Both the position numbers and the translations under genes were made by a program. Under the pieces are notes generated by a model. It worked only from the letters and a program-made list of their open reading frames with translations. It ran no database searches and was not told the origin of the DNA. Positions 1 to 64,000 of a DNA stretch of 64,000 nt are shown in pieces (the stretch's first letter is position 1; each line of letters opens with the position of its first letter). The DNA comes from Ilex aquifolium (Eukaryota; Streptophyta; Magnoliopsida; Aquifoliales; Aquifoliaceae): assembly GCA_951799425.1 (NCBI GenBank), contig OX637403.1, positions 23,836,811 through 23,900,810 of the forward strand, in the 5' to 3' direction.

Positions 1-2480
1 GTTAACCTTCGATGGAGGCAGAATCGTCGAAGGTAGTGTCTATAAAAGGCATACAACAGAGAAGATGAATGATACATTGAAACCTCCACAAGACCCACGA
101 TTTAGGCATTTTTAGGAGTAGTTTTTAGATTAGTTTTAGGAAGCAATTACTGCTAAAATCAAGGTAGTTCAATGTACTGTGTGATTATCCTTCAAAATTC
201 ATCTAAGGAAGTCCTAAAAACAAGGCAATTGAATCCATCATAAACAATCGCCTGAAAGTTGTCTTTCGATGGAGTTTCCTCTGTCGATAACAACAGATTT
301 TGGTGCTACAATCTTTTTGCACGTCCAGTGAGACAACATTCCTAACTTGAATCAAGGAAAATAGTGAAAACAAGGAAACAAGATGAGATCCTGTTTGGCA
401 CTAACAAAACTGTGGAGATGACGTCAAATAATGGCAATCATGAAGCAAGTTCAAGTACCAATCCGTTGGAATCTGAAAACTCAAGGAGTGGCCAAGATAG
501 TCTGTAGATGCAAGAGTTTGTGCATAACTTAAAATTGGTATAACACAATCTCAATTCTGACATTAGGTAAGAATTAGTTAATGTCATGCACGAGTTAATG
601 AATGTCCAGAAACCAATGTCAAGACCCATTAATCAGAAATCAACCACTGTGGTTAGAAATCAAGTGGTGGAGGAAAAAAATATTGGTCATGTGATACTTC
701 CTGTAGAAAACCAAAGAGCACCACCAGTAGTTACTAACGAAAGATCAGGCCTATCATACCAAAATCATTTCATCATGGTGTTCAATGAAGAACTTGTTGA
801 AGTGTTTCCCAATTTCTTCCCAAGAAGGAATCCTAGGGGAAGAAATTGGCCAAAGATGGCCCCTAAATTTCCTAGAAGGGGTCATGAGAGGAATGTCATG
901 CCTCAAATGGAACCTATGGAGGAATTTAACGCAAGGGCGGGGGGAAACCCTTTGACCAAGTTGAACACAGTGAAGGCCATCCAAACATGGCTTTTAATAG
1001 GAACCAACCGGTAGAGATAATTCAAGACCTTTATGGCTCTGGCCTTAGGAAGACTGGAAGGTCTATGTTCAGAAAATCATACACACCATGGATTGACTAT
1101 GAAGAATTCCCAAGGGGGGAATAAGATTCCAGAATTTCATCTTTTCTCCAGCGAAGAGAATCAATTTATAATAAGAGTAATGCTATTTAGACCTAAAAAT
1201 TTGACCTAATTTGCTGACATAATGATGTGACTTCAGTGGAACTATTGGATCAACACCAAGTTCCAATGTTTGATGGAGCCCACAGTCAATCCAAAGGTCA
1301 TAGTGAATTAGGTCAGCAAATTAGGTCAGTAAATTAAGTCCCAATAACATTGCTCTTTTAATAAAACACATAGGTAGATTTACTTTCTAATGTGGGGAAG
1401 TTGGAAATAATGGGAATCTAAAATGAAATTATTCCCACAATCACTAACAAGAACAACATTTGCTTGGTTAAAAAATTTGTTTCTCAATTCAGTTCAAACA
1501 TGGCAAAAAATGGAAGAACAACTTAGTTCTTTAAGAATGAACCTGAAGTTTCAATGGCAGAGTTGTCGAGACTGAGACTGAGGTTGAATGAATTTGCAGA
1601 ATAGTACATCAATAGATTCAAGAAAGCGATAAACAAATGCTATGTTTATTTACCTAAAATAGAACTAGTAAAATTGGCCCAAAATGACTTACACTTTGAA
1701 TTAAGGAAGAAATTCGAATGAATAGAGTTCAGATATCTCTTTGAACTCTCAGCCAGAGCTACAAGATATGAAATGTTGCTTAAGGAAGAACAACAAAGGA
1801 AAAATAGTTCATTGGAGACTTATTTTCAAGACTTTGATGGAGAAGTTGAAATAAATGTGGCACAAATCATAGAAAAAACACCAATCATGTGTGATGCCTT
1901 AAAAAAGATCGAAGATCCGGTGGACGTGCCCTCCAGTCATCCTTTCAAAAAGGATACACCCCTAACCTCTAGGCAATACAAGCATTCATTTGATTTATTG
2001 ATGATTGATGCTCTTTTTGATGAGTTGATCAACCAAAAATTCATTGTCTTGTCTCAGGGACATAATATCCCAACAGAAAAAACAGAAAAGAAAAAGAATA
2101 CTGCAAATGACAAAATTCATTTAGACATTCAACTAAAAATTGCATCACTTTGAGAAATCGTGTGCAGAATTTAATGCAAAAAAAGATGCTTAATTATGCC
2201 ACAAAAAACGAAAAAACCATGAAGGTAGATAAAGATCCTTTCCCGAAAGAGGTGAATATTAATATGGTTTCTGTTATTTTGTAGGATGACAAGAAGATTG
2301 TCAGTTTGTTGGTTGGCAAAGAAAGAATTGTCCTTAAAATGAAAATATCAATTCATAGCAGGCTTGATCCTAGAGAAGAAGAGTAGCTGGTTATGTATTT
2401 TAGATGTGCGAAAGAAATAATCAAGTCAGATACAATACCATTGAATAATATAGTAAGAAAGTTCATTGATAAGGCACTCG
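1..2480 (+). mobile_element. Ty3/gypsy-type retrotransposon fragment (fossil)
   Basis: This is a decayed LTR-retrotransposon piece cut by the window edge. Bases 1 to about 295 look like the end of a 5' LTR, with a TATA-like TATAAAAGG near 42, followed by a TTTTGGTGC primer-site-like stretch. Translated pieces between about 590 and 2160 resemble the Gag region of plant Ty3/gypsy elements: an Asn/Pro/Arg-rich N-terminal part, then an RLRLNEFAE-like and INRFKKAINKC-like capsid region, then ELSARATRYE. It is clearly broken in many places and no pol part is present. A MITE sits inside it at 1174-1356. The right boundary is approximate: sequence homologous to the ankyrin upstream region begins near 2480. 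It is probably old. The family call rests on remembered similarity to plant gag proteins. Confidence 0.7.
1174..1356. mobile_element. MITE inside the retrotransposon fragment
   Basis: The ends are inverted: AGAGTAATGCTATTTAGAC on the left matches the reverse complement of the right end (AGAGCAATGTTATTGGGAC), with further subterminal repeats of GACCTAATTTGCTGAC. The flanks are AT-rich, so the target duplication cannot be read exactly. The interior resembles the MITE at 13854-14029 (shared stretch TAATGATGTGACTTCA), so both belong to one family. It carries no coding capacity. A hAT-like origin is possible from the size and ends but not proven. Confidence 0.6.
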
Positions 2481-3420
2481 AGTTCAACACCAAAGGTGAA
2501 GGAAGGTAGCTTTTGATAGAGGGATTGGTCATTGGTGGGTTAAAAATATGGAAGAAGATGCAAATTTTCCACCAGTGCAGCAACTAGGAAAGTTCGTTTC
2601 CTTTTCTTTTTCTTTTTTGTTATGAGTGACAATTATTCACCCAATTGGGAATTTGACATAAAATTCGTGGGTTTAAATTTAGTATTATATATGTCAGATG
2701 GTTAATGTTTGAAGAATAATAATGTTAAATTGATAAAAAGAAAAATCAAATGACGTAATATTGTTATAATAATATTATTGGTCTCACTTTTACATATATT
2801 AAATATAAAATTTGTCTATAATAATAATATCACATCATTTGATCATTGATTTTAAATTTATTTTTTAATAAATCTAGCATTACTCATGTTTGAACTTGCC
2901 ACACTTGTCAAGTCCATGAACCAATTTACATCAAATTACAAGACACGAAAATGACTTATAACACGATTTATATGCAATACAAATACAATAAAATGTGAAC
3001 TCGACCGGTGGTGAAGTGAAGAATATGATTTATAGTGGACACACTTTAAATACAAGTTTTATTTTGTCCTCTAATAAATAAAAATAATGTGATATATATA
3101 CGTTATTTATATTATATTTAATACTTAAAAATTCATTAAATATAAAAAAGGTCTGTTTACATATAAATAAAAAAAATTATTTTTTTCAAGGTGGGCCCAG
3201 GCCCCTCGTGGCCCTTCCTCCCTCAGCCACAGAACTCGACTATAAACAATTAGAAATAGATTAGATACAAATTTAATAAAATTTCACACCGACAAACTGC
3301 TTTAAAAAGGTGACAATAGGGGACTTATTTGCAACCCTTTTTTGGGGGTTTCACATCCAGGAAAGTTCTACTCCGTGCAGATTTATCAAAGTTCTACGTG
3401 CAGATTTATCAAAAGAATAA
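2480..3420 (-). repeat. inverted copy of the ankyrin-gene upstream region
   Basis: Read on the minus strand, this block matches three parts of the DNA upstream of the ankyrin gene: about 12420-12690, about 13790-14150 with the MITE removed, and the stretch about 14690-14900 next to the start codon. The segment around 2553-2625 (reverse complement containing CTGCACTGGTGGAAAATTTG) is the third copy of a sequence also found at 14240-14270 and 14810-14840. This copy lacks the solo LTR, the MITE and the tandem duplication found on the right, so it keeps an earlier arrangement. It has its own 226-bp insertion at 3006-3231. Confidence 0.75.
3006..3231. mobile_element. 226-bp insertion with 9-bp target duplication
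   Basis: The insertion is flanked by exact copies of GAACTCGAC at 2997-3005 and 3232-3240. The homologous DNA at about 12572-12580 has this 9-mer once on the opposite strand (GTCGAGTTC), which is the empty site. The right part is GC-rich (GGTGGGCCCAGGCCCC near 3190) and the left part is AT-rich. I see no inverted ends and no reading frame. A 9-bp duplication suggests a Mutator-like insertion, but a retroelement fragment is possible. Confidence 0.6.
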
Positions 3421-3741
3421 CTCCGACATAGTAGAGGGGTTACTAAAATATATGAGATTCACCCGTTTATTTATAAATTTATTATTAAATAGTATTATTA
3501 CGTGATAATAATAACTTGATATCACCATTATACCCAATATTTTTTTGGTAGATAAGATGGGCTTCATTGTCTTGTTTTCTGACAAACTTGAGCTCTAAAT
3601 GTCCTGGCCATCTAAATTAACTCGAGATGTTGAAATGGGACAACTGGACTTGGGGCCCAAGTGAATCATACGAGAATCTCTATGGTGGTTGGCATAAAGA
3701 GAAGCTAAACAAAGAAATTCAATAGGGTGGTTGAGAAATTC

Positions 3742-3963
3742 AAGAGATATCTCAAGTTGTAACATGGATAAATCGTAAATTCAGATGTTGTGAGTTTAAA
3801 TCTTAATAAACTATTGGAGTCAAGATATGAATTATTTATCTCTCGTGAATATCCTAGTCCCGGTGTGAATATCTTGCCTTTAACCGGATTGGGAAAATGA
3901 TTAGTCGAGGTGCACGTAAGTTAATCCGAACACTCCTGACCATTGAACCCAAGAAAAAAAAAA
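3742..3963 (+). mobile_element. tRNA-derived SINE, family A
   Basis: The element has an A-box-like start (TATCTCAAGTTGTAACATGG), a B-box-like GTGAGTTTAAATCTT, a body with TCTCTCGTGAATATCCTAG and TTAGTCGAGGTGCACGTAAG, and a poly(A) end. The same body recurs at 4290-4456, 8725-8880, 16100-16262, 36572-36789, 50574-50781 and 51820-51912. The full-length reference in this window is the copy at 50574-50781. The 5' end here is approximate. Confidence 0.6.
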
Positions 3964-4289
3964 TATTTACCAAAACAGGATAGTTGAGCACATTATGAAG
4001 GGTAGAACCACAAGTAATGGAAAATCAATGACTTTCTTGGCCCTTTTAATTTCCACATTTAAGCATGCAATTAATAATTATGTCAATTAGGGTATGAATT
4101 TAGTGGTATCGGTAGAATTAACAAGTAATGGGTTTTAGGATTTGAATCTCATTATCATCTCTTAGATTGTCGCGGATATTTATTCTTATAGTTCTTATAG
4201 ATCGTTTTATGCTGGTGAAGCTATGCCTAGGTTTTGAATTGGCTGAGCATTAAACAATTATTGATTGTTCTATTAAATAGATGAAGTTA

Positions 4290-4456
4290 TGTGCACCTTG
4301 ATTATTTACTTTTCGGTCCGTCAAAGGCAGACCATTCACGTCAGGAATAGGGTATTCATAAGGGATAAATCTCTCATAGTTTAACTCCAATGGGTTGACA
4401 AGATTCAAACTTATGATGTCTTAGTTTACAACTCGTTCTTATTATCACTTGAGCTA
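4290..4456 (-). mobile_element. SINE family A, minus strand, 3'-truncated
   Basis: The reverse complement shows the same body as the other family A copies (GAGAGATTTATC-like and GACGTGAATGGTCTGCC-like stretches) and an A-box-like TAGCTCAAGTGATAATAAG at its right edge. The poly(A) tail is missing, so the 3' end seems lost. Boundaries are approximate. Confidence 0.5.
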
Positions 4457-6343
4457 TTCTTAGGGTTAAAGTTACTAATGAGTTAAAAGTAGGAAGTTGA
4501 TCTCTAACAAATGAAAGATTCACGAGCAAAATTGCTGATGACTAGAACAAAAACTAACTAAAAGCAAGTAACAAAAATGTGACCCAGCAAAAAACAAATA
4601 TGTGAAGGAAAATTTTTTCTAACTCATACATTGATAAAATATCAAACTTAAAATATTTAACTTATCTTACTAAGAGCTAATGTTTTCTGAAATAATTCGA
4701 TTATGTTATGAATTTATTGTTCATGTATTGTACACTTGAGAACGTTAAATATTACTGGTTTTACTTCTGCTATATGTTATTTTGTTAAAAACCAAGACCT
4801 ACATGTTTTTATCAATTTTATATAACTTATCTAGGTTTGAGAGAATTTCTCAACTATACTTTCTCAATTTTTTCCCTATGTGCAAGAAGTAATTAGTGTT
4901 CCACATGAACAATACTGCATAGGTTTAAATTCATAAATTCCAAATGAATAATGATGTAAATACCACCTCTCTTATACCACTTGATGTGACACAATCAAAG
5001 TAATTAGATATTTAATAAACTCTGGAGGACCTACTAATCTAACGGTTTATGTTGAGGTGATGCATAAAAGTGATGTGTGTAACATTGTTAATTCCAAATA
5101 TTTCTGAAGTTTGAAAGAATATATTCTGACAAATGAATTTACAGGAAATTCAACTAATATTTTGGCGAAATAATAAAAAAACAAATGGCTCAGAACTCGA
5201 GAGAGTAATCGACACAAACTTAAACACTCTATAGCAAAAAAATAAAGAAACAAATAAATCTAAAATTCTTCTCCAAATATCCTGTCTCTTCTTTCTCCCT
5301 TACCTCTCTCTTAAAGTTCGGGTGACTAGTCCAAATCCAAAACTTGAAGAACTTATACATGAATTTGGTAAATATTATAGCTGCACTGCCTAGTGTGAAA
5401 CCAATCCAACGACAATATGCTAATAATTTTTTATATAGTATCATACATGTTTTTTAATTTAGTATGCCAAGAAAGAAAGGATTCAACCCTAAGTTATTTA
5501 GAACCTCAGTTTTGTTTTCGTATAGGTTTTCTAGGATCTAATTGCTTTCCTATCAAAATTTAAGTCATGAGAACCTTCTACTCCTATGCATTGGGATTAA
5601 CCCTAATTTTAATTTTAATTTTAATGCTCAATTTAATAGAAAAGATAGAATAAACGATAGATGAAAATATTATGAGGATAGACTTTTCATTTCATAATGA
5701 AAGAAAATCATTTTCTATCTTTTTTGTTTGGTACGAAGGGAGGAAAAATAATAGGTGTGAATTTTTTATTGTTTTATTTGATATGATGAATAAATAATTA
5801 AGAAATTGTTACCTTTGAATTACCAAAATTAACCTCATAAGATTAATGCAACATTTTTAAGAATTAAATCACTATCATGTTTTCTTTTTGGGCAAGTAAA
5901 ATCGCTATCATGTCGGCCCACCATTTCGGTATACTTTTTATCTAGAAAATGACAAAGCAAGTGGACTCACAATTATTTTTTTCCAAAACATGTGGTTGTA
6001 TCCTCTGCCACCTGGAGGGTATAATGATAAATTCATCAATTTTTGAACTAGTTTGTCCATTTTCCTCCCACTTTCCGCCATTATTTGGAGCGACACAAAT
6101 TGGTGGGCGGGTGGATGCATTTTTCAACCCCATTTTCCTTCCCTTTTATTTTGCCTTCTTCACCAAACTAAGAAAAACTTTCTTTTTGTATCCACCCAAT
6201 TTTTCACTCAACCAATCAGGTTATAAGAGTGTTTTTGGTTTGAATATTAGGTGGTGAGATTTAACCCGCCTTGGCTCTAGATACAAGGAGGTGGATTGGA
6301 TAGGATAGTCTAATGTTAATACTCAAACCAATAATATATAATA

Positions 6344-7852
6344 GGGTCACGTGCATACAATACTATGTGATGATGCACAAAATTGGTTTGCACACCACAG
6401 TCAAGTAATAGTATAAAATGCAGTAAAATAAGTAGAGAAAAATAAGACAAGGTTTATAGTGGTTCGGTCAACATGACCTACGTCCACTTTCAATGACTAA
6501 GTTCACCGGAAATTTTATTAATTCCGGTGTGTTGGGAGAGTAGAGAATTACAAGAGGGAAGAGAGATGAGCTTGATCTTTGTGAGATGCCCCCCAAGTGA
6601 TGGGGAAGCTTACAATTTATAGTCGTCTGTGTAGTAATTGAATGGGTAGTTTGACGGTCATAACGGATTGTAGCAACTTAATAGCTTTAAACAGCTTGGC
6701 GACCCCTCTTCTCCTTGGCGACCTCTCATCTCCTCAACCGGCAGGGGAGTGCTCTCCAAAGGTCTTGACCAAGTGATGAGAGAATGTTGACTTCCCCCAA
6801 ATGGCCCGGATGCTCCCTTAGTGGAGTAGCTCCCTAATGAGGTTGACCGGTCTGGACCACTTTGGGCCTGCTTGGTCTTCTAGAGCTTGGGCTCTTAAAT
6901 AGTTTTGGGCTTTCCACCCGAATTGGATTATTTGGGTCTGGCCCATCATTTGCCCCCCAATGCCTCATGTTCAATGAAATTTGGAGAAGACGGCATTCAC
7001 TTGATTTTGAATTCTGACCTGAGAAGACTTCTCTCCCGCTACGACCATGTTGCGCTACGACTGAATTTCGGGGATCGACCTGCCCAGACAGGTCGCGGGG
7101 ATCAACCTGCCCAGTCAGGTCGCGGGGGCTCGGGGGCAACGCCTCCGAAAGCTAAAAGATTTTTTGAATCACAAACCAAGACTCCTTCTTCATTCCTGAT
7201 ATATATTTTAGCTTTGTAGGGCGTCTCCAGCTACATAACCTCCTCTTTTATTTCCCCTTTTGAATTCTAGAAGAGCCATTGCTTTGAATTGGGCCTTTTT
7301 ATTTTCCCCTGATTTCAAGAAAACCCTGTAGTATAAGTAGAAGACCCTTCCTTCATTATGTTCCATCTTGAGTGAGGAGGAGAGCTTTATTCCCAAAATC
7401 CTTCAAGGGCTTCTTGAGTTGAGTGTTGTGCGAAACCATGTTGACTGGGGAAAATGATGCGCATCTTTTAGGGAATATTAATGGAGAGATTGAAGAGGTC
7501 GACATCGTGGAAGAAGAGACACGGCTGTCCGACGCCGAAGTGGGGGGCGCCGTTGGAGACCCAGCGTGAGGCGTTGGGCGCCGATGTGCTGGGCAGCGAC
7601 CCAATCCGTCAGGCGCCAAAAGACGCTGATTCAGGCGTGACGAGAGGAGGAAAAGGGGCCTTGGGCGTGCGGATTGCGGAGCCCACTGCACTGGGCGAGC
7701 AGACTGCGGAGCTCACTACGCGGGGCGAGCAGATTGTGAAGCCGACTGCACTGGGTGAGCAGGCGCTGGGTGCCGCTGCTGATTTGAAGGGTGCGGCACC
7801 TGCACAGGCCATCGGGCGAGCAGCCCAGGGTCACGTGCACACAATACTATGT
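6344..7852 (-). mobile_element. truncated LTR retrotransposon with ~24-bp flanking repeats (fossil)
   Basis: A full LTR (6368-6948, TGATGATGCA at one end and GCCCATCA at the other) is joined to about 880 bp of internal sequence ending near 7827. The LTR is homologous to those at 12722-13289 and 55182-55793. On the minus strand a purine run (TTGGGGGGCAAA) lies directly before the LTR, as expected for a polypurine tract, so this should be the 3' LTR of a minus-strand element. The conserved GACCGAACCAC near one end fits a U5 region. The other LTR is absent. The whole insert is bracketed by near-identical GGGTCACGTGCA(T/C)ACAATACTATG copies at 6344-6367 and 7829-7852. The interior at 7480-7827 is strikingly GC-rich and contains about three 30-bp tandem units near 7676-7765. 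No intact protein region is seen. Confidence 0.7.
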
Positions 7853-7914
7853 ACAAATAGAAAAAAGTAAAAGATAGACAGTTAGCAAACGTGAGAGATA
7901 GTCATAGGAGTAAC

Positions 7915-8114
7915 TCTTAGGTGTAGTCTAGTGGTCAAACTTTTTTTCTTATAAATAAAAGGTCTCTGATTTGATACTTTCATCACTCTCTAAAGGCTAA
8001 CTACAGTTGTTCCTTATAAGACATATTCTTACTAGTTCAAATTATGGTAGCTGACACAATGCTTGAGAGAGTAGTCGGTGTAAGTTTGAACATCCTATAG
8101 TAAACAAAAAAAAG
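7915..8114 (+). mobile_element. possible tRNA-derived SINE, second family
   Basis: The start resembles a tRNA promoter: GTAGTCTAGTGGTCAAAC as A box and GGTCTCTGATTTGATAC as B box, about 40 bp apart. It ends in AACATCCTATAGTAAAC followed by an A-run. A related 3' part (ACTCTATAGCAAAAAAATA) occurs near 5225. The body differs from family A. Exact ends were not resolved. Confidence 0.45.
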
Positions 8115-10707
8115 ATAGTCATGGGGTGTGAGAAGTTTTATTGTAATTGGAAAGTTAAAACGGTGTGCATTTTTGTATCTTAATTTTTAAATGGTCAAAT
8201 AAGTTTATACAAAGATAGAACAATATATTTCATTAATTGTACACTTTAAGTAACTTCTAAGTAACTGCTTAATGGAGGGAAATGACACCACAATCCCCTC
8301 TCTCTCTTTAAATTAGTAGTATAGATTTTTGGTTCGGTAAATTACAAAATTTTGAACCCTGCCCCAGGATAACATGTCATGTGCCACTGGAATGTGAAGT
8401 AAAACATCCATAAAATGAAAGCCCACTGAATTAAGGCCCTAAACAAGCTGATTTGAGCCTCCTTCACCGTCAGGCAGTCATGCAATAATAGACCACGTGG
8501 TAGCTTAGTTGGCTTCACTAAAGGGTCACCCGTCCTTCTTCAATGGTCATAAATTCGAATTTATTTGTGATAATTGTATTTATGAATAAGATATTGTTGG
8601 AAGAGTCGAATGTCTAACTTGTTCACGGTGGTACTGTGGTGAAGGGTTCGATCATCTCAAATCAATAACTATGACTCAAATTGAACATTTTATAATGAGT
8701 GAGAGCTTCAACGTAACGTCTTAGGGATGCCCTTGACCACGCTCACTTTCACTAATCTTCTCCCCCGTCCGATCAAAGACAAACAATCTATATCGATATT
8801 AAAATATTCATGAAAGATAAATTCCTCATAGTCAGGAATTGCCAAGATTCTGAGTTTAACAAAACCCAATATTATTAACTCCAAAAGGTAAAATTATTAT
8901 TTTTTAAGATCAACTTTAAAAAAAAAAAAAAAATTTGATACGATATCGAAAAAATAATAATAATTCAGTAACATAGAATTACTCTAATTTGAAACATTCT
9001 AATATACTCTTCTTCTAAAGAAAAAAGTTTTGAAAAATGGGTGTTTATAATAATAATTTAACTTAAGAAGAGTTAAATTTAGAACAAGTTTTAAATCACG
9101 AAGTCAGCACCTCGTCAACCCTTTTTTATTTTTCTAATTTCCTGAAAAGTCACATTTATTATGTGCTGTCATCTTCCAGACATATGCGTCATTGATGACA
9201 ATATACATTATATCTTATTGCAATGCCATCGTTTTCATAGGATATTTTATTTTGAAAAAAATTTATTTTTATTTATTTCAAAAAAACAATTAATATAAAA
9301 ATTTAATCAATTACATCCCTTGAATTTGAGTTTTATCTAATATTAAATCTCACAATTAATTCAATACCTGTAAATACATTACGTTCTTGATTAGATCTTC
9401 AAAATAGATTCTTATAATATTACTCTCTTATTTTTTTCATATGTTATGTGCAACGATTGAGTTTCATTATAGTGTCGAGATATATTTTTGATATTATATT
9501 TATAATTTTAATCTACTAAAAAATTAATATTTTATTATTTTTTAATTAATAATTATAAATTATCCATATATTTATCGAAAAGGATGTATCTAGAAGAAAA
9601 CATAGAGAGCCGATGAAAACTGTTTAGAGCGAGATTCACTAATTCGTCCACCACGTATCTTTCTCAATGGAACATTCATCTAATATTAAAGTTACGGAAT
9701 TGAATTCTTAACGTATAAAAATATAATAATAATTAAAAAAAAATTAATTTTTATTTATATTGATCGATAGTATAAAATTTATACCAAAAAAATTTTTCTG
9801 CTTAAAACATCAATTTTTTGCATGACTCCCAATGACAAATAATTCAATCAATAGACTCTATAATATCAGACGATCGTACTAATCTATACATATCTCTCTC
9901 TTATTCAAGATCAGCCCAATCATTAAACCAATAGAACCTGGGTTTTAAGTTCCACTTTAAGTAAGGCTCCATAATTTATAGGTTGTAGTAATAGTCCAAA
10001 CAAAAAATCTTAATCCTTTAAGAAATAGGCCTCATAAACAATTGAGATTTAAGCCCAATCAAAAATTTTAATTTGAATAATTGAGGTTATTAATTCATCC
10101 CATTAAACTAAAAAGCCTAAAAATTTTATATTTGAAAAAAAAAAAAGCCAACAGTAAAACTAAAGCTACAGAAAAATTAAGTCTTCACCCCGAAAAAATG
10201 TCAAGTTCAAATTTACTATCATAATTTTTCAATCATTTTCTCCCCCCCCCCCTCTCTCTCTTTCTTGTCATCAAGTTCAAATATGGTAACAAAAACTTAA
10301 ATATAAAACTTAATTAATATTTTTAAATTTTAAATTAATTAAATTTATTTTTAATACAATAAATGATCTCATTTATTATTTCTACTTTAGGCCCCAAAAT
10401 GTATCGAGCTGTCATGCTCTTATTTTCTCTCTATTCACTTGGATTTTAAATTACATAATTAAAAAAGAAGTAAAAAAATTACTATTTAAAATACAAAAGT
10501 TATACGATCAAAACTCAATTTTTAGTATTATAGAGTGACTTTAGGTACAAATTATTGTTAGTTTTGTCATATAAATTTTGTACAAAAGTATTTATTATTA
10601 ATAGGGTAGATCGTTTCAATCATATATTTTTTAAATTCATTACTACAAAATAAAGCTCAAATCACACAATCACTCGCTAGTCATATGAATAGATTAGGTA
10701 TGTGAAC
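8115..10707. other. intergenic, AT-rich, no gene seen
   Basis: I find no supportable coding region. A tRNA-like SINE head (GTGGTAGCTTAGTTGGCTTC) lies near 8497-8516, and a minus-strand SINE family A copy occupies about 8725-8880. The remainder is AT-rich with homopolymer runs, including a C-run at about 10243-10252. Confidence 0.5.
8725..8880 (-). mobile_element. SINE family A, minus strand, partial
   Basis: The reverse complement carries the family A body: a TCATGAATATTTTAAT-like stretch and a tRNA-like part matching CTCAGAATCTTGGC. No clean poly(A) end is visible. Boundaries are approximate. Confidence 0.45.
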
Positions 10708-10710
10708 TTA

Positions 10711-11182
10711 CAGTCCGTTTGGTAGGATAGAAAAATAGAAAGATAAAAAGTGGGAGTGAAATACTTTCCATCTTTCAAGGAAGGAATTATTTTTTCCCTC
10801 TTTTGTGTTTCGTAAGAGGGATGAAAAGTATAAATAATTAATTTTTTTTGCATTTGATAAAATAAAAAAATATTTTTATATTTTATAGTTTGTCATAATA
10901 TCTATATATGAAATTAATGTATACAAAATATATAATTAATAAATATGATATATGTATATATCAAATGATATATAGACAAATAACATACATTTTAACACAC
11001 ATAATTAACATTCCATCCGTTTTTCCTCCCAATTTTGAAAGGATTGATTTTGATAAGTTGGAAAGAAAGTTAATCCATTCACTTTTCTATCATTACTATT
11101 TTTCTTCTTTACTAAACATGATATTTTATTAATTATTCTAATTTTCTATTCTCCTATTTGTTTTATCGCATCAAACGAAACC
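10711..11182. mobile_element. PIF/Harbinger-like MITE (472 bp)
   Basis: The ends are CAGTCCGTTTGGTAGG and, inverted, GGTTTCGTTTGATGCG. The element is flanked by TTA at 10708-10710 and 11183-11185. The interior (ATGAAATTAATGTATAC, then GATATATAGACAAATAA, then TTAATCCATTCACTTTTC) matches the interior of the MITE at 47154-47804, so both are one family. A 3-bp TTA/TAA duplication with imperfect inverted ends is typical of PIF/Harbinger MITEs. It has no coding capacity. Confidence 0.7.
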
Positions 11183-11431
11183 TTAGAGTTTTGTTTGACA
11201 AATAAACAAACCCGTGCGGGTTACTTGTACAACTTTAATTTTCATAGAAGCTAGCCAAGTAATTTCCAACATATACTAGTATTGTCCAAACAACAAACTT
11301 TTTGTCAGTACATATTGGGATGACCCACTACCTTCACACAAATAACCTTTTGAAATAAAGTCGTCCTTATCTACCGACAACTACCCAATATTTCCAACGG
11401 TGTCATCCTTCTTCTCTATAGAAACCCCTTA

Positions 11432-12401
11432 GGGTCCGTTTGGTTAGAAAGAAAAAGATGATAGAAAGTGAAAGTGATAGAAAGTGAAGTGAAAGAAAAA
11501 AAAGTGAAAAAATATATATTTTCTTGTATGTGTTTGATTAGGATGAAAATTTTGTAAGAAAGTTTTAAGAAAATTTCATTCTGTAGTTTGGAAAATAAGA
11601 AAGTTACAAGAAATTTTATTTAATTGTCTGAATTACCCTTATGTATAATTATTCAAAAGTGGCTCTACCCATATGGCTACAGAACATGAAATTGACAATA
11701 ATTTATCTCTCTGTTGCTTTCACATAAATTATTTTGCATTGCAAATTAATTTATGATCCTTTATTTTTTTTCAAGTTAAAATTCAGCTCACCAAGCTTAT
11801 AACACTACGTTTGTTAAAGAAAATAGATTTATATATTTTCATGTAAGAAAAGAAAGTAAAAGAAAATATATTTTCATGTATGCATTTGGTTAGCATGAAA
11901 AACTTCTAAGAAAATTTTAAAACAATTTCATTTCATTGTTTAAAAGAAAAGGAAAGTTAGAAGAAATTTTTTTTAATTGTCTAAATTATCCTTAATTATT
12001 TTAACTCGGTTTAAAGAAGAAAAAAATATTTTTTATTATTCAAATTTTTTTAAAATTGGCTTCTAACCTAAATCAGGGACAAGAATTGACTCGAATCCTG
12101 ATCTGTAGACCAAATTATATGGTTAGCCTAATTTGTACATTTTTAAAAAAAATTAATAACTAATTGAATACTTTAAGAAAAATAAGGGTAAAATGGGAAG
12201 TTAGTTATTGAACACAACTTTCTTGCTTTTTCTTGTGTTTTTTGCAAGAAAAAAAAGTTAGTTAGATGTGAGAAAATCTAAGCATGGAAGAAAATTATTT
12301 TTTCTATCATTTTCTATTTCATGCTAAACAAACACATGTAAAATTTTAAAATTTTCTCTTTCTTGCATTTTCTAGCATTGTCTTGCTAAACAAACGGACC
12401 C
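11432..12401. mobile_element. PIF/Harbinger-like MITE with internal duplication (970 bp)
   Basis: GGGTCCGTTTGGTTAG on the left faces CTAAACAAACGGACCC on the right, and TTA flanks both sides (11429-11431 and 12402-12404). Part of the left half (TTTTCATGTATGCATTTGGTTAGCATG-like sequence) is repeated near 11805-12000 inside the element. This suggests an internal duplication or a second copy nested in the first. No protein is encoded. Confidence 0.75.
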
Positions 12402-12721
12402 TTAGAAAAATCTCAACAATTTTGATGAATCTCCACGTACAACTTTCCTAGATGTGAAACCAATAAAAAAGGTTGCAAATAAGTCCTCTATTGTCAAGTT
12501 TTTAATAGCAGTCTGTTGTATGTCGAATTTTATTAAATTTGCATCTAATCTATTTCTAACTAATTATAGTCGAGTTCACATTTTATTGTACTCGACTATA
12601 GTGTTGTAAGTTAGTTTTGTGTATTATAATTTGGTTCATGCCTGGACTTGACGAGTGTGGCAAGTTCAAACACGAGTAATGTTAGATTTGTCGAACAACC
12701 ATCTAGATTTTGAGTCTAGTA

Positions 12722-13289
12722 TGATGATGCATAAAATATGTTTATGTACAATTAACAGTTGAGTGTATGATTTAAGATAATTAATGAAATAATCAATAAA
12801 GTAATTAATGAAGGAAACAAATATTAGACCAACACAAACAACACACACAGATATATAGTGGTTTGGTCAGGGTGACCTACTCCACTTTGAAGACGGCAAC
12901 GGTAGTCGGTGGTCTTTATTGATGAAGTAGTACACGAGTGAGAGAGAGAGAGAGAGAGAGAGCAAGTATATGCTCTTGGTAACTATGAGAGAGATAGCTT
13001 GTGTAGGAGTGTGTAGAGAGATACCCCTCTTATATAGAGAGGGCTTACAATTTATAGACACAGAGCCTTGGTTGAGGCGATAGCGTGAAGGGATAGGTGA
13101 CTAGTGGATAACTACAGTTAAGGATTGGTACTAGTCTTGATTTTGGAGAGTGACTATCTCAGTAATTACTTCTCACGTACGCTAATCTTCTTGGATTACT
13201 TAAACTTTGGACTTGATCGGATCCATGAGCTGGACTTGACCTGCGTTGTAGCCGATTTGGGCCTTACCCAATTAAATCTGGGCTCGTCA
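12722..13289 (-). mobile_element. solo LTR, same family as 6368-6948 (fossil)
   Basis: A 568-bp block starts TGATGATGCA, ends GGCTCGTCA and is flanked by the exact 5-bp repeat TAGTA (12717-12721 and 13290-13294). No internal region is present, so it is a solo LTR left by LTR-LTR recombination. Minus orientation is inferred from the conserved CTATAAATTGTAAGC TATA-box region and the GACCGAACCAC near the U5 end on that strand. It looks whole as an LTR. It contains an AG microsatellite at about 12940-12962. The inverted copy at 2480-3420 lacks it. Confidence 0.85.
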
Positions 13290-13504
13290 TAGTACGTGAA
13301 TTTTTTTAATAATTAGGGTGACAGTGAAATTCAAACATAAGATTTTCTGTTTTGATACCATGTTAAACAATAAAACAATGCTATGTGCACCAAAACTTGT
13401 ACCAACTCGCTTGCAACCGTTGGATTCGTGGGTCTCGTCACTGATCTAACAACTGCAGTTGATTTAGTTACACAAATTTAGTGCATTAAGAATTATCCTA
13501 AATA

Positions 13505-14850
13505 ATAATTTACTTCAAAACCTCCTGCTCTAATATTATATTAAACAACCATTTATTCAAAAAACTTAAATTGTTAGAGAATATATAACTTAAGTATTTA
13601 TATTTTTACACGCCTTTCATGTGCATACTAAATTTTGGGCCTAACACATGAAAATCTTTTTAATAATGATTTGGTACTCTATTGAATAACTCTCTACTCT
13701 AAAAATTTAAGTTGTTAGAGATGATGTAACTTAAATATTAATATCTCAACAAGATTGACCAAACAAAAATTAAAAAACAAGGAAGGATCAAATGACGAGA
13801 TATTATTATTATAGAAAAATTTTAAATATATAAAAATAAGACCAATAATATTAGAGCAAGAACAATGTTATATGAACCTTATTTGAGGACCTAATGATGT
13901 GACTTCAATGCAATTATTAGATTAGTTGTAAGTTCCGATGTTAGATGGAGTTCATAACCAATCCAATGGTTGTACATCATTAAATCTCTAAATAAAACCT
14001 CCAAATTAGATCCAAATAACATTTTTTACAATATTATTATAATAATATTATATCACGCCATTTAATTCTTCTTATTTTTGTCCATCAATTCTTCTTACTT
14101 TTGTCCATCTAACTTTACTCTTCCAACATTAACCATCTGATCTATGTAATATTAAACTTAAATCCAAGACTTTTATATCGGATTTTGGGTGGATAATTGT
14201 CACTCCTACCGAAAAAGAAAGGGAAAAGGAAACGAACTTTCCCAGTTGCTGCACTGGTGGAAAATTTGCACCTTCTTCTTATACATGTTAAACAACAATT
14301 TACTTCACGATCTCCTGTTCTGATATCATGTTAAACAATCATTTACTCAAAAACTGTAACTTAAATATTTATACTTTAACACGTTTTCTCATGTGCAGAC
14401 TAAATTTTGGGCCTAACACATGAAAAATCTTTTTAATAATAATTTAATACCCTATTGAACAACCCTCTACTCTAAAAATTTAAGTTGTTAGAGATAGTGT
14501 AACTTAAATATTAATATTTCAACAAGATTGACCAAAAAAAAAGTTTAAAAAAAAGGGATCAAATGACGAGATATTATTATTATAGAAAAATTATAATTTT
14601 TAAATATATAAAAATAAGATCAATTTTATTATTATAATAATATCACATCATTGAATTCTTATTTTTGTCCGTCTTACATTACTCTTCAGACATTAACCAT
14701 CTGACCTATGTAATATTAAACTTAAACCCACGACTTTTATATCGGATTTTTGGTGGATAATTGTCATTCCTAACGAAAAAGAAAGGGAAAAGGAGACGAA
14801 CTTTCCCAGTTGCCGCACTGGTGGAAAATTTGCACCTTCTTCTTCCATAT
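13505..14850 (+). repeat. tandem duplication upstream of the ankyrin gene
   Basis: Unit A (about 13505-14285) and unit B (about 14286-14850) share, in the same order, TTTTGGGCCTAACACATGAA, CTCTACTCTAAAAATTTAAG, CAACAAGATTGACCAAA, GATCAAATGACGAGATATTA, CATTAACCATCTGA and GCACTGGTGGAAAATTTGCA. Unit A is longer mainly because of the MITE at 13854-14029. Unit B ends about 100 bp before the ankyrin start codon, so the duplicated part includes the likely promoter. Confidence 0.85.
13854..14029. mobile_element. MITE (176 bp) in unit A only
   Basis: The inverted ends are AATGTTATATGAACC on the left and AATGTTATTTGGATC on the reverse complement of the right. The flanks are AATATTA at 13847-13853 and 14030-14036. 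Unit B and the inverted copy at about 2755-2800 both run through this point without it, which gives two empty sites. The interior resembles the MITE at 1174-1356. Confidence 0.75.
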
Positions 14851-14951
14851 TTTTATCCCACCAATGATCAAACCCTCTCTCAAAACCTACCTTCCCACCA
14901 CCTACCACCCACCACCGTAGTTTTGTACACCCAAAGACCACAGCCTGAACC

Positions 14952-17900
14952 ATGGACCGCCGCCTTCACGAGGCAGTCCTTAAGGGCGACGTCTCCGCCT
15001 TCCAAAAACTCATCGCCGACGACGAAAATCTGATCAACCAAACAGTCCCCGGAAGATCAAACACCATCCTCCACTTAGCTGCTCGGTTCGGGCACAGAGA
15101 ATTGGCGTCGGAGATCGTGAAATTATGGCCGGAAATGGTGTCGGCTGAGAACGGAGAGTTGGAGACACCGTTGCATGAGGCATGCAGAGAAGGGCAAGTG
15201 ACGATAATGAACATGTTGCTGGAGACTGACCCTTGGGTTGCTTACAAAGTGAATTGTAGGGATGAGAGTGTGCTCTTTGTGGCTTGTGAGAGAGGGAGGC
15301 TCGAAGTGGTGAAGGAGCTTTTGAGGTTTCAATGGCTACTTACGATGGAAATGGATTTGGTCACTAGTTCACTCCATGTTGCAGCTACTGCAGGCCATAC
15401 AGGTAATCAAAATGTCTTCCGGTGTATCCTTCTGTTAATTGAATATTGAAATTTTTATGTTTTTAAGTGTTTTAGTATATTATGGCGTATTTCAATATGT
15501 TTCAAAAATATGACAGAATTATAAAAGCACTTCATATGTAATTATTGTCTTGTTTTGAAGAAGAAGAACAGTGTCTAACACATGTTAGACAAACGGATTC
15601 GGATTCCCTCCATTACTCATTCTCTTCAATTCCTCTCAATACAGTCTGGATGAGTAACATGTGACATTTTGAATTTTAATGGACAAAATTTTTTCCTTGT
15701 GAAAAAATTCCTTAATAATGGTTAACAATCCACCAACAACAAAATGAATGAGGAAATATCTTGTCCATTAAAATTCAAAATCTTACACATGTCACTCATC
15801 TAATACTGTATTGAGAAAAATTGAAGGGAAGGGGTAATGGAGGGGATCTAAATCCTAGACAAACCGGTATTTACAGCTGAATTTTTACACTTCAATCACA
15901 AGGTAATGGAATTTAGACCAATACCATATAAGTGGAACAGATTATTAACTAATAAAAATATATATGAGTATCATTCAATTCTGTAGATCAGAATTCTGTG
16001 TTGTGAGTTGAGGTGGGGGGTGGGGGCCGGGAGTATGGGAGGAGAGACAAAAATAAGGTCAGCCGACATAGGGCCAGTGGCACTAATGTTCAGGCAAAGT
16101 AAGCTTATCAGAGTGATTAAAGGGATCAAATCATGAGAATTTATTCCTCATGAATGTCCTAATCTTAATGTGGATGGTTTGTTTTTGACCGAACCAGAAA
16201 AGAAAGTAGTCGATGTATGCATAAACTGATCTGTATACCTCTAACCGTTAAAAAAAAAAAAAGAGTTGTCCACTCATGGGTACCGTAGAATCCAACATCA
16301 TAGTCGTATTACAATTTCTTTTGTGTAAAAAGTTTGCTAAATCAATAAGTGGAAAAAAAAAAAAAAAAGGAAAAAAGAGCAGTTTTTCCTTTGGGTTGTC
16401 CTTTGCATTGATTGGTCAATTAGTGTGTTGCTAATCTTAATTTTATAGTTAAAATTGTTTGGGTAGTGTAAAAAGAAGTAGCCACGCATCAATAATACCA
16501 CACTCAAAAAGTTAGTATCCCCTTTCAATGAATCAAAATGTGACTAGGACTCTAACATGTCATGCCTTTATCTTCTGTTTTCTTCTTGTGGTTCTCATTG
16601 CGTTACTATAGGAGGTCTATAGCTGTCAATATGGACCACTATGTCCCAAGGGCAACTCTACAGTAGTCAAGGTCGACGACTTACCAGTTGACTTCAATAA
16701 ACCACAAACGTATCAATTTGTAATGTGAATGTAATGTGATAAAGATATCCTACGGTACAAAAAAACAAATTTGTTTCCGTACCATCATTGACCTTCTGGG
16801 TTTGTTCTTCATCAAGGGCTTCTGGGTTCAAAGCATCGAACAGCACAGACGAGGAGCTGATGAGGAGGCTTCTTCCTTCGTCTTTCAGAAGAGAGAGAGA
16901 CACGATGTGAGACCGAGTGAATAAAAAGACCAAAAGCCCACTATTTATACTTCTATAATAAATAAAGCTCTTTTATTGTTAAGAGGAATCGAAGTGAAGG
17001 AGAACACACAAATTTTGATGGGTCGGACTTCTACCACGTTACCGTAGTTGATGGGTCGGACTTTTATTGTCTCCACTCATCTATCTTTATTCATTGATTT
17101 AATACTATTCCATGCATAATACTATAATTTTTTAGTTCAACCTATAAGTAATTTCTTCCGTTATTTAAACCCGTGATATTATACCTACTTTAATTCATAG
17201 GAATTAGGAAAACTCCTTGAAAATCGAAATGCAAGAGAATGACGTGGAACACCTTATTTTCCAGGCATATGATGTAACATCTAAAATTCCCCTTCTTTTC
17301 CCGGAAATAGTGAAGGAAATTATTGGGTAAGCTTTAAATTAACAAGATAATAACATTCTATCACGCTTCCATACTCTACACCGGGTCATCCTATCAATTC
17401 CGCTCAACTACTATAAGGTATTCTAGTCTGACCTTTAAGTCATCTTTTCTGTGACTCAGAACTCGTGACGTGATTTCTTCTTTGATTATCATTGCTAGGA
17501 ACCCATGACATATCTCTGTGTTAGAAATTGACTTAGAAGGGAAGGGTGTGGAATACCAATTATTTTGATGACACAACATGTTAACATCTTAATTCCTTGT
17601 TTGTGACAGAGATAGTGAAGGAAATAGTGAAGGCACGGCCAGATTTTGCATGGAAAAAGAACTCACATGGACACACACCATTGCACCTAGCATGCAGCAA
17701 AGGTCACCTGGAGATAACAAGGGAGCTTCTGAGGTTGGACACTGACCTCTCTTCCTTACAAGACGATGAAGGAAAGACACCCCTCCATTGCGCAGCCATT
17801 AAAGGGCGAGTCAACATCATTGACGAGATACTCTCTGTGAGCCTTGAATCTGCAGAGATGATAACGAAGAGTGGAGAAACTGTTCTTCATATGGCTGTGA

Positions 17901-19427
17901 AACACAATCAGTTTGATGCAGTGAAGTACCTAATGGAGACGCTTAACGTCACGAAGCTCATGAACGTGCCAGACAACGATGGCAATACTATCTTGCACAT
18001 TGCAACTTCTGGAAAACTCACGACTGTAAGATCTTTCTACCTTTCACAATTAAGAATAATGTTTTAACTTCAATTAAAATTGCTGGAATTTTTACTCGTA
18101 TTTGTCTATTAAATTGAATAATCTGTTATACAAAACTATGACATATCCTACTGATTAGCCCCCAGATGACATTTGGAGTGAATTAATGGTAGGCTTTTAG
18201 TTCCTAATATTGATTTAAGACAAGCTACACTAATGATCTGGTGTTTCTTAAAGAGGTGTTTGATATATTTGACATTAGTAGTAGTTATTTCTGAAGATTA
18301 GTCAATAATAACATCCCGACCCGATATGAAATCAATCTTTCCTAATTATGAGTCAAGTTTGAATTAATCAAATTTTGACACGAAAGTACTTAAGAGGCAT
18401 TGCTATCCCGAGTAAAAGCTTGTTGAAGTAAGTTATATTAGCAATTCTGCCAATCTCAAAGGAGATTCTAATATCTAATCTTTCTTGGATGATCTTTTTG
18501 CCTTGGGAACAGATGGTCACCTACCTAATCAAGCTCGGTGTTGATGTGAATGCCCTTAACCGCAAGGGATACACAGCCCTAGATGTAGTCGAATCCGATG
18601 CTAGCAACTCCGGTGCTCTTGCCATTGTACCAGCATTACAAGACGCTGGTGGAATGAGATGTGATCAATTGCCTCCTAGATCACTAGACATCCAACAGAT
18701 CAGCCAACCCAACTCTGGAAACATACCGGTCACAAGGCCGGTGAAGAATTCAGAATCTCCGGTCCATCACGGCCACCATCGCCGTCAGACTCACCGGAGA
18801 TCAAAGCAGATCGAGCTCCAAAACGAGGGCCTAAGAAATGCTCGAAACACCATAACAGTCGTGGCAGTTTTGATCGCAACAGTCACATTTGCTGCTGGGA
18901 TAAACCCTCCTGGTGGGTTTGATCAAGAGAATGGAAAGGCCATAAGGGCTAAGCAAACTGCTTTTAAAGTCTTCATGGTCTGCAACATAATGGCGCTGTT
19001 TTTATCCCTTGGAATTGTTAATGTTCTTGTCAGCATTATACCCTTCAAGAGAAAGTCCATGATGGAACTGTTGGTGGTGACTCATAAGGTCATGTGGGTG
19101 TCTACATTGTTCATGGCCTCGGCTTACATCGCGGCAACATGGACGATTATGCCAGAGACGAAGGGGACTAGGTGGGTGACGGTGGAGCTGGTGGTTGTAG
19201 GTGGAGGATGCACAGTGACTGTGTGTTTGGGTTTGGGGGTGTTGCTGGCAAAGCACTGGTGTAGGAAAAGGGAGTGGAGGAGGAGGAGAGAGAGAAAGAA
19301 TAAGGATGGAAGCCCTACCAGCAGTATCAGTAGGGTTGATGAGATGCGGACCATTAGAAAAGGCAGTGGTGATTGTAGTAGTAATTCAGATGTTGATAGC
19401 TCTGATCATGGTTATCATGTGTATTAG
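14952..19427 (+). CDS. ankyrin-repeat PGG-domain membrane protein
   Basis: There are three coding exons: 14952-15402, 17610-18025 and 18513-19427. All junctions are GT-AG and the phases agree, giving 593 aa. The N-terminal half has about nine ankyrin repeats (NTILHLAARFGH, ETPLHEACREGQ, HTPLHLACSKGH, KTPLHCAAIKGR, ETVLHMAVKHNQ, NTILHIAT). A basic linker precedes a PGG domain at about 401-520 with NPPGG and four predicted membrane spans, ending in a charged Ser-rich tail. The architecture fits the plant ITN1/ACD6-like group, whose members sit in membranes and act in stress, salt or defence signalling. The closest type I recall is At5g02620-like. The ATG at 14952 starts the conserved MDRRLHEAVLKGD. 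Intron 1 holds a MULE-type MITE and a SINE. The specific role of this member cannot be read from sequence. Confidence 0.93.
15595..15855. mobile_element. Mutator-like MITE (261 bp) in ankyrin intron 1
   Basis: Exact 9-bp repeats TAGACAAAC flank it at 15586-15594 and 15856-15864. About 85 bp at each end are inverted (left CCCTCCATTACTCATTCTC, right inverted CCCTCCATTACCCCTTCCC), and the inner arms pair as well (TTTTGAATTTTAATGGACAA). Long inverted ends with a 9-bp duplication are diagnostic of the MULE class. Confidence 0.8.
16100..16262 (+). mobile_element. SINE family A in ankyrin intron 1
   Basis: The copy carries TTCCTCATGAATGTCCTAAT, then GACCGAACCAGAAAAG, then AGTCGATGTATGCATAAAC and a terminal A-run. 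This is the same body as the full copy at 50574-50781. The tRNA-like head is incomplete or eroded. Confidence 0.6.
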
Positions 19428-19573
19428 ATGAATGGGGACTAGGGATGCAGATAGTATATTTTCACGACTCGAAACTTTAACGATCATACCACAATAGTGT
19501 AATTTTAAATTCCTTTCTCGTAATTTTGTTTTTAGTTTACATTCTATGTAACATTAGGCATTTTGCTTATATG

Positions 19574-20449
19574 AATAAATGTGTGGATGATGGTCATGAT
19601 TGTGATTTATGCATTTTATTCATTGTCGTTACTTGGTGAACTTTTAGCAGTCATGTTTGGTTTACAGGGAGAAAATTTTGAATGGGTTTAACACACTATC
19701 TTGATTTCTCTACTACTTACCTTGAACAGTTTTGGACAACGTCAAGGCAAGTTGCTAGAACAATCTGTGAGTGATCGAACAATTCGTTGCTGGTTTCCTC
19801 CTCGACCAGGAGAGGTGAAGCTTAATTTTGATGGGGTTATTTTTGGGAATGAAGGCTGTTCTGGTATTGGCGTTGTAGTCCGGGATGATGAAGGCAAGTT
19901 TCTGTTGGGAATTTGCAAGAAGATTGAAGGAATTCTATGAGGATTGTATTAAGGCTATGGCAGCATCAACTGCAATTACTCTGGCAGTGGAAGCAAAGTT
20001 TCAAAAGATTATTTTGGAAGGAGATTCTAAGGTTGTTATTGAAGCAGTGCGTTTACAACAAATGCGGTTGTCGAACTTTGGCCATTTTTGTGCATCATAT
20101 GTTGCTGTCCGAACAAAAGTTCAGTGGTTTTTTAGCATCTTGGGTTCATATGGATGGAAATTTGAGTGCCTATTGTCTCGCTAAGCATGCTGCCAATTGT
20201 TCAGAATTTTGTAGATGGAGGAAGAAATGTCTTACTTTCTTGTTAACTAGTGTCCTCCAAAATGATGTATCCTCTTTAAATTAATAAGATTATCTCATCG
20301 TTTCTTTTAAAAAAAAAAATAATAAATGTGTGGATGATGTTCATGATTGTGATTTACGCATTTTATTTAGTGGCGTTACTTGGTGAGCTTCTAGCGGTCA
20401 TGTTTGGATGGTTTTATAAGGAGAAATTTTTTAATGAGTTTAACACACT
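19574..20449 (+). mobile_element. 5'-truncated LINE (RNase H end) with very long target duplication
   Basis: The insert at 19698-20320 encodes, in two frames, the RNase H part of a plant L1-type LINE: LNFDGVIFGNEGCSGIGVVV (19810-19880) and then, after a frameshift near 19925, ILEGDSKVVIEAV. It ends in an A-run at 20310-20320. On either side stand homologous blocks of about 125 bp (19574-19697 and 20321-20449, both beginning AATAAATGTGTGGATGATG and ending TTTAACACACT). The second block starts directly after the A-run, as a target-site duplication should. The frame change and short length make it a dead copy. It lies in the 3' flank, perhaps the 3'UTR, of the ankyrin gene. Confidence 0.75.
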
Positions 20450-22252
20450 GTTTGATAGTGTCATATAATATCTATACGCAATAAGAAGTTTCTACAATGT
20501 TAATGATTTGTGGGGGCAAACAAGTCAACTTTTAAAAAAAAACTTATGACAAAGTGGTAAGTGTCGATCATTTATTAAAAATATTCAATATTTTATTGGT
20601 GATATGTACCACCTAATACTGTAATGCAGTGTATTAAACTCACACAATTTTTTTTTTATGGGTATTAGGTAAGGTCAAAATCTGTTAATTAGTCTACAAA
20701 TTTAAAATTTGACTAAAGAACTAAAAAATCATCCATCTCAATACCTATTATTGTCAAATCGAGGAAAACACAAATCTTTTCCCACGCGAAGGGAACATTA
20801 GTATTGATCTAATGCTAAACGACTTTTTTTCTCTCTCTCTGTGAAATCACAATAATGTCACTCAAATGTTCTATTATATCCTTCTTTGAATATCTAATTC
20901 TTACAATTTTGTACCATCGTTGAGGTTCGACTACTCAAACCTAAACGCCCCATCGTTGAATTCGACTCTTCAAAATGAGGAACACACTTAATAGATTCAC
21001 TAAGAAATGGGCACACAAATGTTGTGCAAATTCTGAAAAATTACCTATGATTCCTTTGTTTATTTTTCGAGGATGGATATATGTTTCTTTTAAAACTCAC
21101 GTACATATATGGGTTTAGGCTCGTTTTTAATTTCTAAACAATTGGAGCATTCTTTAATTCTTTTTTAAATGGTAAGGATTTTTATGCATCAATAAATTTA
21201 GTTTATTTGAATTTTAAATTTTATAAATAAAATAAAATTTATTGACATGAATTGATCTTTACGATTTAAAAGTAATTAAAACACCCTCCAATTATTTAGA
21301 AATTAGAGAGATATATAAGACCCACAGAACCGACATAATTCAACGATTGGGGTGTTGGTTTTACTCATTTTCTATTGCATTCCTTTATTTATCAAATGAA
21401 ATGTTGAAAGAGAGTGCAGCACATGCCAAAAGGGCGGCCATGAATATCTTTAAGCAGCGAATTTTGACTTTGAAAACTAGCTTATTGTGCTTGGCAACAC
21501 ACCATGGATTCCCTCTATGGTGTCAAATTTGTGTGTATCGTGTCATTTTCATATTTCGTTTTGTTATTTGAATTCGTATTATTTTGGTCTGTGTCGTATT
21601 TATTTATATAATTATATTAATAAAAAATTATTTAATTTTGAAATAACTTGTCATATACTATGTACAAAAATTTTAAAAACATGACAAAATTCTTTTAACC
21701 CTTTTGTGGTTAAGTTATTGTGCATATCACCCTTTTTTTGTTTTAAAATATGCACATAATTCCATATACTTTTGGACTAAAATTAACTATTAACATCGTG
21801 GACAGTAGTGAAAAAAAAAAGATATTTTTACCCTCAATGTCATCTCTTTGTCTCCTTTTTCTTCTTCACTTCAACCACTGAAACACCACTGTCATCTTCA
21901 CTTCCTGTACCAACCACGACCACCACCCATTTTGCAAATCCCATATGGTCCTCCCTATGCACAAACCAAACTGAAATCAAAATAAAAATTTGAACTTAAG
22001 ATTAATAACAAAATAAAAATAAAATATGGAAAAAAAAATTGTACTTAAATGAAAATCAAATAAAATCGAAATATGAAAAATAATTTCAAATTTAGATGCA
22101 ATTTGTGATATATAGAGAGAGAGAGATTAGATATAAAGATTAGACATATATCTATGAAAATTTTGGAATTTGAGTATATGCATAAACCGATTCAAACCAA
22201 GCCATATATTTTGAATAGACATAAACCTATTCAAAAAAATGTATTCCTTATA
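20450..22252. other. intergenic, AT-rich, no gene seen
   Basis: This stretch between the ankyrin gene and the RING gene has only short open frames without family resemblance (for example 21347-21571). No inverted-end element was resolved. Confidence 0.5.
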
Positions 22253-22448
22253 TTCAAAGCATACACATAAACCTATTCAAACCAAACCATGCCTATTCAA
22301 GCCAAGTTACACATTTCTCAAATTCACATCATTTACATCAATTTTATGTGTATGAAAATTTTTCAAAGCATACACATAAACCTATTCAAACCAAACCATG
22401 CCTATTCAAGCCAAGTTACACATTTCTCAAATTCACATCATTTACATA
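22253..22448. repeat. two-copy tandem repeat, 109-bp period
   Basis: The stretch starting TTCAAAGCATACACATAAAC at 22253 recurs at 22362. About 85 bp are identical (through TTCACATCATTTACAT). A weaker third unit (CATAAACCTATTCAAA) precedes it near 22220. The repeat lies downstream of the RING gene and is non-coding. Confidence 0.8.
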
Positions 22449-22667
22449 ATAATCTTACACATCCAACCAGTTCGGTGCACTTTGCAATTTGAAATAGCTT
22501 GAATGAGGCAAAATCGAATCGAACTCGAGTTACTTAGGATCGTTTAATAGCAACACATTATCTCTTCTCTAAGACTAACTTATGAAACTTATAAACTGCT
22601 GTAACACAGCATAGAACAAGAGTTTCTCAGAATTTATCAGCTTTCAATTTTGAAGTTTTCACCAAAT

Positions 22668-23909
22668 TCAAACATTTGATAGCTGCCTTTCTCTCTCTGA
22701 TTCTTCTGTTCTTCTCTCTCTACCAACAAACCATTGAACTGTTCTCCTAGCTATTGGCAACCAAAGCCTCCTTATTCTCTCATCCTTTCCATTGTTTCCC
22801 AACAACAAAGATTCGCTGATCCTGTTCCTAATACTGGATTCTGGGAATCTTGAAAGATTTGTAATTTCCGACATCGATCGCTTCTCAGCTGGATTCAGTG
22901 TTCTTGAAGCTGCATTCTTGTTTTCTACAATGTTGAATGTAGGAGAAAAGGTTGAACTTGAACTTGAAACTGAATAGCTTCTAGTAATTTTACCAACCTT
23001 AGACTCATGCAATCTTTTCTTTTCTATGTCATCCTTGATCTTCATAATATGTTCATTCGTCGAAAACCCGGGTGGAGAGAATCTTCTGCTTGAAATAGCA
23101 TTGATCATCTCAGAATTTAAAGACATTAAGTCTGAGGAATTGACATCACTCCATCGGCTCTTGTAAACGATGTCGGACACTATGATCTTGTGTTTGAACT
23201 TATGCAGGAGTTGTCGATTATCATCATTGGTGCCACCTTCTAAGATCAAAAGCTCATCTTTCTTTGCCTTACCCAATTTTCGAAAACTGCTTCCAATGTT
23301 GAACCTTGATGATCTATGATGATCTTGCTCTCTGCGAACGAAAAGTTCGAGATTTGGATCCTCTGCTGGATTAGAAGAGTTTGGAGGGTATCTCAAACTG
23401 TTAGTGTAAGTGAAATTTGTGAGGTCCCCAACATCAAACTTGTACCTGCAAAGAGGACAGGTAGAATGGCTTTCTAGCCACTCATCAATACAATTCATAT
23501 GGAATGCATGCCTGCACTTAGGCAATAACCGGAGGATTTCCGAATCCTCGAATTTTGATAAACAAACAACACATTCTAGACCTTCTTTAGAGCCCTTAAG
23601 GGCAGAAAATTTGAAAAAGGGGAGTGATTCAATCACTGTTTTATCAATCCCTGAAGATCTTGATCTCGATCTGAGAAGTCCATGGAGGTTTTCCTCATGA
23701 GTTAAGTGATCAACCAGACCTGGGCGGCAGAACTTGGCAAAAGCAAGTACAAAAAATGTTACTGAGAACATAATTGCGAGGACAACGGTAACAACTGCCA
23801 TGCTCGGGTGAAGAGGATTGAGACCATGTTGATGATTAGCCGGGTTTTGAGCTTTGACATGGGAGGACAGCAAGAAGAGAACTATGAAGAACAGTCCCGT
23901 TTGAATCAT
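22668..23909 (-). CDS. ATL42: ATL-type RING-H2 E3 ubiquitin ligase (ATL42-like)
   Basis: A single exon of 413 codons, the usual intronless state of ATL genes. Residues 1-20 form a signal peptide (GLFFIVLFLLSSHVKA). A membrane span lies at about 38-60. The GLD-like motif (ESLPFFKFSALKG) is at 94-106. The RING-H2 at 113-154 has Cys113, Cys116, Cys132, His134, His137, Cys140, Cys151 and Cys154, with Pro130 and Trp144 in the expected places. ATL proteins are membrane-anchored E3 ligases that pass ubiquitin from an E2 to substrates. The long C-terminal tail with KRSMSEI and RRTVQWFVGRERR matches my memory of ATL42, with ATL43 as the alternative. The substrate is unknown. The start codon is the first Met and is followed at once by the signal peptide. 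Confidence 0.93.
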   Translation of the reverse strand: MIQTGLFFIVLFLLSSHVKAQNPANHQHGLNPLHPSMAVVTVVLAIMFSVTFFVLAFAKFCRPGLVDHLTHEENLHGLLRSRSRSSGIDKTVIESLPFFKFSALKGSKEGLECVVCLSKFEDSEILRLLPKCRHAFHMNCIDEWLESHSTCPLCRYKFDVGDLTNFTYTNSLRYPPNSSNPAEDPNLELFVRREQDHHRSSRFNIGSSFRKLGKAKKDELLILEGGTNDDNRQLLHKFKHKIIVSDIVYKSRWSDVNSSDLMSLNSEMINAISSRRFSPPGFSTNEHIMKIKDDIEKKRLHESKVGKITRSYSVSSSSSTFSPTFNIVENKNAASRTLNPAEKRSMSEITNLSRFPESSIRNRISESLLLGNNGKDERIRRLWLPIARRTVQWFVGRERRTEESERERQLSNV

Positions 23910-24594
23910 TGAGCAAATGGGAACACAAACTGTTGTCTAGATTTCTCTATGATCACTGCTCCTTATGTGAACATTGCAGGCAGATATGTGATAGGTCTCT
24001 CTCTCTTGTCCAAAAGATTTGTTTACTCAGATTCTTTGCTTATAGCAATTTTTATATATAATCAAGTGGTTTCTTATTTGGTTGTCTCTGTCTGTCCTAA
24101 CTGGAGTACTAAGTTTATTGGCAATGGCATCTTTTGCGTTTTCTGATGCAGAAACTGCTCGAGACAAAGAGACAAAGAGACAAAGAGCCAAATAGGTTTC
24201 TCTCCCTGTGAGAACTCCGACATCAGGCTCTATGCCTCTGTTTATGACACAAAGTAACTTGGAGCTTGGTTTTTGAGTATACTCACTCAAAATTCATGCC
24301 TGAAAATGATTTCGCAGTATATAGTACCGAAGAGTTACTTTTTAGTTTAGTAGTACTACCTATTTATTTATTTTGGTCCAACTATAGTACCGAGAAATTA
24401 CTTTTCAATAACATACGTCTTTTTTCATTCAATTAGGATGTGACATGTGTAAAGTTTCTTTATTTTATGTATCATTTTACTTTATTATTTTCATGATCAA
24501 TGCAACGAATGAATCAGCCGAAGATCTATGACTATAAATCAGTTTTCGATATGGTATCAAAAAATTATTTAAGATTCCATAGTCTTATCCTTAG

Positions 24595-24735
24595 ACAGCG
24601 AGTTTTGGCGCAGCAGTAAGACTGTTCTATTATGAACTAAGCATTAAGAGTTCAAATCACGGACATCTCACTCTTTCCCAGACTCGCAGTGGCAGCAGTA
24701 TCATGTACTGATCTGCTCTTTTTTATCATAGTCTT
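24595..24735 (+). mobile_element. Au-like SINE fragment
   Basis: A tRNA-like head is seen: GCGCAGCAGTAAGACTGTT as A box and GAGTTCAAATCACGG as B box, about 35 bp apart. A short body and a T-rich end follow. It resembles the plant Au SINE head from memory. It lies upstream of the RING gene. Ends are not exact. Confidence 0.45.
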
Positions 24736-25615
24736 ATCCTTATTTATATGTTTAGTGGGGCCCCAGTTGACTGTCTGATTTGGAGGCTTCTTCTTTTCCA
24801 TCTCTGTCTGTCTTTATACAAAATCAATAGTAAATACAATGCCAGGCTTTCACTTTCATAAACCTATCCAAAAATGGAGTGAAGTGGACAATTTTTCTAG
24901 TGAGAAACAAGGAATCCTTTCCTGTGCCCTACCCTCAGGCCCTCTCTGTCTCTATGTTTATGTTTTTTCCTCCTCCAATAGAACTTGGCCAGCATTGCCA
25001 TACTGAAAATATATGCAGTTTGTAGTTGGTTATTGTAGAAAATATAGATCCAAAATCTAGAAGATTACTCCTAATAACTCCGAGTTAGAAAATTAAATAA
25101 GTTCCAAGCTTTGCATACGACTTACACGTAAGGGTTCTTATAGATTTTTGCTTCTTTTTTTCCACAGGCACCATTTTCACCCAAGTCAACAGAGCTAAGC
25201 AGTCATAAGGTGACAGCCACAGTAGAAAGGACTGAAAAAATTTATTGCCATTTGTCTCAATCGGATCAAGAAATCATCCAGAGCATGTTTGCCTCAAGGA
25301 GAGAAGAGGGTTTTTGAAGCTGTCTTCATAGCAACGGCTTAAAAGTTAGAACTTCCAAGCAGCCACAACAAATCTAGAACCTACTTCTGGTAAAAGCCAC
25401 AGAAATGGTAGCTCCTGCTCCTTCCAAGGCATCTTGACAGTTAATTGTATTCCATGAGTACGATCTTATCGAGTCTTAGTAGTCTCATGACTTTGCTAAG
25501 AGCGTCGGATGCATTAGAAATGAGAAAGGATTATAGCATCTGTGATCTTACAGTTGTTTGTCCATGTTACTTGGAATTGTTTAGTATGAAAATGCTTAAA
25601 AAAATCTATTTGCAA

Positions 25616-26167
25616 TTAGGGGTGTTCAAATTTTCGATTACCGGAATATTCCGATCCTACCCAACCCTACCCCACACTACTGATTGATTACCGCAAAAAA
25701 TCGGGTAGGCCAACGAAAGAAATTTTGGTATTCTGCAAAAATCGGGTAGGAATGTGAAATACGCATACAAATTCTGTCTTCCGACCCGACCCTACCCGCA
25801 CACACACACACACACATATATATATGTGTGTGTGTGTGTGTTAAGTTTTTAACATTTTAATACTATTAATGTGTGCAAAAATCACAAACCAGAAACACTG
25901 TTAATGTGTTAAATTTTTAACGTTTTTAACATTATTGTGTTAGTTAATTGGTGCAGGTTATTTAATTGAATTGTTAAAATGATCCAAAAATTAATAACTA
26001 AAAAATATTGTGTTCATCCGACTTCCTATCCGATTGTTTTGGACAGAATTTGGGTTAGAATAATACACTTGATCGGATAGGGTAGGCCAAAAAAAATTTC
26101 TTCCGTAAAACATCGGGTAAGAAGATAAAATACCATAATTCCTACCCCTTATTATGGTGAACACCCT
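25616..26167. mobile_element. hAT-like MITE with palindromic microsatellite centre
   Basis: The ends are TTAGGGGTGTTCA and, inverted, AGGGTGTTCACC. TATTTGCAA flanks both sides (25607-25615 and 26168-26176), consistent with an 8-bp hAT duplication plus a matching base. The interior has GATCCTACCC and ATCGGGTAGG repeats. Near 25799-25842, (CA)n, (TA)n and (TG)n join into a perfect self-complementary stretch. Related ends occur at 47862-48718. Confidence 0.75.
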
Positions 26168-26404
26168 TATTTGCAAGGAGAAATGCTAGCAATATTGTTG
26201 CATCATTCTTATACCCAATTGCCTCTATACAATGCCAGCTATCTCCTTTCGACAGTTCTGAGGATCACTTAAACAACCACCTCTTTTTAAATCAATCTAC
26301 ACAAACTTTGATAAGGAATAACAGCGAATGAATACAATTTCATCAACTGTCACACATTATTACAAGTTGTAACCATGATATTTGTTGGTTTTGGATATAT
26401 TTGG

Positions 26405-26577
26405 CATACAGTACCAAATTTTGAAATTAAATTAAAAGCTCAAATGACATGGCAGTATATTATTTGGAGTCTATTGGGGCCCAAATGACATGGCACCAAA
26501 TAAAGAAGCTCAAGTCAGCTGTCGTGTCATTTGAGCTCTTAATTTGATCCCAAAGTTTGGTCAGTATAGCATTACTG
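26405..26577. mobile_element. MITE just after the stop of dioxygenase copy 1
   Basis: Inverted arms read ATTAAAAGCTCAAATGACA (left) and ATTAAGAGCTCAAATGACA (reverse complement of right), with outer matches CCAAATTTTG and CCAAACTTTG. The 3' flank of copy 2 reads from GGATATATTTGCCA straight into the gene end at about 31930-31950 without this block, which serves as the empty site. It lies about 20 bp downstream of the copy 1 stop codon, so it is probably transcribed in that gene's 3'UTR. Confidence 0.65.
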
Positions 26578-26595
26578 ATTTGCGTTGCAGATCTT

Positions 26596-29500
26596 CTAAT
26601 CTTCTTCAAGCTGTGAACTTACTGACATGAAAGCTCCATGAAAACCATATGGCACTCTACCAGGCAGAGTAATTTTGGCAACTGGCTCGCTCGAAATATT
26701 TTTGGTGTCGACTATATAAACCTGCAAGAAGAGAGTTAAACATATCTGTAAAACCCTGCAATAATATAGGACTCTACTTAAACACTGGTTAATGGTTATG
26801 AAATAACTTGCCTGAGATATGTTCGTGTTTTCATTATGCACAAATGTAATTATCCAACCATCGTCTTCTTCAAGACCTCCAACTTTAGGAACAAAAGTGG
26901 CTCCTGAGCAGAAGGTGTTCTCTGGAAAGCTATGGTACTCAACCTTTATCAGCTTGTTCTTCAAGAAATAAATATAAAAATCTTTATCAGCTCTTCGTGT
27001 TGTTTGTTTTCCTATTTCAGAAAATCAAAGATAGCAAAGGGTGTTCTATGGAAAGCTAAATGAATGACAGGAGGGACAAAAGAAGATGCTGGAGCCTACT
27101 AATTCCCAAGACAATCCATTCTCTGGTTCTTCAAAGTATAGCTTGGCTAGACCTCCATATTTAGCCCTTCCTGCAATTTAACAAATTTGACAAAACCATT
27201 ATTCTCAGAGATTAAGCTCTCATATACATAATGGTAACATTTTTACCTGAAGAGGAACTTGCAATTGAATCAACAACTTGGGTGTACCCAAATCTGTTTT
27301 TGCTACCGATGAAGTTTTCATTGATCATAGGAAATTCCATAGAAAATTCTGTTCCTGTGAGATTCCTTTCCTTCACCTCTCCTGTTTTCATGTTTAATCT
27401 CCACTCGTGGGCACGAGAAAAAAAAATTCCATCTTGAGTCATACTGTCACCATTATCTTCAACAGAGTTCATATGCATATAACCTCTGGAAAACCACTCA
27501 TATTTGTTCAAGCCTTGATCAGGTCCCGGTATAACTGATCCACGAGCTTTACACGCCCACATTACTACCTGCTCATTCTCATCCAAGCATAGTTTTAATT
27601 CAAATTTATCTTTTCATTTAACCAAAGACATGGGCTTAAGGAAACGGATGCAATATTTACTTATTACCTCATCACCATCCTCGAAACAATTGAAAAGGTG
27701 AAATACACTACTTGGTTCCACTTCAAACCACTGGATGGAATCTGCATCACCATAGCGAGGCATAACTCCAATCCTGGCATATCCTTTCTTGTCATACTTC
27801 ATCAGCCTACATATAACGAAAATTGCCATCAAAAAACCAAAGTGTATTCCTCCACTTTTTTAGGCCTTTGCTAAAGAACTTGTTTGTCTGCTGAAGCCAT
27901 TTATAAGTGAATGTGAGGAATACACACTTACGGGCCTCCATCAATGAGTCGATTTATGTCTATAACCACTGGAAAATCAATGATCACATTGTACCTGCAG
28001 ACCAAATCTGCATTAAGTCCACACTGAAATTGTAATCAACTTTGGAAACTTCAAATCGCGAAAAAATTTGTTGATTAGCACTTAAATACCTCGGTGTAAC
28101 CCCAATATCACGGCACAGGCTACACCTTCTAAATTTGAGATCAACTCTATGAATTAATTTGTTTCCATCAGCTGAAAAAGGACAATGAACTTTAAGATAG
28201 TAACAAATTAACAACATTTAAAAAGTGGTTCTAGAGGCTAATTTTGAGCTAAACTACTGAAGTATATACCGGAGATCACTCCCAACTCAAAGTAAGGTTT
28301 TTGCGCATCAAACCCCATCATAACGAGCTCTCCAGTTCCTGGAGCTTTCTGTATCATTGAAAATGTCACTTGAGCATAAAGTAATCTGTTTGACATCAAA
28401 ACAAAATTCCATTATTCTTGTATGGTTTTGGTACCTTTGGGTGACTAGTGAATGGTCGATTCCATGCTCCATTAACATCCCAATTGCCCAAAGTTTCTAG
28501 CGTGAAAATGTCAATCTCTTGAGGCACGTGGTTCTCAGCAATTGAGTAAAACTTCCCTGAATGCTCGAAAACATTCGTATTGCTAATGTGTTTGTTTACA
28601 TCGCCAAATCTCAACTGCAAACAATCAGTTATGTCGAGTAATGAAATTACTACTGTTATGGTGTACTTAATCTTTCACAAAGCTTTTAGACAATAGATTT
28701 TGGCCAAATAATGTGTTCAAATTACTTGTTTCTAGCATTTAAGGTTGTCCATGCCAGGATATTGATGGCTCAATATATAATGCATATAATTCATAGTTGA
28801 ATTGGACAGTTGATACAATGCTTTAGTTTAACAAGGATGAGTTCCCCGTATATTAGTACTTATATTCCTAGTAGTTTGAGCTGTTTGTTTATCAAATCTA
28901 CAAAAATGGGCCTCCTTAGTTTTCAGAAAATGAGTTACTCCAAGTTGAGGCGCCGTAATTCAATCAGGTGAAGGCTATTGAATTGTTGTGATAACCTTCT
29001 TACCAAATTTAGCAGATAAGCTGACAAAATTGCTGGGGAATCTCCTTCAAGTGCAGGAAGAAAAGATGGTTTCTTTCTTTCTTTTTCTAATTTCAAAGTA
29101 TCTGTTTGAACATGCCTGTTGTTGTAGTAGATAGTCCAGCTACCATCACTATCTTTATTGAAATTTAAAGAATGGAGCATTCCTTCTCCTTCTATCCATG
29201 TGTGACTTGATCTACCAAACATAGAAACTGTCGATTTTAGTCCTCCAAAAAGAGGGTTTGGGCCTGCAAATGCCATAACATACATTGTTCACATTGTTTT
29301 ATAACTTTGCACGTTGGTGATGTTTGTTTTTTGTAAAAAAAACAATTGGAATTAAACAATGGGAAGACAGAGATCAACCTCATTGGTTAATCTTTGTATC
29401 ACTTTGTTAACAAGGGATTTACAATTTGGAGTTATATGCAGAGCTCCTACAATGAGTAAATGGCATAAAACTGAGAATTCCTCCATGATTTGAACTTAGC

Positions 29501-31004
29501 GTTGGATTAGGATTATTAAAGTCCACCCCCTTTTACATAAGTATAATCGATCAAAACCAGTTTTATAACTTTGCATGTTGGTGATGTTTGTTTTTTGTAA
29601 AAAAAACAATTGGAATTAAACAATGGGAAGACAGAGATCAACCTCATTGGTTAATCTTTGTATCACTTTGTTAACAAGGGATTTACAATTTGGAGTTATA
29701 TGCAGAGCTCCTACAATGAGTAAATGGCATAAAACCGAGAATTCCTCCATGATTTGAACTTAGCGTTGGATTAGGATTATTAAAGTCCACCCCCTTTTAC
29801 ATAAGTATAATCGATCAAAACCAGTTTAATATGGTCCTCCATCTAATACCAAGGGGCAGAAAGTTTTAGCAGATCGATTTGGATTTATATGCAACTAATA
29901 TGGACAGTGCCAAGGTTCATTCGTGGTCATCCAAATTTTCACTTATCCTTGTTATTGAACTTATTTGTGTTCTAAGTACCATTTTTTTTCGATGTTTTCT
30001 GGTTATCGACCAAACAAAGAAAAACCTTGCAGTTGTTGTCTTGGTTATTCAGTAAATTCTCACAAATCTGGATAGAAATGAGCCATATAAACTAAGGAAA
30101 GGCATAAGATATAATAATAATCAAGTGGCTAAAGACAGTACTGACAATTACATTGAATATAATGTTGGGTGATAAAATTAAAGCAAGTTGCATACCATTT
30201 CTTATGTAGATACCCTCTGGAAAATCATCTGGAATACTTCCTTCAACACTGGAAACAAGAACTGCTTCTTCTATCTCTTCAACTGGAGCAAAGTTACTCT
30301 GATAGTATACATGTTTTGTGGATACAATTAATATTAATTGATCAAAACTGTTACATGTCAGCATCTTTGCAAGCATGCATGCAGGTGCAATGAAGGGGAT
30401 TAGTGCCCCCAGCAGTACCTGAGATGGGAGCAATGGCTGGTCAACAAATTCGAACACACGATCGACAAAGGCATCTAATAATCTCACTGGACTGTTTTTG
30501 ATGGTTTTGGCAACGTGGTCGATCTGCACGGGGACTTGCTGAAACCCTCTCAGAAATGGCTGCTAATGAAAACCAGACTCAATGAGTTATGCTTGATATA
30601 ACTTGTGAAATTTTTCACTTTGACATGTTTTGACAACTAGTATTCTGATAGTGTTAAATTCAGCTTTTGACAAGGTGCTAGAATATATTCAAGCAATAAC
30701 AATTCACCACTGGACTTAGTTTTAAGATTCTAGAATATAAACACTGGAATATATTAAACATCAGAGATAAATTTTTCTAAGCCCATATGAGAATATATTA
30801 GCCACTAAAGATTTACTTGCTAACACTACAAAAATAACCAAAGTTTCAACTTTCATGTCATATGGAGAGAGAGAGAGAGAGAGAGAGAGATTAGTCTGCC
30901 TTGAAAGGGGAAGAGAGTGAGTTCTTGAAGTGATCAAATATGTGTGAGGTGAAAGGCCTCTGAACAGAGCAATTCACTTGAAATCCATAACTGCAAACAG
31001 CCAT
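26596..31004 (-). CDS. carotenoid cleavage dioxygenase, ZAS-like, copy 1 (iron ligand lost)
   Basis: Thirteen exons read 31004-30900, 30562-30419, 30298-30196, 29263-29004, 28614-28435, 28348-28270, 28171-28090, 27994-27932, 27806-27668, 27568-27247, 27170-27100, 26958-26812 and 26721-26596. They give 606 aa with no stop. The product is a seven-bladed-propeller non-haem-iron dioxygenase of the CCD family. The N-terminus is Ser-rich and could be a plastid transit peptide. Iron-binding positions are His262 (FTSHPK), position 311, His375 (FHLFNCFEDGDE) and His593 (YGFHGAF). Position 311 is Arg (LCRDIGVT, codon CGT) where the twin and the family have His. Catalysis is therefore doubtful. Intron 1 starts with GC (AAG|GCAGAC) and intron 12 with GC (CAG|GCAAGT). 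The whole sequence resembles plant CCD1-like/zaxinone-synthase-like proteins. The substrate is unproven. Confidence 0.9.
29297..29824. repeat. 264-bp near-identical tandem duplication in intron 3 of copy 1
   Basis: Units 29297-29560 and 29561-29824 both start TTTTATAACTTTGCA and end GATCAAAACCAG. I see only about two base differences. The matching intron of copy 2 (about 34700-34940) has one, more diverged, unit, so this duplication came after the gene duplication. Confidence 0.9.
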
Positions 31005-31970
31005 CTCTCTCTCTCTCTTCTCTTAACTCCTCTCTTTATCTTAACTCTTACACTTGTAGACTTTTATATATACTTAGTTATTCTCTTGATATGCTCCGGG
31101 GTTGGTGCAATCAGAAGCTGTCGAATTGGAGCCAACAGTGTACACTAAGCCAATTTTAAGAATAAAAACTGTTTTATTCAGGAGATGAAGATCCCATATT
31201 ATAAAAGAGCATCTTATAATTATAATGTATTGTTAATATTTTCAACACATGCGATGTTATGGTACTGACTTTTTTGGGTTGTATTGAGGCTAAAGGTATG
31301 TGGTGTCATTTTCATAAATAGAAACGACCCCACAATTTCATTTGAATTTTGACATGTTATTAAGGGTTCTTAAGAAAATTGAATAAATAAGAGAAATTGG
31401 TTAGTCCTTTCCAAGTCCATTCTCAGTAGTCGTACTGTCTTTGATCTTGTGTTCCGTTCTAATTCGCACTGGATTCGATATAATCTTTGGATGTTAATTG
31501 GAAAATTTCATGAGCCTTGGTGTATATGGATTAGTGGGTTTATTGGAAATCTTTTTTTTTTTTTTTTGTTTGAAGTGGATCTTATGCACAGCTCGACTAA
31601 TTCTTTCTTCGGTAGGGTATTTATTGGAAATCTTCAATAGAGTATGGTCATTAGATGTATATGTCTCAAATGTATCCAGATTTAACTACTACTGCTGGCC
31701 AAAACCCTTCAAATGGAAGATACAATGAGAAAGAACAACCTAGTTTCTTTTGGAAGGGGTTTGCATTGCTATAACATTCTTATACCCAACTGCCCCTATA
31801 CAATATCACTAAAAACAACCACATCTTTTCAAATCACTCTACAAACTACTAAGGAACAGCAGTAAATGAATACAATATCATAACTATCACACCATATAAC
31901 TAGTTGAACCCATGATTGTGGTTGATTTTTGGATATATTTGCCACTACAGATCGTTTAATCTTGTCAAAA

Positions 31971-34900
31971 TTATGAACGCGTTGACATGAAAGCTCCATG
32001 AAAACCATATGGAACTCTACTTGGCAGAGTAATTTTTGCAACTGGCTCACTCGAAAATTTTTTGGTGTCGACTACATAAACCTGCAAGAAATGAGTAAAC
32101 AGATCTGTAAAACCTGCAATAACATACGATTAGATTTAAAAATGCTAGTTCCTCATCATGAAATAACTTGCCTGCGATATGTTAAGATTTTCGTCATGTA
32201 CAAATGTGATGATCCAACCATCATCTTCTTCAAGACCTCCAACTTTAGGGACAAAAGTGGCTCCTGAGCAAAATGTGTTCTCTGGAAAGCTATGGTACTC
32301 GGTCTTTATCGTCTCTTCCTTCAAAAAAAAATTTCAGCTCTTCACATTGTTTCTCTCATTATTTCCTAAAATCAAAGTTAAGTACAAAGATGTATCTATA
32401 TGAGTGACAGGAGGGACACAAAGAAGGTGCAAGAGCCTACTAGTTCCAAAGAAACCCCATGCTCTGGTTCTTCAAAGTATAGCTTGGCTAGACCTCCAAA
32501 TTTGCCCCTGCCTACAATTGTGACAGGTTTGATGAAACATTGTCTCAAATATTGATCTATGACAAACATAATGATAATTTTTTTTTCTCTTTTCGGAAGA
32601 TGGTTGATCTGTTGTTACCTGCAATAGAGCTTGCAATTGAATCAACAACTTGGGTGTACCCAAATTTGTTTTTACAACCCATAAAGTCTTCATTGATCAT
32701 AGGAAAATCCATAGAAAATTCTGTTCCTGTGAGATTCCTTTCCTTCACCTTTCCAGTTTGCATGTTTAATCTCCACTCGTGAGCACGAGAAAAAAATATT
32801 CCATCTTGAGTCATACCATCACTAGTATCTTCAACTAAATTTACATGCTTAAAACCTCTAGAGAACCACTCATATTTGTTCAAGCCTAGATCAGGTCCTG
32901 GTATAACTGATCCTTGAGCTCTACACGCCCACACTATAACCTGTTCATCATCACAAAAGATAGACTTAGTAAAAGGAATGCAACATTTAGACTGAATTTA
33001 TATATAAATTACGATCATTGTTCATTACCTCATCACCGTCCTCAAAACAATTGAAAATGTGAAATACACTACTTGGTTCCACTTCAAACCACTGGATGGA
33101 ATCTGCATCACCATAGCGAGGCATCACTCCAATCCTGGCGTATCCTTTCTCGTCATACCTAATCAACCTACATACATGTGAAGTTTCTGCAAGAAATCAA
33201 AAAATATCCCTGTTTCTTTTTAAGGCATTTGCAAAAGAACTTGCTAAACTGTTGATGCCATCAATAAGGGAATGTCAAGAACATATATACTCACGGGCCT
33301 CCACCAACGAGTCGATTGATGTCTATAGTTAGAGGAAAGTCAATGATCACATTGTACCTGCAGACCAAAGCTGCATTAACTCCAAATTGATGTTATAGTC
33401 AACTTTAATCTCCAGTTTTGCAATGGAAGCCTTCAAAGTGGAACAAAAATCATAGTTTGGTACTTTGGTACCTCTGTGTAACCCCCATGTCATGGCACAG
33501 GCTACACCGATTTGATTTGAGATCTACTCTATGGATCAATTTCGTTCCATCAGCTGAAAAAGGGGAACGAATTTTACGATAATAACATAACAACATATTA
33601 AAAAGTGGCCTACACGCTAATCTTGAACTAAACTACTGAGGAATATACCTGAGATCACTCCCAGTTCAATGTAAGGTTTTTGTGCATCAACCCCCATCAT
33701 AATCAGCTCTCTTGTACCAGGAGCTTTCTGTGATAGAAAATGTTACTGAAGCATCAAATAAGCTATTTGATATTAAGACAGATGTATCGTTGTTTGGTTT
33801 TAAGTACCTTTGGGTGACTAGTGAATGGTCGGTTCCAAGATCCATCAACATCCCAGTTACCTAAAGTTTCTAGTGTGGAAATGTTGATCTCTTGAGGGAT
33901 ATGATTCTCAGAAATTGAGTAAAATTTCCCCGAATGCTCGAAAACATTGGTATTGCTGAGGAATTTGTTTACTTTGCCAAGTCTCAACTGCAAACTCCAA
34001 AATTCAAACAGTAAGTTATGTCAAGCTTGGAAATCACTATTGTTATGATCTCATTAACACAACAGAAGCTTTTAGACTATAGATTTTTGATCAAATAGTA
34101 CCTTTCCAAATTTCTTGTTTCTGGCATTTCAAATTGTCTTAGTCTGGCTTTCGGTAAGTCATATAAGTCATAGTTGAATCAGACAGTTGATATAATTCCT
34201 TAGTTTAATAAGGATGATTTCACCATTTTTTGGTACTGATGTACCAGTTTGAACAGCTTGTTCAAATAAAAAAAGATACAAAATGCGCATAGCCTCTTCA
34301 GCAAATGAGATAGTCCAAGTTCCAATGGGTGGTGTTCTTACCAAATTTAGCAGATAAGCTGACAAAATGGCCGGCGAGTCTCCTTCAATTGCAGGAAGAA
34401 AAGTTGGTTTGTTTCTTTCTTGTTCTAATTTGAAAGTCTCTGTCTGAACCTGCCTGCTGTTATAGTAGATAGTCCAGCTGCCACCACTATCTTTATTGAA
34501 ATATAAAGCATGAAGCATTCCTTCTCCTTCTATCCATGTGTGACTTGATCTTCCAAACATAGAAACTGTCAATTTTAATCCTCCAAAAAGAGGGTTTGGG
34601 CCTGCAAATGCAATAACTTAAAACAAATTCACAGCATATTGACATATGTAGTATGTACCCAACCTAATCACATATGATAGTTTGTGCTGTTGACATTGAC
34701 ATATAATTTAGCACGTTGGTGATGTTTGTTCTTGTACGAAAACTAGGAAATGGACAACTGTCAAGACAGAGTTGTCGATCTTGGATCACCTTGTGAACAA
34801 TGCATTTACAATTTGGATTGATATGCCAAGCTCCTACAATGATTAAATGGTATAAGACCAAAAGATTTCCTCCACGACTTGAACTTATCAAAGGACTGTT

Positions 34901-35958
34901 ATAATAATCTGGTCTTCCATATAAAACCAAGGGGTGGAATGCGTCAGTTTGGATTTGTATACATCACTGTCTACAGTGTCAAGGTTCATTACAATCATCA
35001 AATTTTATCCCCATTGATCTGTAAATTGTCTCACATTGGCTTCAAACCAACAGTAAAAAAAAAAGAATCATATCAAATATGAAGTTCTATACCATTTCTT
35101 ATGTAAACACCCTCCGGAAAATCATCTGGAATCCTTCCTTCCACAGTATTGGTAACAAGAACAGCTTCTTCCATCTCTTCAATCGGGGCAAAGTTACTCT
35201 GCCAGTGTACATACATTGGTATAACTTAAAATGTAATCAATCAGAACTGTTTCAGGTCAGCAGGTGACATGCATAGGACACTTCCTGCCAACTTAACACG
35301 AAATCGATACTGAATTAATGGGTATGGGGTTAGGCTTAAGGGCTTCGAGTGATAAACAAGCGAATATGTTAAGACACGTTAAGTAACTAAACACGATATG
35401 AATCTGCTAAAGCTGATTTATACAGGGAAAGAAGCTAACACAAACCTGACTATAGGGGTTCAGTATGATCCCCGAACGACCTGACCCATTGCCAGTAGCA
35501 GCATGCATGCATGCAGGTGCAATAAAGGGGACTAGTGCCCCCAGAGGTACCTGAGATGGGAGCAATGGCTGGTCAACAAATTCGAACACCAGATCGACGA
35601 AGGCATCTAATAATCTGACTGAAGTGTTTTTGATGGTTTTGGCAACGTCGATCTTCAGGGGAACTTGCTGCAACTCTCTCAAAAATTGCTGCTTATCAAA
35701 ACAAGACTGCATGATCAGTTATGCTTGGTACAACTTGTAAAATTCATACATTTATGAAAAACTCAAGATTTTACTTGCTTTCACCCACCACAGAAGAGAA
35801 ACCAAGTACTCTAAGGAGCTTCTTTCATATGGTAGAGAGAGAGAGTAATCTACCTTGAAAGGAGAAGAGAGTAAGGTCTTGAAATGATCAAATCTTTGTG
35901 AAGTGGAAGGCCTCTGAACAGAGCCATTCACTTGAAATGCATAACTGCAGGCTGCCAT
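31971..35958 (-). CDS. carotenoid cleavage dioxygenase, ZAS-like, copy 2 (complete active site)
   Basis: Thirteen exons read 35958-35854, 35691-35551, 35198-35093, 34601-34342, 33987-33808, 33727-33649, 33553-33472, 33357-33295, 33167-33029, 32940-32619, 32511-32441, 32318-32172 and 32081-31971. They give 601 aa, with exon lengths and phases nearly the same as copy 1. All four iron-binding histidines are present: His262, His311 (LCHDMGVT), His375 (FHIFNCFEDGDE) and His593 (YGFHGAF). CCD enzymes use iron and O2 to cut double bonds of carotenoids or apocarotenoids. The EFSMDFPMINE- and NKYEWFSRG-type text fits the ZAS/CCD1-like plant clade from memory, which acts in plastids on apocarotenoids. 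Intron 12 has a conserved GC donor (CAG|GCAAGT). The C-terminus is five residues shorter than copy 1. A GA microsatellite runs right up to the ATG. Confidence 0.92.
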
Positions 35959-36557
35959 CCCTCTCTCTCTCTCTCTCTCTCTCTCTGTGTTTGTGTGTCT
36001 CTTTATTTGTATTACACTAAGCCAAAGTCAAGAATAAAAACAGTTTTACTTAGGACAGGAAGATCCGATACAATCAAAAAACATCTGATTTGACATGTTC
36101 AAATCATATGATGTTTACAATACTTGGATTATTTGGTTTGTACGACCTAAGGTGTGGACATTGGAAATTCAGTATGTTTAATCCCCAACCCAGTTACTTT
36201 GTTGTCTACAAATTGATTTGAGTTGACATTTTATAGAATTTCTTAACAAAATTGCATCAATGAAAGACAATGGTAAGGCCTGTCCATGTCCATTTTCAGT
36301 TTTTGAAAGAACCTTTTTTTTTTCAGATTGCAATGAGCCTTCAATGAGTATAGTCATGTGATGCTGACAAAACAAAAGTGATACTTAGGCACACAAGATT
36401 CTCTAGTTTATAACGGTGTTTATTAGAGATAAATGATGAGTATTCTTATTTCTATTTTGAGAAAAAAAAAAAAAAAAACTTGGGTCTTAGAGTCATCGTG
36501 ATATATCGCTTAAATGGATGAACACTGGTCATTACATCATGTCCGGTCTCTAGCACA
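35959..36557. other. upstream flank of dioxygenase copy 2
   Basis: The first part should hold the 5'UTR and promoter of the minus-strand gene: a GA/CT microsatellite at about 35960-35986, then ACACTAAGCCAAAGTCAAGAATAAAAAC, which also occurs upstream of copy 1 near 31143-31170 in a diverged form. No clear TATA box was fixed. The remainder is AT-rich without a gene. Confidence 0.5.
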
Positions 36558-36571
36558 GTGATATGCTCTAT

Positions 36572-36789
36572 TTTTTTTTTTTTTTTAACGGTAAGGGAAA
36601 TTCAGACCAGTTTATGCGCAATTAATCCCCTCCCTAGTCTGGTCAAAGGTAAGTCATCCACGCAAAGAATAGAAAATTCATGAGAGATAAATCTCTCATG
36701 ATCTGATTCCAAAGAGTTACCAAGATTCGAATTTAAGAGGTTTAGATTTACAATTTATTTTTATTACCAGTTGAACTAATCTCGATGTT
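36572..36789 (-). mobile_element. SINE family A, minus strand, with target duplication
   Basis: A T-run (the poly(A) tail in reverse) opens the copy and an A-box-like TAGTTCAACTGGTAATAAAA (reverse complement) closes it. Flanks are GTGATATGCTCTAT (36558-36571) and GTGATGCGCTCTAT (36790-36803), a target duplication with two differences. The body contains ATTCATGAGAGATAAATCTC, shared with other copies. Confidence 0.75.
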
Positions 36790-36971
36790 GTGATGCGCTC
36801 TATTTGGCACAAAGGAATCCACATTGAACTAATACTGCTAACTCTACCATGGACTTACCCAAGTTCCAACCCACAACTAGCCTACAAACATTGTTGAAAG
36901 GCCAACTTGCCTGTCCCTTGGGAAAATGTTGGGTTGTTAACCCACTATTAAACAATTTAAAAGTCATAAAT

Positions 36972-38203
36972 GAGCTTTTGACCCATTCCGAGTGTTTTTG
37001 AAAAAAAAAAGTCTTAACTAAGGATTAATTTGAAAATAATTTTCAAACTCAGGTCCTTTTTAAAAACGTCAAATGAATTGACGTTTTTAGGTTAAAGACG
37101 TCAGTTGGTCTGACATTTTTATCCTACAAACGTCAGTCCATTTGACATCTTTAACCAAACACAGTGGCCAGTTAACTCATTAAAAAACGTAAGTTGGACT
37201 GACGTGTTTATAAGAAACGTCAGACCAATTGACGCGTTCAAAAATGTCAAACCTTCTTTTTAACTTGTAAGCGTCAGACCAACTGACACGTTCAAAAATC
37301 TCTAACTTTGAACTAAAGGACATCACTCCACTGTTCAAAAGACATCACTCCACCGATTGGAATAAAGTCCAGCAAACCACCTAAGTCTTTCAACTAAAGT
37401 CCATTTGTTTGGGTAATTATCATATTAAAAATTTAGGATCATATTAAAATTGATTAGAAATTATATTTATTTGATGCATTTATAATATTTTATAAAAAAA
37501 TATGGTAAATTTCATAGTTAGTCCTGAATTTTATCTCCAATTTCAATTTAATCCATGAACTTTCACTTGTCTTATTTTAGTCCATCAACTATCAATTTTG
37601 TTACAATTAAGTCTTTTTATTTATTTTTATCGTTAGATCAATGTTGAAATCAATCAAATTGATCTAATCTCCAGTTGATCTGATAATGAAAATTAATGGA
37701 ATGCTTTAATTGAAATAAAATTGATAATTGATGGATTAAATTAAAAGAATTAAAATTTTAGGGACTACATTAAAATCTGAGAGAAAATTTAGGGGTCACT
37801 TATGATAATTACCCAAACAAATGGACTTTAGTTCAAAGACTTAGGTTGTTTGCTAGACTTAGGTGGTTTGTTGGACTTTATTCCAATCGGTGGAGTGATG
37901 TCCTTTGAACAGTGGAGTGATGTCATTTAGTTCAAAGCTAGAGATTTTTGAACGTGTCAAGTCTGACGCTTACAAGTTAAAAGAATGTTTGACATTTTTG
38001 AACGCGTCAATTGGTCTGACGTTTCTTATAAACACGTCAATCCAATAGACATTTTTTAATGAGTTAATTGGTCACTGTGTTGGGTTAAAGATGTCAAATG
38101 GACTGACGTTTTTAAAAAAAGACCTGGGTTTGAGAATTATTTTCAAACCAACCCTTAATTAGGACTTTTTTTTTCAAAAACAATCAGGATAGGTCAAAAG
38201 CTC
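36972..38203. mobile_element. Mutator-like element with ~400-450-bp inverted arms
   Basis: The left arm (36972-37427) and right arm (37801-38203) are inverted copies, starting GAGCTTTTGACC and ending at GGGTAATTATCAT. GTCATAAAT (36963-36971) and GTCATAAAA (38204-38212) flank it, a 9-bp duplication with one mismatch. The arms contain several short self-complementary units of the type CGTCAGACCAATTGACG. A spacer of about 370 bp (37428-37800) holds another pair of inverted sequences (TAGTCCTGAATTTTATCTCC near 37520). There is no transposase. RNA from it could fold into one long hairpin. Confidence 0.85.
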
Positions 38204-38332
38204 GTCATAAAAAGTACAACATGTGTACAAGAGTCGTGCCTATAATAGAATTCAAGAGCCTATGGCATATTAAAACACTACAAATGTGTGAGAACTTTTC
38301 TTAATTTGAGTAAAGATTTGAATTTTATTTTT

Positions 38333-39049
38333 GGGTTAATTACAAGATGCCCCCCTCCAAGTTTGGGTCATGTTGCAATCGACTCCCTCGGGTTTTAAAT
38401 TCGACAATTTGCCCCCTTAAAGTTTGAATATTTTTTAATTAGCTGAAAAAGTGGATGAAAAATATAAAATTCATAATATATCCCCAACATCTAATTCTAT
38501 TTTCTATCTTCCCTTTGAACCCAACCCATTTCCCCAACTCCGGCAATGCCTCCAACCCCCTTCCCTTACTTCGACGGCGTCCCCAACCCCCACCTCTTGC
38601 TATGACAGTCCCCCAGCCCCCAGCCCTTGCTCTAGTGAAGCCCCTTCCCCCCAAAAAAAAAAAAAAATCTGTTTCCCCTGCTCCAGCGGTGGCGCCCTCA
38701 ACCCCCAACCCCTCATCTGGCTTTGGCAATCCCCCGACCCCTGCTTCACCGATGCCCCCCAAATCCATTTCCCTTGCTTCAATGGTGGCGCCCCCAACCC
38801 TAACCCCCACCCCCTGTTCCAGCGATGCCCCCAAATCCCTTTCCCCTGCTTTAGTGGTGGCACCCCCAACCCCCACGTCTTACTCCGGTAGTCTCCCACA
38901 CCATACCCAACGCTGGTAGCACCCCAAACCCCAATACCCACCTCCACCAGCCTCTCCCATACCAGCACAGGCAAACTCCCAAGCCCCACTTCACAGCAAC
39001 CATTGGATCGATCCAGTCAACCAGGCCGCAGCAACCATTGGATCTAGTA

Positions 39050-39080
<31 letters not shown>

Positions 39081-39461
39081 CATCTATAAGAATCAGAGGA
39101 AGGAGGGAGTTGGGTTTCACCAAAAGAGGGGAAGCAATTCAGTTGTTCAAGGCTAGTGGGTGGGGCTGGTTTTCACCGGCAGAGGGAGGGAGTTGGGATT
39201 TCGCCGGTGTAGGTTTGGGTAAAATTGGATTTTATTTTATTTTTTTTCTAAACAAAAGATTGAGATATGGGTAGTTTTGTACTTTTGATCAATTTTAGAT
39301 AATTTTTATATCAAATTTCTGTCAGTTTTAACGGTATCAACTAACAGAGGAGCTAATTAAAACATATTTAAACTTTAAGGGGGCAAATTGTCGAATTTAA
39401 AACCCGAGGGAGTCGATTGCAACATGATCCAAACTTGGAGGGGGCATTTTGTAATTAACCC
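38333..39461. mobile_element. Pack-MULE-like element with GC-rich, proline-codon-rich core
   Basis: Inverted ends of about 110 bp (38333 onward, GGGTTAATTACAAGATGCCC; 39461 backward, GGGTTAATTACAAAATGCCC) differ at only a few places. Exact TTTATTTTT flanks lie at 38324-38332 and 39462-39470 (9 bp). The core at about 38500-38990 is far more GC-rich than its surroundings and consists of degenerate units with CCAACCCC and GGTGGCGCCC. It is open in several frames on both strands, reading as Pro/Ala/Ser-rich or Gly-rich. This may be captured host DNA. A (GT)n(TA)n run lies at 39051-39080. No transposase is present. Confidence 0.85.
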
Positions 39462-39470
39462 TTTATTTTT

Positions 39471-40440
39471 TTTTATGAGTTTTAGTAAATGATTGTAATT
39501 TATTTTTTAGTCTATTTAAATTTAAATCAATATTTAAGTAAAGATTAAAGATGTTTAACTGAGTAGATATAAATATTAAAGATGCTTAAATTTCAATGAA
39601 AATTCAAATCCTTACACAAATTTGAGTAATAAAAATGGTAAAAAGCTTGATTTAGTATAGATCTCTCTAATGGAGAAACTCAAATTTAAAAGAATAGAAA
39701 CTCAAATTTAAATGAGGATTAATTCAAATTTAAATGATGGTAAATATGACCATTGAATCTTTAAAGGAGTGTAAAATCTCACTATTAAAGATTTGTGTTT
39801 TGAATTTGAATTTTCCTTGATTTTTGTAAAAAAAAATAAGTATCCATTAATTTAATTTGAAAATACAACTAAAATTTTTAAAACAAGAGTCTATTCGAGT
39901 CAAGTGAAATAACATATCAATGACATTTTAATTCATTTTTAAAAGCAACTTTAGAATATAATTTAATTCATTTCATAATTTAAACGAACTAAAATCGAAC
40001 CAAACCCGAACTAAGTTTTAAACGATCTAGATCGTCTAAAGGAGGAAGCCAAAAAAATGAGTGGCTTTTACGTAATATATGTGAAGACATGGACATGTTT
40101 GCCTGAAAACAAGGGACCACCGCCACAATTATTTCCCAGTCACCTTAGGAAATTTGCTTCCAAAAAAATTAAGAATTTTCATGTTGTACTTTCAAAAATT
40201 AAATTATTTAATTATACTCTCAATTTATTAAAGGGTCCCTTTTATTAGTTTCTATTGCTCATTTCTTCAAAAGTACGACATTGAGATTGATGGAACGAGT
40301 AAAAAAAATTAATAAAAGGGTTATATTGAAATATTTTTAATACGTTGAGGTGTAATATAAAAATTTAATTTACAAATTAAGAATTTTTAAATCTTATGGG
40401 GGTGGAAAGTGAAATTCTCCCTACAAATATTCCCACGTTT
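39471..40440. other. intergenic upstream of the glycosyltransferase gene
   Basis: AT-rich sequence without a supportable gene. The region directly before the TATA box at 40463 should contain the promoter of the glycosyltransferase gene, but I cannot name specific elements in it. Confidence 0.5.
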
Positions 40441-40462
40441 TCTCACTCTCAGCCAACAGAGA

Positions 40463-40553
40463 TATAAAAGCAGAGAGCTTGAACACCTGGGGAAGCTGAA
40501 GCAGCGCCATATGTAGATATCAACTCAAGCAGGCAATTCCAAAACTCATACAG
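40463..40553 (+). promoter_or_regulatory. TATA box and 5'UTR exon of the GT47 gene
   Basis: TATAAAA lies at 40463-40469. A start about 30 bp downstream would give a short non-coding exon ending at 40553 with a good donor (ACAG|GTACTT). The matching acceptor is TTTGCAG at 41714-41720, and the coding exon follows with an in-frame TGA before the ATG. The leader intron would be about 1.17 kb. This is inferred from sequence signals only. Confidence 0.6.
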
Positions 40554-41774
40554 GTACTTCAAAGCTTCAATTATATGTATAAATGTCAATTTTCTGTTTG
40601 GTAGTTGTGAAAATTGTAATAAAGAAAAGAAAAGAACAACAGAGAAATCAGTCAACTCAATCTTCTTTAAGCCTGTTCAGAATTATTTTAGTAGCTTAAA
40701 CAGCTAGCAAAATTAAGATCTGTCCGTTTGACTGTTTCGTTTACCTTTTCTTCATGTTTTTTCAGCATCTAAACATATCTTGACTCTGAGGATTTCTCTA
40801 TTTCCATCTCTTTCTCCCTTTGGATCTGGTATTTCTAGGAATTTTGTTTTTAGAGGTAAATTGTTGTACTTTCACTTGGTTTTTTCACGCATTCTAGGGT
40901 TTTTTATTTGGGTGTTTTTGGATTCTCTTATATATGTTACTAATAGCGTGGTTGTTTGCTTTGCTGGAAAATGAGAGAAACTGCTTGTTGATTGATGATT
41001 AATGTAATTTCTCCCTGAAGGAAGTTCTTTCTGGTTGAATCTCTGCTATTGTTAGCTTAATTAACTGATTGCTTGCATGTGTAACTTCCTGTAACACTTT
41101 AGTTGGGCTTTGTTTGGCTGATGTGGAAACAGAGTAATAATTAATAAAAAGGACTGGTAGTTTCTCTTTATGTCTTTTTTGGTCATGGAGAAATGGTTAC
41201 AAGCTTTCTCTATAGATGATTCAGACAAACTGGGGCAAGACTCGAATGGGTTGGGATGTTGCCAGTGGACCCAGTGCCATTTGGCCATCCCAGGCTTTAT
41301 GGGTTGGCAAGTAATTTGAAGTGCTTTGTTTTTTTCTGTTTGGATCTTGATAAATGAAAAGTTTACCTAACAAATAAAGTATAAGTTAAATTTAAGGACC
41401 CTACTCAATTCTTGTAAATAAGGATTTAAGCTGTTTTGCAAGACTCACATAAAACATTGCAATTGCATGGCTTTGATCATTCATCTATTATTATTATTAT
41501 TTTGTTTTTTTTTTTTTTGTGATTTGATGATGTGCAATGAATATCGAACTCCTGAAGCTCATAAATGAATTTTTGGTTCTGTGAAATTTCGTCTGCTTAT
41601 GAATTTCCTTAATGGGTTTCTTTTAATTGCACTTGAGGATTGACTAAAGTAGGCCTCTAGTTTTGGAATTTAGAAATAAGAAAACCAATCTAACTAGATT
41701 TGAGTCTTGGGAATTTGCAGGGGTGGTGTAGAGGTCGTCAAGTTTTATCAACCATTTGATCAAGTCTTCTGGAT

Positions 41775-44700
41775 ATGGGGCATGACCTTCGATATACCTG
41801 CCAGATGGAAACTAGGAAACTGCTATGGCTAGTGGGAGTGGTATTCGCCATAGTTTTGACAATTCAGTATTTTGAACTTCCTAACGTTTTCTCATCTTTA
41901 TTTTCTGCTGGCGAGGCTCAAATACTGGTACTCGAAACGTCAGCAACAGGAAATTCATCCCTAAGCCCCCAAATATCAGGGAATCTGACAATTTTGAACA
42001 GTTCGAATTCAGATTTCACAACTGCTGTTCATGATACAAATAATATAACAAATATCTCCGAGGCAAATGGATATACATCAGAAAGGGATGAAGGCTCAGA
42101 TGAATCCCTTGTATTAGATGAGGATGGTGACCCTGAAGATGAATCTTCATCTGAGAACATCACAGAGATAAACAACACTTCAACAGTGGAGAAGACAGAT
42201 AGAAATAATAGCCCGGCACCAGAAAAGGCCAGAGAATCTGACTATACTACTAATAGAAATTCCTCATTAGGCAGTATTCAGAAAGAAAATCTTGCTTTCA
42301 CTTCAGAAGAAAAAGGGAATTTAGATAGTAATCCTGCTATCCCTTCATTTGGATCAACCCCAATAATTTCACCATCTCCCTTATCTCCCCAAAATGTGGC
42401 TACAAATTCAGGAATTCCTGCGATATCTTCCAACCCTAAAATATCTAAAGTTGATAAAGGTGCAGTTGACAGGACTAATATCCCAGCTGGGAAGGAAAGG
42501 TCTAAGAGGCCATTGGCAGAAGTAATGTCAGTATCTGAAATGTATGATTTGTTGCGTCAGAGCCGTGCTTCATCTCGTTCAATGGTATGCAAAGGATTTT
42601 CATTCTAGTTTGGTTACAGATATTGAGCTGGATACAGGCGTTGTTGCAACTGATTTTGAATCTGTGTGCAGAGACCGCGATGGTCTTCAGCTGTTGATCA
42701 GGAATTATTAGTTGCAAAGTCACAGATTGAAAATGCACCCATCCTAGGAAATCATGGCCTATATGCTCCTCTATATCGGAATGTTTCCATGTTTAAAAGG
42801 TAAATCTATCATCTACTTATATTGGGTGTATGCTAGGCCACTTCTTTTGGTTTACTTCTTTCATCATCTTGATGTGTCTGTTTTGTAATGTTGCCACGAT
42901 TTACTGTATCAGACGCGAACTCTGTTATACTTCCAATTTGCATTTTCACACAACCAAATTCAGCTGCCCTTTCGCAACCACCACTACTCATGCAATTTCT
43001 CCCTCTCACACACACACACAGACTCTTACAAAGATGTAATATCACCGTCAGTGGGGTTTTTTATGTTATAGAGAAGGTGAAGACTGTGAAAGATGTGTCT
43101 TTGATACAAAATAGTAATCCAGGTTTTGATAGGTGGGAACATATTGGCAATTCAATTGATATACCAGTTATGCTGCTTCAACTAACTTACAATTACTTTC
43201 TGAAACTAACTTAACAATTAAAAAAATACGTTGGATTTAGTTTATATTTTTGGAATAAATTGAAATATGATTATTATGACTTGAATACCTTTCACCAGAG
43301 TTTGTGACAATGGCTGCCCCTTAATAACTAGTTTTTAGCTATTTTTATAAAGAATATTTGGGTAACATAGGGTTAGGGAAGATTGTGGAAGTCCTTTTGG
43401 GAATTTTTCCCCTTTAATGTGTTTTTTTTGTTGTGGTAAGCCTACCGAATAAGACTGATTGGCATACTTATTATCAATTATCATTCCTATGTATTAAACT
43501 TCATAATGAAAGTGTCTGAACCATCAAGCTCGACAATTTATAATTAACACCAAAATGCAGATGCTCTTCAAAAAGTAAAGAAGCTGAAGAATTTGTGATT
43601 GAACCAGTCAAATTGTTTGGATAGATACATGTTCTCTGTCACTGAATTGCGCAACTGCTCAGATAGAAGGGTTTCTTATTTTCTTCTTTGTTTTTTGTTA
43701 TTTTAATTGATTTAAAGTGGCTAGAGCTAGAATAGCTTTGGGGTATTTATAGCTAAGTGTGCTTCGTGTAAATTCTATACAGACAAAATTAACCTTGCAC
43801 CCCATGACCTCTCAGATATGTCATGAAAAGAACCCCTTCTTCCTTAATGGTGCAATCATCTTTCATTGAGCAAGCACCTCGAGTGAATCAATAGTCATGC
43901 TGTGAGCATTAGAAAGACAAGGTGTTGGTGTTTTGGATTGTTAATCATCTGCTCGGGTTTCAATTTCAAGTTACTGACATAGCTGTTGCATGGATGTGGG
44001 TTTAAGTATGAGAGTAGATAAAAATATTGCATAGTCAAAGTTGCCATTTTGTTCAATAGTTCCTTGAAATGTCTCTTACACCCCTACTTTTTTTTGGTAA
44101 GAAAAAATATTGGCACGACCCGTTTATCTATCTCTGTTTAGTTATTCAGAGGAGTGACGATATATTTTATCATTTTTCCTAAGATATTCTTGATGTCAGT
44201 CGACTTCTAGCCCTCCCATGCTTTGATAGCTTGGTGGTGGGAATCTGATTGCCTTTCATAATAGTAGATGTAGACGTGAGGATTAAGACTAAGTTGTCAT
44301 TCTTACTCTGGGGGGATTATTTCTCATTTTGATTATTAATGTTAGGACTCTTTGCTTTAGGGTTTTGATAGTCACTATATCTAGGGGAATTGTGTAAAGG
44401 TTTGGGACAGCCTTTGATTATTGGTTTATTGAAATTTTTAGTCTTTCCCTAATCTCCTCCTTTGGCCTTTTTCTTTTTCCCTTCTTCTTCACTTTCCTTC
44501 CCCCAATTCCCTTCTCAGTCTACATTAGTTGGGTAAGCATTGTTTTCTTAGGTGCAGAAACAAAAAAATGAGGGGGTCCTACTGTTGCCTATTAGCAGGG
44601 TTGGAAAGTAGTAGAAACACTTCATTGTGTTTGGAGTTTCACATAAAGACCTCATAATATATATTCACACTAGTGAATATTCTCCACCGGTTTTAAATTT

Positions 44701-46221
44701 TTGGTTAATGCTTTTTAAATGAAATATTCATCCCGTCTTATTGAAGATGTCATGTACTTTGATCCAAAAATCTCGTAAGCAAAAAAGTTAACTAATCTTG
44801 CTCACGTGAATTGCAAAATGAATTTGTTTAGTGAGGCCTCATCGTGAAATGCAGGAGCTATGAATTAATGGAGCAGACACTGAAGGTTTACATCTACAAG
44901 GAGGGTGAAAGACCCATATTCCATCAGCCAGTGCTCAAGGGAATATATGCTTCAGAGGGTTGGTTCATGAAGCTGATGAAAGCAAGCAAACACTTTGTTA
45001 CTAAGAATCCAAGAAAAGCCCACTTATTTTACCTTCCTTTTAGTTCTCGATTGTTAGAAGAGACCTTGTATGTACCTAATTCTCACAATCGCAAGAACTT
45101 GGTTCAACATTTAAAGAACTACCTTGACATGATTGTGGCAAGATACTCTTTCTGGAATAGAACTGGTGGAGCTGATCATTTTCTCGTTGCTTGCCATGAC
45201 TGGGTACGATTGACTGACTTTTTGCGATTTAAGTTTTGTCTATGAAGATACTAAGGCATTCAGCTTCCATATGGATGTCTAACTATTCCTTTTTCTCCCA
45301 TAGCTTTCAACTGTGTTTTTGCTTTTTGTAGCATTCCAATGAAACTGTTTTGTTGCATCTAGTATTCATTTCCAAACCAAGTACAGGCCCATATCATTTT
45401 TTTTTCCGGTGATGACTGTAATTTTTGGTGATGCATATGATGCTTTAAATGATGTGCAAAATGAATGGAGTGCTTTTGTTTTGATGTGCCTACGTCTCCA
45501 TTGAATAATTAAATGTTTTAAATCTCTTACCAGTATAATTATCATTTTTTTCCAGGCTCCATCTGAAACAAGAGATCATATGCCTAATTGCATTAGAGCA
45601 CTCTGCAATACTGACATCAAAGAAGGCTTTAAATTGGGCAAGGACGTGTCTCTTCCAGAGACATATGTACGCTCGCCTCAGCATCTCTTAAGAGAACTTG
45701 GAGGCAAACCTCCTTCTGAGAGGCGAATTCTTGCTTTCTTTGCTGGAAATATGCATGGCTATCTCCGTCCTATTTTGTTGCAATACTGGGAAAACAAAGA
45801 TCCTGACATGAAGATCTTTGGCCGGATGCGTAAGGTCAGGGGGCAGATGACCTACGTCCAGCACATGAAGAGCAGCAAGTACTGCATATGTGCTAAAGGT
45901 TATGAAGTCAACAGTCCTCGAGTTGTGGAGGCCCTCTTCTACGAGTGTGTTCCGGTGATTATATCAGATGATTTTGTGCCTCCCTTTTTTGAGGTTTTGA
46001 ACTGGGAATCCTTTGCTGTTTTTGTTTTGGAGAAGGATATTCCAAATTTGAAGAACATTCTCCTCTCGATCCCAGAGAAGAGGTATCTCCAGCTGCAGAG
46101 GAGTGTTAAGCAGGTGCAACAACATTTTCTTTGGCATGCTAGGCCTGTCAAGTATGATGTATTTCACATGATACTCCACTCGATATGGTACAACAGAGTT
46201 TTCCAAATAACCCCCAGATAA
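41775..46221 (+). CDS. GT47 exostosin-family glycosyltransferase (At5g03795/At3g07620-like)
   Basis: The four coding exons are 41775-42584, 42672-42799, 44855-45203 and 45556-46221. The GT-AG junctions are consistent in phase and give 650 aa. It is a type II Golgi membrane protein: a short cytosolic end (METRK), a membrane anchor at about 14-33 (LLWLVGVVFAIVLTI), then a long Asn/Ser/Glu-rich stem with many N-glycosylation sequons to about residue 255. The exostosin domain spans about 310-630 (LKVYIYKEGERPIFHQP, YASEGWFMKLM, FLVACHDW, AFFAGNMHGYLRP, SKYCICAKGYEVNSPRVVEA, YECVPVIISDDFVPPFFEVL). Plant GT47 enzymes build cell-wall glycans such as xylan, xyloglucan side chains and pectin. The sugar and acceptor here are unknown. 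The ATG is the first after an in-frame TGA at 41757. Confidence 0.93.
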
Positions 46222-46417
46222 TATTTGTGTACCGACTATGCAAAGATTGTCTGCACATATTTTTTGTTTGTTTTTCCCCCCAGTTTGAAGTGCCCTCTAG
46301 TGGGGAAGTAAAAGTAGGAAATGTTATAAACCAGCAACAGGTCAGAAGGTTTATTGTAATGAGGGATCATATTGTAAGCTGTATATAGACTAAACAGCAA
46401 AAAAAATTCTTTACTGT

Positions 46418-46449
<32 letters not shown>

Positions 46450-47153
46450 ATGTGAAGGTGATAGGTATTTTGTTTATGGAGGCTTATTTGGAATACACAT
46501 CACTAAGGTACACATTGTTGCTGAAATTAGATTGAAAGCACATATTATTCCATTTTTCTGTTTTCCCCATCTTCTGTTTCTGCTTCTTTGGCATATTGTA
46601 AATTTGATGTTTATAAATACAGGTATAAACGCATCAAGGCAATGGATTAGTGCAGGTACAGCAGCTTCTAAAAGAATTCAGGTCATCTTTTAGTGTCGAT
46701 ACAGATCATGGCAACTTCCAGAGTTTTTCACTGAGCCCATGTACTCAATTTTTATTTCCTATATCAAGGCACTTCCAAACTTTTTTTTCAAAATTTTCAA
46801 ACCATGCAGTTTTTGTAAACTTTCATTCCAAATGACGTTTTCTAAAATTTACAGACGTGGCATGCATAGTTTGAAGACAAAATGACGCTTTTACACAAAA
46901 TGCGACATTTTTCAAAAAATGCAGAGACTTGAGAAATAAAATTGAAAGCACATGGGTTTGTCTGGAAAATGAGAACTGTAAGAACTTGAGATGGGCAAAA
47001 AACTCTGGAAACTTCTTCTAAACGAAGCGTAACAGGGGTTTTTGCGACACTACAAGCATCGAGGCAACTACAGTAACTTGGAATTTTGCTCTCAACAAGG
47101 TAACTGAAATTCTTACTCTCAGAAGAAAACTGAGGACAGAGTAGTTTCACTAA
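46222..47153. other. 3' flank of the GT47 gene
   Basis: The first few hundred bases should include the 3'UTR. A CT microsatellite lies at about 46425-46449. I see no further gene: the open frame on the minus strand at 46842-47363 runs into the MITE that follows and has no family features. Confidence 0.5.
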
Positions 47154-47804
47154 TGCTCCGTTTGGTAGGAATGATGGAAAGTAGGAAAGATGAAAAGTAG
47201 GAGGGATACACTTTCTATCCTTTAAGGAAGGAAAATATGATGGATACACTTTCTTTCCTTCGTGTTTTGGTTGGATGGATGGAAAATAAAAATGACTAAT
47301 TTTTTTTTTTGGGTGCTGGATAAGATTAGGGGTGACAATCGAGTCGTATCGTGGCAGATTCATGTTGAGTCATTACGGATTTATGTCGAACATTAGTAAA
47401 ATCTAACTCAACTCATTTAATTAATTGTGTCGTGTCGAGTTACGAGTTGACCTGTTTATTATTATTATTTTTTATTTTTTTATTTTTTTTTATTTTTAAT
47501 TTTTTTTTAAAAAAATATATATAAATACATATTTTATCATTGTATTTTTATATGAAATTAATGTATATATAATATATGTATATATTAAAAGATATATAGA
47601 CAAATAAAATACATCTCAACACAAATAATTAACTTTCCATCCACTTTCCTTCCGATTTTGGATGGATTGATTTTGGTGAGTTGGAAGGAAAGTTAATCCA
47701 TCCACTTTTCCATCCTTCTTACTTTCCATCCTTACCAAACATGATGTTTTATTTATCCATCCCACTTTCCATCCTTCCACTTTTTCATCGTACCAAATGG
47801 AGTA
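47154..47804. mobile_element. PIF/Harbinger-like MITE (651 bp)
   Basis: The ends are TGCTCCGTTTGGTA and, inverted, TACTCCATTTGGTA. TAA flanks both sides (47151-47153 and 47805-47807). The interior matches the MITE at 10711-11182. A piece starting TTAGGGGTGACAATCGAG (47329 to about 47465) looks like a nested end of the hAT-like family. Confidence 0.75.
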
Positions 47805-47861
47805 TAAATGTTTAAAAGAAAAAAAAGAGTAGTTTTCACTTGAGGTGAGAGAGATCAGACA

Positions 47862-48718
47862 TAGGAGTGTCAAACGTGTTGGGTTAAACGGTTACGTGTC
47901 GGGTTAAACGGGTGACGGGTGAAAAACATATAAACCCGTACACGACACGTTTAATAAATGGGTAAAAAATCTCAACACGAACACGACTCGTTTAATAAAC
48001 GGGTAACACGACACAACTCGTTTAACCCATTAAATTTTATTAAAACTATTTTACTAAAATTTTAAACTCCACTAATTACCCACAACATCAAAACTCTTTT
48101 TATTAAAAAAGTTTCAGTTGGATGCCACTTGCTTTTGTAAGTGGAAGGCAAAGGTGAAGGACTAAACAAATGGGTGCAGCCTTTTATAGGCATGAGAGAG
48201 TTCTCATTCACTTAAATTAGTCGATGTGGGATTCCAACCATTCCAACCAAAAGCTTTCAAGGATGCCTTCACTATGTTCACACTTCTCTCACAACTCACA
48301 AGTTTTGAATCCCACATCGGTAGATTTGCAAGGAAGGAGACCTCCTCATTGCCTATAAAAAGTGAAGTCCATTCTTTTCTTCATCATTTAATTTTTTTAT
48401 TTGTTTTTCTAAGTGTTCACTAATAAAAATCTTTTAATTAAGAGACTGAATATTTGAATAGTTAATTTTAATAAATTATGATTATTTTTTTTAAAATAAT
48501 TATGAATTTATAATTTATTATTATATTAAATTTATTTAAACGGGTTAAAAGGGTTATAAATGGGTTGACATGTCTCACTCGAACACGACTCGTTTATTAA
48601 ACGTGTTAAACGGGTTGACCCGTTTAACACGTGAACCCGTTAAGGTTTCACCCAAACCCGTTTAATCAGCGATTAATCGTGTCGGTTAATCGTGTCGTGT
48701 TGAATTTTGACATGCCTA
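47862..48718. mobile_element. hAT-like element (857 bp)
   Basis: Exact ATCAGACA repeats flank it at 47854-47861 and 48719-48726, the 8-bp duplication of hAT elements. The inverted ends are TAGGAGTGTCAAA and TAGGCATGTCAAA. The outer parts carry many GGGTTAAACGG and AACCCGTT repeats. The middle (about 48110-48430) is different in character and holds a mirrored promoter pair. No transposase is seen. Confidence 0.85.
48182..48360. promoter_or_regulatory. divergent pair of snRNA-type USE/TATA motifs
   Basis: On the plus strand ATCCCACATCG (48309-48319) is followed 34 bp later by TATAAAA (48354-48360). On the minus strand ATCCCACATCG (48232-48222) is followed 33 bp later by TATAAAA (48188-48182). 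The plant upstream sequence element is RTCCCACATCG, and spacing of about 33-35 bp is the RNA polymerase II arrangement known from U1, U2 and U5 genes. The two halves are an imperfect inverted repeat. No snRNA sequence follows on either side, so use as a promoter is an inference. Confidence 0.5.
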
Positions 48719-48852
48719 ATCAGACACCATGAGATCCTAGAGAAGTGAGATAAAGAAACTGGATATTATATTAGAGAAACTGATGCTTCCATGGCACACT
48801 ACTTGTTCTATTGCCAAAAAGGCAGTGCATTTGGCTGTTGGGGGTGGTGATT

Positions 48853-49340
48853 AGGACTATCAATGGATCGGATCAGATTCGAATTCAATAAAAAATCGGA
48901 GTTCTAAATCTGATCTGATTGTCCAACAAATTTTAAAATTTTAATCATTATTCGAATCCGTTAATAATCGGATATTTGATCCAATTACCTGATCTGATTT
49001 AAAAATTGGAATCCCAACAAATTTTCATAAAAACATTAATCATTTTACCAAATTTAATTTAACTTTCAACCTAATTTAATCAAAAAATTATTCTATTCAA
49101 TAATTTCTGATTAATTTTCATATCAATCTCATTAATAATCTAACTGAATATGTATATATATACAATAATTTTTCTTAATTAAAAAAAATGTACATATATA
49201 TCGAATCGAATTTACATGTATCTAAATTCAAATCTATTTAAAAAAATTTAATCAAATTTAAGTAAATAAATTGAAATATTAATCTATATTCAATTAAATA
49301 AACTCGAATTCATATTAAAATCCGTTCTATCGAGAAGTGA
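48853..49340. mobile_element. AT-rich insertion with 9-bp target repeats
   Basis: GTGGTGATT stands at 48844-48852 and 49341-49349. The left end (AGGACTATCAATGGATCGGA) resembles the ends of the neighbouring hAT-like family, but a convincing inverted right end is missing. It contains no gene. Confidence 0.5.
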
Positions 49341-49349
49341 GTGGTGATT

Positions 49350-50556
49350 CAATTAGTGGTGGCAGTGGCTCCTACTTGATAAGAATTTGAAGAATGATTT
49401 ATAGGCCTTCTACATGCATGTAACATTGCTCTGACAGCTTTCGCCCATTCTGAAAAATTTCCCACTCCATTTCCTGTAGAAGTTTGTCAAGGTATTAAAA
49501 ACTGAATCCAGTTTTAACTCATCTCAAATTAAAGGACCCGCAAAATACATTATATGAACAGGGCCTGTACATACATCGATAATAATATTTACAAAAAACC
49601 TTGAATTTTTATAAATTCAGAACAAGTAATGTCGATGTGAATAGAATTGACTATTCACAAGTATAGGTGAAGAGTTAAAAGAGATTGACATACTTGAGTA
49701 ACCTGTTAACGAAGAGGATGCGTAGGATAAGTAGATGAGCTGGAAGGAACTCGAGTAGCCTATTAACGAAAAGACCAGCCAATTGGACAGAGGGTAGGTT
49801 GAGTAAATGCTCTCACCAGCCAAATAGAAATCTCATCCCCTGCTGTGGGCAAGTAATGTGGGTATTTTATAGCACAGTGTTTGGGCAGGTCAGACTACCC
49901 GAAAGGCTACCTGTTGCGACCCTCTAACACTCGCGTCAACCCACAACTACCTCGACGACAATGATATCAATGGCCGCTAACCGCGAGCCACGTATTCCAA
50001 CATTAATTAGGTAAAAGTCACGTTTTCCCAAACATAACCTGAACGCGGGTCCAAAGAAGGTGTGACAAGCAAGATGAAAGGGGGCTTCCAAGACTAATGA
50101 TCGCGACTAGTCACTATGGGACCATCACCTCAAGAGGGTCATATACGCGATGCCCCAAGCACACTCCTACCCTGGGTCCTCCCTTCCCTCTCTGAACCCT
50201 TCTTCAAAACTTTTGTCGAGGTGTCACATAGAAAAAATTCACATAGTTTTGGTCCTTCAGCTACCAATCTACATGTCTCATTATCTCATATGGACCAATA
50301 ACCACAGTTAACTTAGGAGTTCATCTAGATCCCAGTCAAGCATATCCTAGTGGGTGGTGAGCCAAACATTGGGAGGCTTGCTCGAACAAAGTTAACCATC
50401 AAGACCATGCCCTAGGCCAAGGTTGACAATTACTCTTATTTGCACCCCATTACTCAGTTCTCATTTGAGGAGAGTCATATTGCCATGTAAGCTGTCAATT
50501 CTTGTCATTTGTCCCTTTATGGTGTGGATACATGTCTTGAATATATCAGATACTAC
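49350..50556. other. intergenic, repeat-derived, no gene seen
   Basis: No supportable coding region. The part at about 49840-50480 is richer in GC than its surroundings and reads like eroded retroelement DNA, but I could not find terminal repeats or protein similarity to classify it. Confidence 0.4.
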
Positions 50557-50573
50557 AACAAGTAATTGGAACA

Positions 50574-50781
50574 GATAGTTCAAATAGTAACAGAGACAAA
50601 CTGTAAACTCATATATCTTGAGTTCGAATCTTGATAATCCTTTTGAGTTAGGCCGTGAGAGATTTATTTCTTATTAATATCTTAATCCCGACGTAGATGA
50701 CCTACCTTTCACTGAACTGGAAAGGAGACTAGTCGATATGTGCACAAGCTGACCCGAATATCCCGACTGTTGAAAAAAAAA
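50574..50781 (+). mobile_element. full-length SINE family A with 17-bp target duplication
   Basis: AACAAGTAATTGGAACA flanks the element exactly at 50557-50573 and 50782-50798. The head has an A box (TAGTTCAAATAGTAACAG) and a B box (GAGTTCGAATCTT) about 35 bp apart. The body carries GACGTAGATGACCTACC and CTAGTCGATATGTGCACAAG. The tail is an A-run. It is the best-preserved member of its family in the window, 208 bp long. Confidence 0.88.
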
Positions 50782-50798
50782 AACAAGTAATTGGAACA

Positions 50799-52147
50799 AA
50801 AATGGTATTCTAGTAAACTATCACATTCTAAGATAGATGGAAAATGGGAAAACCTCATAACAACTTTTACTTTTGAAAACCTTATAACGCCTTTTACTTT
50901 AGTTTTACATTACAAAAATATCCAACAAAATCTTTTCAAGGAATTACATCCATATCCCTAAACTTTGATACATGTATCAGTTAATCACCCCAATTTCAAT
51001 CTCTATTTCTTAAAATTGTAACAATTAGGTTTTTTTTTGCCTAATATATTCCATTTAAGTAAATAAGAAAATCACAAAACATTTTTTTTTTTCTCAATTT
51101 GTCCGTTAAAATTCAATTTGTTAAGACAAGACTAAAATTAAGAAAAAAATAAATTAGAGGGGCAAAGTAAAATGAATGGCACAATTCAGGGAACATCTAT
51201 GTAATTTTTATTTCTCTTTTCAGTGCCAGTACTGAACCACACACCTAAATCGAGCGTTTAATTCCGTGAAGTACATCATTCAGTCAACACGTGTTCTGCA
51301 TGAAAGTAAGTGAGTCTTCGATGACGGCGTACTTGTTAGTCGTTACGAATCGTTAGCTCTCCACTTTTTGTATTTTTTTTTTAAAGAAATTATTTCTTTA
51401 ATACGATAAAATTAGAGGAATTGATTTTTTTTTAAAACTATCTGTTTTATAAATATTGATTATACAGGATTTTTTTATATATAATAAATATTGATTATTT
51501 TTTTACATATAATAAATATTGATTATACACGAACTCACTAAGATCTCACACGATTAACAAAAATAATTTAAATAATTTTTATATATTTTTCTTAATTATC
51601 TGTCAACAACAAATTACTTGTTACTAATTTTTATAATGTTTATTTTTGATACATAATTCCTATCACTATATGAGTATATGCGGATGATTTATTTGTAAGA
51701 AAATTGAAAAAAAAAAAATTTATTGATCTAATTTATTTATTTATTTTTTTCCCAACAAATATCATAAATTCTAATGAATATTAAGGATAATCTTATATTG
51801 CGAAATTGTTCCCAAAAGTTTCGGCATAGATGACATGGTGCCTTTGATCAGAATCGAAGTGCACATAAATTAGTCCGAACACCTTTCATCGTTAAATAAA
51901 AAAAAAAAAAACAGTTAAACATCAATATTTACCAAATCACCACTTTTTTCTTTTAATTTTCTTTTTTTCTTCTTTTTACTTTTCTATCTTATGATTTACT
52001 TTCTACTTTTCTATTTTATAATTTCAGACACATTACAGACAAAGAAAGAGATTTAACTACTACTGTATATCCAATTAGAGGACACAAAAAGAAGAACAAG
52101 TTTGGTCAGATCAACAACAGCAAGAAGCACAGGTACAGAGAGAAGCC
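50799..52147. other. intergenic upstream of the last gene
   Basis: AT-rich sequence with a truncated SINE family A end at about 51820-51912 (GTGCACATAAATTAGTCCGA then an A-run). The last 100 bases before 52148 should hold the 5'UTR of the following gene. No other gene is seen. Confidence 0.5.
51820..51912 (+). mobile_element. SINE family A, 3' end only
   Basis: Only the last third of the element remains: GAAGTGCACATAAATTAGTC, then CACCTTTCATCGTTAAAT and an A-run. It matches the 3' part of the copy at 50574-50781. Confidence 0.5.
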
Positions 52148-55100
52148 ATGTCTGCAGAGACCAAATCTAGTTTGGTCAAGGTGAAACCCAATAGTGGCAA
52201 TCAAGTTGGTTCATCATCAAGAGGCAAAATCGATTCAACTGCAAACAAGAAGAAAGTTGTTGTGAGCTCAACCAAGCAACCTGTTGATTCAAAGCATAGA
52301 TCTTCCACAACTGTTACAAAAACTGAGGTACCCGTTTTGGAAATTTTGTTCTTTTTGTGTTCCAGTTTTGATTAGCTATACTTTTTGTGCACAAAATTGG
52401 TATTTTTTCCTGATTTGTTGTTGTGGGCATTTGAGTTTTCATTGAATTGTTTTGTTTTCAACCAATTGGATATATTTTGTTCATTGAGATTGTGGGTTTG
52501 TGGGTTGATTTTAGATGATTGCAATGCATAGATGATTTGGATATGGTTTTTTAAGGAACACCATTGAATTGGGTGTCACAATTATGTGCTTTTATTATAA
52601 ATTCTGTGACTCGTTAAGAATCTCTCTCTCTCTCTCTCTCTCTCTCCCCCCTTTGTATGTCTGTGAGCATAGTTACATATATCCTTCAATTTATACGCTT
52701 AAGGATTAGTGCTTGATGAGGTTTTGTAATTTGTATTGTTCAAGAGAAGGTGAAAGCAAAAACAACATCAAAAACCACGACGAAAACAACTACTGTCAAA
52801 ACAAAAGTGAAGAAAGTTTTTTCCTTACCCGGCCAGAAGTATGATCATCCCGAAGAGGTTCTGAACCACTAAACTCTTCAGTTACAATCTCTTTATTTAA
52901 AAAAAAATAAAGAAAAAGAAAAGAGAAGTCAAGACTCAGATTCATCTGATTACCTCTTTGTTTGCTGCTTCTTGTCAACAGCGAGAACCTTTGAGGATAT
53001 TCTACGAATCATTATCTGAACAGATCCCTTCAAGTGAGATGGCTGAGTTTTGGTGAGTTTTTTTTTCCTCATAAATATCCTGGCACATTTACTTTATCTG
53101 GCTTATCCTAGCCTTTACAAAAGCTTCAATTTGGCTGTAATTTCTTTGCTTTGCTTCTGCCACAAATTTTACCAAGTTAACTATGTTTATTGCTCGTTTC
53201 TGTTTTAAGCTACTATTTGAGGCATATCCAATCAATGCTAATGTTGTTTTCCAAAATGAAAGATCTATGAGGTAGTCACATTTTAGAGTAAGGGTTGTTC
53301 GAAGAGGGTCAATCAGTGTTTTCAATATTCTAGATGGAAAATACTCACTTAATATACCTATTAGTCTTGTGCAGTTCTTGTTTAGGATTATGCAGCGGTA
53401 TAGAAGTTTAGCTTATTTTCAAGGTTGCTGTTGAGTGGCTGGTTTATGTTGCAGCATGCTTGTCATGTGCCTAAGCTCTCTTTTCTTCCAGAGGTAGTCG
53501 AAAAATTACTCTCTTGTTTATGCACATTACTGCCCGTTATGTCTGTTTGTGGAATGAGGAACATTAAATTGCAACTGGGCTTGAGGAGAATTAGGCTCTC
53601 TTTTCCTTTGTCCCTGTCTCTGTTGGTTGCTCACTTTTTTTCGCTTCCACCCTATCCACTTATGTATGTCAGCCGGCAATGTCATGTTGCATGCACTTTC
53701 CATGTAAATAAAGATGTGGCCAGTGATTTTTACTTAAGTATTCGATTTCATAATGCTGTGACCAGTGATTTTTACTCTATTCAATTTCATAATGCTTTCA
53801 TGCCTGGTTGAATATAAACTTGCATTTGTTCACTGGAAAGTACACACCTCTGTGTTACTTGCTAGTGGTTGCAGACCAAATGTTTAACAATAAAGGAGTT
53901 TTATCTTATTTTTTCAATCACAAATTGCGCTGTTTTTGTAAAATACCTTTAACATCTTGTTTGCATAGCAGATCAGGGATGCCGTATTTGTAAATTATCT
54001 GGCAAGAAATTAAATGGTTAATTAAATTTGCACAGTTAAGCGTGGGCTGATGTAATTGTTGGACCAAAACAGTTTTTTAAGTGTAAAAACTGAATTTTTG
54101 GTCGACTTTGAGTATAAATTAAAGTGAGACCCGATTATTATTTTGAATAAAATTTCGTGGGTTCGTATTCTACTGCATGAGGAGAGTAATGTAGTGTATT
54201 CACTTGCTCAAATCGAGTAAGAAATGAATGAGAAAATAGGCTCCAAAGTGACCCTCTTGAAATGAGAAAATAAAGGTTGTGCAATGTGGGATTTGATACC
54301 AATCCCACATTGGTTGAGGAAGAAATTCACCATGGGCATATATAGGCTAAGTTTGCTCTATGGGATTGGGCCCCAAGGGGTACCACAGTTTTATGAGCGG
54401 AGCGAGTGCCTACATGCCTTCAGTTCTACCACACGCGCGTGCGCCCGCCCGCCACGCCACGACCCGACCGGGCCGAGCTCGGGTGTGATTTAGACCAAGT
54501 CCTATCTTTTTGGAGCTGAAATTAATTTCAGTACCCGTTGGATAGCACTGGTTCGGATTTGTTACTTCCCTCCAGTCTGAAATTGAGTTGTGACTGTTCA
54601 TAGAGAACAATTACAAGTGGTGTCTTCTGCCTTGCATTTGTCTTCCTGGGTTGTGTAAATACCCAGGCTCATTAGCATTTTGCATTCAATTCATTCATCA
54701 GTCCATTAAGATAGACATTAGTGCATTGCATTTCGGCATTAAGGCAGTCAGCATTTGGAGAGTATACAACACAATTTTTGGTTCGCTGGACGAGTAGATT
54801 GGAGTGCTACTTCTGCTCGTGTTAAGATCATTGTATCCTGGGAGGCAGATGCTCGATATTCCATCAGCATCGTGTGTGGGAGCGAAATCTGTCTTAAGGA
54901 CATAGTGTTAAACACTAGCCTTGATCTACCTAAAGTTCAATAACAGTTCTTGTTCTGCAATCGGGTTAGTATTTATATTGGTTATACAAATAGTTTCGTG
55001 TAACTCTTTCGTGTAATACTATTTCTGTGTAACTGTTTCGCATTTGATTGTTACTGTTTTATTATATATTACATGTTTCAAATCAAAAATTTCAATAAAA

Positions 55101-58100
55101 TGATTTTACTATATTTTGAATACCACAAACAACAGTAATTACTTAACTGGAGGCTGAAGGGGAAACTATTACTATGCTGATTGATGATGCAAAAAATTAG
55201 ATTTATACATCACCCGTCGAGTGATTAGTATGGTTAATAAACTGCAAATATGATGGAGAACTGAACACAAGCAATACACAAAGATAGAGTGGTTCGGTCA
55301 GGGTGACCTACTCCATTACGCAGGACTAGGATGACCTGAGTGTTTTATTGCTTCAAGGAGTGTTGGGTGCTCAAGTGTGAGTGATATGTGAGATACAATA
55401 TATGAGAGATGCCCCCATGGTTAGGCGGGGCTTACAATTTATAGGCGCCTCCTAATAGATTGAGTCGCCTTATCAGTAACAGAAAGACTGATTTGTTGGA
55501 GTGGACGTCATCCTCGCAACAGGTGAGACAGTTGTTGAGAGCACGCGGAGATCTCCTCAAGACCAGGTCCTAGGATGGCGTGGTAGACCTAATCACTCTA
55601 GGATGGCATGGATGAGGCTCCAGGATGACGTCTTTGACTTCTTCACTCCAGGTCACTCCAGGATGGCGTGATTGTCGGGGCTTTGATGAGCCTGACTTGA
55701 TCTGGGTCTCTTTTGGGCCGGATCCACTGTTTGAGTTGGGCCTTGTTTGGGTCGGGCCCACTACCCGAGTTGGGCCTTGGGCCGGGCCCATCATTCTGAT
55801 GATTCTCTAATACTTTTATTAGACTTGTAATGTGTTGATTGGATGGCTTTAGGGGCAAGGGGTTGTCTTTTGGGGACGGGTTTGGGGGGCTGGAGCTGTT
55901 GCATGTGGGATATTGGGAGGAACAAAGTATTGACCTGGACATTAGGAATTTCTTGGTCTCTTGCCTGTTTTTAAATTTTGAAGGCAGACTCTCTAAGGCT
56001 TAGTGTTTGTAACTATCTCTTCTGTATAAGAAATATATGAATCTCCCAAACCTATCCGGAAGAACAATTAATCCATCCATAGAAGCAATTGAAGCATGCC
56101 ATGAAAGTGAGGTCAACGCAATCAATATATTTGAAAAACCATAATTGAGGTGAGAAAGCCACAAAAGATCCTCTGAGGATAAGTTTGGGATTCTATAATA
56201 AGAAATAGAACAGGCAATGATAATCTCCAATAAGTTTCAAAGACCCACAAAATTCCGTACATGATTTCCTAACATGTTTTGGAAAATTTGTGCCCCTGCC
56301 TTAGTCCAACTGGCAACTGCACGTAATCATTTTGCAGAGTAGAGGAGTTGAAGAGAGTGCACTTCTCAGAAAAAGAGTTGGAGAGAAGTCTCAACTGTTT
56401 GTCTTCCTTTGTACTCTAATGTTCTCCTTTTTGCGAACATAAACCTCTTCTTTTCATTGGAAAACAGGAGCTTGCTCACCATAATCTCTTAGACTAAGAA
56501 GACTTTAGATATGTCTAGAACCAAAAATTAATACCAGATATTTTAGATTAGAAATCCTAAAAGTGGGAGACAGTTCTGATGGGGAAGTAAGCATATGGTT
56601 TCCAAGATGACTAATGAAGGATGTAATGGGGTCATAAAGTTGTTGAATGCATCCTAAATTGGTGGATCTACCATTTGACAAATGAACTTTTGGTGTACTT
56701 GCAGTGGAAAATGTTCGAAGGATTTTATGGGAAGCATTTTTTTTTTATATAAACATGAAATTGGAGAAACAAACAATTAATTTTTGGCACTTAGATGAAG
56801 TTCAAAGCATGTTGCATCATCCTCGACTGGTGAAGTGTTCTACTTCTTGGCTTTTCGTCCAATTGTTTGGGAACCTTGCTTATGTTTTCCAACAAATAGG
56901 AAATTGATGCAATTGACTCAGTCAGATTGCATATGGAATGTAATTGGGAGTCTTTTACGCTTCATAGTCATGAGTTTTTCTAGTTGTAGTATGATCTCAA
57001 AACCTTTTTTTTTTTTTAAAAAAACAGATAATTTTATTTCATTTCTCAAAAAACAATTACAAACATATATCATCTCCTCCATTCCACCGTACAAAAGAAT
57101 AAGAAAAAGAAAACATCAACTAAATGATTACTCTCTTCTTCCTCATCACCTTCAATCCCAGCCGATCATGCAACAGCAAGAGCTTCGCATGAAGAGGTAG
57201 GGCCACTGAACGAGTAAAAATAGTTGAAGCCCTGTCTTGGACTTCTTTATTAGCTAAGAAGTCAACTAATGCATTTCCCTTCCTATACACATGAGTTAAG
57301 CAATAATCAAAACTGCCTAACACCTCCATTCTCTGGTGCCCTTTCAACACCATCTGCACCATCACCTTTGAGTCAACTCAAAACCTCACAATAAATGAAA
57401 CTTAAAGGAAGGTCAAGGTCAGGGAGGGACTTAAGCTTATGCACATAAAAATTTATTTAATTTTTTTTTTTTTTTGGGGCGGGGGGGAGTCATTAGCTGA
57501 ATGTAAAAAAGATGAAAGGAAACAATCGCGATTGTCATTGATGGACATACATCTGTTGGAAAATAAACTTATTTTAGAGTTTTATTATATTATTAAAGTG
57601 TGTTAATTTGGTGTTGGTGAGTGGCCATGGAATATGCAAGTAGTGGAAGACAATAGTATTAGTGAGTGTATTAGTTCGCCAAAGTAACGATGTCTTAATA
57701 TTTTAGGAATTACAAGAACTAGTGGGTGTAGTGGTGTGCAAATGTAATGCTAGGAGTTATGATTTAGACCTATATAAATAGGATATATGTTATAGTGTTT
57801 CAAGTAAGTAGAGTTAAGTAGAAGTTGAAGAGTTTAAGTTAAGTGTGTGCTTTATAATCAACTTGAATAAATTATTTTTTTCTTTGATTGTTTATATCCT
57901 CCCCTACTTCCTTCTATTTGTCCACTTAATTCAATAAAATAGTATTAAAACGATTTTCTAACCGAAGTAACATTGGAATAATTCGAACAAATTGGTATTA
58001 GAGCTAGCTTTTGATCCTAGAAGTCTGGATAATTTTTCATCATAGTCAACTTTACAGTCCAGAAAATCTAGATAACTCTCCATAAAAGCCCGCTTTATGA

Positions 58101-61100
58101 TCCTAAAAGTCTAGATAGCTCACTTTCAGAGTCAATACGGTCCTTGAAGTCTTGATATATCATCACGATTATGATGATCAAGGAAGATTTACCAAATATG
58201 TGTTTCTGGTGTGAAAAGGTGATGTTCTCTCATTATAAGAGAATGAAGATTATTCTTCCTTCTTATGTCAAAGTAAGTGATTTATGGGATGTAATTGAAA
58301 AAAATCCAATGAGTAGCTTATCTAGAAAAATCCGAGAGAAGAAAAAGGAAAAGGAACTCAGAGTTCTTAAGAAGACGATTCATCCCGAGATTTGGAAGCT
58401 TGTAGGAGATTCAAGTTCTCCAAATCATGTTTAGAAGATGATTGAGAGTGTAGTATCTAAACATAGAAGTGAGTTTTTACCCAAGGAGTATTGGGTACAA
58501 TACTTTGAAGAATATGAGTTTACCAAAGAAGAGTGTGATTTTGAAGACACACCAATGGAGGATTAAGAAGAGCATCATCCCGAGGAAGTCAAACATGTTG
58601 AGGAGACCCAAAGTGAAGTTAAAGTTCAAGAGGTTAGAGAGGATGAAGAAAACAATGAAGTTGAAGAAGTAATTCAAAAAATGGAAGAGCAAAAAGTTCG
58701 TGAAGAACTTTATTTAAGGAATGAAAAAAAAATCGACAATCTTATCGTGGTTAAGGATGTTGAAATGAATCCTTATGCAGCAATGTTGAAAAATGTTTTT
58801 CCAACAGAGAATTAAAGTGAAGATCGTCATATTGAGATTTTTGAAAGCCCTATCCAAGGTAATGACTTTTTTGAAAATTACATGACTTGTTATTCACAAC
58901 TTGATGTAGAGAATGTTTTGATTAGCATAGGCTGGGTGAATATGGAGGAATTTTTCGATCCAAGAGAGGTAGCACAATACAAATTCAGAAGTTTGAGTAA
59001 AAAGGTCGTTGTACAAGGAGTAAGAAGAAAATTGGCAAAATAAAGATAATTTGCAAGTATAAGCATCATAAGCCCTATAAGGCAATGAAGATGACTTTGA
59101 AGATTCTTGCAATCGAAGGAGGTAGTACTCAAGTCCATGAAGTTTCTAATAATTCCATGAAGTCTCTCTATCATGAAGTGATTTGCAAGATAAGGATTCG
59201 GAGGTGCAAAATTAAGTTTAAGGGGGGATTTGAAAAATAAACTTATTTTAGAGTTTTATTATATTATTAATGAGTGTTAATTTAGTGTTAGTGGGCATGG
59301 AATATGCAAGTAGTTGAAGTCAATAGTATTAGTGAGTGTTAATTCCCCAAGTAACGATGTCTTAATATTTTAGGAGTTACAAGAGCTAGTGAATGTAGTT
59401 GTGTGCAAATGTAATGGTGGAGTTATGACTTAGACCTATATAAATAGGTTATATGTGATAGTGTTTCAAGTAAGTAGAGTTGAGTAGAAGTTGAAGAGTC
59501 TAAGTTAATTGTGTGCTTTGTAATCAACTTGAATAAATTTATTTTTTTCTTTGAGTGTTCATATCCTCCTCTATTTCCTTCCATTTGTCCTCTTGACTCA
59601 ATAAAGTGGTATTAGAGCGATTTTATAACCGAAGTAACATTAGAGTAATTCCAACAATGCTCGTGTATGGCCAGGAGGTAATTGCATCTACAGTTATTAG
59701 ACCAAGCATGTTTTATGCTGCAAAATGTGAGGCAATTAAGAAATAATAGTTAGAGAATAAGTTTGATCTAAATGCAAATGTAATGATGATGATAAGTTAA
59801 AACAAGAGAGAATACAATTATGAATATATGCAGGAGATCGTGGAAGTTGCACGAATATGCCATTAAGTGAGAGAAAACCAGTTAAGGTAAATTTGTACAT
59901 GTTCAATGAAGACCTACAATGTGATAGCTTATGATTTGATGGGAAAGATGGTTCTAGATAGAGATCCATGGCCGAATAGGATTTATATCATGAATACCAA
60001 TTAATTGAGACCATACTTGAGAGTTTAGTTAGAAAGAAATTTCATTTCGTTTTTTTAATTGCACACCAACTGCACATCTTTATTTTCTCTCAGCACGATT
60101 GAGCTAGAGCTTATTGGAGGGTGCATCCTTATTATTATTGAATTACCACATTTATTGTGGAATGAAGAGGCACAAGAAATAAGAGACAAAAATTCTAGTG
60201 AGAGACACAAAAAAAAAAAACTGTGAAGGGTACCCCTTTACAAGGGTCCCTCCTCATGACATTTTGTCCGAGCAAGTAGCCATACCAAAGCATTCGGTAT
60301 GCTGATACTAGTTCAAATTGTCATGAAATATGATGAGTGTCATGTCAAGTTTCCAAGTCTCAGCAATTGTTGGTGTTGGATGTGGTAGAAGCCCTTGTTC
60401 TTGAAATCCCCTGGTAACGTTGGCCAAGGAGCATTTTGGTGCAAGTAACCAATCAATACATACTGAATTCTGGTACTATCATAAGACTAAATGAAGTATT
60501 CAGTTGTCACTGAATTGCTTTCTAGACTTCTAGTTTCCAGTTATTCCTGCAATCTTTCTTCTTTCTTTCATATCTTTCTTTGGAAATCAAGTTGAGAAAT
60601 TTTTTGACCAACCACGCTAACCAATTGCAGAGAAATCACAGAATGACCAATTTGTTTTTTCAATTTATTAGGGACTTGATGTTTTAGCCTCGAATCATAA
60701 TGTTGCCTTTGAATATTAGGTATATATTTTTATTGACCTATAGCCATACCGAAATAACTTTTGAATACCTGAACGGTTAGATTGATTCCTTCAGCAAATT
60801 TTCCATCTTATAGCAGTCCGTCACAGTGGTACACTGGATAATCACAAATGCTGGTAAATTAGCACTTACTGAGGAATGTGGGCATTATTTATGCCAAATG
60901 AAAGCATGCTATGAGTTGTTCTACATCTTTCCCAAAACTAAGTGGTGGCCCAAAAAAACTGAGATGGATCTAGGAATGCTAGCTAGGTACTTTAAATATC
61001 CATGGAACCCAAGAGGCCATTTTCTCCTTCATGTAATTCTAGTGATTGATTCTTGGCATAAAATGTAATTAGAGTCAGATACATGGCATTGAGAGTGCGA

Positions 61101-63752
61101 AACTTGCTGAGTTGTGGAAAATATGGCCCTCAATAGAGCACAATGGGAAACTAGTTTGAGGTAGCCGACCCCAAATAGTTGGGATAAAAGCTTTGTTGAG
61201 TTGAGTTGTATCCCGTGTCCAGTTTCTCTTCATTGCAGGTCGTAGTGACAAAGGAGGAGAAACATTTTGGATGGTGCTATGCTGTTTTTGAGCGTGCTAG
61301 TAAGAAAGTGCAAGAATTGCAGTATCTGTATAATGAAACCATTAGCTTAATTCATATCCCTTGAACTGTTTTTAAAGCTTTTAGATGATAGACCATAGGT
61401 TGCTGAATGAGAGAAGAAAATTGCTCAGATGCTGCAAATTTCTGAGGTCGATACACTTCATTGTGTTGGTTTGCAACGAACTACTGATTGCGGTAACTCC
61501 ATAACTAATTTTCATTTGTGTCTTCTGATTTCACGGTGAGTCCACTCGTCATTACACTTGTAATAGGACTTGTTTCAATAAAACTAATCTTTTCTGCGTA
61601 TACTAACACAAATAAGATGAATAAAATAATAAGCAAAATTAAAGATAACATGTAAAATAGAATATACCTAAATAGTGGACCAAATATAAGATCATGATGA
61701 ATCACCACTTTTTTGGGGAGTGTGTTTATATTATTTAGCATTATGTTTGCAAGGGACGGACCCAGAAATTCGCTTTAGGATGGACACTTTAACTAGGGCC
61801 GGCTCCATAACATAAAGCGATTAATGACATTAGGCTTCCACAAATATGACTCAAATTTTATGTATATTAATAAAATGGTGTAGATCACAAATCTAAACTC
61901 CATTAAAATCTAAACCGTCCACAAAAAAAGATTTCATAAAAGCGAAACATCAAAAAAAATTCTAAATGCAAATGAAAAAGGTCATACCAAATAATTTTTT
62001 TTTTTACCAAATGGTCATATTAAAGTCAACCGCTAATGACACTTGATCATACACATATAGAGATATAACAGATAAATTATATTTCTAATTGAGAGTCGAT
62101 TTGAACAATAGATTTGTCTCAAGTTGTTTCTCATCGATCTTAGAAAATTGACATTGACTTGTATTTATATTTTATATCAAAATCGCAAAGGTATTAAATA
62201 AGAATTCAAGAAGTAAGCATAATAATACCTCTAGAATTCAATTGAAACAAGTCAATCATCAATCTTAGAGAATTAGAGTTCAATTGTAGGCCAATTACAA
62301 ACAATTTAAATTTTGAATTATGAGCACAACTTATTATATCTAAAAAAATAGGAAAATAATTTGAGGTTGGGCACTGGCCCCTACATACATCCGCCAGTGC
62401 TGGTTGCATTGGTCTCAGAGGATGGTGAAATTATTTGCAAAATAAGTGAAATTATGCATAGCTTTGTAATGTTTGACTTTATGGCAGTCCAAAAGACAGC
62501 CATATTTCGAAAATATTAATGTCTTATCAACAATATCATTCCAAGTGCTTGTAAGAAGCATTAATATCAAGACTTTCTTATAGCATTCCTGATTTACTTT
62601 CTTGACACAAATGGCTCAAAAGTTATTTTTTTATTGGGACTAAAATGATACATAAAGATGAGGAAATGTGCTCAGCTTGCTGCTTCAACACTTTTTGTTT
62701 CTATTAAGTCAGTTGGGATATCTATGTTCAATCAATTTTTCTAAGGGTCATTACCTTGTATGGTCTCTGTTAGCTAGATACTCTCTTTTTTTTTGGGGGT
62801 TGGGGTGTTGGGAGAGGTGGACTATGCAGAGACTTGATCTTTTGCCAGATTCAGACCCGTGATCTCATTGTTGTCAGCCCAACAATTTTACCACTGCATC
62901 AGATATATCCACTGTTGTATATAAATGCTGTATGGCTCAGAGGTCCATCTAATCTAACAGAAGTACTAAATGAATGCATTGTTTGATCAAAATGTTAATC
63001 ATTTCCAGCTCAGTTGCTCTCTTTTGTGTTGTCACCATTATCTAAATAGCATGACCTTGTGTGGCAGATACCTAATAAAACAATGTCCACCTTTTTTTGA
63101 GAGATAATTTGCATGTGAACCATATCTGTGTCTTTCCAAAATTCATACAAGGATCCAAAGTTGGCTCAAAAGGAAGCATAAAGATTTTGTTGACAAGCAA
63201 AATGAGGGATACTATAATGGCTTGCAAATTCCCCTGTTCCTATGGGTTGGTTTATAACATTCGTGAGTGCGGTACTATGGAAAACTTGTAATATTCTTGT
63301 CAACTAGGGCAGGTTGTTAAGAATATTTAACCATTTTTTGGTGGGCATGGAACATTCACTTTCACATTGCAATTTGCTGTCAAACCCTTCTTTCCTCTTG
63401 TGCCCTTGTCCTTATTTTTCTTGTTTTTATTTGGAACAGGTATGCCTCTAATATTTTTATAATTTATAACAACAAATAATTCACCGCAATATGCAGGATG
63501 ATGGAACATGGCCTATTATCACCTGAAAGAGCAAAAAAGGCATTTGAGAAAAAGCAGAAGAAGCAAAAGCAACTTCGGATGGGAACTCCATTCAAATCTC
63601 CTCCTCCACCACCACGAAGTAAACCTGAGAGTTCCAAAAAACAGCTGCCGCAGGTGTCAAAGAATGGCGAAGTTAAAGCCAAGAAAAGAATTCTTGATGA
63701 CAGTGATGACGATGATGATTTTGTATTGAGTCACAAGAGGAGGAAAGGGTAA
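52148..63752 (+). CDS. small Lys-rich probable nuclear protein of unknown function
   Basis: The four exons are 52148-52327, 52750-52857, 52982-53052 and 63497-63752. The GT-AG junctions fit in phase and give 204 aa. Residues 1-96 are low-complexity and basic (Lys/Ser/Thr-rich). The probable conserved core is PLRIFYESLSEQIPSSEMAE then FWMMEHGLLSPERAKKAFEK at about 98-140, rich in helix-forming residues. A Pro run (SPPPPPRSK) and a C-terminal acidic patch DDSDDDDDF precede a basic HKRRKG end, which suggests nuclear localisation. I recall similar unnamed proteins across flowering plants, but no function. The third intron is about 10.4 kb and filled with mobile elements. The joining codon (TG|G, Trp) and the continuing conserved core support the long intron over two separate genes. 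Confidence 0.85.
54057..55134 (+). mobile_element. solo LTR, TGTTG...CAACA (fossil)
   Basis: A 1078-bp block begins TGTTGGACC, ends AAACAACA and has exact GTAAT flanks (54052-54056 and 55135-55139). The TGTTG/CAACA ends point to a Ty1/copia-type LTR. A TATATA lies at 54339-54344, 26 bp after ATCCCACATTG (54302-54312), a near match to the plant USE motif. A GC-rich stretch at about 54430-54485 lies after it. It looks whole as an LTR, with no internal region left. Plus orientation is inferred from the TATA box. Confidence 0.85.
55182..55793 (-). mobile_element. solo LTR, third member of the 6368/12722 family (fossil)
   Basis: It starts TGATGATGCA and ends GGGCCCATCA, about 612 bp. The stretches GGTTCGGTCAGGGTGACC and GCTTACAATTTATAGGCG match the other two LTRs. 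CTGAT flanks it at 55177-55181 and, shifted by two bases, at 55796-55800. No internal region is present. It lies 47 bp after the previous solo LTR. Confidence 0.78.
57005..57376 (-). mobile_element. 5'-truncated LINE tail (RNase H end)
   Basis: On the minus strand a frame at 57365-57120 encodes CLTHVYRKGNALVDFLANK, the C-terminal end of the RNase H domain of plant L1-type LINEs. A T-run at 57005 onward is the poly(A) tail in reverse. CTCAAAACCT flanks the insert at 56996-57005 and 57377-57386. Only the last few hundred bases of the element were inserted. It is inactive. Confidence 0.75.
57554..59656 (+). mobile_element. short non-autonomous LTR retrotransposon, copia-like (fossil)
   Basis: Two LTRs of about 430 bp (57554-57989, TGTTGGAAAATAAAC to TTCGAACA; about 59230-59656, ending TTCCAACA) bracket about 1.24 kb. 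A primer site TGGTATTAGAGC, complementary to initiator tRNA-Met as in Ty1/copia elements, follows the first LTR. A polypurine tract (AAGGGGGGAT) precedes the second. The interior has only short Lys/Glu-rich frames with weak resemblance to a copia Gag start and no pol region, so it must have depended on other elements. The LTRs are clearly diverged, so it is not recent. No target repeat is visible. Confidence 0.82.
59657..62779. other. inner part of the 10.4-kb intron
   Basis: No independent gene is supportable. Items seen: a possible pseudo-exon at 61241-61363, and a SINE/LINE-type 3' tail near 61141-61200 (GACCCCAAATAGTTGGGAT then GTTGAGTTGAGTT). The rest is AT-rich. Confidence 0.45.
61241..61363 (+). 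pseudogene. possible exon remnant of an unrecognised gene
   Basis: After an acceptor-like TCTCTTCATTGCAG, an open frame reads VVVTKEEKHFGWCYAVFERA and then SKKVQELQYLYNETI before a stop. Codon use and composition look protein-like, with a helical charged segment. No start or matching donor was found, and I do not recognise the family. It could be a fragment of a retrocopy or an old exon in the intron. Confidence is low. Confidence 0.3.
62784..62905 (-). mobile_element. Au-like SINE, minus strand
   Basis: The reverse complement has ATGCAGTGGTAAAATTGTTG (A box) and ATCACGGGTCTGAATCTG (B box) about 35 bp apart, a body ending CTCCCAACACCCCAACCCCC and an A-run. This fits the Au-type SINE head from memory. 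Ends are approximate. Confidence 0.55.
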
Positions 63753-64000
63753 GAAGAAAAAAAACCCTCCTCTCGGAGTTTGTAGGGGTGCAATTTTAGA
63801 GAAATGTTTTATTTAGATTTCTTTTAAATTTGATTGCATCAAGGTAAGTGATAAAAACTATCAAAAGACTGATAGATTGAGACATTCTTTACAATGTCCA
63901 ATTTATGGAAACAATAAAGAAACATAAGTTATAACTTCATGTTCATCTATATTTCAGTTGATAACATAAGGTGCGTTTTGATGTGTGACGACCACACTGG
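63753..64000. other. 3' flank of the last gene
   Basis: This should be mostly 3'UTR of the small nuclear protein gene. An AATAAA-like ACAATAAAGAAAC lies near 63911. Nothing else is seen before the window ends. Confidence 0.45.

Follow-up and report, generated by a model that had tools for sequence, protein, structure and literature searches.

Copy 1 of a tandem pair of carotenoid cleavage dioxygenase (CCD) genes in Ilex aquifolium carries Arg at residue 311, the position at which the family has an iron-binding His. We consider it rather probable that copy 1 is a ZAS/CCD-like dioxygenase that was constrained until recently, is now catalytically dead and is probably starting to decay. Copy 1 (26596–31004; 13 exons, 606 aa) and copy 2 (31971–35958; 13 exons, 601 aa, all four ligand His) are arranged head-to-tail on the minus strand of the window, the 64,000-nucleotide stretch of DNA analyzed here, and their proteins are 83% identical; all gene features given below lie on this strand. 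A third paralogue, copy 3, resides on another contig (C2:9498355-9505674, comprising L095 and L108; 13 exons, 609 aa, four His). It is apparently intact and separated from the tandem pair by ~1.1 synonymous substitutions per site, which makes it of use as an outgroup and as a functional control. Exon phases are identical in the three copies. The acceptor of exon 2 is a NAGNAG, for which copy 3 points to the downstream AG; this choice makes copies 1 and 2 one codon shorter and otherwise has no effect. No further copy of exon 7 was found in the genome by one 1101-base DNA search, which weaker copies could escape: its seven rows were copy 1, copy 2, copy 3 (two rows) and three exon-9 fragments. 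A search of the viral contig collection gave no match.

Copy 1 matched the Pfam RPE65 profile (PF03055) with E=8e-114 over profile positions 1–468 of 469, and copy 2 also matched across the whole profile. The presence of this domain over its whole length indicates that copy 1 is a CCD by descent. Among the second-shell acidic residues, E231 and E463 are present in copy 1, and the third is replaced by Gly535 in copies 1, 2 and 3; in the 86 bacterial sequences compared, this position is occupied by E (71), D (14) or Q (1), and never by Gly. As all three copies share Gly535, the metal site had already departed from the canonical form when the duplication took place. This third acidic position has been called semi-conserved (PMC10255781), so that Gly535 is not decisive. 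Together with the many-exon structure, Gly535 led us to file the pair as ZAS/CCD-like, a placement made by these features; the sequence collections searched yielded no plant ZAS reference. The 13-exon structure is unlike those of NCED and CCD4, albeit CCD1 genes are many-exon too. The activity that defines ZAS is the conversion of apo-10′-zeaxanthinal to zaxinone. ZAS is described as a CCD subfamily of land plants with the dicot clades ZAS3-5 (PMC6379432, PMC9806602), and the tobacco CCDL genes are reported to have 8–11 exons (PMC6888377).

The former ligand is encoded in exon 7 of copy 1 (28090–28171; 82 nt, acceptor TTTCAG, donor GAG/GTATTT, the slash marking the exon end), the extent of which in the gene model coincides exactly with that given in the earlier note. 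Residues 309–316 read LCRDIGVT in copy 1 and LCHDMGVT in copy 2, as had been noted, and the other ligands, H262, H375 and H593, proved to be retained in copy 1, which consequently has three of the four Fe-binding His against four of four in copies 2 and 3. Codon 311 of copy 1 (28110–28112) is CGT (Arg). Since both copy 2, in its exon 7 (33472–33553), and copy 3 have CAT (His) there, CGT is derived by an A-to-G change, and the claim of a single CAT-to-CGT transition was thereby confirmed.

The note had also proposed an alignment to proteins of known structure, which we ran: R311 fell on the family His in the five HMMER alignments listed, out of 30 PDB sequences matched (three CCD1 entries, VP14 3npe and 5v2d, a bacterial dioxygenase being among them). 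The agreement of several alignments rules out a wrong assignment of the ligand position. His occupies position 311 in VP14, CCD1 and all 86 bacterial sequences, which were drawn from the 298 relatives of a single Nostoc protein (80 sequences) and from 85 plasmid records (6 sequences); this set leans to cyanobacteria and somewhat towards retention of His, as one of the six Nostoc seed patterns contains the ligand His. In the same genome, His was found in 12 of the 12 other CCD loci read at this position, namely copy 2, copy 3 and seven NCED/CCD4-like loci by alignment, and two CCD1-like loci and one further locus by motif. This count leaves out the hits at C5:4.58-4.60 Mb, L098 (C5:8.67 Mb) and partial fragments, and the labels NCED-like, CCD4-like and CCD1-like are our reading of motifs and exon structure.

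The metal-site residues of copy 1 run E231-H262-R311-H375-E463-G535-H593 and match the order E-H-H-H-E-E-H of RPE65, by which R311 corresponds to RPE65 H241. From known structures, Glu231 is the putative partner carboxylate of the His at position 311. In CCDs, Fe(II) is reported to be held by four His, three of which are hydrogen-bonded to second-sphere carboxylates (PMC12051055). The RPE65 variants H180R, H241R, H313R and H527R were each reported to be without activity at 30 or 37 °C (PMC4081934), H241R being the same substitution at the homologous ligand, albeit an engineered one in an animal isomerase. Because H241R at the matching position left RPE65 without activity, copy 1 is very probably inactive, which supports the earlier expectation of a weak or inactive protein. 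Without this ligand and with a positive charge next to the metal, the geometry around Fe(II) would be unfit for the replacement of water by O2 and for double-bond cleavage, while the orphaned Glu231 may pair with Arg311 and the fold may survive. Judged from its sequence, copy 1 thus appears to lack an essential catalytic residue, as a pseudoenzyme does. If the 28 replacements of copy 1 were random over 599 codons, ~0.19 hits on the four ligand codons would be expected, and a hit on a ligand is therefore not very improbable in itself.

The second derived change at a critical site in copy 1, besides that in codon 311, is located at the donor of intron 1. The donor dinucleotide of copy 1 (30898–30899) is GC (AAG/GCAGAC), and the corresponding donors of copies 2 and 3 are GT (AAG/GTAGAT and AAG/GTACAT, respectively). 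In terms of plain duplex energy, U1 pairs with the copy 1 donor, which has a poor sequence context, at −3.0 kcal/mol; no other of the 24 donors in the two tandem genes pairs so weakly, and the homologous donor of copy 2 reaches −6.5 kcal/mol. The change from GT to GC would probably lower correct splicing of intron 1. GC-AG introns are reported to account for 1.3% of introns across 61 species (PMC3033335). A GC donor can work, as intron 12 is modelled as GC-AG in both copies (26812–26958 in copy 1 and 32172–32318 in copy 2) with a strong AG/GCAAGT donor; intron 12 of copy 3 is GT-AG. The GT donor of intron 11 in copy 1 is also weak, with 4 of 9 consensus matches, and is apparently tolerated. 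Retention of intron 1 leads to a TAA two codons after the end of exon 1 (30900–31004), and thus the open frame of copy 1 is conditional on splicing at the GC donor. The earlier description of copy 1 as fully open holds for the gene model, which has 606 codons in 13 exons with no stop and in which all coding length differences from copy 2 are multiples of three, but has to be qualified by this dependence on a weak donor.

Between copies 1 and 2, we estimated dS of 0.30, dN of 0.086 and omega of 0.29 (bootstrap 0.21–0.40), and their usable introns diverge by 0.31, like silent sites. With copy 3 as the outgroup, 28 derived residues were assigned to copy 1 and 30 to copy 2, with 42 of the 100 residue differences in this three-way comparison being ambiguous and left out. 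The contrast in dN/dS suggested by the earlier note was run as polarised nonsynonymous and synonymous counts and gave no difference (37/32 in copy 1 and 44/37 in copy 2; Fisher p=1.0). Six relative-rate tests, each with a single outgroup, gave no significant result, and in a tree with distant outgroups the branches of copies 1 and 2 were 0.070 and 0.104, respectively. On the derived-residue counts, the polarised counts and the relative-rate tests, we rejected the idea that copy 1 evolves faster.

Departures were also counted at conserved columns, in sets of 110, 71 and 31 defined by 14 outgroup sequences of our choosing. At the 110 well-conserved columns, private departures numbered one in copy 1 (R311), three in copy 2 and seven in copy 3, and all departures, most of which are shared, numbered 34, 38 and 39, respectively. 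With the count restricted to the 31 strictly conserved columns, copies 1 and 2 have one private departure each and copy 3 has two. When copies 1 and 2 alone were compared, one lone departure was found in copy 1 and five in copy 2 at the 110 columns. In these alignments copy 1 appears unexceptional in the number of its departures, and the nature of the residue is what stands out.

For a wholly unconstrained copy 1 branch, ~9 stops and ~20 frameshifts would be expected, and none of either was observed in the gene model; nor was relaxed constraint found in copy 1 by the comparisons described above. The upper 95% bound on the unconstrained fraction of the branch was 0.22 when only the nonsynonymous and synonymous counts were used, and fell to 0.14 when stops and to 0.07 when frameshifts were taken into account. 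For these estimates, an omega of 0.25 and a flat prior were assumed, and the rate of indels was taken from 885 sites in the 7 introns, out of 12, that are shorter than 400 bp and more than 72% identical. As copy 1 has not evolved faster than copy 2, any release from constraint must be recent, occupying up to 7–22% of the branch depending on the evidence used. Copy 1 would thus have been under purifying selection for nearly all its life before catalysis was lost by the CAT-to-CGT change, and its present state would represent an early stage of decay that precedes the accumulation of stops or frameshifts.

The tempo of evolution as read from the coding sequences suggests either that the loss is recent or that selection still maintains the protein for some other reason, and the data fit both. 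The absence of relaxed constraint fits a very recent event, but would be expected just as well of a retained pseudoenzyme or an erroneous base. That copy 1 is catalytically dead but kept for binding an apocarotenoid or for association with another CCD appears to us unlikely, though worth weighing: R311 is the sole private departure at the 110 conserved columns, expressed CCD-like genes of tobacco (PMC6888377) and Prunus mume (PMC10531161) are said to lack a ligand His, and such pseudoenzymes exist elsewhere, as exemplified by TSB-like, an inactive paralogue of tryptophan synthase beta that activates TSA, and carbonic anhydrase VIII. The weak GC donor, however, speaks against careful maintenance of copy 1. 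It is because of this donor that we favor recent loss over a retained function. The earlier note had offered both options; very recent loss is supported as one of them, whereas apocarotenoid binding or partnering with copy 2 gained no positive support. An extended version, in which copy 1 is a pseudo-dioxygenase retained with the rest of the protein fully constrained, binding apocarotenoids or acting as a CCD partner, and in which copy 2 may have diverged complementarily through G270R (see below) so that the tandem genes act together, is a speculation to which we give little credence. If it is true, copy 1 would join the His-lacking genes of tobacco and Prunus, and the subfamily would have given rise to signalling pseudoenzymes of apocarotenoid metabolism more than once.

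Codon 311 may instead be a segregating null allele or an assembly base error at an otherwise normal enzyme gene, as a single base is involved and the rest of the copy 1 protein looks fully constrained. We regard this as improbable: copy 1 also differs from copies 2 and 3 at a splice dinucleotide, which lowers the likelihood of an isolated chance error, and the contig that contains the window is 33 Mb long, in an assembly of 800 Mb and 103 contigs. Alternatively, copy 1 may still be an iron enzyme in which the three remaining His hold Fe(II), with weak or changed activity. Non-haem dioxygenases of the 3-His type hold Fe(II) with three His, and copy 1 keeps Glu231 and Glu463 along with three His ligands in a site that was already non-canonical at Gly535 in the three copies. 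Nevertheless, we find altered chemistry highly improbable, as a positively charged residue is disfavoured beside Fe(II) and His-to-Arg substitution at each of the four ligands was reported to abolish the activity of RPE65 (PMC4081934). Altogether, we prefer the reading of copy 1 as a recently inactivated dioxygenase.

CCD-like genes lacking a His are already in print, and copy 1 adds a well-defined case. Tobacco NtCCDLa and NtCCDLb (530 and 523 aa) are, like copy 1, said to lack one conserved iron-ligating His, but the missing residue may be another ligand or reflect a missed exon, unlike the defined R311; the three NtCCDL proteins are also described as having Gly for one second-shell Glu, the exact Glu being unstated, in line with Gly535 here (PMC6888377). 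Expression of NtCCDLa/b is documented, mainly in roots and seeds, whereas copy 1 is known from its sequence alone (PMC6888377). The Prunus mume members PmCCD1-like-b and -c are described as missing conserved His residues and transcripts of them were found, but they have only 6 of 15 motifs and -c has 247 aa, so that truncation is likely at least for -c, in contrast to the one substitution in copy 1 (PMC10531161). The authors of both papers call the effect of the His loss on activity unknown (PMC6888377, PMC10531161). Cerasus humilis has a tandem CCD-like pair as found here, ChCCD-like-a and -b, although the ChCCOs, unlike copy 1, keep the four His according to the results of that paper ("most" according to its discussion; PMC10255781). 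As the reported ChCCD-like pair and our copies 2 and 3 keep His, the loss of His is no rule for such pairs. Copy 1 is related to the ZAS subfamily by CCD descent and differs from it, as far as described, in the missing ligand His (PMC6379432, PMC9806602). Carbonic anhydrase VIII is reported to have lost a Zn-binding His, kept its fold and become catalytically silent with a conserved regulatory role, and copy 1 is likened to it by the lost metal ligand and by its predicted silent catalysis on a kept fold, though not by a regulatory role (PMC13253706). Among the literature matches listed, a set outside which most subscription journals and supplements fall, no His-to-Arg tandem copy of ZAS was found described.

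The question of dead or regulatory His-lacking paralogues among CCD-like proteins has been raised in print (PMC6888377, PMC10531161), and zaxinone, the apocarotenoid made by ZAS, has been linked to growth, strigolactone level and mycorrhiza in rice (PMC6379432). The present locus offers a clean test case for the former, comprising one substitution, a tandem sister and the unlinked, four-ligand copy 3 as the control. It suggests that a gene can keep an open frame and evolve slowly while its product is dead as an enzyme, a state that annotation based on domains would miss.

The sister gene is not free of change itself. Copy 2 carries G270R, in the stretch after the ligand His262, with AGA (Arg) in place of a Gly codon at 33710–33712; Gly270 is found in all 86 bacterial relatives, VP14, CCD1, four NCED-like loci of the same genome, and copies 1 and 3. 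The view of copy 2 as an unaltered enzyme is weakened by G270R, and its use as an intact reference in the earlier note did not stand, as the residue is Gly in every other sequence compared. Asp463 of copy 2, a candidate second-shell lesion, was dropped since Asp is also found in copy 3, three CCD4-like loci of the same genome and the sequence of a CCD1 structure. Separately, one bacterial CCD match, on a plasmid of Nostoc sp. UHCC 0302 (L001, record 64202-66484), falls within a CDS of ~760 codons, which points to additional sequence at the N-terminus.

Repeats and gene fragments are associated with the pair. Intron 3 of copy 1 contains a 264-bp tandem duplication (29296–29831), the units of which are 98% alike, and one stretch of copy 2 matches both units. 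At 17 bp beyond the stop of copy 1 lies a near-palindromic, MITE-like repeat of ~166 bp (26413–26578), which occurs in tens of copies across the genome (of 867 candidates, 40 were scored). A 3′ fragment of copy 1 comprising exons 11–13 and flank was found ~7 Mb away on the same contig (L096 4052-5209, C13:16990551-16991708), being 97% identical over the exon-bearing pieces. As this fragment is without the ~166-bp repeat, the latter was either inserted after that duplication or lost from the fragment. Three further loci, L103 (C2:18574099), L104 (C4:2782036) and L105 (C10:14819610), are dispersed repeat copies that are 94–97% alike and nearest to copy 2. They carry ZAS fragments of exons 9–11 with stops in the readings, and look like a transposon having captured a gene piece.
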